DNA of 47,130 bases from a virus. The notes beneath the pieces are model-generated. The model made no database searches and was not told the origin of the DNA. It was given only the letters and a program-made list of their open reading frames with translations. Numbering within the stretch: position 1 is the first letter of the stretch; each line of letters opens with the position of its first letter. Where the stretch lies: the IMG/VR virus record IMGVR_UViG_3300046690_000084, positions 1 to 47,130 of that record, one strand, 5' to 3'. Below are positions 1 through 47,130 of the stretch, piece after piece. The translations under genes and the position numbers were made by a program.

Positions 1-233
1 CGGGTCCCATCGCTTCCGTGTGACGCCTGACGGGCTCGTATTGGAAGTAGGCTACAGCTACTTCGCGTCCCAGCCTAATGGCGTGTGCGTCTGGAAGAAC
101 GACTACCGGCGCGCAACGGCTGACGACATCACTGACCCGAGCCTGCTAGTTGGCGTATCGGGTTCGTGAGGTTGACGGCCTCGACGAAGAGATTGTCGAC
201 GTCATCCGAGAGCTTCACGAAGAAGTCTTCGGT
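1..233. repeat. Left copy of the 233-bp terminal redundancy
   Basis: Bases 1-233 repeat at 46898-47130 in direct orientation. The copies differ only at 41 (t/c), 49 (a/g), 76 (t/c) and 106 (c/t). All four are third-position changes that are silent in the gene running through the repeat, and 107-233 is identical. This shows the sequence closes on itself. It could be a real direct terminal repeat, but those are normally identical, so overlap of two strain variants in an assembly is equally likely. Confidence 0.9.
2..169 (+). CDS. Small hypothetical protein, C-terminal part (gene cut by window edge)
   Basis: This is the last 55 codons of the gene that appears complete at 46881-47066, here without its start because the map opens inside it. 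The protein is short, soluble and rich in aromatic and charged residues. It has no domain I recognise. It ends TGA at 167-169 and overlaps the following GNAT gene by 20 bases, which suggests translational coupling. Confidence 0.7.
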   Translation, partial: GSHRFRVTPDGLVLEVGYSYFASQPNGVCVWKNDYRRATADDITDPSLLVGVSGS

Positions 234-596
234 GACAGCGCCCCAAATGTTTCTGCAGCGGAGGCGGCTCGCGGTCATTGGTGGCTGGCTTTCGCAGTTG
301 ATGGCAGGCGAGAGCTTGCCGGTTTCTGCGGCCTCACGCCCACCTATGCAGACCCCGGCTTGGGCTACCTTAAGAGAGCCGGTGTCCGACGACCCCATCG
401 TGGACAAGGCCTGCAGAGACGCTTTGTCCGAGTACGTGAAGCGAAAGCGCGCAGGCTGGGGTATCGAGGCATCATCACCGACACCTCCGACAACCCTTCG
501 TCAGCCAACAACCTAATCAAGTGCGGTTACCGCATGTTCACCCCGGAGCACCCTTGGGGCTTCCGGCACACCTGCTATTGGGAGAAGAACCTATGA
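150..596 (+). CDS. GNAT-family N-acetyltransferase
   Basis: This 148-residue protein has the GNAT fold signature. A beta strand (LAGFCGL, about residues 55-62) leads to a strand ending in AGVRRPHRGQGLQRR (about 77-90), which is the acetyl-CoA pyrophosphate-binding motif A of form R/Q-x-x-G-x-G/A. Then come a helix, a strand (GIITDTSDNP) and the motif-B stretch SSANNLIKCGYR. GNAT enzymes move an acetyl group from acetyl-CoA to an amine; the substrate here is unknown. Phage GNATs may modify host proteins, tRNA or antibiotics. Start is TTG at 150, the only start that keeps the N-terminal helix; ATGA overlap with the next gene. Confidence 0.85.
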   Translation: MAYRVREVDGLDEEIVDVIRELHEEVFGDSAPNVSAAEAARGHWWLAFAVDGRRELAGFCGLTPTYADPGLGYLKRAGVRRPHRGQGLQRRFVRVREAKARRLGYRGIITDTSDNPSSANNLIKCGYRMFTPEHPWGFRHTCYWEKNL

Positions 597-790
597 GCAA
601 ATTCTTTGTCATCGTCGACCCGGAAAGCACTGACGCATTCATCGACACTGTCGACGAAGTGCCGAAGGCCTACGAGAGCGAGGCTGAGGCGATTGCTGCC
701 GCGAAGAACTACAGCGTCTTCTGTTACGTGGTGAAGGCTGTCGTCGCCATCACGCCGGTAGAGCGCCACAAGGTCACCAAGCTTGCATGA
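593..790 (+). CDS. Hypothetical protein, 65 aa
   Basis: A small acidic protein beginning MSKFFVIVDP and ending in a basic KVTKLA tail. It is ATGA-coupled to the GNAT gene upstream and to the lipoprotein gene downstream. The pattern beta strand, acidic helix (YESEAEAIAAAKNY), strand suggests a small alpha/beta fold. No family recognised. Confidence 0.65.
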   Translation: MSKFFVIVDPESTDAFIDTVDEVPKAYESEAEAIAAAKNYSVFCYVVKAVVAITPVERHKVTKLA

Positions 791-1143
791 AGAAACTTCT
801 GATCGTCCCTCTCTTCGGCCTGCTGGCTTGGCTTGGAAGCTGCAGCTACTCCTCTCTCGTGCGTCTGACCCCTTCGGAGATCATCCGGCAGGAGCACGCC
901 GCCGTGAACTCTTCGCTGCCGAGTATCCCGTCACTGCCTCAGATCACAGTGCCGACCTTCAACCCACCTCAGCAGCCCACGGTGCACAAGCCTGTCTCCC
1001 ATCGTGGTGTCGCTGCAAAGACGAGCCCGAAGGTTGTCCCAACGCCAATCCCGTATGTTGCGGAGGAGCCTTCTGTCGTCACGCCCGAGCTTGAGTGTAT
1101 CTTCCCTCTCAGCCTCATACCTGGTTGTCGGCCGCAGCAATGA
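787..1143 (+). CDS. Proline-rich lipoprotein, 118 aa
   Basis: The N-terminus has a lipoprotein signal: MKK, a hydrophobic stretch (LLIVPLFGLLAWLG) and the lipobox LGSC, with Cys19 as the expected lipidated residue. The mature part is rich in Pro and Val with PxxP-like runs (residues about 45-100) and two more Cys near the C-terminus. Such proteins sit at the outer or inner membrane. An Rz1-like outer-membrane spanin is conceivable from the lipobox and proline content, but Rz1 is usually nested in an i-spanin gene and none is visible here. Superinfection exclusion is another possibility. Confidence 0.7.
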   Translation: MKKLLIVPLFGLLAWLGSCSYSSLVRLTPSEIIRQEHAAVNSSLPSIPSLPQITVPTFNPPQQPTVHKPVSHRGVAAKTSPKVVPTPIPYVAEEPSVVTPELECIFPLSLIPGCRPQQ

Positions 1144-1247
1144 TCATCATCACCAAAGACCCTGAGTTGGTCAAAGGCCTTCTGGCTTCCGGCTGGTGGC
1201 GCAAAGGCAACACCTTCGTCTGGATACACGCCATAGGCCGCGCGTGA
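1140..1247 (+). CDS. Tiny hypothetical protein, 35 aa
   Basis: ATG overlaps the stop of the lipoprotein gene (ATGA), and its own stop overlaps the GTG of the next gene. The sequence starts MIIITKDPELV and contains a WW pair. It is probably expressed because of the coupled overlaps on both sides. Function unknown. Confidence 0.5.
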   Translation: MIIITKDPELVKGLLASGWWRKGNTFVWIHAIGRA

Positions 1248-1354
1248 ACGAGGCTGACCTCTTCACGTTCGAAATGTTCACCCTGCTGCCCTTCGTCTAC
1301 TGGATGAAGATCATGCAGGCCCACACTGAATTCATGGAGGACCTGTGTCCCTAG
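1244..1354 (+). CDS. Tiny hypothetical protein, 36 aa
   Basis: GTG start overlaps the previous stop (GTGA). The middle is hydrophobic and aromatic (FTLLPFVYWM), perhaps membrane-associated. It overlaps the next GTG start by 10 bases. Function unknown. Confidence 0.45.
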   Translation: MNEADLFTFEMFTLLPFVYWMKIMQAHTEFMEDLCP

Positions 1355-1599
1355 CTGACCGCCAACGTAAACACGAAGCGACCCACGAGCGCACTCTCGA
1401 CCAGCAGATTCTCGACGCGCTCCTGCGTATCGAAGAGAGCTTGATCAAATACGGTCAGGCCTTCTCCAAGGTTGACGAAGAGGGCAACGTCGAGTTCATC
1501 CCACTTGAGAACGTCATCACCAACGTGACGCCGCAGGAGACGCCGCTGACCAAGAAGGTGACCAAGCGCTTCGCTGGTCCCAAGGTCGACCGCCTGTGA
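1345..1599 (+). CDS. Hypothetical protein, 84 aa, helical
   Basis: GTG start. The first 45 residues are strongly charged and predicted helical (DRQRKHEATHERTLDQQI then LLRIEESLIKYG), which fits a short coiled coil. A Thr/Val-rich segment and a basic C-terminus follow. The tight overlaps place it in one polycistron with its neighbours. No family recognised. Confidence 0.6.
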   Translation: MSLADRQRKHEATHERTLDQQILDALLRIEESLIKYGQAFSKVDEEGNVEFIPLENVITNVTPQETPLTKKVTKRFAGPKVDRL

Positions 1600-1760
1600 T
1601 CCGATGCTTCGCGTGGGTGCCACGCATCAAGAGCCAAGGCGTCCGTAGGTTCCTCATGTGCCTAGTGGCCGTGCCTGTGCTCCTCGAATACCTCGTCAAC
1701 GCGCCCATCGCGTTTACGCTGGACTTCATCAACCTCTGGAAAATGGATTCCCATGTTTGA
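1596..1760 (+). CDS. Small membrane protein, 54 aa
   Basis: GTG start overlapping the previous stop (GTGA). The N-terminus is basic (residues 1-18). A transmembrane-like segment, LMCLVAVPVLLEYLVNAPIA, covers about residues 20-40. The positive-inside pattern suggests N-in topology. It could be a small membrane effector or holin-like, but the lysis genes lie elsewhere. Confidence 0.55.
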   Translation: MIRCFAWVPRIKSQGVRRFLMCLVAVPVLLEYLVNAPIAFTLDFINLWKMDSHV

Positions 1761-1923
1761 CATCAAGAAGGTCGAAGCTGAGGCTCTCAAAGAACTCAGC
1801 GACGAGAAGGCGACTGCCGCCAAGTCGAAGATCAAGGCCAAGCTGAAGCAGATTGCTGACGCCGAGCGTATCGTCTCCAACCTGCGCGACGAGTATGGCG
1901 TTCTCCTCCGCGACATCGGGTGA
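1753..1923 (+). CDS. Hypothetical coiled-coil protein, 56 aa
   Basis: Almost entirely helical, with alternating Ala, Lys and Glu (EALKELSDEKATAAKSKIKA) and hydrophobic residues spaced as a heptad. It overlaps its upstream neighbour by 8 bases and its downstream neighbour by 29. Function unknown. Confidence 0.55.
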   Translation: MFDIKKVEAEALKELSDEKATAAKSKIKAKLKQIADAERIVSNLRDEYGVLLRDIG

Positions 1924-2476
1924 CGCCCGCCTCCTGTCCCGTCCCATTCGTATTGAGTGGGCGGGATGGGAGACCAACACATACCGCCTGCAGCAAGCAG
2001 GCTGGAAGCTGAGCGCCGAGCAGGACTACTACCAAGGCCGTATGCGGCTGGCGATGCAGCACGAGCGCATGAACCTCTACGCCATGTCGCGGATGTCCGA
2101 ATTCGAATACGAGCGCGCTGCTCGTGATCGGGGTTACGAGCTTCCGATGATCGTCATGCAGGCCATGGGCCGCGAGGTGTTCATTCAGGAGCACGGAAGG
2201 ATCGACTGGGGCTTCAATGCGATTGACGCCAAGCCCTGCTTTACCGAGAACAAGATCACCCGCATCGAAGACCTAGCGCACTTCGCTGCGCCGCTGGTTC
2301 GCTGCAACGAGGTGATCATCCCCGAGGAGAGCGTGCCTAAGCTGATGGAGCGTATCCTTGAGCTCCAGCAGCCTGCGCGCACTGACCGCATCAAAGAGCA
2401 GATGCGCAGTCCTGAAGGCTACGACCGGCAACCTCAACAGAAGTTTCAAGCACAAATCATTTCCCTAGCAGCGTGA
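1895..2476 (+). CDS. Hypothetical protein, 193 aa
   Basis: ATG at 1895 is the likely start because it couples to the preceding gene; the frame is open upstream but without a better start. The central part is rich in Tyr, Arg and Met (WKLSAEQDYYQGRMRLAMQ), and a conserved-looking segment reads ELPMIVMQAMGREVFIQEHG near residues 85-105. No catalytic motif or membrane segment is evident. It lies among small genes near the end of the plus-strand block. I do not recognise the family. Confidence 0.6.
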   Translation: MAFSSATSGDARLLSRPIRIEWAGWETNTYRLQQAGWKLSAEQDYYQGRMRLAMQHERMNLYAMSRMSEFEYERAARDRGYELPMIVMQAMGREVFIQEHGRIDWGFNAIDAKPCFTENKITRIEDLAHFAAPLVRCNEVIIPEESVPKLMERILELQQPARTDRIKEQMRSPEGYDRQPQQKFQAQIISLAA

Positions 2477-2667
2477 CAGTTCACAAACTCACCAAGGACA
2501 ACCACCCGCCGCGTGGCGAGCGTGTGTGGCTCTGGCGTGACGACAGCCATCAGTGGGTTGTCGATCGCATGAGCACAAGCATCATAGTCTGGCTGGAGCA
2601 TCCAGAACTCGCCTACACCCATTGGGCGGCGTTGGTCGAACCTCCGAAGCCTGACCAATGGGGTTAG
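2473..2667 (+). CDS. Hypothetical protein, 64 aa
   Basis: GTG start overlapping the stop upstream (GTGA). Trp-rich (WLWRDDSHQWVVD) with a beta-rich pattern, resembling a small SH3-like or barrel fold, though I cannot assign it. It overlaps the next ATG by 10 bases. Confidence 0.6.
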   Translation: MTVHKLTKDNHPPRGERVWLWRDDSHQWVVDRMSTSIIVWLEHPELAYTHWAALVEPPKPDQWG

Positions 2668-2999
2668 CTCCCGACCTCGCAGCCCGCAAGATCATCGTCG
2701 CGGCCTACATGTATTACGTGCTCGACGATGGTCCGATGACCGACCACGAGTACGACGCGATGTCGAAGTATGTCGCTGAGAACTGGGACCAACTCGACCC
2801 TGTGCGCCAATGGCAGCTTGGGGACCCCGGGTCTACGGCGGCCGGTGGAAGCCACATCAAGTTCACGGTGATCGCAGTCGACTGTGCACGCCGTCTCTTC
2901 TGGGACCGCAACAAGCGGACCTCCGATTACCCTTACCCACACAAGTGGAAGACCGACAAGCAAATGAAACTGCGTTACGTGACGGCGGTGGCCGCATGA
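2658..2999 (+). CDS. Protein with a ligase domain Ia-like motif, 113 aa
   Basis: Residues 9-45 (AAYMYYVLDDGPMTDHEYDAM and flanks) resemble the N-terminal Ia segment of NAD-dependent DNA ligases, where a YY...D..xSDAEYD pattern helps bind NMN/NAD. The rest of a ligase is absent (no KxDG nucleotidyl-transfer motif), so this cannot be a functional ligase. A stand-alone NAD- or ligase-binding domain is possible but unproven. The C-terminal half is basic (YPYPHKWKTDKQMK). Confidence 0.6.
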   Translation: MGLAPDLAARKIIVAAYMYYVLDDGPMTDHEYDAMSKYVAENWDQLDPVRQWQLGDPGSTAAGGSHIKFTVIAVDCARRLFWDRNKRTSDYPYPHKWKTDKQMKLRYVTAVAA

Positions 3000-3163
3000 G
3001 TGAGACCCACCGCTACCGCGTCATCCGTTGGCGCAGGATCGTAGAGGACGCTGTGGTTGACGCTGCGTCCCGAGACGAGGCCTTCGATACAGCCGACAGC
3101 AACGATAGCTGGCAGATCATCGACGAGCAGACTGTCGATACCGAGTGCGAAGAACTGCACTGA
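2996..3163 (+). CDS. Small acidic hypothetical protein, 55 aa
   Basis: ATGA overlap with the gene before. A basic N-terminal strand (HRYRVIRWRRIV) is followed by an acidic half. It is the last gene of the plus-strand block; the bidirectional terminator begins about 8 bases after its stop. Confidence 0.6.
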   Translation: MSETHRYRVIRWRRIVEDAVVDAASRDEAFDTADSNDSWQIIDEQTVDTECEELH

Positions 3164-3170
3164 CGCAAAA

Positions 3171-3212
3171 AACCCCCAAGGAACCCATTACGGGATTCTT
3201 GGGGGTATTTTT
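3171..3212. terminator. Bidirectional rho-independent terminator between converging blocks
   Basis: CCCCCAAG (3173-3180) pairs with CTTGGGGG (3198-3205), with further pairing inside (GAACCC with GGGATTC). The stem is flanked by an A-run on the left (AAAAAA from 3167) and TATTTTT on the right (3206-3212). It therefore works as a terminator on both strands, as expected where the two transcription blocks meet. Confidence 0.9.
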
Positions 3213-3216
3213 CGAT

Positions 3217-3549
3217 TTAGGCCTTCGGGGCCCGGGGATCACCCGGGAGGAAGGTGGCCACGGGGACCACAGGGCCGAGGGGCAGCGCAGGAGCCACAGG
3301 GGCGGGCGCAGGGACGTCCACAACGGGAGCCGGGGCAACTAGAGCCGCAGCGACCGCAACGAGTCCTACGGCCTCCGCAGGGCTGGTAACAGCCGCCACC
3401 AGTTGGGCCGTGAGAGCGTCGATGTCGGACTGGGCCGCAGCTACGGAAGCCTCAGCAACCGCCTGAGCGGCCTTGGCTGCGTCACGGTCGGCCGCCAGAG
3501 AGGCGACGCGGGTGATCGCGTCAGTGAGTTTGGAGAGATCAAGAGCCAT
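3217..3549 (-). CDS. Ala/Pro-rich small virion-region protein, 110 aa
   Basis: Starts at the ATG at 3549 with an AAGGA ribosome site just upstream. Residues 1-60 are an Ala-rich coiled-coil helix (LSKLTDAITRVASLAADRDA onward). Residues 65-105 are an Ala/Val/Pro-rich repetitive tail (APAPVVDVPAPAPVAPALP). Similar short proteins often close phage tail/lysis operons. Last gene of the minus-strand block. Function unknown. Confidence 0.65.
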   Translation of the reverse strand: MALDLSKLTDAITRVASLAADRDAAKAAQAVAEASVAAAQSDIDALTAQLVAAVTSPAEAVGLVAVAAALVAPAPVVDVPAPAPVAPALPLGPVVPVATFLPGDPRAPKA

Positions 3550-3563
3550 TGGGGGTCCTTGTG

Positions 3564-4919
3564 TTAGCCGGAGAATGCGCCGTTGGCGTAGACCAGACCC
3601 TGCTTGAAGGTTGGCAGGCGCAGCGTGATGGTGATGGTGCCTGCGGCGAAGAAGATTACGTTGAGGAGCATCTGCGTGTACCACTGAGCCGTCGAGCCGG
3701 GCAGAAGCGCAGAGGGCTGCGTCTTCGGCGTACGGAGCCTCATAGAGTAGGCTGAGGCAGGGCTCACCCACGAAGCGACGTTGGAGTACATGTCGTACGT
3801 AGACGCACCCACGTTCGAGCCAGAGACCACCGTGCCAATGGCGTTGGTGAGATACGGGACAGCCACGTTTGAGGCGCCCGCCGTCACGTCAACATCGACG
3901 CCGCACGTGAGATAGCTGGCGAGCGTCCAGAGGCCGTTCGCAGGCTGTGCCATAAGGAACTGTACGGTCCCTGCGCCCGTCGTGGTGATCGCGAACGTCA
4001 CATCGTTACCGAGGCCATTGGCGTTGGCTACCGAGGTCACGTTGACCGTGGAGCCTGCGGGACCAGTGACGGTGAGGCCACCAGGTATGTTGCCTGTGCC
4101 CCCGATGGTCGTGCGGATGCCACCAGTCAGCGTATTGAACAGCGGGTTGGCGAACAGCTCGCGGCTGTAGGTCGAGTTGACCATCGCGATGTTCGATGGG
4201 CCGCCCATGCTACCTAGGACGACAGGATCGAGCAGGGGCTTCCAGACGTTGATCGCTTCAGCAAACGCCATCGCCGGATAAGCGTGCGTGCCGTCGCTGG
4301 AGTAACCTGCCTTGAAGGCGATAGCCGTCGCTGAGCTTGTCGCGTTGTAGATGAAGGGTCGCGGATCGACGAAGGTAGCGTTCGGCGTCACGTCGCACCA
4401 CGCCTTCAGCATATCCGAGCCTAGGAAAGCCTGAGCAACCAGCGCCGCAGCGAGCCCGGTCGAGCCCGGCTCAGCCGTGATGATCACACGCTTACCAAGC
4501 GCAAGAGCTTTGTTGGCAGCCGCGATGATAGCGTTGACCGACACCTGAGCGACGTTGGTCGCTGTGACTACGATGCCGTCCGTGTTGGTGTAGGGGAATA
4601 CGCCAGCGTTCGGGACCGCAGCGAGCGCGTTGACCATCGGCTTGTCGAACACAAGCCAGCCTGACTTGCTCGCGAGCGCCTGAGAGAGGTTGGTGTTGAT
4701 GTACTGATCCGGGGTCTTGCCCGAGATGCCCAGCGTGAGGCCAAGCTTGTACTTGTGATTGCTCAGCGCGCGGACCCAAGGAAACCAATGGTTCGCCTCA
4801 GTGCCACGACCGCTACCGCCGATAGCCGAAACAATCGCGTCACAGCGGCTGTCGCCAATGAAATCGAAGGTGTCCCAAAGGAGCGCCGGTGACTGCCCCG
4901 GGAGAATGAGCTTAGCCAT
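3564..4919 (-). CDS. Tail-associated SGNH/GDSL-type hydrolase, 451 aa
   Basis: The N-terminal ~230 residues have the SGNH pattern: FIGDSRCD with nucleophile Ser24 in the GDS block, a GSGRG loop, and SSDGTH carrying the catalytic Asp209 and His212. Such enzymes remove acetyl or other ester groups from glycans. The C-terminal ~220 residues are Thr/Gly/Val-rich and beta-like, typical of tail or receptor-binding modules (e.g. a jelly-roll segment). Its place after the lysis genes and in the virion block suggests a tail-tip enzyme acting on O-acetylated host polysaccharide. Substrate is inferred, not shown. The start overlaps the stop of the 89-aa gene (TAATG type). Confidence 0.75.
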   Translation of the reverse strand: MAKLILPGQSPALLWDTFDFIGDSRCDAIVSAIGGSGRGTEANHWFPWVRALSNHKYKLGLTLGISGKTPDQYINTNLSQALASKSGWLVFDKPMVNALAAVPNAGVFPYTNTDGIVVTATNVAQVSVNAIIAAANKALALGKRVIITAEPGSTGLAAALVAQAFLGSDMLKAWCDVTPNATFVDPRPFIYNATSSATAIAFKAGYSSDGTHAYPAMAFAEAINVWKPLLDPVVLGSMGGPSNIAMVNSTYSRELFANPLFNTLTGGIRTTIGGTGNIPGGLTVTGPAGSTVNVTSVANANGLGNDVTFAITTTGAGTVQFLMAQPANGLWTLASYLTCGVDVDVTAGASNVAVPYLTNAIGTVVSGSNVGASTYDMYSNVASWVSPASAYSMRLRTPKTQPSALLPGSTAQWYTQMLLNVIFFAAGTITITLRLPTFKQGLVYANGAFSG

Positions 4920-5188
4920 TAGCCCTCCTGCAGGATTGCGAGGGTCGTGGCCGCTGCGCCGATGGCGTAGATGTCAATCGTAGATTCCATGACGAGTGCC
5001 GCACCAGCGATGATGGGGAAGCCTGTGGAGACCGTGACGTTCGCGTTGTTGCCAACGTAGGCCGTAGCGGAGCCCGTGTTGTAGAGAGTGACGGTGTCTC
5101 GACCGGACGCGCCGGGGACAACCTTGGTAGCCGCAGTCGTTACTGCGACCTGCGAGGTGCCGAAGCCCTCGCTCATTTTCTGAGACAT
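4919..5188 (-). CDS. Small beta-rich structural protein, 89 aa
   Basis: A soluble, Ala/Thr/Val-rich protein with short alternating strands (TVTLYNTGSATAYVG, NVTVSTGFPI). This resembles small decoration or tail-fibre-associated beta-sandwich proteins. It overlaps the SGNH-hydrolase gene by one base, so the two are probably co-translated and may form one tail component. Function is inferred from position only. Confidence 0.6.
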   Translation of the reverse strand: MSQKMSEGFGTSQVAVTTAATKVVPGASGRDTVTLYNTGSATAYVGNNANVTVSTGFPIIAGAALVMESTIDIYAIGAAATTLAILQEG

Positions 5189-5352
5189 CAGTCCTTCTTG
5201 AAGAACGTAGAGTAAATGGTGGTGACGATTTTGGTCGCGATCCAGATGCCGCCGAGGACGGCTACAGTGAATTGGACGTACGGATTGAGCGTGTCGATCC
5301 AGAGAGGAGCGGTGACCATCACGCCCGCGCCTGCAGTGGTTACGGTGTCCAT
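5188..5352 (-). CDS. Small one-TM membrane protein, holin-like, 54 aa
   Basis: One hydrophobic segment (VQFTVAVLGGIWIATKIVTTIY, about residues 28-48) precedes a basic C-terminus (FFKKD). The ATG at 5352 overlaps the upstream stop; a longer version starting at 5370 is possible. Size and location beside two other membrane proteins and the endolysin suggest a class III-like holin or antiholin. Confidence 0.55.
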   Translation of the reverse strand: MDTVTTAGAGVMVTAPLWIDTLNPYVQFTVAVLGGIWIATKIVTTIYSTFFKKD

Positions 5353-5783
5353 TAGATTCTCTTGGTCCATGCGGCTGTGAGCCCGGCTACGAGAGTTGAC
5401 GCCCCTGTGAGGGTGAAGACTGAGCCGACGACCATCTGGCCATAGCTAAGCTCCTCCGTAGGGACCCGGAGGACAGCATGTGCCGCGTCGATACCTGTGG
5501 CCCACTGCCACAGATACGGGAACGTGCTGACGAAGAAGATGAGTGAGTGATAGCTCAACACGGGGAAGACCCCGAGGCCCCACGCGACCCAGAAGATGGG
5601 GTGCGAGAACATCGCCATCGTCACGTCCTTCACTGCAGCGAAGTGCGCAGTGTCTGCCGATAGTGCGGCGACGGTGACGTCTTTGGCGTTGTTGCTTTGG
5701 ACCTGTGCAGTGTCTTGGGCCTTGTTGAAGAGACCCAAGAGCAACTGCGGGAGCTTAAGCACTAAGCCCCAGAGGAAGTTCAT
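5352..5783 (-). CDS. Membrane protein in lysis cassette, holin-like, 143 aa
   Basis: An amphipathic N-terminus (FLWGLVLKLPQLLLGLFNKA) is followed by a polar helix (residues 20-55) and about three hydrophobic segments (IFWVAWGLGVFPVLSYH, LIFFVSTFPYLWQWA, MVVGSVFTLTGASTLVAGLT). This fits a multi-span holin, like the three-TM holins of alphaproteobacterial phages and gene-transfer agents. It lies between the 54-aa membrane protein and the 83-aa two-TM protein. Which of the three is the true holin cannot be told from sequence alone. Confidence 0.6.
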   Translation of the reverse strand: MNFLWGLVLKLPQLLLGLFNKAQDTAQVQSNNAKDVTVAALSADTAHFAAVKDVTMAMFSHPIFWVAWGLGVFPVLSYHSLIFFVSTFPYLWQWATGIDAAHAVLRVPTEELSYGQMVVGSVFTLTGASTLVAGLTAAWTKRI

Positions 5784-6031
5784 TCGTCTTCCTCAAGAGG
5801 CGTGGTGGCAGGCGTAACGGCCAGCATCGGTCGCACGAAGGCGAGCACGAAGGGCAGGCAACCGACGATCAGGTCGGCAACGCTCTCTGACACAACGTGC
5901 ATAAGGATGGGCTTGAGGTCGATGACGCCGAGCCAGTCGAGGATGCCGGGGGCTGCGGCGAGGAGGAGGATGGCGATAGCGTGCCATCGGACTTCAATTC
6001 GGGCCCAGAGGTCAGCGAGATAGGCTCGCAT
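5780..6031 (-). CDS. Two-TM holin-like protein, 83 aa
   Basis: The start is ATG at 6031 with AAGGA about 10 bases upstream. The N-terminus is cytoplasmic and charged (MRAYLADLWARIEVRWH). Two hydrophobic stretches follow (AIAILLLAAAPGILDWLGV, SVADLIVGCLPFVLAFVRPM), then a short acidic tail (EEDE). The pattern fits a class II holin that makes holes so the endolysin can reach the wall. Its first 163 bases overlap the 3' end of the endolysin gene in another frame. Confidence 0.7.
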   Translation of the reverse strand: MRAYLADLWARIEVRWHAIAILLLAAAPGILDWLGVIDLKPILMHVVSESVADLIVGCLPFVLAFVRPMLAVTPATTPLEEDE

Positions 6032-6756
6032 GGGATTTGGTCCTTGTAGGCGGCAGCGAGGTGCGAGTTGTGCACGGCGTGCCAGATGAAATAGAGAAGG
6101 CCGAAGCCCACAACGAGCCCGAGGACACACAAGCCAACCTCGGTCGAAGTGTCGAGAGAGCCGAGGTGCGCCAAGATGGGCGAGGAGCCTGCGGTCGCCG
6201 TAGCGCCTGCAGTGTGCTTGGTTGCCTTGGACGCGGCCTCAGCAGCCCGACGCTCCATTGAGGGTCCCACAGGTTTCCCTGCGGCCTCTACGGCCATGCG
6301 GACGCCAGTGGCCTGCACGTCAGCGACGCGGCGGCCCCAGCCCTTCCCGAAGAACTGCCATGTGCGGAGGTTCTGCAGGAAGGACATGCGAGCTCGGGTT
6401 TGGGCCTTCACGTAGTTGATAGGCGAGAGCTTCTGTGCGTCGAGCTTATCTCGGAGCTTGAGAGCCCGTGAGACGCCGCTGTTGACGCCGAAGTCGAAGT
6501 CAACGAAGTCGGGACCGGACGCACGATCATCGCAGCCCATAGCGCCCCAATACTTGAAGCGATAGATGGCGACGGCGACTGACCGAGGCATGTTCTTGAC
6601 GTCGGACGGGGAAGCGTCGTGCTTCCAGTACATGCGAGCGTCGGCAATCGTGATGCCCCAGTTGGTCGCGTGACCTGGATCATTCTTGTTGTTCGTGTAG
6701 CCGCCTTCGTAGGTGAGCGTCTTGCTGATGCTCGCCTCGCGGTTCAGTGCGGTCAT
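5869..6756 (-). CDS. Endolysin, GH108-type lysozyme with C-terminal membrane segment, 295 aa
   Basis: ATG at 6756 follows a TAAGGAAA ribosome site. The N-terminus holds the GH108 signature TYEGGYTNN-DPGHATNWGIT, with Glu17 the expected catalytic acid. The stretch to residue ~170 includes a peptidoglycan-binding-3-like part (RTWQFFGKGWGRRVADVQ). A transmembrane segment follows (VGLCVLGLVVGFGLLYFIW, about residues 210-230), then a Ser/Pro-rich tail. It cleaves peptidoglycan glycan chains. A C-terminal anchor is unusual and may hold the enzyme at the inner membrane until lysis. The last ~54 residues overlap the holin-like gene and have low complexity. Confidence 0.85.
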   Translation of the reverse strand: MTALNREASISKTLTYEGGYTNNKNDPGHATNWGITIADARMYWKHDASPSDVKNMPRSVAVAIYRFKYWGAMGCDDRASGPDFVDFDFGVNSGVSRALKLRDKLDAQKLSPINYVKAQTRARMSFLQNLRTWQFFGKGWGRRVADVQATGVRMAVEAAGKPVGPSMERRAAEAASKATKHTAGATATAGSSPILAHLGSLDTSTEVGLCVLGLVVGFGLLYFIWHAVHNSHLAAAYKDQIPCEPISLTSGPELKSDGTLSPSSSSPQPPASSTGSASSTSSPSLCTLCQRALPT

Positions 6757-6767
6757 AGAGTATTTCC

Positions 6768-8192
6768 TTAGGAGTAGATGCCGCCTGATAGGGTCGAGCC
6801 TGCTGTAGAGCCGGGGAAGTAGGTGGCACCTGCACTGCCTGTAAATAGAAGGGCGTTCCACTGAGCGAAATATCGAGGCCCCGTAACAGTGAAGCTTCCT
6901 AGACTGTACGTGTTGCTCTGTCCGCGCAGATAACCGTTCGGCGTTGCAGCGTAGGCGAAGGCCGTTCCGAAGCTGACATTGGCGAGGAATGTCACGGTGA
7001 AATTGGCGCAGTCAATGTACCCAACACACTGGAAGTGGCTGAGTGAACTCCCGGAGATGGAGTAATTACCGAGGCATTTGATCGTGCTCTGTGCGTATGC
7101 GACGATATGACCGTTGCCACCACAAGCCCCGAACTCAATGCCTTGGAACTGAATGGAGCCACCCAACTCCGTGTGGAGACCGTCGCCGGCCGTGGAGGCA
7201 AGCTTCATGTTCTGAACGATCCACGGCGTCCCTGCGATGTTCTGGACAGCAGGGCTTGGGCCGGTGATGCTAATGAACGTCGTGGAGCCCACACCTGTTA
7301 GGATTGGAGGCAACGCGCCTACGACACGCGGGAGCGACACAGGCGCTGTGAAGGTGCCCGCCTGCACAGAGATGGTGAGTTGGTACGACAGGCAGTCGAG
7401 GGCACCAGCAACAGTCATGGCCTTAGCAAGCGTAAGGAACGCGCCGCCAGAAGTATTCGCTAGGCCTGTGTTGCTATCGCTACCGTCCGTGCGGACGTAG
7501 TAGGTCGTGTTCGCCGTAAGAGCCGTGCGATACGGCGTCAGCGCGGTGGTGACGTACGCCGTGGTCGCAATCTTCGTGCTGTTGTCACCAGCGGTCGGAG
7601 TCGGGGCCGTGGGCGCGCCTGTTAGGGCAGGAGACGCCAGAGGAGCCTTGAGGCCAATCTGCGTCGCCGTAGTCGTCGCAAAGTTCGGATCGTTGCCGAG
7701 CGCAGTGGCCAACTCATTGAGCGTGTCGAGCGTTGCAGGCGCGGAGTTGACCACCGCAGCGACCTTGGTGTCCACGTAGCTCACCGAGGCGAGCGTGGTG
7801 TCCTTGGGATGCACGTGGTCCTCATGGGCCCATTTGGTGCTCGTGCCAACAGCCGCCGTTCCAGCAATGAGGGGCGTAGCCGTGCCTGCAGAAGCCTGCA
7901 AAGCCGCAGCAGCATTCGCCGCAGATGTTGCGGCGTTTGAAGCGCTATTCGCCGCAGCGGAGGCGTCGGCATCAGAAGCTAGTTTGTCAGAGCGCACCTG
8001 GTTGGCTAGGGCGTCAAGCTCCGCAAGGACGGCGCTCTCTTGCGACAGGTAGTCGTAGAGATTGCCATCAGGGTAGAAGGAAGTCGGAGCAGTACTGGGG
8101 ACGGAGGAGGACGGGTGGTCGTTCGTGACCACCTCTGCCTCGTCATAGACCGTGCCATCAGTGTAGAAACTGGTGGGCGTCGGGTTTACCAT
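6768..8192 (-). CDS. Tail fibre / tailspike protein, 474 aa
   Basis: The N-terminus carries a duplicated short motif (PTSFYTDGTVYD at ~6-17 and PTSFYPDGNLYD at ~36-47). An Ala-rich coiled coil follows (residues ~65-100), then fibre-like repeats (WAHEDHVHPKDTTLASVSYV; APLASPALTGAPTAPTP). The C-terminal half is a Gly/Ser/Thr-rich region like a pectin-lyase beta-helix (residues ~225-450). Such proteins bind host surface glycans. It starts 7 bases inside the adaptor gene. No known glycosidase residues could be assigned. Confidence 0.8.
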   Translation of the reverse strand: MVNPTPTSFYTDGTVYDEAEVVTNDHPSSSVPSTAPTSFYPDGNLYDYLSQESAVLAELDALANQVRSDKLASDADASAAANSASNAATSAANAAAALQASAGTATPLIAGTAAVGTSTKWAHEDHVHPKDTTLASVSYVDTKVAAVVNSAPATLDTLNELATALGNDPNFATTTATQIGLKAPLASPALTGAPTAPTPTAGDNSTKIATTAYVTTALTPYRTALTANTTYYVRTDGSDSNTGLANTSGGAFLTLAKAMTVAGALDCLSYQLTISVQAGTFTAPVSLPRVVGALPPILTGVGSTTFISITGPSPAVQNIAGTPWIVQNMKLASTAGDGLHTELGGSIQFQGIEFGACGGNGHIVAYAQSTIKCLGNYSISGSSLSHFQCVGYIDCANFTVTFLANVSFGTAFAYAATPNGYLRGQSNTYSLGSFTVTGPRYFAQWNALLFTGSAGATYFPGSTAGSTLSGGIYS

Positions 8193-8827
8193 TCATCACC
8201 TCGGTCAAAGTAAAGCGCAGGGCGCACTGCGGCATCTGCGGTCAACTCGTCGCTGTCCGCTTGGTCCTGCAGGGTTGCCATGATGCGCTGGAAGTCTTGC
8301 TCGAACCCGGCCTTGCGCTCGTCATTGAGATACGAGGAGGCGGCCACGAGGGCGGCGTAGACCACAGCGTCCCATGCGACCTTGGACATCGTGTTGCTGT
8401 CCGTGTCGGCCACAAGCGCGGGGAATTCGCAGTAATAGGTGATGAGGACTTTGTCGCCCACGAGGGGCCGAGGTCCCAGAAACCAAGCGGCACCTTGGCG
8501 CGCGTAGATCGAGGGAGGGCCGACGTCTTGCGACGCGCCCATGACGCGGTTCAGATCGACGCGCTGGAGTTCGTATTCGAGGACACCATCCCCGTCTCGG
8601 TCAACTTGGATCGAGATAAGCTGCAAGAGGTCGCTGGGGATGCCCAGCTTCGTGTAGCTGTCAGGGATGGTGTACAGGATTTGCTTCTCCATGAACGGGA
8701 CACGGAGTTCACGCTGGATGCGCTGGATGCCTTGGTTCACGAAGGTCGAGACCAATGCTGCGTTGTTGTTGACGATGCCGTTGTTCAACAGCGCCTTGAA
8801 TTGGGCCTTCAGTTCACCGAGGGTCAC
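8186..8827 (-). CDS. Head-tail adaptor protein (gp11/gp4-like), 213 aa
   Basis: Helical N-terminus (MTLGELKAQFKALLNN...STFVNQGIQRIQREL) and a central beta part with LPSDLLQL-like text (GIPSDLLQLISIQVD) and IYARQGAAWFLGPRP. A helical C-terminus follows. This layout matches podophage adaptor (tail tube A) proteins that sit between portal and tail. Length fits (T7 gp11 is about 196 aa). Placed directly upstream of the fibre gene and downstream of the capsid, as expected. Confidence 0.7.
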   Translation of the reverse strand: MTLGELKAQFKALLNNGIVNNNAALVSTFVNQGIQRIQRELRVPFMEKQILYTIPDSYTKLGIPSDLLQLISIQVDRDGDGVLEYELQRVDLNRVMGASQDVGPPSIYARQGAAWFLGPRPLVGDKVLITYYCEFPALVADTDSNTMSKVAWDAVVYAALVAASSYLNDERKAGFEQDFQRIMATLQDQADSDELTADAAVRPALYFDRGDEW

Positions 8828-8836
8828 AGGGTTTCC

Positions 8837-9163
8837 TTAGATGCGTTTGTTGGTCGTGATGAATTTGTCGAGCGCGTAACGTCGCAGCATCGAGAGGGTC
8901 TCTCGTGCGGGAGCGGTCATCACGTCGAAGCCGTATGTGCGGAGGAGGTCATCAACGACCTCGACAGGGATAGAGGCCACCCTGTGCATCTCGCCCGCAG
9001 GGGTGGCGATGCTATCAAGGCGCTCATGTTGCAGACTGGTCAGGAATTCGTCGGGGATTTCCTGCGTCCGCTTAATGATCAGTTCATTGGTGGAGCGGTC
9101 TTCGTCGAAGGCTACAAGCGTGTCGAGGAGGACGGGTTCTTCGTAGAAAGTTTCTTTGGACAT
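8837..9163 (-). CDS. Hypothetical protein between capsid and adaptor, 108 aa
   Basis: A soluble, mostly helical acidic protein with no Cys and a basic C-terminus (LDKFITTNKRI). Its position after the capsid gene and before the adaptor gene suggests a virion or assembly role. It lies just past the capsid terminator, so its expression may depend on read-through. No family recognised. Confidence 0.65.
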   Translation of the reverse strand: MSKETFYEEPVLLDTLVAFDEDRSTNELIIKRTQEIPDEFLTSLQHERLDSIATPAGEMHRVASIPVEVVDDLLRTYGFDVMTAPARETLSMLRRYALDKFITTNKRI

Positions 9164-9175
9164 ATTCTCAAAAGC

Positions 9176-9206
9176 AAAAATAGGGACACGGAATTACCCG
9201 TGCCCC
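9176..9206 (-). terminator. Rho-independent terminator after the capsid gene
   Basis: On the minus strand GGGGCACGG (9206-9198) pairs with CCGTGTCCC (9191-9183), including one G-U pair. A TATTTTT run follows (9182-9176). It lies 14 bases past the capsid stop and likely stabilises or limits the abundant capsid transcript. Confidence 0.8.
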
Positions 9207-9219
9207 CATTTGTTGGACC

Positions 9220-10125
9220 TTAGAAGCCAGAGGTCTTCTGGACGATCAGCGCAGAGCCGAGGCTGTTCTTGTGCTTGAGCGAGAACTCGCCCAGCAACAT
9301 GGCCTTGGTGCTGTCACCGGTCTTCGCGAGGTTCTTGCGCTCCCACGGACGAAGGGTCGGCTTCGTCCACATGTCGGGTTCGTAAACCAGCGTGTTCTCG
9401 GTGCGCAGCCAGCGATTGATCTCGACCTTCTGCTCACCGAACGGCGAGACATACAGGTTGACCACGTTGACCAGCTTCTTCGCGTCGGAGCCCGAGAGGG
9501 TCCGGTAGCGACCAGCAGCCGCAGCGAAGCCCGCCAGCGTCACCGAGTTCGTCGGGGTGACCATGATGCGGGACGGCTCAGCACCGCTGACGTACGCGGC
9601 CTGCAGCGCGGTGACGAGGAACTGCTCGGTCAGCGGATCATCGTTCGCAGCGGTGCGGACAATGTTGGCGCTGGCGATCTGGACCTGAGCGGAGTCAAGG
9701 GTCGAGGGGACGGTCGTGCCGTTGCCCGCAGCCTTGGTACCGGCGAGGCCGATGTAGGCGATTTCCACGTCACGCTTAAGCGCAGCAGCCGTCTTGGCCA
9801 TCTGGTAAGCGAACTCTTTCTTCCGGCCGTAGGTCGAGACGACGTCGGCACGGTCGGAGACGGTGACCGCCTCGGTGAAGATTTGCGTGTAGTTCGACTT
9901 CATCGTGGTCGGAGAGACGGTGATGAAGGTCGGGTCCGCTCCTTCGACCGCAGCGTTCTGAGCCGGTGCGCGCAGCGTATCTTCCTGCCACTGGAACAGC
10001 GGCTGGGTGATCTTCTCCGAGCCAATGCTCGACATGAAGGGCGTCTTGCGCGGGGAGAGGTTGGTGATGACGTCGGCAACGTCTTCCTTGATGCCGACCA
10101 TCTGATAAGTCTGGAACTGAGCCAT
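9220..10125 (-). CDS. Major capsid protein (SU10/DUF5309-like), 301 aa
   Basis: The sequence shows the SU10-type capsid pattern. An N-terminal helix (VADVITNLSPRKTPFMSSIG) is followed by FQWQEDTLRAPAQNAAVEGAD, a stretch typical of this HK97-fold family, then TVSDRADVVSTYGRKKEFAYQM and AALKRDVEIAYIGL. Family length is close to 300 residues. It is unlike the T7 gp10 capsid, although the replication genes are T7-like. It lies after the scaffold gene and ends at a terminator, as expected for a highly expressed gene. The ribosome site is weak: AGAAGAG lies too far upstream. Confidence 0.85.
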   Translation of the reverse strand: MAQFQTYQMVGIKEDVADVITNLSPRKTPFMSSIGSEKITQPLFQWQEDTLRAPAQNAAVEGADPTFITVSPTTMKSNYTQIFTEAVTVSDRADVVSTYGRKKEFAYQMAKTAAALKRDVEIAYIGLAGTKAAGNGTTVPSTLDSAQVQIASANIVRTAANDDPLTEQFLVTALQAAYVSGAEPSRIMVTPTNSVTLAGFAAAAGRYRTLSGSDAKKLVNVVNLYVSPFGEQKVEINRWLRTENTLVYEPDMWTKPTLRPWERKNLAKTGDSTKAMLLGEFSLKHKNSLGSALIVQKTSGF

Positions 10126-10128
10126 TAG

Positions 10129-10155
10129 AAATGTAGTCTCTTCTGCAAATGTAGT
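10129..10155 (-). promoter_or_regulatory. Direct repeat in the capsid leader
   Basis: The 36-base gap between scaffold and capsid genes holds two copies of ACTACATTT on the minus strand (10155-10147 and 10137-10129), 18 bases apart, just upstream of the capsid ATG. This could be a transcription or translation signal for the capsid gene; no function is proven. Confidence 0.35.
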
Positions 10156-10161
10156 GGTGTG

Positions 10162-11244
10162 TTACTCGCCATCAAACATGGCGAGGAATGCGTCGGCCGC
10201 GTCTGACTGAGAGCCGGACTGCTTAGCCTTCTGCACAGCCGACTTGGCCGTGACTTTCTTTGCGCTGTCGCGCACTGCGGGGGTTGATGCGGAGTTCTTC
10301 ACGATGCGCGTCGGGGTCTTGTTCACCTTCTTGGTCAAGACCTTGTTCGTGCCGTTCTTGAACTGCATCGCCATGTGCAGCACTTTGAAAGCAGCGGGAT
10401 CGTTGAGGGACGTGACGACCTTTGCGTCGAAGCCCTGCTCAACTGCGAAGTTACGAATGTCCGCGTAGACCGCGTCATTCCAGCCCTTGATGAACGTCGG
10501 GCTCTCAGGGTTCTTGAGAGCCTTCAGGCATTCAGTTGACTGCTTCTTCGCTGCTTCCTTCTGCTCAGCAGTGATCTTTTCGACGTAGGAGGTGAGTTCG
10601 TTCTTGAGGAACGTCTCTTCCTGAATAGCCTCGTTCGCCTCTGCAGTGAGTTCCTGCAGATGCTCAGCGGGGATATTCGGGTCCTTCATGTACTGGGTCC
10701 ACGGCAGAGCGCGGTATTTGTCCGCTCGCGCAGTCGCACGCTGCAGGAGGGCGTTGTACGCAGTGACATTCTCTGTCCGCTTTGCGTTTACGACCTCGCG
10801 CTCACTGGCGACTTCTTGCGACTTGCGGGTGAGAGCAGCCTCTTGACCAAAGAGACGCTTCAGGTCGGAGACTTTAACCTCATGCTCAGTGTCGCCTTCC
10901 TTGACCTTGACGTACGTCTCGTCACTGTCATCGGCGAACTTGCGCTTCGATTTGTCGTCTTCGTCCTTGTCGTTCTCTTCGTCTTCGTCGCCTTCGTTCT
11001 CTTCCTCGTCTTCGGATGGCTCGTCTTCAGCGTCCTCGTCCGTGGGCTCGTTCTCGGCGTCGTTGGCGTTCTCTTCGTCTTCGTCGGCTTCGGTTTCTTT
11101 CTTCGATGGCTTCTTTGCAGAAGCGTCGTCACCCTCTTCGGGATCACCATCGCCAAGGAGAGCAGCAACGAAATCGTCATCGTTGATCTCTTCCGGGTAT
11201 TCCACGTGCAATGCGGCGTCGTTAGCGTTGATAGCCGTCGTCAT
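10162..11244 (-). CDS. Scaffolding protein, 360 aa
   Basis: Residues ~30-110 are extremely acidic (runs of Asp/Glu such as EDEENANDAENEPTDEDAED). A helical middle part (GQEAALTRKSQEVASEREVV, ~130-260) and a basic Lys-rich C-terminus follow (~300-345, KKVNKTPTRIVKN and AKKVTAKSAVQKAK). Scaffolds of tailed phages have this acidic, helical build with a basic C-terminal capsid-binding end. It lies directly upstream of the capsid gene. The role is inferred from composition and place. Confidence 0.75.
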   Translation of the reverse strand: MTTAINANDAALHVEYPEEINDDDFVAALLGDGDPEEGDDASAKKPSKKETEADEDEENANDAENEPTDEDAEDEPSEDEEENEGDEDEENDKDEDDKSKRKFADDSDETYVKVKEGDTEHEVKVSDLKRLFGQEAALTRKSQEVASEREVVNAKRTENVTAYNALLQRATARADKYRALPWTQYMKDPNIPAEHLQELTAEANEAIQEETFLKNELTSYVEKITAEQKEAAKKQSTECLKALKNPESPTFIKGWNDAVYADIRNFAVEQGFDAKVVTSLNDPAAFKVLHMAMQFKNGTNKVLTKKVNKTPTRIVKNSASTPAVRDSAKKVTAKSAVQKAKQSGSQSDAADAFLAMFDGE

Positions 11245-11558
11245 CAGTCGTTGTCATTCCTATAGATGTCGTGGACGCCCTCATGGTCGAACTCGTCGAC
11301 TTCGTGGGTGGTCTCTGACGTCTTCTGTTCAGTTAGTTTGGTGTGCGCGGCAGAGAACTTCTGCGTCAGCGCGAGGAAGCCTGAGAAACCTTGGTAGGCG
11401 GCATAAATGCCTTCGCGTTCTTTGGCGTTCTTTGGGTCGGTGTTGAGGATGTCCGTGGCGCACTGCTGGGAATACATTGCAGTGAGCGCCGCGAACGCCT
11501 CCGAACTGAGAAGCTCCGTACAGAAGCCTCCCAGTTCGAGGATCGTTGCGTCGTCCAT
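11244..11558 (-). CDS. Hypothetical protein between portal and scaffold, 104 aa
   Basis: Helical and soluble, with an acidic C-terminal tail (EVDEFDHEGVHDIYRNDND). It overlaps the scaffold start by one base (TGATG), so it is translated with it. A head-assembly role is plausible from place only. Confidence 0.6.
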   Translation of the reverse strand: MDDATILELGGFCTELLSSEAFAALTAMYSQQCATDILNTDPKNAKEREGIYAAYQGFSGFLALTQKFSAAHTKLTEQKTSETTHEVDEFDHEGVHDIYRNDND

Positions 11559-11565
11559 TTAGTCC

Positions 11566-13614
11566 TTAAGCTGCCTTGGAAGCCGCTGGTCGTGATGCGG
11601 CTTTCATCTTGGCTTCATGGTCCTTGTTGATCTTGTCCTCCTCCAAAGCCAGTTGCTGAGCGCCTTGGAGAATGCGAGCACGAGTGTCTGCATCCTGCCT
11701 ATCGTTCGTGCGGGACTGGTTGTCGGCGGCCAGAGCAAGCTGCTGGTCCTGCTGCTGCGACTTGGTTTGATCCAAGGCGAACAGTCGGCTGGCATCTGCC
11801 TGCTTGATGGTGAGTGCGTCCTGAGCAGTCTTTGCAGTCTGCTGCTTGACCTGGAGTTCACCCATCTTGATCGGGTCGGGACCCGGAGGCGGTGCGTTGG
11901 GATCGAGATACGAGTTGAAGTTCGTGAAGCCTTTGAGCTTCGCGATGTCGCTGAGCATGGCGAACCGGCCCTTCTGACCGAACATGCCACCCAAGCCGGG
12001 GTCCTTTGCCATGGCTTCGTAGCCCTGCATGAGGTCCATAGCGGCCTGATCCTTCTCACCATAACCGAGGTGAGCTGACACGGTGCACGAGGTGCGCTCA
12101 GTCCACTGCTTGGGAGTGAACCCAATCGGTTGACCAGCTATCTCGATGATCTTCTCGTCCTGATGATTCAGGATGAGCAGACGCACGACTTCAAGCATCA
12201 GCGGGACGAGGAAGTTGTAAGCGAAGTTGCGCGCCATGATCTTCTGGCGGATGCTGCTTACCTTCATCATCGTGTCCACAAGACCCTTGGAGTTCTGGGT
12301 CGAGATGGCACTCTTGTCGAGGCCCTGCGACAGCGCAGAGATGCCCGTGGACTTCTCGTTGTTGTCGTTCAGCATGCCCAGCACGTTGAAGACGTACGGG
12401 TTCAGGTTGGCCTGCTGGAAGGGCTGCACACTATCCGGCCGCCTGACGTTAACGACGCCACCAAGCCGGTTGTCTAAGAGTTCACGTGGGTTCATTAGAC
12501 CGCCATTGACCACAGCCCAACGCGGGTTAGTCGTGATGGCGGTGTGGTCCAAGACGCCACGGAATAGGACCGTGCGGGCGTTCTGAGTATGGATCACACG
12601 CTGTGCGAAGTTGTTGCCGTAGAACACATGCGAGACCGGCAGCGGCACGTACGCGATGAAGGGAGCCTTGTCGACTTCCTCAGGCGGATAGAGCAGCTTG
12701 TCGCCAGCGATGCAGATTTTGTAGAGACGGACACCCTTGCTGGGGTCGATCTGCATACGCACGAAGTTCTCAAAGTAGACGATGTATTCGAGTTCGTCTT
12801 GGATCGGGTCGTCGGAGACGTCGTTCTGCCGGGTGGGCGAAGTGCGCGCCAGAACCTCAGGAGAGAACATCAGAGCCCGAGCGTCATCGGCCGGGAGGGA
12901 GGCCACGAGCTTCGGGTCTACACCCATCTCGATAAGCTCAGCCTTCGTCTTCGGCGTGCGGTGACCGCAATAGACGGCCTTGTCGATGCATGTCGCGATG
13001 CTCTCGATGAGAAACTCTTCGGGAGCAATAGGAACGATGGTGACCTTGGAGATGTCCTGCTTGCGCGTGAGCGTTCCCTTGAAGGTCCCGTCAGGCTGCT
13101 CCTCGGCGTCGAAGGTGTCGACCTCGTCGTGTGAGGCGAGAGCCTGCGCGTCGTCGTGGCTGATGCCCTCGAACTCTTCGTCCGAGTATTTGAACTTCTC
13201 TTCCCAGAACACCTTCACAACGCCAGCGCGGGCTACGAGACCATCGTAAATTGCGCTGCCGAAGATGTTGAAGCCATCGTTCTCACGATAGATGACGTAG
13301 CGGGCCGCCTCGGTCGCAACGCGACAGTTGGCAGCATTCATGAACTGGTCGGGATCGAACTGCGCAATCTGCTCGCCACCGGAGAAGACCTCCTGCAACT
13401 GAGCGCGCATCATCTCGACGCTGTCGTAGACGTCGCTGGCCACGTACGAGGACGAGCCTTCGTTGGTGCGCCGGGGTAGCTCGCCGTTCAGATACTTCGT
13501 GACCCGCGTGCGCTCAAGCGCCAGTCGCGAGTCGTAGAAGCCTGAAGCGGTCATCTGCTTCTGGGAGACCCGGGCGACAATATCCTCGGGACTTAGGGGG
13601 CGAGTTGTCGCCAT
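11566..13614 (-). CDS. Portal protein (P22/SU10-like), 682 aa
   Basis: This is the largest head gene after the terminase. N-terminal text SGFYDSRLALERTRVTKYLN and SSSYVASDVYDSVEMMRAQL is typical of long podophage portals. A long helical domain holds the wing and stem, and the C-terminal ~110 residues are a Gln-rich helix (TKSQQQDQQLALAADNQS), like a portal barrel or tail. The dodecameric portal is the DNA entry and exit pore and docks terminase and adaptor. Length and position next to terL support the call. Confidence 0.85.
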   Translation of the reverse strand: MATTRPLSPEDIVARVSQKQMTASGFYDSRLALERTRVTKYLNGELPRRTNEGSSSYVASDVYDSVEMMRAQLQEVFSGGEQIAQFDPDQFMNAANCRVATEAARYVIYRENDGFNIFGSAIYDGLVARAGVVKVFWEEKFKYSDEEFEGISHDDAQALASHDEVDTFDAEEQPDGTFKGTLTRKQDISKVTIVPIAPEEFLIESIATCIDKAVYCGHRTPKTKAELIEMGVDPKLVASLPADDARALMFSPEVLARTSPTRQNDVSDDPIQDELEYIVYFENFVRMQIDPSKGVRLYKICIAGDKLLYPPEEVDKAPFIAYVPLPVSHVFYGNNFAQRVIHTQNARTVLFRGVLDHTAITTNPRWAVVNGGLMNPRELLDNRLGGVVNVRRPDSVQPFQQANLNPYVFNVLGMLNDNNEKSTGISALSQGLDKSAISTQNSKGLVDTMMKVSSIRQKIMARNFAYNFLVPLMLEVVRLLILNHQDEKIIEIAGQPIGFTPKQWTERTSCTVSAHLGYGEKDQAAMDLMQGYEAMAKDPGLGGMFGQKGRFAMLSDIAKLKGFTNFNSYLDPNAPPPGPDPIKMGELQVKQQTAKTAQDALTIKQADASRLFALDQTKSQQQDQQLALAADNQSRTNDRQDADTRARILQGAQQLALEEDKINKDHEAKMKAASRPAASKAA

Positions 13615-13626
13615 AGGTTTCCTTTG

Positions 13627-15285
13627 TTAGATGGCTTGAACGTAATAGTCGTCGGTGACTTCGACCGGCGTCCACACGTCCTCGGAGACGTACGCTGCGA
13701 TTGCGAGCGCCATGACCGTGTCGTCGTGAGTGCCACCCTCGGCCTCCATCTTCCCGGCCTCGGTGACGACGAACGTCATCATTTCGGCAAGGGTCGTGGG
13801 GTCGTTGATCTCGATGCCGCCGTCGCGGTCTAGTTCGCGCAGCTTGTCGATGATCAGGGGCTTGGTCCGCTCGCTGGTGAAGAAGCCGAGGTTGATGCTG
13901 TCCTTCTCGTCCAAAGTGCCCTCAGGCTGCTCTGTGTAGAGGTAGGGATAGTTCGCATCACGCAGGGCGACGCATGTCACCAGACCGTGGTTGTTGCGCT
14001 CAGGAGCGATGGTGGCGCTGTTGTAGTGATAGCCGAGAGCGATAAGGACCTTCGCGAACTCGTCGGGATGGATGATTCCACGCCAGACGGCCACTTGCCT
14101 TCGCTTGCTGTCGAGGACTTGCGCGACACTGCTGTCGCCTTCCTTCTTACCTTTCACACCACCACGGATGCCCATGCCGACGTCAGCACCAATGGTGTAG
14201 ATTTCGGTCGATGAACGCTCGTGGTAGATCAGAAGCTCGCCACGACGGTCTTCTTCAAGCACACGCAGAGGCAGGGCTTTGCCTGTCTTCTGGTCATACT
14301 TGACGGCGACGGTCATCTGCTTGAGCGCAGGCTTGGCCTTGGCTTTCTGCAGCCGTTCGTTGAGGCTCTCGGAGTTGAAGATAGGTCGGCCTGTGCTGAG
14401 GAAGGCTTCATCGGCGGTCGACGGGTATTCCTGCTTGAACAGCTCAACGCCGCTGGTCGCGACTTTCTTTCGTCGCCAATAGAGTTGGTCGTTGGAGTTC
14501 AGAAGCGGAGCGTGAAGCTCCAGCATCTTTTCTTCTTCGGGTGTTCGCACAAAGTCTGCGGGCGCGGTCTCACGGTATTCATCCGTTTCGAACCATGCGC
14601 TGAAAAACACCTCGTACCCGTTCCATAGATGGTCGCGGCGAACTGCGCCTTGATACATCTCGTAGAACTTGCCGGTCACGCCTTGTGCCGTGCTCTCCAG
14701 GAAGAGGAACGTATCGTCTTCTTCTGGGATGGCCTGCACTAGACCGTTGAAGTTTGTGTTGGCGAATGCGACGGGCCAGAACGCCACCTCAGAGAGATGA
14801 GCGAACGTGAGCGTTTCGCCGCGAGCGATACCTCGGCCGCCTGCCGTGGCAACGCGCATGCCGCTGTCGAGCTTGTCGAAGTTCAACTCGTTACGCGAGA
14901 GATACTTCGTCGACGGACGGACGATGTAAGGGACGTTGTCGTGAACGCGCCGATACATATCGAGCAGCGTCGTCGTGGAGTCGCCTTCGTGCGCCATAAC
15001 GAGACCCTTCTGGGCCTTGCGCTGAGACAACCACCAATACTGGAATGCTGAGATGACGGTGGAGAGGCCCTGCTGTCGAGCCTTGAGGACGACGAAGCGA
15101 ACCTTGCCTGTCTTCTCCCACTGCTCCAGAACTTCTTTCAAGAAACGCTTCTGCACGCGGTTCAGCACGAGCGGAGCAATCTTGCCCTTCTTCGTTCTGA
15201 TCTTCACGCACTTGGCGGCATAGAATTCAAAGTCGTCGAGGAGGCGCTTGCGCGCCGCCTTCTGCTTGTCGGAAAGCTCAGTCAC
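13627..15285 (-). CDS. terL: Terminase large subunit, 552 aa
   Basis: ATPase domain: a Walker-A-like block KARQQGLST (residues 68-76) and a Walker B block TFLFLESTAQG with Glu197 as the likely catalytic residue. The nuclease half begins with YTIGADVGMGI (first acidic residue of an RNase-H fold) and continues to HDDTVMALAIA, which carries the late Asp pair. It packs DNA into the prohead and cuts concatemers. Start is GTG at 15285, overlapping terS by 8 bases. By its motifs it is not a close T7 gp19 match, so the packaging type is uncertain. Confidence 0.9.
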   Translation of the reverse strand: MTELSDKQKAARKRLLDDFEFYAAKCVKIRTKKGKIAPLVLNRVQKRFLKEVLEQWEKTGKVRFVVLKARQQGLSTVISAFQYWWLSQRKAQKGLVMAHEGDSTTTLLDMYRRVHDNVPYIVRPSTKYLSRNELNFDKLDSGMRVATAGGRGIARGETLTFAHLSEVAFWPVAFANTNFNGLVQAIPEEDDTFLFLESTAQGVTGKFYEMYQGAVRRDHLWNGYEVFFSAWFETDEYRETAPADFVRTPEEEKMLELHAPLLNSNDQLYWRRKKVATSGVELFKQEYPSTADEAFLSTGRPIFNSESLNERLQKAKAKPALKQMTVAVKYDQKTGKALPLRVLEEDRRGELLIYHERSSTEIYTIGADVGMGIRGGVKGKKEGDSSVAQVLDSKRRQVAVWRGIIHPDEFAKVLIALGYHYNSATIAPERNNHGLVTCVALRDANYPYLYTEQPEGTLDEKDSINLGFFTSERTKPLIIDKLRELDRDGGIEINDPTTLAEMMTFVVTEAGKMEAEGGTHDDTVMALAIAAYVSEDVWTPVEVTDDYYVQAI

Positions 15286-15778
15286 CTGAAATCTCGTCGA
15301 GGAAGTCCTCGGCCTTGCTGAGTGTCAGCTTAGATTTGCTCTCGGGCTTGCTCTTGGTGTAGGCGAGCACGGTGTTGATGGCTGATACCTTGGTCTTCTG
15401 TTCGGTCGGTCCTACAGCGAGCACAAAGCACTCACGAAGGGCCGCCTTGGCCATCCCAGCGTCGTCGTTGGGAATGGTGATCCACTCGCCGTTCTCGCTG
15501 AGGACACGATCCTCCTCGGGGGCAAGCTGGCCAGTGTCGGTCATGATTTGGATAAACCTGTCTGCAAGCGCACGAGCCTTCGCCCACTTCTTCTCGGCTT
15601 TCGCGCGAGTAGAACCGTTGGGGACGCCTGTGCGTTTGAATTTCTGTGGGTCGATTTTGCGGTCGAGCTTTAGCTGCATGTCCCGCAGCTTCATCTTGAT
15701 GCGGTAATCTTCGTCGAGCCACGCAGCCTTCGCCGCAAGCGAGAGGACCGAAGTCCCCTCACTTACTTTGTCGGTCAT
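15278..15778 (-). CDS. terS: Terminase small subunit, 166 aa
   Basis: Directly upstream of terL with an 8-base overlap. Charged, with a helical middle (RIKMKLRDMQLKLDRKI), a basic stretch (RAKAEKKWAKARALADRF) and a C-terminal acidic tail. The small subunit recognises the packaging start site and regulates terL. The call rests mainly on position and size. Confidence 0.65.
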   Translation of the reverse strand: MTDKVSEGTSVLSLAAKAAWLDEDYRIKMKLRDMQLKLDRKIDPQKFKRTGVPNGSTRAKAEKKWAKARALADRFIQIMTDTGQLAPEEDRVLSENGEWITIPNDDAGMAKAALRECFVLAVGPTEQKTKVSAINTVLAYTKSKPESKSKLTLSKAEDFLDEISGD

Positions 15779-15787
15779 TAGTCTTCC

Positions 15788-18262
15788 TTACTTGAAGGCG
15801 CTCTGGACTGCTGAAGCCGCCTCGGGCGATAGAAATGCCGAGTAGTGGTCGACAGCCTTGTCTCGCTCCTTGGAGTTAGAGCCAATCTTGTGAAGCTGGC
15901 GAACCAGTCCCTTGATGGCGTGCGAGAACTCAGGATATTGCGAGACTAGCGTCTGCTCAGCGTTGATACGCTTCTGCGCAGAATGCTCAGCCTTAGCGAG
16001 ATACTTCGGGCTCTTTGCTCCGTAAGCCGACGCCTCATGCACGGCATAAGCCTTCGCAGAGATGTCAGCAGGATACAGTTGAGCATCGTCGAGCGGTTCG
16101 TACGGTGTCGCCTTCGGTGCTTCCTCAGCCTTAGGGGCTTCGGTCTTCACCTTGCCGTTGCTCTTGCTGATCTTCATCGCAGGAGCAGGCGTTGCATTCT
16201 CCGCACCCGGTTCGGGAGGGAGACCCGCCTTCAGCTTCTGCTTGAGCATCGCCAGTGCAGTCGGGTTGAACTCAGGCGCTGCGGGAGCCGCAGGCGGAGC
16301 TTCAGCCGGAGGAGCCTCAGGAGCCGGTAGGCCTGCCTTGAGCTTTTTCTGCAGCATCGCGAGGGCCATCGGACTGATGTCCGGTTTGGCGGGCGGTGCC
16401 GGGGGTGGCGGTGCTTCAGGCTGCGGTTCAGGCGGCAAGCCTGCCTTCAGCTTCTGCTTCAGCATCTGCAGTGCCATCGGGTTGAACTCCGGGGCAGCAG
16501 GGGCCGCAGGGGCCGGGGGCGATGGCGCACCAGGTAGAGGTGTTGCCAGTTGCTTCTTCAGCATCTGCAGCGCCATCGGATTGAACTGAGGCGCAGGGGC
16601 AGGAGGGGCACCCGGAGGAGCAACCTGCGGGCCCGTAGGACCAGTCGCAGGAGGCCGAGGGCCCCACGGTGCATTGGTCGGCTGCGGCAGCGGAGGAGGC
16701 TGCTGCGGGACCGGAGGAGGCGTTGTGGCCTGCCGTAGCTGTGCGTTGTGATCAGCGAACGTCTTGGCGAAGTTTGCAGCCGGTCGTGATCCACCCGTGA
16801 CGCTGTCGAGGAGACGCGCACCACCAAGGCCGATACCGAGGCCGCCCATGAGGCCGCCACCGACTGCACCAGACACGTGAGGCATCCCGAATGCGAGAGC
16901 GCCGAGGCCTGCCATCGTGCCACCAATGTGCCAAGGGTTGAAGACGCCGCGCACGACGTTCTTCATTCCGCCAGTAGCGGAGCCTTGCCAGCCGGTCTTA
17001 GGATCGAATGATCCCTCACCCTCGGCCTGCTGCCCCGTCTTCAGCGCGCGAGCGAGGAAGTGAGCGTTGGCTCCATCGGGAGCATTGGCCGTTGCGGTCG
17101 TCAGGTGCTCCATGTCCTTCGGGGTGATCTGGTCACCACGTCGGATGGAAGCCATGGCGTTCGTCTCTTCGGGAGACAGAGACAGAGCCTTCTGCTGAGC
17201 GACCTTGTCCAAGGCGGCCTTAAGCTCACCGTGGGTGTCGGCCATGACCTTCTGATGCGCCTGTGCCGCCTCGTGAATGTTCGCGAGGTCGAGCCCAGTG
17301 TTCTGCAATCGAGTGGCGTAGTTGGCCGCAGCTTCCGGGTCGGCGTTGTACTTGCCCATGCGAATAGCACGAGCGCCTGCAGCGACTGCAGGGAGCACAT
17401 GCGGCGATACGCTTGCAGCGCCACCGACAGCCGCCTCAGGGAGAGCCGAGGGGTCGAAGGGCGCGTCGGTGCCAATCTTGGTGCCAGCCTGCGTGATAGC
17501 GTTCTGCGCTACGCCGCCGCCAGCGCCTACGGCACCGCGAGTGAGCAAGTTGGTCGCCACGCGACCGAGACCGTTCAAGCCAGCGCCGACTGCATTGCCA
17601 ATACCTGGAGCATGCATGATCGAGCCGGGGACGGCTGCAGCGAGCGTAGTGCCGATGCCGATGGCTTTGTCTTCGTCGTTCGGGACCGCGTTCTGGTCAC
17701 CCGAGCGGGCAACTGCACGAGCCTTGACGTTGTCGCCTGCCGAGGAGAGTGCGAGAGGCGCTACGCCACCCGCGACGGCACCAACCGGGCCGAGGAGGTC
17801 ACCGACCGCCGCACCAGCCGCTGACGTAGCAGCGAGAGGTGCTTGCTCAGCAATGAGCTTCGGTATCTGGCGTGGGCTCCACTTGAGAGGATTCCACGAG
17901 CCGTTGGTGACGTTGGCTGGTTTGTAGTCAGGGTCGACAGGCGCGTCGTTGACGTCGCTGCCGAGAATATTCTTACGTGAGGACTGTACGCCTCGAACCA
18001 TTTCGTTGTAGCCGTGCCGTGCACCCGACGCTATGTCCGAAATAATGCTAGGTTCTTCGGACACTTCAGGAGCCGCCGTAGTTGGCTTGGGAGCCGTCTT
18101 GGCACCACCGAAGTGTGAGAGGATTTCACCGGCAGAGTACCCCGCGTCCTTTGCAGCCTTGAATTTCTCAGGTGCCTTGGACGCGAGGTGGCTCACGATT
18201 TCGTCGTCAGAATAGCCAGCCGCGCGGGCCTGCGAGATTTGGTCCGCTGTTACGTCGGCCAT
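15788..18262 (-). CDS. Internal virion / DNA-ejection protein with repeats, 824 aa
   Basis: N-terminus: two copies of a short helical motif (AGYSDDEIVSHLA at 15-27 and AGYSAGEILSHFG at 40-52). The middle (~130-330) is Gly/Ala-rich and hydrophobic, resembling membrane-active ejection proteins (VGDLLGPVGAVAGGVAPLAL). Residues ~510-690 are Pro-rich linkers with four copies of a unit of form P-x-F/I-x-P-x-ALxML-K/Q-x-x-L. Such long proteins enter the host envelope with the DNA. Position (upstream of terS, downstream of the lysozyme-domain protein) fits the internal virion module. Confidence 0.7.
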   Translation of the reverse strand: MADVTADQISQARAAGYSDDEIVSHLASKAPEKFKAAKDAGYSAGEILSHFGGAKTAPKPTTAAPEVSEEPSIISDIASGARHGYNEMVRGVQSSRKNILGSDVNDAPVDPDYKPANVTNGSWNPLKWSPRQIPKLIAEQAPLAATSAAGAAVGDLLGPVGAVAGGVAPLALSSAGDNVKARAVARSGDQNAVPNDEDKAIGIGTTLAAAVPGSIMHAPGIGNAVGAGLNGLGRVATNLLTRGAVGAGGGVAQNAITQAGTKIGTDAPFDPSALPEAAVGGAASVSPHVLPAVAAGARAIRMGKYNADPEAAANYATRLQNTGLDLANIHEAAQAHQKVMADTHGELKAALDKVAQQKALSLSPEETNAMASIRRGDQITPKDMEHLTTATANAPDGANAHFLARALKTGQQAEGEGSFDPKTGWQGSATGGMKNVVRGVFNPWHIGGTMAGLGALAFGMPHVSGAVGGGLMGGLGIGLGGARLLDSVTGGSRPAANFAKTFADHNAQLRQATTPPPVPQQPPPLPQPTNAPWGPRPPATGPTGPQVAPPGAPPAPAPQFNPMALQMLKKQLATPLPGAPSPPAPAAPAAPEFNPMALQMLKQKLKAGLPPEPQPEAPPPPAPPAKPDISPMALAMLQKKLKAGLPAPEAPPAEAPPAAPAAPEFNPTALAMLKQKLKAGLPPEPGAENATPAPAMKISKSNGKVKTEAPKAEEAPKATPYEPLDDAQLYPADISAKAYAVHEASAYGAKSPKYLAKAEHSAQKRINAEQTLVSQYPEFSHAIKGLVRQLHKIGSNSKERDKAVDHYSAFLSPEAASAVQSAFK

Positions 18263-18272
18263 TCAGTTTTCC

Positions 18273-19898
18273 TTAGTTGAAGATGCTGTCCAGCGAGGGA
18301 CGTTTGTCTGCGCTGGGCTTGGGCGGGTTCGCAAACTCTTGCAGCTTCTGGAGACCCTTTGCGCCTTCATCACTCAGAAGGGGCTTCTGCTTTGAAGCAG
18401 CACGATCACCGATAGCTTGTTTGCGTTTGTCTTCGAGCGCTTGCATTGCGCCGTGCATGAGCGTTCCGAACGCTGCAATCTGCGTGCGCTGCTGCTCAGG
18501 GGACATACTCGGGGGAAGGTTCTCCTCCCACTTACGAATTTCTGTGTCCGAGAGATTGTTCTGCTTGAAGACTTTACCAAGCTCGTCGACCACAGCATGC
18601 GCGGAGGTTCGGAAGCCGGGGACAGCGCCACTACCTTGGACTTCCTCACTCCACACGTTCTTAGCGCGGTTCCAGAGAGGCGTGTCACCGTTGCCAAGGC
18701 CTTTCATTGCACCAACAAGCGCTTCACTTTGGTGAGCGATGGTTTGGTTCAACGCACGGGCGCTTTCGGCACCCTTGGTCGCCCAGTCTTTCTGACCAGC
18801 GATGCGGGCCGAGTAGACAGTGCTGTCGAGGGACGGATCGAGTGCTTTGGCTGCAGCGAACGCCGCAGGATACGGGCTGTCCTTCTTAGACATAGCGGCT
18901 GCGGTCGGAGGAGGCAGCGTGTTGTCGAGAAGACCCTTCACCATTTCGGCCTCAGCCGGTTTCATGGTGGCAAGGTAGGCTTGCTCTTGTTCTGGCGTCC
19001 TCTTCGTCGGATCATCACCGAGCACCTTAGCATCGCCCCACACGGGGACCATCTGAGGAGCCTGCGAGGAGGCGGTGGCATCCTTCGACCAGTTGCCATC
19101 AATCATGCGCGTCTGGCCGTTGGTGTTCGTCTGCATCACCTGACCGTTGGGCATCACGTGGCTTGTCCACGATCCCTGCGCGTCCTTGGCCATACGCTGG
19201 CCGTAGACCTTCGCCATGAGCGCCTGTTGCGTCTTGGTGTTGCGGTCGTTCTCGTCTGAAGTGATCTGCGAGTTGATGGCAGCAGCCTGTGCAGGATTAA
19301 CAATACCTGCGATGGACGCGCCAATCTGACTGAGACCCTGCGAGCGTTTGATCCACGGGTCCTCGGGTGGCTGATTGAGAGCGCCGGGGCCCATAGTATT
19401 GTCGGGGCTTAGTGCGGGCACGCCCGGTCCTTTCTGTGCGAGATAAGAAGACGGCTGACCGTCGTCTGGGAGAACAGGACTGCCGAACACCTTGCGAGCG
19501 TTGGCTGCACGTTGTTCACGTGTGCTTCCGTCCGAGCGTTCGTAGAGTTGGTCCCAAGCGCGGGCCGCTTCCTCAGGGGTTGTGGCCGCCTGTATGGCTT
19601 TGAAGGCTTTGCTCTCAGAGCCCCCAAGCTCGTGACGCATGAACTGCATCTGAGCGTCGGGTGTCTGATACGTGTCGGGATACATGCTCTTGAGCGCAGC
19701 GAGGCGATCACCTCTCCACTGAGCAGTGCCCCACGCCGAGCCGTTGTCGCCTGTCGGCCCCCAAGCGTTGAGGCCGGAGCCACTTTCTGCTTGGAGGTTG
19801 CCGACGATACCGGCTGCTTGATGCGTTTTGAGACCCAGACCACCCTCATCGTAGGGACGCTGGGCGAAGTCCATCCACGCTGAGGTGTTGTCTGCCAT
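18273..19898 (-). CDS. Virion-associated lysozyme-domain ejection protein, 541 aa
   Basis: Residues 5-115 match the phage tail lysozyme (Phage_lysozyme2-like) pattern: THQAAGIVGNLQAESGSGLN with Glu38 as the expected catalytic acid, then SAWGTAQWRGDRLAAL. The rest is helical and Ala/Gln-rich, with no membrane segment. It would locally digest peptidoglycan during DNA entry, as gp16 does in T7. It lies between two other internal virion protein genes. Confidence 0.8.
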   Translation of the reverse strand: MADNTSAWMDFAQRPYDEGGLGLKTHQAAGIVGNLQAESGSGLNAWGPTGDNGSAWGTAQWRGDRLAALKSMYPDTYQTPDAQMQFMRHELGGSESKAFKAIQAATTPEEAARAWDQLYERSDGSTREQRAANARKVFGSPVLPDDGQPSSYLAQKGPGVPALSPDNTMGPGALNQPPEDPWIKRSQGLSQIGASIAGIVNPAQAAAINSQITSDENDRNTKTQQALMAKVYGQRMAKDAQGSWTSHVMPNGQVMQTNTNGQTRMIDGNWSKDATASSQAPQMVPVWGDAKVLGDDPTKRTPEQEQAYLATMKPAEAEMVKGLLDNTLPPPTAAAMSKKDSPYPAAFAAAKALDPSLDSTVYSARIAGQKDWATKGAESARALNQTIAHQSEALVGAMKGLGNGDTPLWNRAKNVWSEEVQGSGAVPGFRTSAHAVVDELGKVFKQNNLSDTEIRKWEENLPPSMSPEQQRTQIAAFGTLMHGAMQALEDKRKQAIGDRAASKQKPLLSDEGAKGLQKLQEFANPPKPSADKRPSLDSIFN

Positions 19899-19899
19899 G

Positions 19900-20883
19900 T
19901 TAGAAGAGTTTCGCTACGCCGCCAGCGGCACCTAATGCGCCGCCGAGTAGACCAAGGATGCCCGGGTCGGACGACGTCGTAGAGGTTCCAGTCGAGTTGC
20001 TGCCCCAGTTCTGCGAGCCGATGATGCCCATAAGCTGCTGCAGGCTCGTGTAGGGCGCGGTCTGGCCCTGCTGATACTGCTGAAGCTGGTTCGTCAGATC
20101 GGCCTGTGAAGCCTGCTGCTGACCTGTGCCACCACCGTTGCCGATGTTGAGCACGTTGCTTTCGTTCGTGACGCCGCTGTTGACGCCGGTGTTGCCGCTG
20201 TTGAGCGAGTTCACACCGAGGTTGCCCTGCTGGCTAAGCGCCGTCAGTTGATTGACGTTGTTGTTCTGAGCCTGCTGCTGCGCGAGCGTGAGGCCATTCT
20301 GGTACGCCTGCGACTGCAAGGTGCCCGAGAGGTTGGCCGACTGCTCAGCGAGGCCGCGCTGGACGAGACCGTCCGCGATACCTGCACGCGAAGAGTTAGC
20401 GTTGCCGCTGTTGGTCGCTGCCTGCGTGATGCCGGGCATCGTGACGTCGCGTGCCTGTTCGGTGGCGCCCTGCATCGCAAGCTTAACCTGCGCCGGGATG
20501 TTCTGACCTGAGGCATACGAATTCGCGGCGTCGATCAGCGACTGCGGATTGTTCGAGTTGACCGAACTGAAGCTGTTCAGACCATTGGTCGCGTTGTTGA
20601 TGTTGGTCTGACCGCTGTTCATCGCGGTCTGGCCTGCGCCGATCTGGCCTTGAGCCGTGCCAGCATTACCGTTCGAGAAGTCGATAGCCTGCTGGTAAGT
20701 GTTCTGCTGGTTCTGGTTCGCGCCGGCAGTGAAGTCAGTCGGCAGCTTGGCTGCGCCGCCACTTTGCGTCTGCTGGTAAGCACCCTGCGCCTGCTGGAAG
20801 GCCTGCGTCAGAGCGTCGGCCTGCGGGCCCCAAGGGGACGTCTGCTTAGAGGTGTCTGTGGTAGAGGAGGGGCCTAGGGACAT
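19900..20883 (-). CDS. Gln/Asn/Gly-rich internal virion protein, 327 aa
   Basis: Strongly biased to Gln, Asn, Gly and Ser (e.g. FQQAQGAYQQTQSGG, TGQQQASQADLTNQLQQ). It contains SGNANSSRAG, a short motif I associate with podophage ejection proteins of the P22 type, and a Gly-rich hydrophobic C-terminus (ILGLLGGALGAAGGV). Composition and position point to a DNA-ejection protein made with its two larger neighbours. Confidence 0.65.
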   Translation of the reverse strand: MSLGPSSTTDTSKQTSPWGPQADALTQAFQQAQGAYQQTQSGGAAKLPTDFTAGANQNQQNTYQQAIDFSNGNAGTAQGQIGAGQTAMNSGQTNINNATNGLNSFSSVNSNNPQSLIDAANSYASGQNIPAQVKLAMQGATEQARDVTMPGITQAATNSGNANSSRAGIADGLVQRGLAEQSANLSGTLQSQAYQNGLTLAQQQAQNNNVNQLTALSQQGNLGVNSLNSGNTGVNSGVTNESNVLNIGNGGGTGQQQASQADLTNQLQQYQQGQTAPYTSLQQLMGIIGSQNWGSNSTGTSTTSSDPGILGLLGGALGAAGGVAKLF

Positions 20884-21206
20884 GGGGTCCTATGAATGTA
20901 GAGGGGCCTTACGGCTCCGTTGTTGCATGTGATGTGAAGAAGATACTTCCATCCTGTCCGAGTGACGAACCTGTGCCACTTCTCGTCGTCATGCTCAGGG
21001 CAAGCGAAGAGGGGTGCAGTGGTGTGCCTTCTAAAGGTTCGCCATTCGCACAGGAGCTTCTTGAACACCGAGGGTGTGAAGCGGGAGAACGTCAGGTGCG
21101 CGAGAAGAAACTGCGCACCGTCTGGTCGTCTGTACTCGTCGAGGACGAAAGAGTAGTCGGGGGTCTCATGTGCTGTAGACCGCCCGACAAACTCAAAGTC
21201 GTTCAT
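20874..21206 (-). CDS. GNAT-like / P22 gp14-like assembly protein, 110 aa
   Basis: Aromatic- and His-rich alpha/beta protein with FSRFTPSVFKKLLCEWRTF and DDEKWHRFVTRTGWKYL. This recalls a small GNAT-fold family found next to ejection genes in P22-like phages (head assembly gp14, DUF2824-type); I am only moderately sure. It overlaps its neighbours by 10 and 3 bases, so it is part of the virion operon. Confidence 0.55.
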   Translation of the reverse strand: MNDFEFVGRSTAHETPDYSFVLDEYRRPDGAQFLLAHLTFSRFTPSVFKKLLCEWRTFRRHTTAPLFACPEHDDEKWHRFVTRTGWKYLLHITCNNGAVRPLYIHRTPCP

Positions 21207-21364
21207 GTGATTCCGTGAGCTACGAGGAGAGCTTTCAACTCTTCGATTTCGCGGACGATGGTCTTGATGCTCTGCGAGATTGCCGCCAACTCCTGTTGAA
21301 GGAAGATGGCGTCGCCGCCGAGCGTAGGCATCGGACGAGGAACGTAGGTGACCGTATTAGCCAT
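21203..21364 (-). CDS. Small coiled-coil protein, 53 aa
   Basis: Starts MANTVTYVPRPMPTLGG and continues as one helix with a clear heptad (FLQQELAAISQSIKTIV then EIEELKALLVA). The ATG overlaps the stop of the tail hub gene, and the stop overlaps the ATG of the next gene (ATGA). Possibly a tail or trimerisation component; not recognised. Confidence 0.65.
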   Translation of the reverse strand: MANTVTYVPRPMPTLGGDAIFLQQELAAISQSIKTIVREIEELKALLVAHGIT

Positions 21365-23013
21365 CAGCGATGTCCTGTGGTCATGACATCAAGGTCAAAA
21401 CCTGTGATCGAGAACTCGCGGTAATCGTTCCACTGGATTTTCACTGCCAACCATTTGCCTGCAGCGTTTACATCCACCTTGTAGAACTCTTTGCCGTCGT
21501 AGGGTTGCCACGGGCCGTAGGTCGCATCGGTGCTGTTGACGTCGTCAGAAGTGCCGACAGCTATCTGCAGCATGTTGCCACCCGAAGTGTCGACGCGCGC
21601 CTGCGGATAGACGGTGCGGAGAAGCTTGTACGCTTTCAGGTCGACACCCAGATCGTCGAGGTCGATGCCTGTCCGCTCCAGGTACGCAGGAGCAGTTGCG
21701 TTTGCGTCCACAGGATACGGAGCGACTGAGCCAGTACCGTAAACGTCGAATGCGTACAGCGAGGCCTGTAGACCATACTCGGTCGAAGCTTCGCCTACCG
21801 CTACGGTGATGCGCTTGCCTCCGTCCTCCTGATCCTGATACGAGCCGCCCATGTCTTGATAGGAAGCCGTGACAGTCTCGTAGGTGAGTAGGTTCGACAC
21901 CGGACCATCGTCAAACGAGAAGATGGACGGCATGTCGTCGAAGGTCCACGTCTGCGTGGTCATGTTGTAGGTCGCGGAGCGATTGCAGCCGTTGACGTTC
22001 TTGAAGTTCACGAGAGGATCACCCGACACGTAGCCGAACATGATCTCGTTGAGGCGCGGATTGAACTGCACCCAACACTTGTCAGCCTGCGAGATGTTCA
22101 GCGAGCCGTAGATGAAGTCGCGAACCTTCTCGTCGCAGAGGCTCTGCTCAGAGATGCCGTCGTGCACCCAGATGTCGTCGATGCCGAAGCAATAGTTCTT
22201 GCCGTCAAGCTCGATGGAGCAGTTGGTGTTCAGCACACCCTTCGCGTAACTGAGCTTCGTGTACGAATACACGAACGTCGAACCGTCTGCGTGCATACGC
22301 CAAGCTTCGCGCTGACCGTAGATGATCAGGTCGCTGCCTAGCTGACAGGCGTCAGTGATGCCGCCGTCCATTGCCTGCAGGATGTTCTCTGTGGCGAGCG
22401 TAGCCGGCAAGGTCTGGTCCCACGACGCAGGATACTGACCGTCTGTCACGATGGACGAGGTCTTCACCATGGTCGGGAAGGACGCAGCACCTTTGCTGAC
22501 GTTGAGCGCGACAACAGCACCAGCGCACTGAGCGATGATGCGTGCGGTCCACGTAGGGTCCCATTTGTCCGAAGGCGCGGCGTAGGCTGCAGTGCTGAGG
22601 TCTTTGAACTGGCTGTCAGTCGGAAGCAGATACCACGGCGGGCGATCTGCGCGATTGACGTAGACCAAGTTGCCGATGGTGTAGGAGGTCCAGAAGGACT
22701 CTGCCTCGCTGTCGGTGAAGCCGGTCGGAGAGTAGTCCGTCTCTTCACCATTCGAGTAGTACGTCACGCGGCCATTCTTGTAGCCCAAGAACAAATCGTT
22801 GTTGCTCTGTGAGCGGCCTGCAGTGAATGCGTAGCGCGGATAGGTGTAAGCGAGAGGCTGCTTGACGGCGCGGAATACCGGAGCAGATGAAACCTTGTTG
22901 TTCCTGAACCTTACGTTCACGCCTGCGGAGAATGCGCCGACAGGAAGGTTGTAAGGGTCTTGGTCGGTGACGATGCCAGTCTTGGCAACATCCCGAAGAC
23001 GCACTATGGGCAT
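21364..23013 (-). CDS. Tail hub / DNA-stabilisation protein (P22 gp10-like), 549 aa
   Basis: Begins MPIVRLRDVAKTGIVTDQDP, the start pattern of podophage packaged-DNA stabilisation proteins, followed by NVRFRNNKVSSAPVFRAV. The body is a beta-propeller-like series of strands (LIIYGQREAWRMH, NYCFGIDDIWVHDG, EIMFGYVSGD) and ends in a beta-sandwich. It would sit below the adaptor and close the tail tube. Length and motifs agree with the family. It is separated from the collar gene by an 88-base gap containing a possible terminator. Confidence 0.75.
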   Translation of the reverse strand: MPIVRLRDVAKTGIVTDQDPYNLPVGAFSAGVNVRFRNNKVSSAPVFRAVKQPLAYTYPRYAFTAGRSQSNNDLFLGYKNGRVTYYSNGEETDYSPTGFTDSEAESFWTSYTIGNLVYVNRADRPPWYLLPTDSQFKDLSTAAYAAPSDKWDPTWTARIIAQCAGAVVALNVSKGAASFPTMVKTSSIVTDGQYPASWDQTLPATLATENILQAMDGGITDACQLGSDLIIYGQREAWRMHADGSTFVYSYTKLSYAKGVLNTNCSIELDGKNYCFGIDDIWVHDGISEQSLCDEKVRDFIYGSLNISQADKCWVQFNPRLNEIMFGYVSGDPLVNFKNVNGCNRSATYNMTTQTWTFDDMPSIFSFDDGPVSNLLTYETVTASYQDMGGSYQDQEDGGKRITVAVGEASTEYGLQASLYAFDVYGTGSVAPYPVDANATAPAYLERTGIDLDDLGVDLKAYKLLRTVYPQARVDTSGGNMLQIAVGTSDDVNSTDATYGPWQPYDGKEFYKVDVNAAGKWLAVKIQWNDYREFSITGFDLDVMTTGHR

Positions 23014-23029
23014 CGAAATCCTGTCGGAG

Positions 23030-23100
23030 GAAAAGCCCGCGCATGATTAGCCGCCCCGCCGTCGAGGCAGGGATATGCGGATCAGAGGCGCGGGCGCGGG
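23030..23100 (-). terminator. Possible terminator between collar and tail hub genes
   Basis: On the minus strand CCCGCGC (23100-23094, or the overlapping copy 23094-23088) can pair with GCGCGGG (23042-23036), followed by CTTTTCC (23035-23029). The loop is long and may fold on itself (GCC with GGC). Weak by length, but it would let the collar gene be set apart from the rest of the operon. Confidence 0.35.
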
Positions 23101-23101
23101 A

Positions 23102-23986
23102 TTAGGTTTTGACGGCGAAGACGAAGGACATCGCAACGGGGCGCGTCTCAGTCGTTCCAATGTTGGCCGGGGTGCTCACGAGAACCGTGTGGTTGTGCGT
23201 AGCGCTGCGGCCAGAGGTGGTGCCACTGAAGCTGTGTTGATGGCGTGTTGAAGCACCACTAGTCGTACCTGAGTTTCCCCCCATCTGCAGAGCGAACGAG
23301 CCACCACCGGTGGCCGAAGGCACTGTCGGAGCGTTGTATCCATGCGTGTGATCAGGACTATCAACGCCGGTCGTTCCTGAGAACGTGTGCGTATGCTCTT
23401 GGGTCTCCGCAGCCGTCGTCGGGGTGACGTCGGGATGCGTATGGGGCCCCACGGTGTCGGCCTGTGCGGTCCTCACAGCCGTAGCGGCAGTGCGCGAGCG
23501 CGGGAAGCGCCCGGTCGTGTACATGTCGGGCAGTGTGAAGGTGCCTGAGGCCACGCCTAGGAAGTTCGCGAGAGCCGGATAGGCTGTGACGTTGTACGTC
23601 GCGCCATTAAGCTCAAGGTAATCCTTGCCCGTGTCGGCAGTGACCTTTCCAAGGCTCGCAGGTTCGTTGAGGAACATCTGCACCGAGCCTGTGTCGGCAC
23701 CGCCTGATAGGCGACCACCAACAACCTTCATGACACCGGCAGAACTGCGATAGATGCCTAGCGTAGGTTCACTAGCGAAGCTGTAGGCAGGCGCTGTAGG
23801 AGCACCGTCCGTTTGAGCGAGAAATCCACCGTCCGCGTTCGTCAGAGGTCCAACACCGCCCGGGAAGGTATTCTTCAGGGTGGCCTTGATCATCCGCATA
23901 TGGTCGTCAGCATTGTTCATGCCGTCCGAGGGCGCTGGATTGGTCGTAACGAGGTCGTCGATGTAGGTGGCTGTCTCAAGAGGCAA
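23102..23986 (-). CDS. Tail collar / short fibre protein with HxH metal-binding repeats, 294 aa
   Basis: Residues ~115-165 match the phage tail collar domain (DYLELNGATYNVTAYPALA and GTFTLPDMYTTGRFPRS). Residues ~180-275 hold repeated His-x-His units (HTHPD, HTHTFSG, HTHGY, HQHSFSG, HNHTV), as in short tail fibres where His pairs hold iron along a trimer needle. It probably contacts the cell surface. Start is TTG at 23986, with AGGAA upstream; no ATG fits. It overlaps the gene before by 11 bases. Confidence 0.85.
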   Translation of the reverse strand: MPLETATYIDDLVTTNPAPSDGMNNADDHMRMIKATLKNTFPGGVGPLTNADGGFLAQTDGAPTAPAYSFASEPTLGIYRSSAGVMKVVGGRLSGGADTGSVQMFLNEPASLGKVTADTGKDYLELNGATYNVTAYPALANFLGVASGTFTLPDMYTTGRFPRSRTAATAVRTAQADTVGPHTHPDVTPTTAAETQEHTHTFSGTTGVDSPDHTHGYNAPTVPSATGGGSFALQMGGNSGTTSGASTRHQHSFSGTTSGRSATHNHTVLVSTPANIGTTETRPVAMSFVFAVKT

Positions 23987-24164
23987 GGGAGCGTTCCTGT
24001 AGTCGGGCTAGTCGTTGATTGCGGATAGTGCGCAAGCGCTCTCTCTCGGCCTCTGCGGCAACCTGTTGTTCTCGGTATGCGAGCAGATGGACACGCCGGT
24101 TTTTGGCTTGAATAGGCGCACCGAACTTCTGAATGAATTTGAGGGCTTCAGGCGTTGATGACAC
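23976..24164 (-). CDS. Small basic helical protein, 62 aa
   Basis: First gene of the minus-strand block. GTG start at 24164 with AAAGGA six bases before it. Highly basic and helical (AKNRRVHLLAYREQQVAAEA, RERLRTIRNQRLARL), so it may bind nucleic acid. It could be a regulator or a virion-associated DNA-binding protein; no family recognised. Confidence 0.65.
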   Translation of the reverse strand: MSSTPEALKFIQKFGAPIQAKNRRVHLLAYREQQVAAEAERERLRTIRNQRLARLQERSLAS

Positions 24165-24201
24165 CGAGCGTCCTTTGGTTGAGTGATGATGCCTAAGGGT
24201 A

Positions 24202-24277
24202 CTAAGGTTCCCTAAGGAAGTATCTTGTGTTGTATAATAATAGTTCCTCTATTGAGGATACTTAGGTTCCCCTTAGG
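24202..24277. promoter_or_regulatory. Paired operator-like repeats around a TATAAT core
   Basis: CTAAGGTTCCCTAAGG (24202-24217) and CTTAGGTTCCCCTTAGG (24261-24277) are near-identical direct repeats 59 bases apart. Each is built from two CTAAGG/CCTTAG-type half-sites around GGTTCC. Between them lie TATAAT (24233-24238) and a small perfect hairpin TCCTC-tatt-GAGGA (24245-24258). The arrangement resembles repressor operators flanking a promoter. Function not shown. Confidence 0.45.
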
Positions 24278-24416
24278 GGTACGGAGCATCTATGGCTCCC
24301 CATTCTATACGTCCCCCGGCTTAGCGGATAAGTCATTGAAAACATTACAACTGCAAAAATGGGTCTAATGATTTCAAACACTTACAGGAGACTAAGGTTG
24401 AGTGGGGCTCGATCCT

Positions 24417-24516
24417 GATGGAACCGAGGTCAAGCGAGGCTCGATGGGCCCCGATGGAACCTGAGTTCCCCGATGGAACCGAGGGTCCTTGACCTGGAGA
24501 TGGAACCGATGGGACC
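24417..24516. repeat. Iteron-like cluster of GATGGAACC
   Basis: Exact GATGGAACC occurs at 24417, 24453, 24472 and 24499, with the variants GATGGGCCC at 24443 and GATGGGACC at 24508. Intervals are 26, 10, 19, 27 and 9 bases, close to multiples of nine. This could be a replication-initiation or regulator-binding array, or a decayed 9-base tandem repeat. Confidence 0.5.
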
Positions 24517-25153
24517 CAAGGGAACTTGGGGGCCCCAAGGTCGAGCAGTGCAGCCGTAAGCTCGGCGGAGGCGGCGGCCCTTTAGTCCGCGATTTGCGAA
24601 TTCGCGCCACGATTTGGCCTAAAAAGGGTCCCGGTCGACCAAAGGGGACCCGTTGAAAGCCTATGCCCCCAATCCGCCAACCCATGCATGGTGCTAACCC
24701 ATTGATATCATTACATGCTCAACGGTTCATAGGACCGCTGGCCTAGGGGCTCGCATGGGGGCTATAGGTTGCATGGGCGCACACACGCGACCTAGGTTGC
24801 ATCGGTCGCCTATGGGCCTGAGGCTGGCCACCCACTACATCTAGGCCCTATCAGACTTCGGTCGGTTCGAGGCTGTTATGGTCGAAACCTCCGCTCAATC
24901 GACCTATGGCCCCCAATGGCCCCCAACGTCCCCGCAGGCTCTCACACACGCCTAGGCGCACCAATGTGCCCTCAGGTTGGCGCACGCTTCCCCGGGCTTC
25001 CTAAGGCTTCCTAGGGGCACATCGGCCGACCGGCCCGAGCTATGCAAACCTGGGTATCAGCCATGCATTCTTGTATGTTGCGGGAACATAGGGCGAGGGC
25101 GGATAAAGCTTCCAAGGGCGCAGATGTTGCGCCTAGGCACCAAAGGGAAACCA

Positions 25154-25531
25154 ATGACAACATTCGCCCTTCCAATCATCTGCCCCATGTCCGGCGACAC
25201 GGTAACGGCTGAGCAACTGCACGAACGCGCGGGTTTCCCGCAGGATCATGTTGGCGATCTGATCTTGGACAATCTCGACTATGACGCGGGCCTTTACGAT
25301 GACGCGGCGTTGTGTGCCGCAGTCTATGCATGGGCTAATCAGCAGCGCGGCGGCTATCACATTCGCTCTCACTACCACGACGACAAGCTGACATTGCGCG
25401 GCTATGCGGACAACTACACGCTTGCTCATGAGCAGGCCTATGCCGAATGGCAGAACAACGGCGCGGCCTATGTGGAAGTGGTGCGCGGCGATGAATTGAT
25501 CTGGTCTAGCAAGGACGGGTTTCGCGAATAA
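25154..25531 (+). CDS. Hypothetical protein, 125 aa, first gene of plus block
   Basis: Start ATG at 25154 has AAAGGGA upstream. Soluble and acidic, rich in Tyr, Asp and Ala (DNLDYDAGLYDDAALCAAVY). A segment RGGYHIRSHYHDDKLTLRGY is His-rich. No family recognised. As the first gene after the divergent region it may be expressed early. Confidence 0.65.
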   Translation: MTTFALPIICPMSGDTVTAEQLHERAGFPQDHVGDLILDNLDYDAGLYDDAALCAAVYAWANQQRGGYHIRSHYHDDKLTLRGYADNYTLAHEQAYAEWQNNGAAYVEVVRGDELIWSSKDGFRE

Positions 25532-25618
25532 CCCTTGTTTCATAGTCTCTACGGCCCGCAGCGCAAGCTTACGGGCCTTAGGGCGTTAGGAGACCAACCG
25601 AACAAAGGGAATTCGACC

Positions 25619-25849
25619 ATGATCCGCATGCATGCATCTTCCAAGGCTATCGTTCGCAACGGCGCAATCAACTATCTGCCCATGATCACCTTGCGCGCTG
25701 ACAAGGGCCGCATGGTGGGTTGCAAGGTGCCTCAAGGTGCTGCGCAAGAGTTTCGCACGTTCACGACGTCAGACGCTGCACGCGAGGCCGCACGGGCTAT
25801 TGCCGTTCGATGCGCGGCGGACTTCCCGGGCATCTTGATCGCGGCCTAA
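25619..25849 (+). CDS. Hypothetical protein, 76 aa
   Basis: ATG at 25619 with AAAGGGA upstream. Basic N-terminus, then a strand-rich middle (YLPMITLRADKGRMVGCKV) and an Ala-rich helix (DAAREAARAIAVRCAAD). Its stop codon lies in a 35-base sequence that recurs after the next gene. Confidence 0.6.
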   Translation: MIRMHASSKAIVRNGAINYLPMITLRADKGRMVGCKVPQGAAQEFRTFTTSDAAREAARAIAVRCAADFPGILIAA

Positions 25850-25880
25850 CGCCTTCGCTTTGTCCTAATAGCTTCCAACT
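25846..25880 (+). repeat. 35-base intergenic repeat, copy 1
   Basis: Identical over 35 bases to 26064-26098. Each copy begins at the stop codon of a small gene and ends in CTAATAGCTTCCAACT, just upstream of the next ribosome site. A related CTAATA-CTTCC element precedes the RNA polymerase gene (31207-31217). Confidence 0.85.
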
Positions 25881-25899
25881 CGCAAAAGGCTGCCACACA

Positions 25900-26067
25900 A
25901 TGAAATATCAAATCGTTTGGAATTTCGACAGCGATGCCGAAACACCTGAAGAAGCCGCCCGGGACGCTTGGGAAACCTTGCGTCGCGCCGACAGCACGGC
26001 ATGCGTCTTTGAGGTGACGGACACTGAAACAGGCGCAACGGTAACCGTCGATTTAATGGTCTTCTAA
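25900..26067 (+). CDS. Hypothetical protein, 55 aa
   Basis: Small acidic alpha/beta protein (MKYQIVWNFDSDAETPEEAA). It lies between the two copies of the 35-base repeat, so gene and repeat may have duplicated together. No ribosome site is obvious; AAAAGG is 13 bases upstream. Confidence 0.55.
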   Translation: MKYQIVWNFDSDAETPEEAARDAWETLRRADSTACVFEVTDTETGATVTVDLMVF

Positions 26068-26098
26068 CGCCTTCGCTTTGTCCTAATAGCTTCCAACT
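26064..26098 (+). repeat. 35-base intergenic repeat, copy 2
   Basis: Second exact copy of 25846-25880. It is followed directly by GTCTAAAGACTTCC, a variant of the TGTCAAAAGACTTCCCC element found near attP and the RNA polymerase gene. Confidence 0.85.
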
Positions 26099-26127
26099 GT
26101 CTAAAGACTTCCACAAAGGAAAAACCT

Positions 26128-27537
26128 GTGTTCCAGATTGTAAACGTGACTGACGCTTGCGCTGTGTGGCCTGACAGCGATGGCAAGCCCCATATGTTCG
26201 CCACGGGCAAAGAGGCGGCGGACTATTGCGCTTCCCAAAACCGATATTTCAACTGGATGGGGGCTCCTAAGCTACAGCCCCGTCGCGTCGCTGATGACGG
26301 TTCATGGCAAACGCGAGAACGCGGGCGGTTTGCTGACGGTTCATATCAGGCATTGCCGTGGGCAACCTTGTCTTGGTTTGATCGTACGGAAACCGCGCTC
26401 CACTTCGCGCACGTCTCGACTGAGGACGAGGCCAAGATTGCTTACACTGAGGATGCCGTCAAAGGTCAAGCCGATAGGCAAACGCGCATCAAGCCCGGCA
26501 AATACCTTGCGCGCTTCTACGCTGATGTATTGAGCACTGAGGACATTGCGCGCCTCAGCGCTGAGTTCAGCAAGACGTATGAGGACAACACACTCGCCTT
26601 TGCGACTACGGCTGATGACTGGGAACGTGTCTACACTGATGGGCCGTCATCATGCATGTCGAAAAGCGAACGCCACTATGACAGCCACGTGCATCCTGTG
26701 CGCGTCTACGCTGGCCCCGATTTGCAGTTGGCATACTTAGAGCGTGATGGTGGCATCACAGCTCGCGCAATCGTTTGGCCCGCGAAGAAAGTCTACTCGC
26801 GTATTTACGGGGATGCCGTCCGGCTTGCGGGGATGCTAGAGGACGCGGGTTTTCAAGATGGCGATTTGGACGGTGCACGTATCGTCCGGCTGATGCACAA
26901 AGGTGCTTATGTCATGCCATATGTTGATCACTGCGATGGCGCGCGGGATGACGGAAAATACCTTGTTCTAGGGGATGGCAGCATTTCCTGCGAGCAAACC
27001 AATGGCCTTAGTGATGACGGGCGACGCTGCGAATGCTGCGAGAGCTTCACTTCGGAAGATGACGGCCGTTGTGATCAGGACGGTAATTTCTACTGTGATG
27101 ACTGCTATTCTGATCGCTACACCTATTGCGAATACTATGAGGAGGATCAGCCGAGCGATGGTTTCTGCGAGGTGATCGTCAGCATCCGCAATGGCCGCGA
27201 GGTGACGCAATGGTGGAGCGAGAGAGCAATCTATAACCACGCTTTCACTTGTGCGTCTAACGACAAGCTCTACAGCGACGACATGGCCGTGACGATGGCT
27301 AATGGTGATCAATGGTCAACCGTAGCTTTCGAGGACAACGGCGCAACCTGTGAAGCCACGGACGAATGCTATCCCGCTGACGAAATTGTGCAGCTAGAGG
27401 ACGGCACGTGCTGGAGCAAAGATCACTTCGCGGAACATGGCGTAGAGATTGACGGGAAGCTTTACGACAAGGCAGACGCTCCAGAAGCGGACGATGATAG
27501 CGCGACCGATGCCGCCAGCACTGAGGAAACCATCTAA
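26128..27537 (+). CDS. Large Cys-rich hypothetical protein, 469 aa
   Basis: GTG start with AAAGGAAAA upstream. Residues ~300-340 hold a Cys cluster: RRCECCESF, then GRCDQDGNFYCDDCYSDR and YCEYYEED. The spacing of CxxC-like pairs suggests a zinc-ribbon or similar metal site. More Cys follow near residues 410-430 (ATCEATDECYP). The rest is acidic alpha/beta with many Trp and Tyr. No enzyme motif seen. It ends TAATG, overlapping the metallopeptidase start by one base, so the two are probably co-translated and may work together. Confidence 0.65.
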   Translation: MFQIVNVTDACAVWPDSDGKPHMFATGKEAADYCASQNRYFNWMGAPKLQPRRVADDGSWQTRERGRFADGSYQALPWATLSWFDRTETALHFAHVSTEDEAKIAYTEDAVKGQADRQTRIKPGKYLARFYADVLSTEDIARLSAEFSKTYEDNTLAFATTADDWERVYTDGPSSCMSKSERHYDSHVHPVRVYAGPDLQLAYLERDGGITARAIVWPAKKVYSRIYGDAVRLAGMLEDAGFQDGDLDGARIVRLMHKGAYVMPYVDHCDGARDDGKYLVLGDGSISCEQTNGLSDDGRRCECCESFTSEDDGRCDQDGNFYCDDCYSDRYTYCEYYEEDQPSDGFCEVIVSIRNGREVTQWWSERAIYNHAFTCASNDKLYSDDMAVTMANGDQWSTVAFEDNGATCEATDECYPADEIVQLEDGTCWSKDHFAEHGVEIDGKLYDKADAPEADDDSATDAASTEETI

Positions 27538-28472
27538 TGACGCGCACAACAGCAACCGCCCCTGAGGCGGAACTAATCACCATGCTTTCCCAGCGCCGTC
27601 CGGCATGGTCCAAGACAGAGCGTAGCTTCATTCGGAAACACTTGATGCCCCTAGGTGTCACTAAGGACGCCTTTGGCAACCTGTACAAACGGATTGGTGA
27701 CGCTCCAATCCTTTGGTCCTGCCACACTGATACCGTGCATCGAACCGGAGGTACGCAAACGCTATCCATCGTCAATGACGTTGTGCGCGTCGCTGATAAG
27801 CAATCCAACTGCCTAGGCGCGGACGATACCGCAGGTATGTGGCTGATGATGGAAATGATCCGCGCCGACAAGCCGGGTCTGTACATCTTCCACCGTGCGG
27901 AGGAGATAGGAGGCCAAGGGTCCGAACATATCGCGCAAAACTTCGCGACCGATTTGGAGTTGATCCAATACGCGATTGCGTTCGATAGGAGAGGCACTGG
28001 TTCGATTATCACCCATCAAGCGGGCGGACGTTGTTGCTCTGACATCTTCGCCACAAGCCTCTCTAAAGCGCTTGGGATGGGCCATGTTGCGGACGATGGA
28101 GGGAGCTTCACCGATACCGCCAACTACACACATTTGATTGGCGAATGCACCAATGTGTCGGTTGGCTATGAGCGGGAGCATTCTCGCGAGGAGCGTCTTG
28201 ACCTTGCGTATCTGCGGAGACTGAGGGGCGCACTGTTAGCGTTCGATTGGACGCTGTTGAAAAGCGCACGTTCCCCGGGAGAGATTGAAGACGATTTAGC
28301 GTTCATTTGGGCTGATGACGACAACGCCCCTCGTTACAGCAAACGCTCCCTTATTGGGTTGATCAAAGATCACCCGGAGGAAATTGCGGATTGGCTAGAG
28401 CAACACGGGCTCACGGCAGAAGAGATTGAGCACGCGATTTATGAGCGCGGCGGCGTCATCAGGAAACACTGA
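27537..28472 (+). CDS. M20/M42-type zinc metallopeptidase, 311 aa
   Basis: All metal-site elements of the co-catalytic zinc exopeptidase clan are visible: His63-x-Asp65 (SCHTDTVH), Asp96-Asp97 (GADDTAG), the catalytic pair Glu122-Glu123 (HRAEEIGGQGSE), Asp150 (AFDRRG) and His215 (SVGYEREHSREE). These enzymes remove amino acids or acyl groups from small peptides. The family's dimerisation insert is missing or short, which fits a compact phage form. The C-terminal ~80 residues are helical and acidic, like a substrate or partner domain. Translationally coupled to the Cys-rich gene before it. Target unknown. Confidence 0.8.
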   Translation: MTRTTATAPEAELITMLSQRRPAWSKTERSFIRKHLMPLGVTKDAFGNLYKRIGDAPILWSCHTDTVHRTGGTQTLSIVNDVVRVADKQSNCLGADDTAGMWLMMEMIRADKPGLYIFHRAEEIGGQGSEHIAQNFATDLELIQYAIAFDRRGTGSIITHQAGGRCCSDIFATSLSKALGMGHVADDGGSFTDTANYTHLIGECTNVSVGYEREHSREERLDLAYLRRLRGALLAFDWTLLKSARSPGEIEDDLAFIWADDDNAPRYSKRSLIGLIKDHPEEIADWLEQHGLTAEEIEHAIYERGGVIRKH

Positions 28473-28474
28473 CA

Positions 28475-28570
28475 ATGATTAATGAGACATGGCACGCGGC
28501 TTTCCTGATCGCCCTATGGCTCGCAGGGATGGCCTATGGCGCTGGCGCAATCGCAAGGTTGCTCGCATGA
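28475..28570 (+). CDS. Tiny membrane protein, 31 aa
   Basis: A single hydrophobic span (AFLIALWLAGMAYGAGAIA) after a short polar start. ATGA overlap with the following 27-aa gene indicates a translated pair. Function unknown. Confidence 0.45.
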   Translation: MINETWHAAFLIALWLAGMAYGAGAIARLLA

Positions 28571-28650
28571 TCACAGAACGCCTTTGCCACTTGGCGATGC
28601 TTCTAATCATCGCGCTGTTGCTTCTACTGCTTTCGCTATTCGTGCATTGA
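28567..28650 (+). CDS. Tiny membrane protein, 27 aa
   Basis: Starts MITERLCHLAM then runs as an almost pure Leu/Ile helix (LLIIALLLLLLSLFV). Overlaps the 31-aa gene by 4 bases. Such paired mini-membrane proteins could be toxins or membrane modulators; not known. Confidence 0.45.
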   Translation: MITERLCHLAMLLIIALLLLLLSLFVH

Positions 28651-28731
28651 CGCGCGACACATTCGAGACCTTACGGCGCGCGGTGAAAGCCTACGCGCCT
28701 TGAGGCATTGGGGAATACAGAAAGGGACGTA

Positions 28732-28926
28732 ATGACTACCGTTGCTCAATACGCGCTAGAGGCACAGCAAGCGGGGTTCCGCATTGACGAAGATGCGGAG
28801 GGCTTGCTTTGGATTATCACTCCCGCGCGCCCGCGTAGGCCCTCACAGCGCCTAGGCTCTTACACTAATCGAGACCGTGCTTGGATGGCTGCGGCGTCTA
28901 CCGCGCGTCGGCAATTCACGACATAG
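28732..28926 (+). CDS. Hypothetical protein, 64 aa
   Basis: ATG at 28732 with AAAGGGA upstream. N-terminal helix, then DAEGLLWIITPARPRRPSQR and a basic helical C-terminus. The basic Pro-Arg centre might bind nucleic acid. No family recognised. Confidence 0.6.
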   Translation: MTTVAQYALEAQQAGFRIDEDAEGLLWIITPARPRRPSQRLGSYTNRDRAWMAAASTARRQFTT

Positions 28927-29085
28927 GGCATATGCCGCAGTAAAAATACGGAACACAAAATCAGTGCCCAACTGTGCGCCAATCACACTTGTGCCTGATT
29001 TGGGTTAGTGCTTTAGAGCAAAACAGTTCCGGCGCACACGCGGCACACTGCCAGTTTAAGGCCCCGGGGAAGGCATTATGGGACT
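28927..29085 (+). other. Intergenic leader with inverted repeat
   Basis: No gene. An inverted repeat AAATCAG (28958-28964) and CTGATTT (28995-29001) encloses 30 bases with TGTGC motifs. This may be an operator for the accessory region. Confidence 0.35.
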
Positions 29086-29388
29086 ATGCGACCTATCATC
29101 ACCATTGACGCTACCGGCTTCCTAACCTCGACCATTATCGACAACGAAGACGCTTCTCCGAACATCGCAGTAGGTACACGTTTTACCTTTCACAGACCTT
29201 ACGAAACCCCTTGGGGCGAGGTGCCAACGGGAATTATTGCAACGGTGATCGAAACGCATGATGCGACTGGCGAGCTTGACCTGGAGGTCGAGGAGAAGGT
29301 ACCAGCGTTGTTCATGTGGCACGGGTTGCTAATCATGCTCCCATTTATGTCAGAAGACTTGAGTGCTTGCCTGAGGCTCATAAGTTGA
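29086..29388 (+). CDS. Hypothetical protein, 100 aa
   Basis: Beta-rich protein (MRPIITIDATGFLTSTII; GTRFTFHRPYETPWGEVPTG; GELDLEVEEKVPALF), consistent with a small barrel. No catalytic motif. The ribosome site is weak (AAGG about 13 bases upstream). Its stop lies inside the TTGACA box of the next promoter. Confidence 0.6.
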   Translation: MRPIITIDATGFLTSTIIDNEDASPNIAVGTRFTFHRPYETPWGEVPTGIIATVIETHDATGELDLEVEEKVPALFMWHGLLIMLPFMSEDLSACLRLIS

Positions 29389-29415
29389 CAACAGAATTCC
29401 CGGGGAGCATATAGT
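29385..29415 (+). promoter_or_regulatory. Sigma70-like promoter for the winged-helix gene
   Basis: TTGACA (29385-29390, full consensus) and TATAGT (29410-29415) are 19 bases apart, slightly longer than the usual 17. Transcription would start about 20-25 bases before the ATG at 29446. Confidence 0.55.
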
Positions 29416-29423
29416 TCCCCGGG
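29399..29423 (+). promoter_or_regulatory. 8-bp perfect inverted repeat over the -10 box (operator or terminator)
   Basis: CCCGGGGA (29399-29406) and TCCCCGGG (29416-29423) enclose the TATAGT box. A dimeric winged-helix protein binding here would block the promoter, so autoregulation by the next gene is attractive. The same hairpin with TTT after it could instead terminate the upstream transcript. Confidence 0.55.
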
Positions 29424-29445
29424 TTTCATCTAAGGAACAGTACCA

Positions 29446-29829
29446 ATGCCCGCGCATCAGTCATTTAAGCCAACTCTTTCGGACGAGGAACGCGCAGCCG
29501 CTCGCGCGTTACGCCTTGCGCTTGAACCATTTTATACCATGCGTCCCAACGTGCCCCTTAGCTACCTGCGCACGTTCCTACTCATTGCCGAGGAGGAGGG
29601 CCTAGGCGTCAACGAATACGCAGGCATTGGCGACATCGCGCCTAGCGTCATGACGCGCAACATTCTCGACATCGGCTCGCTCAATCGACACAAAGAGGAA
29701 GGCCTTTCGTTGGTCTCCAACGAGCGCGACCCGTTCGACCTTCGCAAACATAACGTCAAGGTCACGCCCAAGGGCCGCACGCTCGTGCGCCAGTGGGTCA
29801 CTGTACTGCGCTCTTACTGCAAGGGCTGA
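29446..29829 (+). CDS. MarR-like winged-helix regulator, 127 aa
   Basis: The middle reads PLSYLRTFLLIAEEEGLGVN then IGDIAPSVMTRNILDIGSLN, a helix-turn-helix. The wing DPFDLRKHNVKVTPKGRTLVRQW closes with the beta-hairpin and helix of MarR-type proteins. Length is typical. It sits just upstream of the integrase, so it is the best candidate for a lysogeny or integration regulator; no cI-like repressor is seen in the window. An operator-like inverted repeat covers its own promoter. Confidence 0.75.
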   Translation: MPAHQSFKPTLSDEERAAARALRLALEPFYTMRPNVPLSYLRTFLLIAEEEGLGVNEYAGIGDIAPSVMTRNILDIGSLNRHKEEGLSLVSNERDPFDLRKHNVKVTPKGRTLVRQWVTVLRSYCKG

Positions 29830-29831
29830 TC

Positions 29832-29933
29832 ATGTCTTCAGGCACGTTCCAAATCTACCTGCTGCTGATTATTGGGTTCACGATAGCTGCAGGCCTCGGC
29901 GCTCTTTACAACTGGTGGCTAGGAAGGGATTAG
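29832..29933 (+). CDS. Tiny membrane protein, 33 aa
   Basis: Single span (IYLLLIIGFTIAAGLGALY) and a short basic tail (WWLGRD). It lies between the regulator and integrase genes; its last codons provide the GGAAGGG ribosome site of the integrase. Function unknown. Confidence 0.45.
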   Translation: MSSGTFQIYLLLIIGFTIAAGLGALYNWWLGRD

Positions 29934-29937
29934 CGTT

Positions 29938-31062
29938 ATGGCATTTGCAGAACGCGACAGCCGCACGAAGAAGCACACGGGCCGATGGGCCGTAGACTTC
30001 TGGTGGCGCGTTAAGGGTCAACCTGAGAAGCGTATGCGCCGTGCGTTCGACAGCAAGGCCGAGGCCGAGGCTGCAGAGACCTACGCGCGTGCGACCGGCC
30101 TATGGCCCCAACAGTCGGCCGAGGAAGCCAAGGGCCCCTCGTTCAAAGAGGCAGCCGAGGACATGCGAGCCAAGCATGACGTCTGGCTTGAGGGCAGGGA
30201 CGTCAGCGGGCAGCGTAGGCTCGACTGGGTGATTGAGCACATTGGGCATCTGCCGGTTGCCCATGTGAGCACCGAAGACCTAGACGGGCTTGTGGCGTCC
30301 CTGCGCAAGCGCAAGGTGGTCAACAGGCGCAACGATACGGGCAAGCTCAGGGGCCGCACCATCAACGGCTACCTGACCATGGCTAGCGCCGTCCTGACGT
30401 GGGCCGCGTCGCGCCCGAAGGTCTATGGGGACTTCAGGGTGCCCGAGGTGCCGTGGGCACAGATCATCGAAACCCGCATCTACTTTATGACCATGGACCA
30501 GCAAGCGCTCCTCGTGCGCCATTACCTGGAGCAGGGCTGGCCTGAGGAAGCGCTGATCGTTCGGACCCTCTGTGCCAGCGGCATGCGCTGGTCGGAACTC
30601 GCGGGGCTGGAGCCTCACATGATCACCTTCAGCAAGGCGGGAAATGGGACCGAGGTGGGTTGGATCAAGCTGGATCGGACCAAGACAAATCATCCCAGAG
30701 ACATCCCTATTATGCCTGCGCTGGCGCGAGAGGTGAGAGCACTAATCGGGAACGATTGGAGACCAAACTACAGCCGCTCGCGCACTAGGTTCGACGTCGC
30801 ACGTAAGTTGCTTGGGTTGCCACCGTCCCTCACGCTCTATGGGGCACGTCACGCGGCTGCGACCTACCTGACCAAGCAAGGCATGCCACCGGCAAATATC
30901 CAATCATTCATGGGACATAAGAGCTACAAGACGACCGAGAAGTACGTCCACGTCGAGAGCGAGAACCTCGTCCAAGCTGTCGAATTTCTCACCCCAACGC
31001 TTGGGGGCGAGAGCCAAATTCCCAACAGCAGCGAAGTGGTTGCTTTCAAGAAAGCCTTATAG
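29938..31062 (+). CDS. int: Tyrosine integrase, 374 aa
   Basis: Site-specific recombinase of the lambda-Int class. Catalytic residues can be placed: Arg217 (SGMRWSELAGL), a beta-hairpin Lys (DRTKTNHPRDIP), Arg304 in YGARHAAATYL (the usual first His of HxxR is Tyr here), His327 (MGHKSYKTT) and nucleophile Tyr336 (EKYVHV). The N-terminal ~60 residues form an arm-binding-like domain (AVDFWWRVKGQPEKRMRRAF), followed by a SAM-like core-binding domain. It recombines attP with a host site. The 5' half of a tRNA-Cys lies 20 bases downstream, the usual location of attP. Confidence 0.92.
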   Translation: MAFAERDSRTKKHTGRWAVDFWWRVKGQPEKRMRRAFDSKAEAEAAETYARATGLWPQQSAEEAKGPSFKEAAEDMRAKHDVWLEGRDVSGQRRLDWVIEHIGHLPVAHVSTEDLDGLVASLRKRKVVNRRNDTGKLRGRTINGYLTMASAVLTWAASRPKVYGDFRVPEVPWAQIIETRIYFMTMDQQALLVRHYLEQGWPEEALIVRTLCASGMRWSELAGLEPHMITFSKAGNGTEVGWIKLDRTKTNHPRDIPIMPALAREVRALIGNDWRPNYSRSRTRFDVARKLLGLPPSLTLYGARHAAATYLTKQGMPPANIQSFMGHKSYKTTEKYVHVESENLVQAVEFLTPTLGGESQIPNSSEVVAFKKAL

Positions 31063-31070
31063 TACAGGCT
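31035..31070 (+). promoter_or_regulatory. Possible promoter before the tRNA fragment
   Basis: TATAGT at 31058-31063 overlaps the integrase stop, about 20 bases before the tRNA start. Upstream text (GTGGTT near 31036) is only a weak -35. After integration it could drive the restored tRNA. Confidence 0.3.
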
Positions 31071-31081
31071 CTTGCCAATGG

Positions 31082-31126
31082 GGCCACGTGGCGGAGTGGT
31101 TACGCGCCGGTCTGCAAAACCGCTGT
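31082..31126 (+). other. 5' half of a tRNA-Cys; candidate attP core
   Basis: GGCCACG-TG-GCGGAGTGGTTACGC reads as acceptor 5' strand and D-arm. CCGGT-CTGCAAA-ACCG gives an anticodon stem with GCA anticodon (Cys). Similarity stops in the variable region: the T-arm and 3' acceptor strand are missing, replaced by a TGTCAAAAGACTTCCCC repeat. A partial tRNA next to an integrase is the hallmark of attP. Unlike most cases it keeps the 5' rather than the 3' part. Confidence 0.7.
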
Positions 31127-31140
31127 CAAAAGACTTCCCC
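31124..31140 (+). repeat. 17-base repeat, copy adjoining the tRNA fragment
   Basis: TGTCAAAAGACTTCCCC, identical to 31222-31238. Variants occur at 26097-26110 and 33871-33885. It begins where tRNA similarity ends, so it may be an arm-type integrase or excision-factor site, or a copy of the transcription element near the RNA polymerase gene. Confidence 0.6.
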
Positions 31141-31176
31141 TTGTAAATCTAATTCCAGTAACTACACAGCACATCC

Positions 31177-31200
31177 GGGCTCGCTACGGCGGGCCCTTTT
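31177..31200 (+). terminator. Rho-independent terminator after integrase/attP
   Basis: GGGCTCGC (31177-31184) pairs with GCGGGCCC (31189-31196) around a TACG loop, with one G-U pair, followed by TTTT. It separates integrase transcription from the RNA polymerase gene. Confidence 0.8.
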
Positions 31201-31205
31201 GCGGC

Positions 31206-31301
31206 CCTAATACCTTCCACGTGTCAAAAGACTTCCCCAGCATAACTTATGTCGCCCGATCAAAGGGTTACCGGCTAAGCCGGGGGACGTTTAGCCAAGA
31301 C
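31206..31301 (+). promoter_or_regulatory. Upstream regulatory cassette of the RNA polymerase gene
   Basis: Contains CTAATACCTTCC, TGTCAAAAGACTTCCCC (31222-31238) and, 55 bases after the TGTC start, a 25-base element (31277-31301; core GGGGGACGTTTAGCC). The same two end elements with the same 55-base spacing recur after the gene at 33871-33950, while the middle differs. GGCTAA (31274-31279) and TTAGCC (31291-31296) form an inverted repeat in this copy. Promoter or processing site for host or phage polymerase is the likely role. Confidence 0.55.
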
Positions 31302-31319
31302 AAAAGGAACTGTTCCCCG

Positions 31320-33854
31320 ATGAACGCCATTCCGTCTACTCTGGAATTCGATCTAGCCGTTAAAAAGATCAACACCCAAGACACAAGAGCTAGGACCAAC
31401 GAAGGCTTCAGCAGCACCCTAGGTGCACGTAAGCTCACCGAGCGCAGCCTTAAGGCCGTGACGGCTGGTGTCGTTGATGCATTGAACAACAGCCACAAGC
31501 TTCGATCCGACAGCATGGAGTTCCGGCTCCAACGGGTCCTTAGGGGCCTGCAGCCCGAGGTGATCGCACTGGCGTGCCTCATGCCTGCGCTCAACAGCGT
31601 TGCCCTCGAACACACTCACCGTGACGCCGCGTTGGCCATTGGTGGCTCGCTGTGGACCGAGGCTTACATGGCCAAGCTTCTGGTCACCGACAAGAAGGCC
31701 GCAGGCGCCATTACGAAGGCCGCTGGCGAGCGCTTCGCCAATGTGAAGCTCAGGCAAGCCAAGGTGATCAAGGACGCCTCCAGCCGCCTAGGGTTCACTA
31801 TGGATGAATGGACGCGGCCGATGCGCCTGCACGCGGGCCAGTGGGGTGTGAACATCCTGCTGCAGACGTTGCCTGACGTGTTCGAGCTTCGCGAGATACC
31901 GAACGATAGCGAGAAGGCGTGGAGCGTCACCGACGAAGCCGCGACCATGATGGACGACGTCGTCAACGATGCCGTGCTGAAGTCTCCCGTGTATCAGCCG
32001 CGCACTGTGAAGCCTGACGATTGGACCGGCTTCTATTCGAAGATTGCAGAAGACAGGCGCTTTGGGTCCCTCGCGGTCCCCTTGGTCCGCACGCTGCACA
32101 AAGAGACCGTCGCCGCCATCAAGCACGCCATTCGCACGGGCCAGATGGATAGCGTCATGCGCGCAGTCAACAACCTGCAGAGCGTGCCTTACAAGCTCAA
32201 CGGTTGGCTGCTGGGTGTCCTGCAGGAATGCGACCACCTCGGCATCGAGGTTAAGGGCGTGCCCCCGAAGACGCCCAAGAAGGTCACCCCGCGCTCTGCG
32301 GATGACGTGTGGGCTGCAATGACCAAGGCTGAGCAGGGCCGTCGCGCTGCGCAGATCAAGACCGAGAAGAAGCGCAACCGCATCGACAAGGCTGCACGTC
32401 TCAAGTTTAACATCGACCTGAGCGTGGCCCGTCGCATGCAACTCGCTGAGCGCTTCTTTACCCCGATGAACCTCGACTGGCGCGGTCGCGTTTATTACCT
32501 CACGCAATTCAACTTCCAGCGCGAGGACTACGTGCGCGGCATGTTCCTGTTCGCCAACGGCAAGCCTGTAGGCGAGCGGGGCATCTATCACCTCAAGCTC
32601 CAATGCGCCAATACCTGGAGTGGCGAGCAGAAGCTCGACAAGCAGCCGATGCACGTGCGCGTGCAGTGGGCAAACGACAACATCGAACTGCTGCGGGACT
32701 ACGTTGCGCGTCCCTTGCACAACACCGATTGGACGAAGGCCGACAAGCCCTTCGCCTTCCTCGCTGCAGTCCGTGAGTTGGTCAACGCATGGGACAATCC
32801 GTCGTACGTCTGCCACCTTCCGGTAGCGTTCGATGGTAGCTGCAATGGCCTGCAGCATCTGTGCGCCATGACCCGTGCACCCGAAGGTAAGTTCGTCAAC
32901 CTGACGGATAACAAAACGCCCGAGGACATCTATCAACTGGTCGCGGACGCCGCGCTCAAGAGCATCGAGGCCGACAAGCACAGCGATACCTTGTATTACG
33001 CTCAGGGTCCCGCTGACGCTCCCCGCAAGGCTAACGCTACGCTGGGTGACCTCGCGCAACTCGCCATCGAGTATGGCGTCAACCGCAAGCTCGTGAAGCG
33101 TAACGTGATGACCTTCGCCTATAGCTCGAAAGAGAACGGGATGAAGGAACAGCACGTGGAAGACACCATCGACGCTGAGAGCCTCAAGGGCAACTATCCG
33201 TTCGGCACCACCTTTGCCGAGCAGCAGTTGGCCGCGTCGTATCTCGCCAAGCGCACGATGGCGGCGATTAAGAGCGTCGTGGGTAAGCCTGCCGAGGCTA
33301 TGGCCTTCATGCAGAAGCTCGCACAACAACTCGCTCACGAAGGCTCTGCGCTGACGTGGAAGACGCCCATGGGTCTCCCTTGGATCAACCGTTATCATTC
33401 GTCCAACGTGAAGGTCATCAAGCTCTCTTGCTACAGCAAGGGCGTTCGGGTGACCGTCGAGACGTCGCTGGCGGATGGCTTCGACGCGAACATCGCGAAG
33501 CGTGAGGTGACCAACGGCGTGGCCCCTAACTTTGTCCATGCCCTCGACGGAAGTCATTTGCAGGCCTCTGTGAACGCGGCTGCAGACCGGGGTGTCGTGG
33601 ACTTCGCTACTGTGCATGATAGCTACGGGTGCCTTCCAGCCGATGCTGACCTGTTCAATGAAGTCATCCGCGAGGAGTTCCTGCGCATCTATCAAAATAC
33701 CGACGTCCTGCAGGAGCTTCTAGATAATGCCAACGCGCAGCTATCTGAGGCTGGACGCGCCAAGCTGGCCAAAGAGCTTGAGAAGGCTCCGAAGCCTGTC
33801 CCGGGCGATCTGCCCTTGGAACAGGTGATCAGCGCTCTCTACGCCTTCGCGTGA
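31320..33854 (+). CDS. T7-type single-subunit DNA-directed RNA polymerase, 844 aa
   Basis: The frame is open further upstream, but ATG at 31320 has AAAAGGAA 10-15 bases before it and gives the usual N-terminus. Conserved blocks: DWRGRVYYL (from Asp386), LPVAFDGSCNGLQHL with catalytic Asp505 (T7 Asp537), RKLVKRNVMTFAYSSKENG with Lys593 and Tyr601 (T7 Lys631, Tyr639), NFVHALDGSHLQ, and ATVHDSYG with catalytic Asp767 (T7 Asp812). The C-terminus ends YAFA, like the T7 'foot'. It transcribes phage genes from its own promoters. The matched cassettes on both sides are promoter candidates. Confidence 0.95.
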   Translation: MNAIPSTLEFDLAVKKINTQDTRARTNEGFSSTLGARKLTERSLKAVTAGVVDALNNSHKLRSDSMEFRLQRVLRGLQPEVIALACLMPALNSVALEHTHRDAALAIGGSLWTEAYMAKLLVTDKKAAGAITKAAGERFANVKLRQAKVIKDASSRLGFTMDEWTRPMRLHAGQWGVNILLQTLPDVFELREIPNDSEKAWSVTDEAATMMDDVVNDAVLKSPVYQPRTVKPDDWTGFYSKIAEDRRFGSLAVPLVRTLHKETVAAIKHAIRTGQMDSVMRAVNNLQSVPYKLNGWLLGVLQECDHLGIEVKGVPPKTPKKVTPRSADDVWAAMTKAEQGRRAAQIKTEKKRNRIDKAARLKFNIDLSVARRMQLAERFFTPMNLDWRGRVYYLTQFNFQREDYVRGMFLFANGKPVGERGIYHLKLQCANTWSGEQKLDKQPMHVRVQWANDNIELLRDYVARPLHNTDWTKADKPFAFLAAVRELVNAWDNPSYVCHLPVAFDGSCNGLQHLCAMTRAPEGKFVNLTDNKTPEDIYQLVADAALKSIEADKHSDTLYYAQGPADAPRKANATLGDLAQLAIEYGVNRKLVKRNVMTFAYSSKENGMKEQHVEDTIDAESLKGNYPFGTTFAEQQLAASYLAKRTMAAIKSVVGKPAEAMAFMQKLAQQLAHEGSALTWKTPMGLPWINRYHSSNVKVIKLSCYSKGVRVTVETSLADGFDANIAKREVTNGVAPNFVHALDGSHLQASVNAAADRGVVDFATVHDSYGCLPADADLFNEVIREEFLRIYQNTDVLQELLDNANAQLSEAGRAKLAKELEKAPKPVPGDLPLEQVISALYAFA

Positions 33855-33861
33855 CCAGATA

Positions 33862-33892
33862 GCTTCCCCCTGTCAAAAGACTGCGGGGAAGC
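33862..33892 (+). terminator. Hairpin after the RNA polymerase gene
   Basis: GCTTCCCC (33862-33869) and GGGGAAGC (33885-33892) form a perfect 8-base stem enclosing TGTCAAAAGACT. No T-run follows (ATCATCTT), so it may be an RNA-processing, mRNA-stability or weak terminator element rather than a classic terminator. Confidence 0.45.
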
Positions 33893-33950
33893 ATCATCTT
33901 CCATGAAAACAATCACTTAGCAGCCAAGCCGGGGGACGTTTAGCCAAGAC
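33871..33950 (+). promoter_or_regulatory. Downstream twin of the RNA polymerase regulatory cassette
   Basis: TGTCAAAAGACT at 33871 and the 25-base element at 33926-33950 (identical to 31277-31301) keep the same 55-base spacing as the copy upstream of the polymerase. It would drive or process the transcript of the host-interaction genes that follow. Confidence 0.55.
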
Positions 33951-33988
33951 GCCATCCCGGCAAGGCCCAGTCACCCCGGAGATTTCCC

Positions 33989-34156
33989 ATGGAATACCAG
34001 ACCAAGCATTCCTCTGCCTCCCGCAACTTCCGCAATGACGTGCTTCGCGGCGTCGAGCCTACCATCATCGACCGCGCAACACTGGAGGCACGTGGGATTG
34101 ACACCGAGGCGCTGGAGCAGCGCATCCGCCAGAGCAAGGAGATTCGTCCATCATGA
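33989..34156 (+). CDS. Small hypothetical protein, 55 aa
   Basis: ATG preceded by CCCCGGAGA. Mostly charged helix (RATLEARGIDTEALEQRIRQ). First gene after the polymerase cassette; ATGA overlap with the next gene. The leader shares CCAGTCAC...GGAGA with two other nearby genes. Confidence 0.6.
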   Translation: MEYQTKHSSASRNFRNDVLRGVEPTIIDRATLEARGIDTEALEQRIRQSKEIRPS

Positions 34157-34356
34157 TCCGCAAACGCTTCTACGACCGGCTGTGCAACGTCTCGCACACT
34201 CCGGCCTTCCATGCGTCTCACGGAGTGGCGCACTGCGCTTACTTCGTGGCCGTGATGGCTGAGGGCCATGGCCTGTATGCCGTCGTTGGCGGGGTCATGG
34301 TCGTCTATTCCCTGATCACTGTGCTGACCACGGAGGAGCACGATGAGCATTCCTGA
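34153..34356 (+). CDS. Small membrane protein, 67 aa
   Basis: A His-rich N-terminal half (CNVSHTPAFHASHGVAH) leads into hydrophobic text (CAYFVAVMAEGHGLYAVVGG, VMVVYSLITVLTT). Probably one or two membrane spans. Coupled by ATGA to the gene before and overlapping the next. Possibly a host-envelope effector. Confidence 0.55.
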   Translation: MIRKRFYDRLCNVSHTPAFHASHGVAHCAYFVAVMAEGHGLYAVVGGVMVVYSLITVLTTEEHDEHS

Positions 34357-34516
34357 CATCCCCAAGTGCGAGCAGCCCTACGTCGTCCTGCGGTCCCCTA
34401 GTGGGGCCGTTGTCGTTTGTAGGCACCACCTCGTCACCGACGAAATCAAGACGAGCGAAGCTTACGCCTTGGCGCGCGCTCTCAACGAAGAACATCAGAA
34501 AAGGACGGCGCTATGA
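34343..34516 (+). CDS. Hypothetical protein, 57 aa
   Basis: Small alpha/beta protein (YVVLRSPSGAVVVCRHHLV) with a charged helix at the end. Overlaps both neighbours (14 bases upstream, ATGA downstream), so clearly in the operon. Function unknown. Confidence 0.55.
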   Translation: MSIPDIPKCEQPYVVLRSPSGAVVVCRHHLVTDEIKTSEAYALARALNEEHQKRTAL

Positions 34517-34650
34517 GCGGTTGCATCAGCTACCTGACGATCAACAACACGGCTGACTGGCACGCGACCATGGCCATGAAGGCCTACCGCAAGAAGCAGT
34601 GGGATGCCTATCGGCGTCACATCGCCATCGCTGACTTCCTCCGCAGCTAA
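34513..34650 (+). CDS. Hypothetical protein, 45 aa
   Basis: Basic, aromatic mini-protein (AMKAYRKKQWDAYRRHIAIA). ATGA overlap with the previous gene. It precedes the structured leader of the ART-like gene. Confidence 0.5.
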   Translation: MSGCISYLTINNTADWHATMAMKAYRKKQWDAYRRHIAIADFLRS

Positions 34651-34655
34651 CACGA

Positions 34656-34792
34656 GGCACGGCCCGGGGGCGGGTAGAGAAGGCAGAGGATCGTTCTAGC
34701 GCTGCACAAGCGCTGAGCGGTGGACCTCATGCGCTCCGGGTGGAGAACACCCCGCCAACCAATCCATTCAGCACCAGTCACTGGAGACACCA
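34656..34792 (+). promoter_or_regulatory. Structured leader upstream of the ART-like gene
   Basis: Hairpin AGCGCT-gcaca-AGCGCT (34698-34714) and hairpin GGGTG-gagaa-CACCC (34738-34752) lie in a 140-base gap, with GCGG and CCGC runs around them that can pair further. Then CCAGTCACTGGAGAC and the ATG. It could be a small RNA, an RNase-III processing site or a 5' control element. Confidence 0.4.
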
Positions 34793-35248
34793 ATGCACAC
34801 GTTGTATCACGGCACTTCATCCATCAACCTCGACTGCATCAAGAAGGTCGGTCTCGAACCCGGCCACGCCAATGGTGGCGACGTGTGGGCCACTGAGCAC
34901 CACATGAGCGTCGGCAAGAACTCCGCACATCGGGGTCCACAGGTCTTCGTAGCTCTCAACAAAGAGCAGGCGGAAGACTTCGCGAACATCGCAGCCGAGG
35001 AAATGGGCGGCGAGCCAGTGATCATCGTGCTGCATGTCCCCGAGAAGGTGTTCGGCACCTTCAAGGTCGATGAACTGTTCGCTGACGGCATCTACGGGAC
35101 GCCTGAGGCTTGGCGTGCTCCCCACATTCCCGTGGGCTGCATCGGTGAAGTGCTGCCTGCCAAGAAGCACGCACCGTTCGGCGGCCGAGACCTGAGCGAC
35201 GACAACATCCTCGGGTCCCTTCTGGCCGACCTCTTCGGCTCTCACTAA
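34793..35248 (+). CDS. ADP-ribosyltransferase-like protein, 151 aa
   Basis: The N-terminus reads LYHGTSSINLDCIKKVGLEPG with His6-Gly-Thr, the first motif of the H-type ADP-ribosyltransferase/Tpt1 fold that holds NAD. Next come GGDVWATEHHMSVGKNSA, then VFVALNKEQAEDFANIA, matching the second block (strand plus 'A-x-x-FA' helix), and PVIIVLHVP, the third strand. These enzymes put ADP-ribose on protein or nucleic acid, or remove a 2'-phosphate. A catalytic Glu cannot be fixed by eye. Position just after RNA polymerase suggests a host-takeover enzyme, as T4 Alt/Mod. GGAG precedes the ATG. Confidence 0.65.
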   Translation: MHTLYHGTSSINLDCIKKVGLEPGHANGGDVWATEHHMSVGKNSAHRGPQVFVALNKEQAEDFANIAAEEMGGEPVIIVLHVPEKVFGTFKVDELFADGIYGTPEAWRAPHIPVGCIGEVLPAKKHAPFGGRDLSDDNILGSLLADLFGSH

Positions 35249-35281
35249 CCAGTCACCCTCAATCCACACGGAGATACTTCC

Positions 35282-35650
35282 ATGACCACCAAGACCGACT
35301 TCACGCCGTCCGGTATCAAGCTCGAAGGCCCGTATGAGAACGACCGCAACGGGGAGAACGCCGACCTCTACAAGGCGATCATCCGCGAAGCCTATGGCGT
35401 CACCGACGTCATCTGCGGTCACCACCTCGTCTATCAGGTGGAGGACAAGAGGGCTGACGGGTTCACCTACACGTTCGTCGAGGAAGTGCCCAGCGCTGAC
35501 ACGCTGATCTTCGACACCGAGGTCGCCAAGAAGCTTTGGGGCGACAAGTGGAAGAGTGTCCTCACCATCCTAGCTGTCACGCCAATCGCTGAGCGTGATG
35601 CCCTGCTGCACGATTTTTACTACGGGAGGTCCCATGAAGTTCAAGACTGA
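35282..35650 (+). CDS. Hypothetical protein, 122 aa
   Basis: Alpha/beta protein with a helix ENADLYKAIIREAYGVTDV, a strand GHHLVYQVEDKRADGFTYTF and a charged C-terminal helix. CGGAGAT precedes the ATG. It follows the ART-like gene with the same CCAGTCAC leader, so it may be a partner. No family recognised. Confidence 0.6.
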   Translation: MTTKTDFTPSGIKLEGPYENDRNGENADLYKAIIREAYGVTDVICGHHLVYQVEDKRADGFTYTFVEEVPSADTLIFDTEVAKKLWGDKWKSVLTILAVTPIAERDALLHDFYYGRSHEVQD

Positions 35651-35825
35651 CGCCTACTCCGACCGCGTGATGGAGACGAAGGACGGGGACGGTGATCGCC
35701 TGCGGGTGATGATCACCGACGGTCTCGGGTTCACCGCGACTGTCGCCGTCAACACCGAGGCGGTCATCGTCGGCCGCAAGAAGCTCCGCAAGTTCGCGAA
35801 GCGCATCCTCAAGGAGACCCGATGA
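35634..35825 (+). CDS. Hypothetical protein, 63 aa
   Basis: ATG at 35634 has GGGAGGT directly before it. Beta strands (RLRVMITDGLGFTATVAVN) then a basic helix (GRKKLRKFAKRILKE). The basic end may bind nucleic acid. Overlaps the neighbours at both ends. Confidence 0.6.
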   Translation: MKFKTDAYSDRVMETKDGDGDRLRVMITDGLGFTATVAVNTEAVIVGRKKLRKFAKRILKETR

Positions 35826-35998
35826 AGCCTGAGTGGATGCTGATCAATTGGTCTCGCGGCTCAGTAGCGGGCTGCGGGACCGAAGAAGAATGCCGTGAGC
35901 AGTTGGCGAAGGTTCTTCGCAACAACGACCACACACAGAGCGCTTTCGTCCTCGCTGAGGTGAAGGTGCTGTCGGAAATGAAGAGGATCGAGAGTTGA
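35822..35998 (+). CDS. Hypothetical protein, 58 aa
   Basis: ATGA overlap. Small protein with two Cys (VAGCGTEEECREQ) and a helix. No family recognised. Followed by a TTGA-coupled gene. Confidence 0.55.
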   Translation: MKPEWMLINWSRGSVAGCGTEEECREQLAKVLRNNDHTQSAFVLAEVKVLSEMKRIES

Positions 35999-36153
35999 AG
36001 AACAACGTCACCATCCGCATGGGCGCGTCCCTCTGGACCGTCACCGTCAAAGGCGCAAATGGCAAGCCGGTCTCGTTCGACCTGTACGCCATGGACAAGG
36101 ACCAGCGACGCAACTTCCACCGCGAGTTCATGAAGGCGTATCGCAATGCCTAG
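35995..36153 (+). CDS. Hypothetical protein, 52 aa
   Basis: TTG start inside the TTGA overlap. Strand-rich (VTIRMGASLWTVTVKGANG) with a basic tail (RRNFHREFMKAYRNA). Function unknown. Confidence 0.5.
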   Translation: MKNNVTIRMGASLWTVTVKGANGKPVSFDLYAMDKDQRRNFHREFMKAYRNA

Positions 36154-36352
36154 CTCGTTCTTCGCAGCTATCGTGTTGGCTTTCGTCGCATTCATGGCAA
36201 GCATCATCGCCCTTTGCAATTGGGGCGAAAGCAACCAGTGCGCCAACGCTGCTGCGGTCATGGGCGTCCCTTACGCCTACGGCTTCAACACGCCCTGCAT
36301 GGTGCAGGTCGACGGCAAGTGGCAACTGCTCAAGTATCCACGAAGGGACTAA
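36146..36352 (+). CDS. Small exported or membrane protein, 67 aa
   Basis: Hydrophobic N-terminus (FFAAIVLAFVAFMASIIALC) is a signal anchor or signal peptide; a following Cys-containing segment (CNWGESNQCANAAAVMG) and FNTPCMVQVDGKWQLL would lie outside. Three Cys suggest a periplasmic disulfide. Ends TAATG into the next gene. Confidence 0.55.
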   Translation: MPSSFFAAIVLAFVAFMASIIALCNWGESNQCANAAAVMGVPYAYGFNTPCMVQVDGKWQLLKYPRRD

Positions 36353-36465
36353 TGATCTTCGCCGTCCTCGCTAACCACCTCCTCGACGCTGTCGGGGTGA
36401 TCTACATCGTTTCAACCACCATCAAGATTGCTCGCGGATATCCCGTGAGCCGATGGTTCTTCTGA
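36352..36465 (+). CDS. Tiny membrane protein, 37 aa
   Basis: TAATG overlap. One hydrophobic span (LLDAVGVIYIVSTTIKIA) and a short basic-aromatic tail. Directly upstream of the TerB-like gene. Confidence 0.45.
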   Translation: MIFAVLANHLLDAVGVIYIVSTTIKIARGYPVSRWFF

Positions 36466-36478
36466 AGGGACTACTCCT

Positions 36479-36913
36479 ATGGGTTTGTTTGCCAAACTGT
36501 TCTCCGACGCCCGCCGCGCTGTGAACACCTACGTGGGCGACGACGCCTTCCTCAAGGGTGTTGCGTCGGCCGCTGCCAACGTGACCGCTGCTGACGGCAA
36601 GGTCGAAGACGCCGAGGTCGATGCCGCCATCAAGGGCATGCAGGCGAATACGCTGGTCGCTGGCTCGTTCAACTCCACGCAGATCAGCGACGCCTACGGT
36701 CTCGCCCTGATCCGTGCGAAGTCCCGTGCAGGCCGCATGGAGAACAAGCGCAACATCGAGGCTCTCGTGAGCCGCGAAGCCACCGTGCGTCAGGACGTCT
36801 TCCTGATCGCGGCCGACGTTGCCGACCAAGACGGTATCGGTGCCGAGGAAATGACCGTCCTCAACGACATCGCGACCCTGCTGAACCTCGACGCGAAGAA
36901 GCTTCTGGGTTGA
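36479..36913 (+). CDS. terB: TerB-family tellurite-resistance-like protein, 144 aa
   Basis: All-helical protein of TerB length (~150). Two matching halves carry the acidic metal-binding pattern: AAANVTAADGKVEDAEVDAA (about 34-53) and IAADVADQDGIGAEEMTVL (about 106-124). TerB is a cytosolic partner of the membrane protein TerC in ter operons, which are linked to tellurite resistance, metal sensing and historically to phage inhibition and colicin resistance. Here it lies 120 bases before a TerC-family gene, with a terminator between them. The ATG follows AAGGGAC. Confidence 0.8.
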   Translation: MGLFAKLFSDARRAVNTYVGDDAFLKGVASAAANVTAADGKVEDAEVDAAIKGMQANTLVAGSFNSTQISDAYGLALIRAKSRAGRMENKRNIEALVSREATVRQDVFLIAADVADQDGIGAEEMTVLNDIATLLNLDAKKLLG

Positions 36914-36990
36914 GCGTAGCAGAGCTAATCGTCACCGCGACGTTCTCCGTTGGGGTGCCGATCCTGATCTACATCGCTCGAACCATCTGA
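36910..36990 (+). CDS. Tiny membrane peptide, 26 aa
   Basis: TTG start within the TTGA overlap after the TerB-like gene. Sequence is a single hydrophobic span (VAELIVTATFSVGVPILIYIA). Likely a membrane peptide; function unknown. Confidence 0.4.
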   Translation: MSVAELIVTATFSVGVPILIYIARTI

Positions 36991-36994
36991 ACCT

Positions 36995-37019
36995 AAGGGG
37001 CCCTTCGGGGTCCCTTTTT
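36995..37019 (+). terminator. Rho-independent terminator between the TerB- and TerC-like genes
   Basis: GGGGCCC (36997-37003) pairs with GGGTCCC (37008-37014) around TTCG, with one G-U pair and A-T extension, followed by TTTTT. It can cut transcription before the TerC-family gene, so terC may be expressed by read-through or its own start. Confidence 0.85.
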
Positions 37020-37036
37020 CTTGGAGACTGCTTCCT

Positions 37037-37687
37037 TTGGAAACCTTCCTCGTATCGTTACTCGGCATCGTCTGGATTGACCTCCTGCTGTCGGGTGACA
37101 ACGCTGTCGTCATCGCGCTCGTCAGCAACCGCCTGCCTCCCGAGCAACAGAAGTGGGGCATCGTTGGCGGCACTGCTGCAGCCGTCCTGCTCCGCGTCGT
37201 CATGTCGTTCTTCGCTGTCTTCCTCCTCGGCGTTCCTGCGCTGTCGATTGTCGGCGGCCTGTTCCTGCTCAAGGTGGCCATTGGTCTCCTCGTGGAAGAG
37301 GCTGAGGACGAGAACGGAGACGCTGTGGGGCGCATCACGCTCTCTGCTGCCATTGGCACCATTGCCGTGGCTGACGCCTCCATGAGCCTCGACAACGTGC
37401 TTGCTGTGGCCGCTCTGGCCCATGGCAACATCGTCCTCATGGCGACTGGCGTCGTCCTGTCCATCCCGCTGGTCATCGCGGGCGCTGCTCTCATTAGCAA
37501 AGCCGTCGCACGCTTCCCGATCATGGTCTGGGCAGGCGCTGGCGTGCTGGGCTGGGTCGCTGGTGGCATCGTCGCTGCTGATCCGTGGGCTGCTCCGTAC
37601 CTGGATCACACCATCACCTCGGCTTCCGGCGTTGCACTGGTGCTCCTCGTGGGCCTCTGGGCGCGCTTCAAAAACAAGGCTGCATAA
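37037..37687 (+). CDS. terC: TerC-family membrane protein (YjbE/YkoY type), 216 aa
   Basis: Polytopic membrane protein with about six or seven hydrophobic spans. The family signatures are present: IDLLLSGDNAVVIAL (Asp15, Asp21-Asn22) in TM1, and DASMSLDNVLAVAA (Asp113, Asp119-Asn120) in a later span. These paired acidic motifs form the metal path of Mn2+-exporter TerC proteins. Length fits the short YjbE/YkoY type. Start is TTG at 37037 with GGAG ten bases upstream. Placed after the TerB-like gene, it suggests a functional pair. TerC is not a usual gene of T7-like phages. Confidence 0.85.
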   Translation: METFLVSLLGIVWIDLLLSGDNAVVIALVSNRLPPEQQKWGIVGGTAAAVLLRVVMSFFAVFLLGVPALSIVGGLFLLKVAIGLLVEEAEDENGDAVGRITLSAAIGTIAVADASMSLDNVLAVAALAHGNIVLMATGVVLSIPLVIAGAALISKAVARFPIMVWAGAGVLGWVAGGIVAADPWAAPYLDHTITSASGVALVLLVGLWARFKNKAA

Positions 37688-37688
37688 A

Positions 37689-37955
37689 ATGACAGATGAC
37701 GGCACTTCGATTGGACTTCTTGGCGTTGCTGCGTGGTTGGTCGGTGTCGTCTTCGTAGGCGCGGGCCAGTTAGGCACCTTCGATCCGCCTCCAGCGGCTC
37801 CGAGCATTGTGACCTCTGGCCCGCGATGCACCTTCGCATACCCTCGGGGCTTGAACCCGAGGACCCTCGCGAGGGTCACCAAGAAACCTAAAACCTGCGT
37901 GGACGGTGACCTTCAGTCAACGTGGCGGGGCTGCACGCCTCGCTTCAAAGCATAG
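37689..37955 (+). CDS. Small membrane-anchored protein, 88 aa
   Basis: A hydrophobic segment (IGLLGVAAWLVGVVFVGAG, residues 8-26) anchors a mostly basic, Pro-rich soluble part with three Cys (GPRCTFAYP; KTCVDGDLQSTWRGC). Probably periplasmic after the span. It directly follows the TerC-like gene, so an accessory of that membrane system is possible. Confidence 0.55.
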   Translation: MTDDGTSIGLLGVAAWLVGVVFVGAGQLGTFDPPPAAPSIVTSGPRCTFAYPRGLNPRTLARVTKKPKTCVDGDLQSTWRGCTPRFKA

Positions 37956-37972
37956 GCGCTCGACGACTAACG

Positions 37973-37987
37973 TCAGTGCCGCACTGA
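37973..37987 (+). promoter_or_regulatory. Perfect 15-bp palindrome upstream of the SSB gene
   Basis: TCAGTGC-C-GCACTGA lies 19 bases before the SSB start, in the only sizeable gap of the replication module. This is the shape of a dimeric regulator operator. It may control entry into the replication genes. Confidence 0.5.
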
Positions 37988-38006
37988 GTATTGCAACAAA
38001 TCTAAT

Positions 38007-38606
38007 ATGGCTAAGACTACCGTTATCCTCCCCAAAGGCGTCGCTGTTTTCCCGAAGCTGAACGAGATTGACGTCTATCAGCCTCTGACCCCGTCCGGTA
38101 AGAAGAATGGCCCAGAGAAGCGCCGCTACATCACCGGCGTGAAGTTCAGCGACGAAGACCATCGCAAGGTCGACGCTTACCTGAAGAAGCAGTTGAAGGC
38201 TAACAACCTTCCGGCAAATGCCAAGCTGCCGTGGCGGCAGGACAAGAAGGACAATTCCTTCTCTCTCCAGATGACCTCTGGCGAAGACTATCCGCCGCCG
38301 TTCGTCGACGCTGCGGGCAACGAAGTCCCGCGTAACAAGGTGAAGATTGGTGGCGGCTCGATCATCAAGCCCGACGTCACCGTCAACGCCTACGATGGTT
38401 TTGGGGGAGGCATCAATCTCTACATCAACCAAATCCAGATCATCGAACTCAAGACCCGCGTCTTGAACAAGTTCGAGGCCGAAGAGGGCGGTTACGTCTT
38501 CAACGGTGGTGATGCTGATGAAGACCGGTCGGAAGACCTCGACGACGCTGAGCCCGAGGCCCCCGAGGCACCGGACAGCAACACGGACGATGACATTCCG
38601 TTCTAA
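38007..38606 (+). CDS. Single-stranded DNA-binding protein (gp2.5-like), 199 aa
   Basis: N-terminal OB-fold pattern (strands VILPKGVAVFPKLN, GEDYPPPFVDAAGNEVPRNK) and an acidic C-terminal tail (residues ~170-199) ending DDDIPF, the tip that docks replication partners in SSBs. Length is close to T7 gp2.5 (232 aa). It coats ssDNA and recruits polymerase and primase-helicase. First gene of the replication module. Confidence 0.85.
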   Translation: MAKTTVILPKGVAVFPKLNEIDVYQPLTPSGKKNGPEKRRYITGVKFSDEDHRKVDAYLKKQLKANNLPANAKLPWRQDKKDNSFSLQMTSGEDYPPPFVDAAGNEVPRNKVKIGGGSIIKPDVTVNAYDGFGGGINLYINQIQIIELKTRVLNKFEAEEGGYVFNGGDADEDRSEDLDDAEPEAPEAPDSNTDDDIPF

Positions 38607-38608
38607 GG

Positions 38609-39082
38609 ATGTCGAAGCCCGCACTCACCATCGAGCCTGAGTTTCGCTCAGGTCTCGAACGGGAGGCTGCGGCCAAGCTAACTCAGGCCGGTGTGCCCTT
38701 TGGTTTCGAAAGCCAATGGATCAAGTACATCGTGCCTGAGCGCGAGGCCAAGTATCTTCCAGACTTCTCTTTCGACGGTTGCCCGATCATCCTAGAGCCC
38801 AAAGGGCGCTTTGGTGGTGCGGTCCCCGGAGGCAAGTTTCGCGTCTCCACAAAAGACGCAGCCGTGAAAGAGCGACAGAAGTTCGTCCTGCTCAAGCAAC
38901 AGCATCCTGAGTTGGACATCCGCTTCATCTTCTCCCGAGCATCGACGCCCATCTACAAGGGCTCCCCAACTTCCTACGGGAAATGGGCGACCGATCACGG
39001 CTTCAAGTGGGCCGAGAAGGTCGTGCCTGATGCGTGGATTGAAGAAATCAAGGCGTACCAGAAACCCAAAAAGAGAAAGTGA
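38609..39082 (+). CDS. Endonuclease I (Holliday junction resolvase, T7 gp3-like), 157 aa
   Basis: The PD-(D/E)xK residues align: acidic Glu17/Glu19 in RSGLEREAAAKL, Asp52 (YLPDFSFDG), Glu63 and Lys65 (ILEPKGRF); T7 uses Asp55, Glu65 and Lys67. It resolves branched DNA and degrades host DNA to nucleotides. Basic C-terminus (KPKKRK). ATG two bases after the SSB stop. Confidence 0.9.
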   Translation: MSKPALTIEPEFRSGLEREAAAKLTQAGVPFGFESQWIKYIVPEREAKYLPDFSFDGCPIILEPKGRFGGAVPGGKFRVSTKDAAVKERQKFVLLKQQHPELDIRFIFSRASTPIYKGSPTSYGKWATDHGFKWAEKVVPDAWIEEIKAYQKPKKRK

Positions 39083-39086
39083 CCTC

Positions 39087-39356
39087 ATGTCTGAGACCCT
39101 GACCATCGGCACTCCGAATCTCGCGAACGACCTCTCGCTGTCGCCGCAGTGCCGGAAGATTCTCGCGCACCTCGAAGGCAAGAATGACAAAGGCGAATAC
39201 CGCACGATCACCAACAACGAAAGCATGTTGGTCTATCACGTGTCTCGGCTCTCGGACGTGGTCTTCAAGCTCCGCAACGCTGGCTACGCCATCAAGATGA
39301 CCATGAAGACCGATGGCGTCGGCGGCCAGTACGCCTCCTATCAGTTGGTCCGATAA
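39087..39356 (+). CDS. Small helix-turn-helix-like protein, 89 aa
   Basis: SPQCRKILAHLEGKN looks like a first helix of a winged-helix domain. ITNNESMLVYHVSRLSDVVFKL then a strand (GYAIKMTMKTDG) and YASYQLVR follow. It could be a DNA-binding regulator or replication accessory. Lies between the resolvase and the primase-helicase. Family uncertain. Confidence 0.55.
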   Translation: MSETLTIGTPNLANDLSLSPQCRKILAHLEGKNDKGEYRTITNNESMLVYHVSRLSDVVFKLRNAGYAIKMTMKTDGVGGQYASYQLVR

Positions 39357-39359
39357 GCG

Positions 39360-39494
39360 TTGGACCTCGCAATCGCAAATACGGCAGCCACGGTTCTCCC
39401 GTGGTTGCCAGTCGCTGCTTGGCTGATCATCGCTGTGATCGCCTACGCATGCACCAGAGAGTTCTTAGAGAGGCTATGGAGTGAGTTGCACTAA
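39360..39494 (+). CDS. Tiny membrane protein, 44 aa
   Basis: TTG start; single span (ATVLPWLPVAAWLIIAVIAYA) then a charged tail (TREFLERLWSELH). Overlaps the primase-helicase start by 14 bases. The start codon is uncertain. Confidence 0.4.
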   Translation: MDLAIANTAATVLPWLPVAAWLIIAVIAYACTREFLERLWSELH

Positions 39495-41133
39495 GGGGCC
39501 GTGCCCCTGCGGACAGTCTTCGGATGCGTTCGCTACATATGACGACGGAAGTGGAAGCTGGTGCTTTAGCTGCAATGATCCGACGAAGTTCGCTGGTAAC
39601 GGCCATGAGCCCAAGGCTCCTCAGGAAGAGACGGTCGCCAAAGGCTTCTCGCCTATCGACACCGAGATCAAGGCCCTCACCGCGCGGGGCATCACCGCAG
39701 ACACCATGCGCAAGTGCGACTATCGCCTTGGCAAGCTCCGTGATGGCGCGCCAGTCCACGTCCAGCTAATCAAGGACGAGAGCGGCAAGCTGATCGACCA
39801 GAAGACCCGAACGCGCGACAAGCAGTTCAAGTGGCTGGGTCAAAGCGTCTACAAGAACAACGGTGGCATCATTGGTGACTGGTCGTGGCCCGCGAAGGGC
39901 AAGACGGTCGTCATCACCGAGGGCGAGATTGACCGCATGTCGGTCTCGCAAGTCTTCGACAACAAGTATCCGACTGGCTCACTGCCGAACGGCTCAGGCT
40001 CCGCGAAGAAGGCGTTGCTCGCGAGTTGGGAGAAGCTCCTACGCTTCGACCATATCGTGCTCTGCTTCGACAACGACGAGCCGGGACAGAAGGCCCTCAA
40101 GGAAGCCTGCGAGCTTCTGCCGGTCGGCCGCGTCAAGATCATGGCCGTTCCAGGTAAGGACGCTAACGCGACCCTGCTGGAAGACGGCCCTGCGCCGATC
40201 ATCCGAGCCTACTGGGACGCAAAGCCCTTCAGGCCTGATGGCATCGTCGAGGGCAGCGAGTTCTCCCGTGAGCGCCTTAAGACCGCCATGGGCAAGCGTA
40301 AGGGCCTCGACCTTCCGTATCCCAAGCTCAACGGCATGTGGATGGGGCTGCGCCCTGCGGAGATCACCACCCTCTGCGCTGGCTCCGGTATCGGCAAGTC
40401 AACACTGGCTCGCGCCATCGCCTACCACATGCGCGTGGAACATGGTTCGAAGATTGGCAACATCTATCTTGAGGAAGACAACGACACCTCGGTCGCAGCC
40501 TACTGCGCCCTGCATGCTGGTGTGCCCCTCAAGAGCCTCATAGCGAACCCTGCGAGCATCAGTGACGACCAGTGGGACGCAGCGCTCGCTGCAGTCGTCC
40601 ACGACAAGATGATGTTCTACGACCACTTCGGCTCGCTGCAGAGCGACCGCCTGCTGACCATGATGCGCTACATGGCGGCCTCGGGCTGTCAGTTCATTGT
40701 GTTAGATCATATCAGCATCGTCGTCTCGGGACTTGAGACGATGGACGAGCGTAAGGACATCGACGTCCTGATGACCAAGCTGGCGTCCTTCGTGAAGGAA
40801 ACTGGTGTTGGCGTCATCGCCATCGTGCATCTGAAGCGGTCGAGTGGCAAAGACTTCAACGGCGGCGACCAGATCAGCCTCAACGACCTTCGTGGCTCCG
40901 CGTCTCTGGAGCAGTTGTCGTTCAACGTGCTCGCCCTCGAACGTAATCAGCAGGACGAGGACGACAAGCTCTACGCGCAGATACGTTCACTGAAGTGCCG
41001 CATCACCGGAGAGACTGGTGAGGCCGACCTGATCAAGTGGAACATCGCGAAGGGCTGCTACGAGGTTGCGACCCGCAGCAAGGAGATACCCGATTTCGAT
41101 CCGCACGAAGGAGGAGAGGACGTTAAGTTTTGA
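39481..41133 (+). CDS. Primase-helicase (T7 gp4-like), 550 aa
   Basis: GTG start gives an N-terminal zinc-binding primase domain: CPCG (Cys8, Cys10) and CFSC (Cys28, Cys31); the first knuckle is C-x-C instead of the T7 C-x2-C. Toprim text ITEGEIDRMSV and LCFDNDEPGQKA follows. The helicase domain has Walker A GSGIGKST (from residue 301), Walker B FIVLDHISIVVSG, and HLKRSSG. The acidic C-terminus ends GGEDVKF, as for polymerase contact. It opens DNA and makes primers. Length matches T7 (566). Confidence 0.93.
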   Translation: MSCTKGPCPCGQSSDAFATYDDGSGSWCFSCNDPTKFAGNGHEPKAPQEETVAKGFSPIDTEIKALTARGITADTMRKCDYRLGKLRDGAPVHVQLIKDESGKLIDQKTRTRDKQFKWLGQSVYKNNGGIIGDWSWPAKGKTVVITEGEIDRMSVSQVFDNKYPTGSLPNGSGSAKKALLASWEKLLRFDHIVLCFDNDEPGQKALKEACELLPVGRVKIMAVPGKDANATLLEDGPAPIIRAYWDAKPFRPDGIVEGSEFSRERLKTAMGKRKGLDLPYPKLNGMWMGLRPAEITTLCAGSGIGKSTLARAIAYHMRVEHGSKIGNIYLEEDNDTSVAAYCALHAGVPLKSLIANPASISDDQWDAALAAVVHDKMMFYDHFGSLQSDRLLTMMRYMAASGCQFIVLDHISIVVSGLETMDERKDIDVLMTKLASFVKETGVGVIAIVHLKRSSGKDFNGGDQISLNDLRGSASLEQLSFNVLALERNQQDEDDKLYAQIRSLKCRITGETGEADLIKWNIAKGCYEVATRSKEIPDFDPHEGGEDVKF

Positions 41134-41438
41134 AGCGTCCGTCTAGCTGGTATCGAGCGCGTAACCTCAAACACAAGCACGGGCTGACGCTACAAGACTA
41201 CGAAGACATGTTGGCAGCACAAGATTTCAAATGCGCCATCTGCCGGAAGTCAGAGCCGGGAAATAACCGAGACACTTGGTCGGTGGATCACTGCCACCGC
41301 ACCAAAGCTATTCGAGGCCTTCTATGCCACCCATGCAACCTAATGCTGGGGCACGTAGACGACAACATAGCTACGCTCAACAACGCCATCACTTACCTTA
41401 AGGGGAATAGTGAGACTTCTATTCGACACGGAGAGTAA
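41130..41438 (+). CDS. HNH endonuclease (endonuclease VII-like), 102 aa
   Basis: TTG start within the TTGA overlap. Cys-x2-Cys (KCAICRK, Cys35 and Cys38), then WSVDHCHRTKAIRGLLCHPCNL with a DHCH nuclease core and second CxxC. These are the zinc and catalytic parts of recombination endonuclease VII. It cuts branched DNA; alternatively it is a homing endonuclease wedged between helicase and polymerase genes. It overlaps the polymerase start by 29 bases. Confidence 0.85.
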   Translation: MKRPSSWYRARNLKHKHGLTLQDYEDMLAAQDFKCAICRKSEPGNNRDTWSVDHCHRTKAIRGLLCHPCNLMLGHVDDNIATLNNAITYLKGNSETSIRHGE

Positions 41439-43629
41439 CGGCTTCCTCTCCAACGCAACCCGTATCCACTGCATCGGCATCATTGATATCGAAACAGGAG
41501 AATACCAAGGCTACCGCCCCGCCGAAGTGGGCGTAGCCTGTGCCCGTCTGGCAGAGGCTGACGAACTGATTGGGCAAAACATCATTCGTCATGACATCCC
41601 TCTGTTGAAGAAACTCAGCCGAAAGGGTTGGCGACCCAAACCTGGAGCGAAGATCAGCGACACGATGGTCATCAGCCGCACGATGTTTCCGAACATCAAA
41701 GCGACCGACATCAACCTAGTGCAGGCGGGCAAGCTCCTTCCGAAGTACAAAGGCAAGCACAGCGTCGCTGCGTGGGGCCATCGCCTCGGCAACCCCAAGG
41801 GCGACTACGCGGAAATCATGGAAGCCAAAGCTCGTGAGCTTGGCCTTGAGAACCCGCGTGACATTGCGAACTTCGTGTGGGGACAGTTCAACGAAGAAAT
41901 GTTCGACTACATGGGGCAGGACTGCTTCACGAACCACGATATGTGGAAGCACTTCAATCCCGACGCCTATCCGCAGGCACCGTTGGACCTTGAGCATCGT
42001 ATTTCCCGCGTGTGCGATGCCATGAACACTGCGGGCGTGCCTTTCGACCTTCAGGCCGCTGGTGAGCTTCAGGCCGAACTGGTCGGGAAGAAGCACGTCA
42101 TCGAGACGAAGCTCAAAGAGAAGTACGGCTTCTGGTTTCAACCAGTGAGCCCTGATCCGACCAAGTCCCTCTTCATTCCGAAGCAGCCGAACCGCAAGCC
42201 TGCGGTCGCTACGCTGGACGAGAATGGCGATTGGGAATGGTCGAACCCGGGCTACTGGGGTGACGAGACAATCACCGAGGAGCCCAAGCTCGATGTCGAT
42301 GGCAATCCTGTCGTCAACGCAAAGGGTGTCGTGCAGACTCGCAAGGTGAAGACCTTCGTCGGCTATCCGTGCACCAAGCTCAAGAAGATTGAGTTCAACC
42401 CGGGTTCGAGTGACCACCTTGCGAAGAAGCTGATCGAGCAGGGATGGCGACCAACGAAGTTCACGGATGGCGGCAAGCCAGCCATGGACGAAGAAGTCAT
42501 CGAGAGCATTGGCAACCTGTTCCCCGATATGGACGGACTGCCGACGCTCCTGATGGTCAACAAGCGACTGTCGCAACTCGTTGGTGGCAAGTCTTCGAAG
42601 TATCCGCTGATCGACAGCGTGCAGGAGGACGGATGCATTCACGGCGTCATCAATCCGATGGGCACCATTACGTCCCGCGCGGCACACATGTTCCCAAACT
42701 TGGGACAGGTACCATCTGCGAAGAAGCCATACGGGCACGAGTTCAGACGATTATTCACAAAGCATTCCCCAACGGCTTACCACGGGACAGGTCTGGCAAG
42801 CTGCAAACTTGGGAAGCTTGTGCCTTGGAAATTCTTAGGCGCTGACCAAGAGGGCCTAGAGCTTCGTGGGCTTGCGCACTACCTGCATCCGCTCGACGGC
42901 GGCAAGTATTGCACCACGGTCATCAGCGGTGATCCTCACTGGCTCCATGCGGTCGTCATGGGCCTCGCTGAAGGTGAGCGTGACAAAGCCAACCAACTCC
43001 ACACCGTTCTCCGTGAGGACGGCAGCAAGAGGTTCATCTATGCCTACATCTACGGGTGCGGAGACGAGAAGGCTGGCTCTATCATTTACGAAGCTCTCCT
43101 CAACGCGAGGAGAAGCTGTGGAGCCGAAGGCACTGCAGTCTACGCCAAGTTCTTCACCGAGAACCCCGGCGAGGATGAGCTACGCCGAGCGGGCAAGAAG
43201 GTACGCCGAAGCTTCCGAACTCGCATCGAAGGCTTCAAGACTTTGCAGGATCGGCTCTCTGAGCAGGTTGGCAAGCGCAATCGCGTCATCGGTCTCGATG
43301 GTCGGATCATCCCAATTCGGTCTGACCATAGTGCACTCAATTTCCTCATTCAGTCAGCCGGAGCCATCGTCTGCAAGGAATGGGTTGCCAGCGCCTTCGA
43401 AGAACTCGAACGGCGATACACCTACAACTGGGATGACCCGTGGGCTGGAGACTTCGTGTTCGTGCTTTGGGTGCACGACGAAGTCCAGCTTTGCGTAAGA
43501 GAAGGCCTTGAAGAAGAAATCGGTAAAATCATCGTCGACTGCGCGCGTAAAGCGGGCGTCCCGTACGGCCTCCGTGTCCCGCTCGACAGCAAGTTCGTCG
43601 TCGGCAACACGTGGGAAGACACTCACTGA
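41410..43629 (+). CDS. Family A DNA polymerase (T7 gp5-like), 739 aa
   Basis: GTG start puts LLFDTESNG at the N-terminus, where Asp6 and Glu8 are the first 3'-5' exonuclease residues. Exo III text is YMGQDCFTNHDMWKHF. Polymerase motif A is FLGADQEGLELR (Asp479). Motif B is KRFIYAYIYGCGDEKAG with the Tyr matching T7 Tyr526. Motif C is WVHDEVQL (Asp690). T7 polymerase is 704 aa; the extra length lies partly in an insert before motif A (about residues 440-470). It copies phage DNA with the primase-helicase. Confidence 0.95.
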   Translation: MRLLFDTESNGFLSNATRIHCIGIIDIETGEYQGYRPAEVGVACARLAEADELIGQNIIRHDIPLLKKLSRKGWRPKPGAKISDTMVISRTMFPNIKATDINLVQAGKLLPKYKGKHSVAAWGHRLGNPKGDYAEIMEAKARELGLENPRDIANFVWGQFNEEMFDYMGQDCFTNHDMWKHFNPDAYPQAPLDLEHRISRVCDAMNTAGVPFDLQAAGELQAELVGKKHVIETKLKEKYGFWFQPVSPDPTKSLFIPKQPNRKPAVATLDENGDWEWSNPGYWGDETITEEPKLDVDGNPVVNAKGVVQTRKVKTFVGYPCTKLKKIEFNPGSSDHLAKKLIEQGWRPTKFTDGGKPAMDEEVIESIGNLFPDMDGLPTLLMVNKRLSQLVGGKSSKYPLIDSVQEDGCIHGVINPMGTITSRAAHMFPNLGQVPSAKKPYGHEFRRLFTKHSPTAYHGTGLASCKLGKLVPWKFLGADQEGLELRGLAHYLHPLDGGKYCTTVISGDPHWLHAVVMGLAEGERDKANQLHTVLREDGSKRFIYAYIYGCGDEKAGSIIYEALLNARRSCGAEGTAVYAKFFTENPGEDELRRAGKKVRRSFRTRIEGFKTLQDRLSEQVGKRNRVIGLDGRIIPIRSDHSALNFLIQSAGAIVCKEWVASAFEELERRYTYNWDDPWAGDFVFVLWVHDEVQLCVREGLEEEIGKIIVDCARKAGVPYGLRVPLDSKFVVGNTWEDTH

Positions 43630-43675
43630 AGACACAGGGGACGCCTCAGGGCGTCTCCTACGTCTCCTGCGCCAA

Positions 43676-43849
43676 GTGCAGCGGGAGCACGTGCGGGTCA
43701 AGAGCGACCTCGCTCGCAAGGAAGCAGACGTCATTGCGATGGCTGCGTCTCTGCAACTCATATCGACCAAGGTGGGCGCTCAACGCTTCGCCAAGACGTG
43801 GCTGATTACCAGCAAGGGCCTCGTGTGGCTCAACGAAAAGGACGACTAA
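43676..43849 (+). CDS. Hypothetical protein, 57 aa
   Basis: Starts at GTG 43676; a GTG at 43691 is the alternative. Basic helix (REHVRVKSDLARKEADVIAM), then SLQLISTKVGAQRFAKTWLI. The TAATG overlap with the next gene supports translation. No family recognised. The ribosome site is unclear. Confidence 0.5.
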   Translation: MQREHVRVKSDLARKEADVIAMAASLQLISTKVGAQRFAKTWLITSKGLVWLNEKDD

Positions 43850-44064
43850 TGTCAATCGAAACCATCGTCAGTGAAGTCGAAGCCGTGCGTGACGCCGCAT
43901 GGGACGCTGGCTATCTCAAGGGTGTCGCTGATGCTCGTGCGCGTCCTGCGCAGGCCGACACCCTCGTGCAGGAGATCATCGCTGATCAGGCTGCGGACTA
44001 CTATGAGGCCCTGCAGGACGCAGTGGCCAACTGGTCGGCCTACGCCGAGAGCGTCCGCGACTGA
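43849..44064 (+). CDS. Acidic helical protein, 71 aa
   Basis: Acidic and Ala-rich, helical throughout (SIETIVSEVEAVRDAAWDAG; ADQAADYYEALQDAVANW). TAATG and TGATG overlaps on both sides. Possible accessory of polymerase or exonuclease; not recognised. Confidence 0.6.
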   Translation: MSIETIVSEVEAVRDAAWDAGYLKGVADARARPAQADTLVQEIIADQAADYYEALQDAVANWSAYAESVRD

Positions 44065-44945
44065 TGAAGAAGCTCCTACTGATCGACGGCGACGAAATGC
44101 TGTTCAAGGCAACCGCCGCTGTCGAGCATGAAACCAAATGGAACGTGGTGCTGGGTGAGGTCGACTGGCGCGAGCCTCCGATCCACGTGCTCACCTCGTC
44201 CCCCGGGAAGGCCCGTCAGGTCTTCGACGAAATGATCGAGAGGTTCTTTGAGCGCTTCGAAACCCGTGAGCACTTCCTCTGCTTCTCCACCACTCCCGAC
44301 TTCAACTTCGAAGAGGACAAGCAGGCGAACTTCAGGTTCGGTGTTGATCCTACCTACAAGAACAATCGGGCGAACTCTCGCAAGCCTCTGTGTTACGCGA
44401 CTATGCGCCGAGAAGTCGAGCAAGCCTACAACTGCAAAAACTTCGTAGGCCTTGAGGCCGACGACGTGATGGGCGTGCTGGCAACCATGCCGATGAAGGA
44501 CACCCAGCGCATCATCGTCTCGCAGGACAAGGACATGCAGACCATCCCCACCCAGGTATGGCGCAAGGGCGACCTTGTGACCGTGACCGAGGAGGAGGCC
44601 AACCGCTTCCACATGATGCAGACGCTCGCGGGCGACATCACTGATGGATACGCAGGGTGCCCCGGGGTCGGCATGGTCACCGCAGAAGCCTTCGTCAACG
44701 CGCCCTACATCGCCACGCCGTACGAGCACACGATGGCTCGCGGCAAGCGCAAGGGCGAGGTGGAGACGCGGTGGAACGAGGTGCCCACGGATGACCTTTG
44801 GGCTGGTGTGGTCTCGCTGTACGCCAAGGCTGGCCTGACTGAGGTCGATGCTCTCCGACAGGCGCGGCTGGCTCGCATCCTTCGTTGGAGCGACTGGGAC
44901 AACAAGAAGAAAGAACCCATCCTGTGGAGCCCTAATGGCCACTAA
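44064..44945 (+). CDS. 5'-3' exonuclease (T7 gp6-like), 293 aa
   Basis: FEN/PIN-type residues: LLLIDGDEMLF (Asp8, Asp10), GLEADDVMGVLA, IVSQDKDMQTIP, and the helix-3-turn-helix GDITDGYAGCPGVGMVTAEA. Length is near T7 gp6 (300). It removes RNA primers and helps degrade host DNA and process concatemers. It overlaps the next gene by 11 bases. Confidence 0.9.
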   Translation: MKKLLLIDGDEMLFKATAAVEHETKWNVVLGEVDWREPPIHVLTSSPGKARQVFDEMIERFFERFETREHFLCFSTTPDFNFEEDKQANFRFGVDPTYKNNRANSRKPLCYATMRREVEQAYNCKNFVGLEADDVMGVLATMPMKDTQRIIVSQDKDMQTIPTQVWRKGDLVTVTEEEANRFHMMQTLAGDITDGYAGCPGVGMVTAEAFVNAPYIATPYEHTMARGKRKGEVETRWNEVPTDDLWAGVVSLYAKAGLTEVDALRQARLARILRWSDWDNKKKEPILWSPNGH

Positions 44946-45216
44946 ATGGGAAGAGAAATTCCCGGAGTACGACGCCAAGCATCCTGACATCTGGGAGCAA
45001 TTCAAAAAATTCACGTTTGAAATTGTTGCTGCTGGAAACCAACACACATCAGCTTGCTTGGTTCTGTTCCGAATTCGATATGAGAGCGTGATCCGGCGTT
45101 TTGCCGACGAAGACTACAAGGTCTCGTCTCAATACGCCGCGTATTACGCACGTAAGTTCGAACGGGAATTCCCGCAGCACGTCGGTTTGTTCACTAAACG
45201 AAAGCTCCGTGAATGA
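44935..45216 (+). CDS. Hypothetical protein, 93 aa
   Basis: Begins MATKWEEKFPEYDAKHPDIW, followed by a helical FKKFTFEIVAAGNQHTSACL and a basic end. The pattern HPDIWEQFKKFTFEIVAAG recurs in phage proteins of unknown function next to nuclease genes. Overlaps the exonuclease. Confidence 0.6.
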   Translation: MATKWEEKFPEYDAKHPDIWEQFKKFTFEIVAAGNQHTSACLVLFRIRYESVIRRFADEDYKVSSQYAAYYARKFEREFPQHVGLFTKRKLRE

Positions 45217-45356
45217 TCGATGCCAAAATCATAATGCCGTCGCTGATGATCCTGCTGAGCGTAGGGTCATCGGTTGTCTACGGCTTCTCTGGTGATCTCC
45301 GCCAGACCATCTATTGGGCTGCTGCTGCGGTCCTGACAGCGAGCGTTACGTTTTGA
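45213..45356 (+). CDS. Tiny membrane protein, 47 aa
   Basis: ATGA overlap with the gene upstream. Two hydrophobic stretches (IIMPSLMILLSVGSSVVYG and IYWAAAAVLTASVTF) divided by a polar turn (SGDLRQT) suggest a two-span hairpin. Overlaps the nucleotidase start. Confidence 0.5.
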   Translation: MIDAKIIMPSLMILLSVGSSVVYGFSGDLRQTIYWAAAAVLTASVTF

Positions 45357-45844
45357 AACTCTACGTCGACATGGATGGCGTTCTCGCTGACTTCGACAAG
45401 TCGGCCGAGGCCATCCTCCAGACCAACAACATCTACAAGTACGAGTTCATCTGGGGCCCCGACAAGTTCTGGGAAGAGTTGAACCGCCACCCGGACTTCT
45501 TCCTCGACCTTCCGCTGATGGGCGACGCACGTCACCTGTGGGCCAAGATCAAACATCTGAACCCCGAGGTGCTCACTGCGCTTCCACGGGAGAACGGTGA
45601 GCGTGTTTCAACGCAGAAGCGCTCATGGATCAGTGCGTTCGAACGCTCCACAGGCTCTGACCCAATCACGGTCCATACCTGTCAGACCAAGGACAAACCA
45701 AAGCTCTGCAAGCCCGGTGACATCCTGATCGACGACCGCGCAGTCAATCGCGATGCGTGGATGAAGGCTGGTGGCATCTACATCGTCCATACGAGCGCCG
45801 CGAACACGCTGACGACGCTGCGTGCGTTGGGAGTAATCAAGTGA
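45353..45844 (+). CDS. 5'(3')-deoxyribonucleotidase (HAD superfamily), 163 aa
   Basis: TTG start (TTGA overlap). HAD motif I is YVDMDGVLADFD with Asp6 and Asp8. Later LTALPRENGERVSTQKRSWI carries the motif II region, and GDILIDDRAVNRDAW the motif IV acids. This family removes phosphate from deoxynucleotides and fits phage control of nucleotide pools together with the neighbouring pyrophosphohydrolase. Confidence 0.85.
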   Translation: MKLYVDMDGVLADFDKSAEAILQTNNIYKYEFIWGPDKFWEELNRHPDFFLDLPLMGDARHLWAKIKHLNPEVLTALPRENGERVSTQKRSWISAFERSTGSDPITVHTCQTKDKPKLCKPGDILIDDRAVNRDAWMKAGGIYIVHTSAANTLTTLRALGVIK

Positions 45845-46353
45845 TCTTTTCGAACGAATACGAACGCGACCTCTGGCAAAAGAAAGAGGACGCCATGAAT
45901 AAGGCGAGGCAGCTTGCCGCCGAGAAGGCGTGGACGGAAGCTAACGAAGCTGCGGCCCGCCCTCGTGGCTCCGACCTGATGCCTCAGACCGAGAAGGGCG
46001 TTCGCCAGTTCGGCACCGGGGCAACCCGAGACCTCGACGCCAACAAGCTCGACTTCGAAGGCTTCCTGTCGCCGCTGGTCCTCGAACGCTACGCCGAGCA
46101 CATGCACAAGGCGCGCAAGATGCCTGATGGCTCGATGCGCGAGAGCGACAACTGGCAGCTTGGCATCCCGGTCGTGGCCTACATGAAGTCTCTGTTCCGG
46201 CATTTCTTCAGCGTCTGGAAGCTCCACAGGGGCCTCCCGGTGACCGAGGTTGTCCGTGGGGAGACCATCGTGAAGGACCTCGAAACCGAACTGTGCGCCG
46301 TCCTCTTCAATGCCAGCGGCATGCTGCATGAAGTCCTGAAGGCCAAGCGGTGA
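45841..46353 (+). CDS. dATP/dGTP pyrophosphohydrolase-like protein (DUF5664-type), 170 aa
   Basis: GTG start overlapping the nucleotidase stop (GTGA). The core GTGATRDLDANKLDFEGFLS, then VLERYAEHMHKARKM and PVVAYMKSLFRHFFSVWKLH, is typical of phage dATP/dGTP diphosphohydrolase-like proteins, an all-helical MazG-like fold. The Asp/Glu set would bind Mg. It may hydrolyse dNTPs, perhaps to lower host-type nucleotides or favour modified ones. Family function is only partly established. Confidence 0.75.
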   Translation: MIFSNEYERDLWQKKEDAMNKARQLAAEKAWTEANEAAARPRGSDLMPQTEKGVRQFGTGATRDLDANKLDFEGFLSPLVLERYAEHMHKARKMPDGSMRESDNWQLGIPVVAYMKSLFRHFFSVWKLHRGLPVTEVVRGETIVKDLETELCAVLFNASGMLHEVLKAKR

Positions 46354-46637
46354 AGAGGTTCAACTTCAAGAGTTGGCTCAACGTGAAGCGAACGTCTGAC
46401 GCTCACGGCACCAGCTACACCATCGACGCAGACAACGCCATGACGCCCGGGGGCATAAAGCGCCCCGGGTGCCCGTTGGTCGAGGTGTGGTGGAGCCGAG
46501 ACGGCAAGAAGGCTGACGAGACAATCATCATCCGACAGGAATGGGCAGGCCGCGACACCGCTGAGGTGGTCGAGGTGACCCAAGGACAAGCCTACGACCT
46601 GATGAAGGCGTTGGCCGACGCTATGGAGCGCAAATGA
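46350..46637 (+). CDS. Hypothetical protein, 95 aa
   Basis: GTG start (GTGA). Basic N-terminus, beta strands (TSYTIDADNAMTPGGIKRPG; PLVEVWWSRDGKK), and a C-terminal helix (QAYDLMKALADAMERK). No family recognised; ATGA with the next gene. Confidence 0.6.
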   Translation: MKRFNFKSWLNVKRTSDAHGTSYTIDADNAMTPGGIKRPGCPLVEVWWSRDGKKADETIIIRQEWAGRDTAEVVEVTQGQAYDLMKALADAMERK

Positions 46638-46891
46638 CTGACATCCAATCCCACAACGCCGTGATCGAGGGCGAAAGCTCGATGGTGACCTTCGGTGAGT
46701 TCTGGCATCTGTGCACGGACGAGCGCGCCTTCGCGGGCCCCTTCGCGACCAAGGAAGCTGCGCAGGCCGACGCCCGCAAGTATCTGCAGGACGAAGGCGG
46801 GCGCTACGGCATCGACGAGGTGGTCATCGTGAAGACGGTGTCCCGTGGTAGCAACACGGTCACCGTGGAGACCAACTTCCATGACGTCTGA
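46634..46891 (+). CDS. Hypothetical protein, 85 aa
   Basis: Alpha/beta protein (SSMVTFGEFWHLCTDERAFA; ATKEAAQADARKYLQDEGG; DEVVIVKTVSRGSNTVTVET). ATGA overlap upstream and an 11-base overlap downstream. Function unknown. Confidence 0.6.
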   Translation: MTDIQSHNAVIEGESSMVTFGEFWHLCTDERAFAGPFATKEAAQADARKYLQDEGGRYGIDEVVIVKTVSRGSNTVTVETNFHDV

Positions 46892-47066
46892 GCGCAACGG
46901 GTCCCATCGCTTCCGTGTGACGCCTGACGGGCTCGTACTGGAAGTGGGCTACAGCTACTTCGCGTCCCAGCCCAATGGCGTGTGCGTCTGGAAGAACGAC
47001 TATCGGCGCGCAACGGCTGACGACATCACTGACCCGAGCCTGCTAGTTGGCGTATCGGGTTCGTGA
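46881..47066 (+). CDS. Small hypothetical protein, 61 aa (complete copy)
   Basis: Full-length form of the gene cut at the left end. Strand-rich (SHRFRVTPDGLVLEVGYSYF) with NGVCVWKNDYRRA. The four differences from the left copy are silent. It overlaps the GNAT gene start by 20 bases. Confidence 0.65.
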   Translation: MTSERNGSHRFRVTPDGLVLEVGYSYFASQPNGVCVWKNDYRRATADDITDPSLLVGVSGS

Positions 47067-47130
47067 GGTTGACGGCCTCGACGAAGAGATTGTCGACGTC
47101 ATCCGAGAGCTTCACGAAGAAGTCTTCGGT
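46898..47130. repeat. Right copy of the terminal redundancy
   Basis: Direct repeat of 1-233 with four silent differences. Holds the end of the 61-aa gene and the start of the GNAT gene. Confidence 0.9.
47047..47130 (+). CDS. GNAT acetyltransferase, first 28 codons (cut by window edge)
   Basis: Identical to the start of the complete gene at 150-596, from the TTG start. It is truncated only by the end of the window and continues at the left end of the circular map. Confidence 0.8.
   Translation, partial: MAYRVREVDGLDEEIVDVIRELHEEVFG

Follow-up and report, generated by a model that had tools for sequence, protein, structure and literature searches.

In the early region of the phage studied here, a series of short genes runs along the plus strand in the order 37-aa peptide, TerB, 26-aa peptide, terminator-like stem-loop, TerC and Cys-containing protein. 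This terB/terC block is housed between the gene of a T7-type RNA polymerase (31221-33854, plus strand; PF00940, E 1e-83) and that of a Gp2.5-like ssDNA-binding protein, which marks the downstream limit of the region (38007-38606, plus strand; phrog_112, E 3.5e-14). The window, meaning the whole stretch of 47,130 nucleotides that was analysed, is a 47-kb T7-like phage genome. It is probably a complete linear genome since it ends in direct repeats of 233 bp (1-233 and 46898-47130) that are 98% identical. The phage is probably strictly lytic and its RNA polymerase shows only about 30% identity to that of any isolate. A tRNA search found none, and an Rfam search of the window identified neither a Mn riboswitch (yybP-ykoY) nor any other Rfam element.

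Several other features of this genome were observed. The main open reading frames occupy the minus strand at 3564-24685 and the plus strand at 26128-47066, whereas the T7 layout uses one strand. A 25-bp motif, AGCTTCCNNNTGTCAAAAGACTTCC, occurs in three copies near gene starts (26088, 31212 and 33861, plus strand; zero expected by chance) and is a possible phage promoter or regulatory repeat. An early 151-aa protein (34793-35248, N-terminus MHTLYHGTSSINLDCIKKVGL) shows weak likeness to RNA 2'-phosphotransferase/ADP-ribosyltransferase folds (phrog_5470, E 0.2; phrog_11974, E 0.005) and is a candidate host-takeover ADP-ribosyltransferase. Four approximate 87-nt repeats, spaced by 99-108 bp, are found at 16208-16609 within a long minus-strand open reading frame (15788-18262).

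The gene at 37037-37687 (plus strand, TTG start) encodes a 216-aa membrane protein of the TerC family. It scores 141.1 bits against PF03741 (cut-off 27.8, E 4e-41) and 187 bits against the YjbE profile TIGR03717 (cut-off 134.8), but only 65.6 bits against the YkoY profile (cut-off 138.5); the YjbE score is also higher than that for Alx. All 25 rows of the TerC alignment match the YjbE profile. These scores clearly place the protein in the YjbE subfamily rather than with the ter-operon type. It carries the two metal motifs that an earlier note on this DNA had pointed out, SGDNAVV and SLDNVLAV, whose residues D21-N22 and D119-N120 are invariant across the 25 rows and in all phage copies. Hydropathy analysis predicts about seven hydrophobic segments. 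The AlphaFold model (pLDDT 53) is too poor for fold comparison and a PDB search with the sequence retrieved no relative. The protein resembles bacterial YjbE in its length, in both metal motifs, in its hydrophobic segments and in a score above the curated cut-off, but it differs in being paired with TerB and in that no yybP-ykoY riboswitch was found.

The upstream member of the pair (36479-36913, plus strand, 144 aa) is a TerB-like cytosolic protein. Taken alone, it reaches 18.5 bits against PF05099, below the Pfam gathering cut-off of 24.4, while its 21 phage relatives all match this profile at E 0.1 or better (best 1.3e-4); it is for this reason labelled 'TerB-like' here. It also matches phrog_632 ('tellurite resistance') at 1.4e-19. 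The AlphaFold model is all-helical (mean pLDDT 83) and its top PDB fold match is the solved TerB structure 2ou3, with a probability of 0.96 but an E value of 0.2 and a TM score of 0.45. Against BFVD, the best viral match is an unnamed protein (E 1.5e-8). PDB searches with the sequence and with its profile identified no relative. The two acidic half-repeats described previously are both present, as D39-G40-x3-D44-x-E46 and D118-G119-x4-E124. Residues D39, G40, D44, E46, D116, G119 and E124 are invariant in the 21 phage relatives; D118 of the second half-motif, however, is replaced by Gly in most of them. The TerB homology proposed in the earlier note holds at the family level, and the protein is best regarded, from its profile and fold matches, as a divergent member of the TerB family. 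It shares with PF05099 proteins the helical model, the two acidic half-motifs and a predicted fold whose nearest, though weak, match is 2ou3, and differs from them by its sub-cut-off score and by the second half-motif Asp that is not conserved among relatives.

Small membrane proteins accompany the pair. A 37-aa peptide with a single transmembrane segment, MIFAVLANHLLDAVGVIYIVSTTIKIARGYPVSRWFF, is encoded immediately 5' of terB (36352-36465, plus strand). Among the terB-terC contigs tested, only L043 lacks it; T7-like contigs without the pair do not have it, and in L054 it is truncated. It was rejected as a component of this module only, because it also lies upstream of TAXI binding proteins in other phages (BDU-MI-1 and EBPR siphovirus 2). 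The peptide is a conserved companion of terB-terC, not an exclusive one. Single-transmembrane peptides of 37-41 aa sharing the core NHxLDxxG...IK...YPxxRWFF recur in unrelated phages before terB or before a TAXI-type periplasmic binding protein (besides the window copy, L164:7989-8108, L165:8001-8114 and L166:3869-3994), and have no match in Pfam or PHROGs. The phage-encoded TAXI/NMT1-like protein is a secreted solute-binding protein of the TRAP-transporter type (L164:8171-9052, L165:8152-9054, L013:8317-9198). It is 87-90% identical between BDU-MI-1 and soil contigs, and one is also annotated on the Methylobacterium indicum plasmid pVL1_2.

The 26-aa membrane peptide of the earlier note (36910-36987, plus strand) is hydrophobic, has one transmembrane segment and uses a TTG start overlapping the terB stop. 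A single-transmembrane open reading frame occurs at the same place in most T7-like relatives and is absent from the BDU-MI-1-like ones. The terminator proposed between the genes corresponds to an intrinsic-terminator-like stem-loop (36995-37016, plus strand), although terminator counts across the region do not exceed those of shuffled sequence. The neighbouring membrane-anchored Cys-containing protein (37689-37955, plus strand, 88 aa) exists as described but was rejected as a member of the module: it persists in four relatives without terB and terC (L054, L059, L157, L158), and in L054 the protein and both flanks remain after loss of the block. In one T7-like cousin (L020:5382-5561), a homologue of this protein sits between terB and terC rather than after terC.

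Viral contigs were scanned with TerC and with TerB, which gave 27 contigs containing this TerC or full-length TerB relatives. All 27 carry both genes, with terB first, on one strand and with a spacing of 16 to about 730 bp; the pair pointed out in this T7-like phage is thus adjacent in every relative that carries it. Three additional TerB matches span just 38 residues and their contigs contain no TerC. Many of these viral contigs share similar sample numbers and possibly come from a few sites. A second survey was anchored on the RNA polymerase and the ssDNA-binding protein, which avoids the bias of starting from the ter genes. Contigs of the window's T7-like lineage were counted if they covered the region: 13, among them the window, have both genes, 6 have neither (L054, L059, L157, L158, L161, L162) and none has only one, although these counts do not represent independent events because several contigs are near-identical. 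A seventh contig without the pair, L159, was left out of the count since it is too short upstream. Purifying selection acts on terB as well as on terC (dN/dS 0.08-0.56).

One of the contigs without the pair preserves the trace of its loss. L054 is 95% identical to L058 upstream of the block and 91% identical downstream, and 1.4 kb of L058 is replaced by about 0.2 kb. The remnant, read by eye from the printed sequence, is V-I-V-A-V-F-T-T-D-K-A-A-stop, in which the start of the 37-aa peptide is joined to the last residues of TerC. Such a fusion between retained flanks indicates a single deletion of the whole block. L059 resembles L054, with the whole block missing and both flanks retained. terB and terC are gained or lost as one unit.

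The pair was found in five genomic contexts. In the window's lineage (context 1) it lies within the early region, while in related T7-like phages (context 2; L012, L018-L025) it follows the replication genes and lies close to those for the tail. This difference bears on a counter-defence role, in which the pair would neutralise a host defence such as a metal-dependent nuclease or a Ter-type sensor, by metal titration or with TerB as a decoy. The early host-takeover location between RNA polymerase and ssDNA-binding protein and the PHROG category of both genes (moron/host takeover) are consistent with this role. However, the T7-like cousins place the pair elsewhere, no target was identified and the conserved metal motifs point to an activity rather than to a decoy. 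No evidence was found for the role against a 'ter-type defence' that the earlier note had raised. We consider counter-defence improbable.

In context 3 (L013, L014, L017, L026), the contigs are syntenic with Bradyrhizobium phage BDU-MI-1 and the pair is found between a class II ribonucleotide reductase gene and a shared downstream gene. BDU-MI-1 has no pair at the syntenic site, and searching its genome with TerB and with TerC gave no match to either. Comparison of these sequences indicates that the pair is an insertion relative to BDU-MI-1. In context 4, only 16 bp separate terB from terC, on a contig of 72 kb that also carries genes for NAD salvage (L043). On its minus strand, a nicotinamide phosphoribosyltransferase gene (phrog_448) adjoins an open reading frame that reads like a NadM-Nudix fusion (L043:2631-5442), an apparent NAD-salvage cassette. 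Context 5 is pVL1_2, a 128-kb circle with terB next to terC and, two genes upstream of terB, a homologue of the 37-aa peptide. Its annotation includes genes for a tail sheath, a tail tube, a tape measure protein and a lysozyme, and in view of the phage tail genes it is probably a phage-plasmid. pVL1_2 shares with the window the adjacent pair and the peptide homologue, but differs by its contractile-tailed, non-T7-like phage genes, and its TerC and TerB are 40% and 52% identical, respectively, to those of the window.

In the TerC tree, the 23 copies of this phage clade (contexts 1-4) form one group (support 100/97), set apart from Otagovirus and Rhizobium-phage TerC and near Hyphomicrobiales YjbE, although this wider grouping is weakly supported. 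The phylogeny called for in the earlier note yields one phage clade; the nearest bacterial YjbE found is only about 51-52% identical to the phage protein. The window phage is linked to Hyphomicrobiales only through this tree, BDU-MI-1 and pVL1_2, which together suggest the association. More generally, the pair carriers are several unrelated phages linked mainly to soil alphaproteobacteria.

TerB proteins fall into two types whose distribution over the TerC tree is no better than that of shuffled labels. Partners have therefore been exchanged, yet the pair was always retained. The comparison of contexts shows that the pair has moved between phage lineages, and the block 36352-37687 would be a mobile accessory module built on it. 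The mosaic nature of T7-like early regions and the disagreement between the TerB and TerC trees could also be explained if the two genes were unrelated neighbours, brought together by chance in one hypervariable early region. This interpretation is disfavoured, and in our view very unlikely, since the same pair recurs with one order and one strand across five contexts, pVL1_2 and unrelated phages among them, and since its presence is all-or-none.

The pair does not resemble a copy of a host operon. Phage-type TerB was found within 6 kb of bacterial TerC at none of 80 loci, nor did any of the 11 whole genomes from which such loci came contain it, and the possibility of a copied host operon was rejected because no phage-type pair occurred at the bacterial TerC loci examined. 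Among 121 genomes of the order that includes Bosea, PF05099 is present in at least 118 and YjbE is above cut-off in at least 56, but reading the matches listed by eye revealed no TerB-family and YjbE genes within 5 kb of each other. The absence of neighbouring TerB and YjbE genes among those listed leaves the pairing without a cellular precedent in this order. Phage-type TerB was detected in only 3 of the 121 genomes; one of these matches is strong, with no TerC within the surrounding 3.4 kb.

Nor is the block a ter operon, since neither TerD (PF02342) nor TelA (PF05816) has a match in the window; TerD was likewise not found in five related records. The connection made previously with the tellurite-associated ter operons is not sustained, as these components were not found and the TerC belongs to the YjbE subfamily. 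As auxiliary genes, the pair could make a host that carries the phage for a long time resistant to tellurite or metals, which would agree with the way TerB and TerC have been annotated in the past and with the presence of the pair on the episomal element pVL1_2. However, the minimal tellurite determinant needs terB, terC, terD and terE (PMC8123226), searches of the window and of the tested relatives revealed no TerD, and the phage studied here, being T7-like, is probably strictly lytic. With TerD and TerE lacking, tellurite resistance is unlikely, and we regard host resistance as a whole as highly improbable.

We favour, with a confidence that is about even, a phage accessory TerB-TerC membrane complex that would move a divalent metal, Mn2+ by homology, in the infected cell. 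The TerC protein, of the YjbE type, would span the inner membrane several times and transport divalent metal or pass it on, most likely by exporting Mn2+ and/or by loading metal onto exported proteins, and TerB would be its acidic cytosolic partner. The pair, presumably expressed during infection and beneficial to the phage, would form a membrane complex and, in a host-takeover or auxiliary role, alter the metal balance of the infected cell and the way its membrane behaves. The invariance of the metal residues and the selection acting on both genes argue that phage TerB and TerC are active and, together with the TerC/TerB literature, favour such a metal-shifting complex. Several bacteria export Mn2+ through TerC proteins (reviewed in PMC13274385), and in B. 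subtilis such proteins load Mn onto exported enzymes beside the Sec translocon (PMC10550928). A physical TerB-TerC complex is suggested by relatives: a TerC-TerB complex of E. coli is cited as reported in PMC12054061 and PMC8123226. For the YjbE subfamily in particular, Mn2+ is a putative substrate, because B. subtilis YjbE gave no phenotype under the conditions tested (PMC10550928). The negative riboswitch search and the missing cellular precedent for the pairing in the order of Bosea also weigh against this reading.

The main rival of this metal-moving complex is superinfection exclusion or competition, in which membrane changes caused by the TerB-TerC complex would hinder injection or replication by a second phage. 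In K. pneumoniae, eight phages form larger plaques when canonical terC is deleted, and phage inhibition is weakened by transposon insertions in terC, terD and terZ (PMC12054061). For the Ter systems of jumbo phages, Iyer et al. proposed an action against competitors (PMC7824862). Inter-phage competition would fit a block that is accessory, has moved between phages, is also found in an element with phage tail genes and lies beside small membrane peptides. However, the experimental link concerns a complete ter operon and a different TerC subfamily, TerD and TelA were not found here, and PADLOC models gave no match at E 0.01. We judge this alternative possible but doubtful. Metal movement and superinfection exclusion may also be two views of a single mechanism.

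Phages are already known to carry TerC or TerB by itself, as well as larger Ter clusters (PMC11256456, PMC6536676, PMC8421299, PMC7824862). TerC has been documented in Otagovirus and other large phages (PMC11256456; PMC7824862), and Ter-like clusters such as TelA-vWA-TerC-TerD occur in Otagovirus VCM and also in Acinetobacter phage ME3 (PMC7824862). The window shares with the ter operon (terZABCDEF) and with these clusters a TerC beside a Ter-family partner, in the latter case in a phage (PMC7824862), but it has only TerB and a YjbE-type TerC, and its TerC falls in another clade than that of Otagovirus. Phages PMBT3, Lana, phiM5 and Pyei1 carry a stand-alone TerB (PMC8421299, PMC6536676) and resemble the window in that TerB is phage-borne; in PMBT3, however, it occurs without a reported TerC, and tblastn detected no TerC in phiM5 and Pyei1. 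Among 50,697 phage records, TerC matches of this kind are confined to phages of 94-171 kb, and hence occur in no T7-sized genome of that set. The literature covered, outside which most subscription journals lie, yielded no description of the pairing of TerB with a YjbE-type TerC, of its inheritance as a unit or of the 37-aa peptide. The block may tentatively be viewed as a previously undescribed transferable competition or takeover module, distinct from the ter operon, in which a YjbE-type TerC, TerB and one or two tiny membrane peptides would change metal flux or membrane state in unrelated Hyphomicrobiales-linked phages.

The task of TerB in its partnership with TerC and the basis of the effect of ter genes on phages are problems of long standing. 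In this block the system is reduced to two proteins and small peptides; selection maintains it in four or more different phage backgrounds, and it is inherited as a unit. An element of a culturable Methylobacterium also carries the pair. Together, these features offer a minimal system for a direct test of the TerB-TerC partnership and of the link between ter genes and phages. If the proposed function is true, metal export would be added to the routes by which phages compete with one another or take over their hosts.
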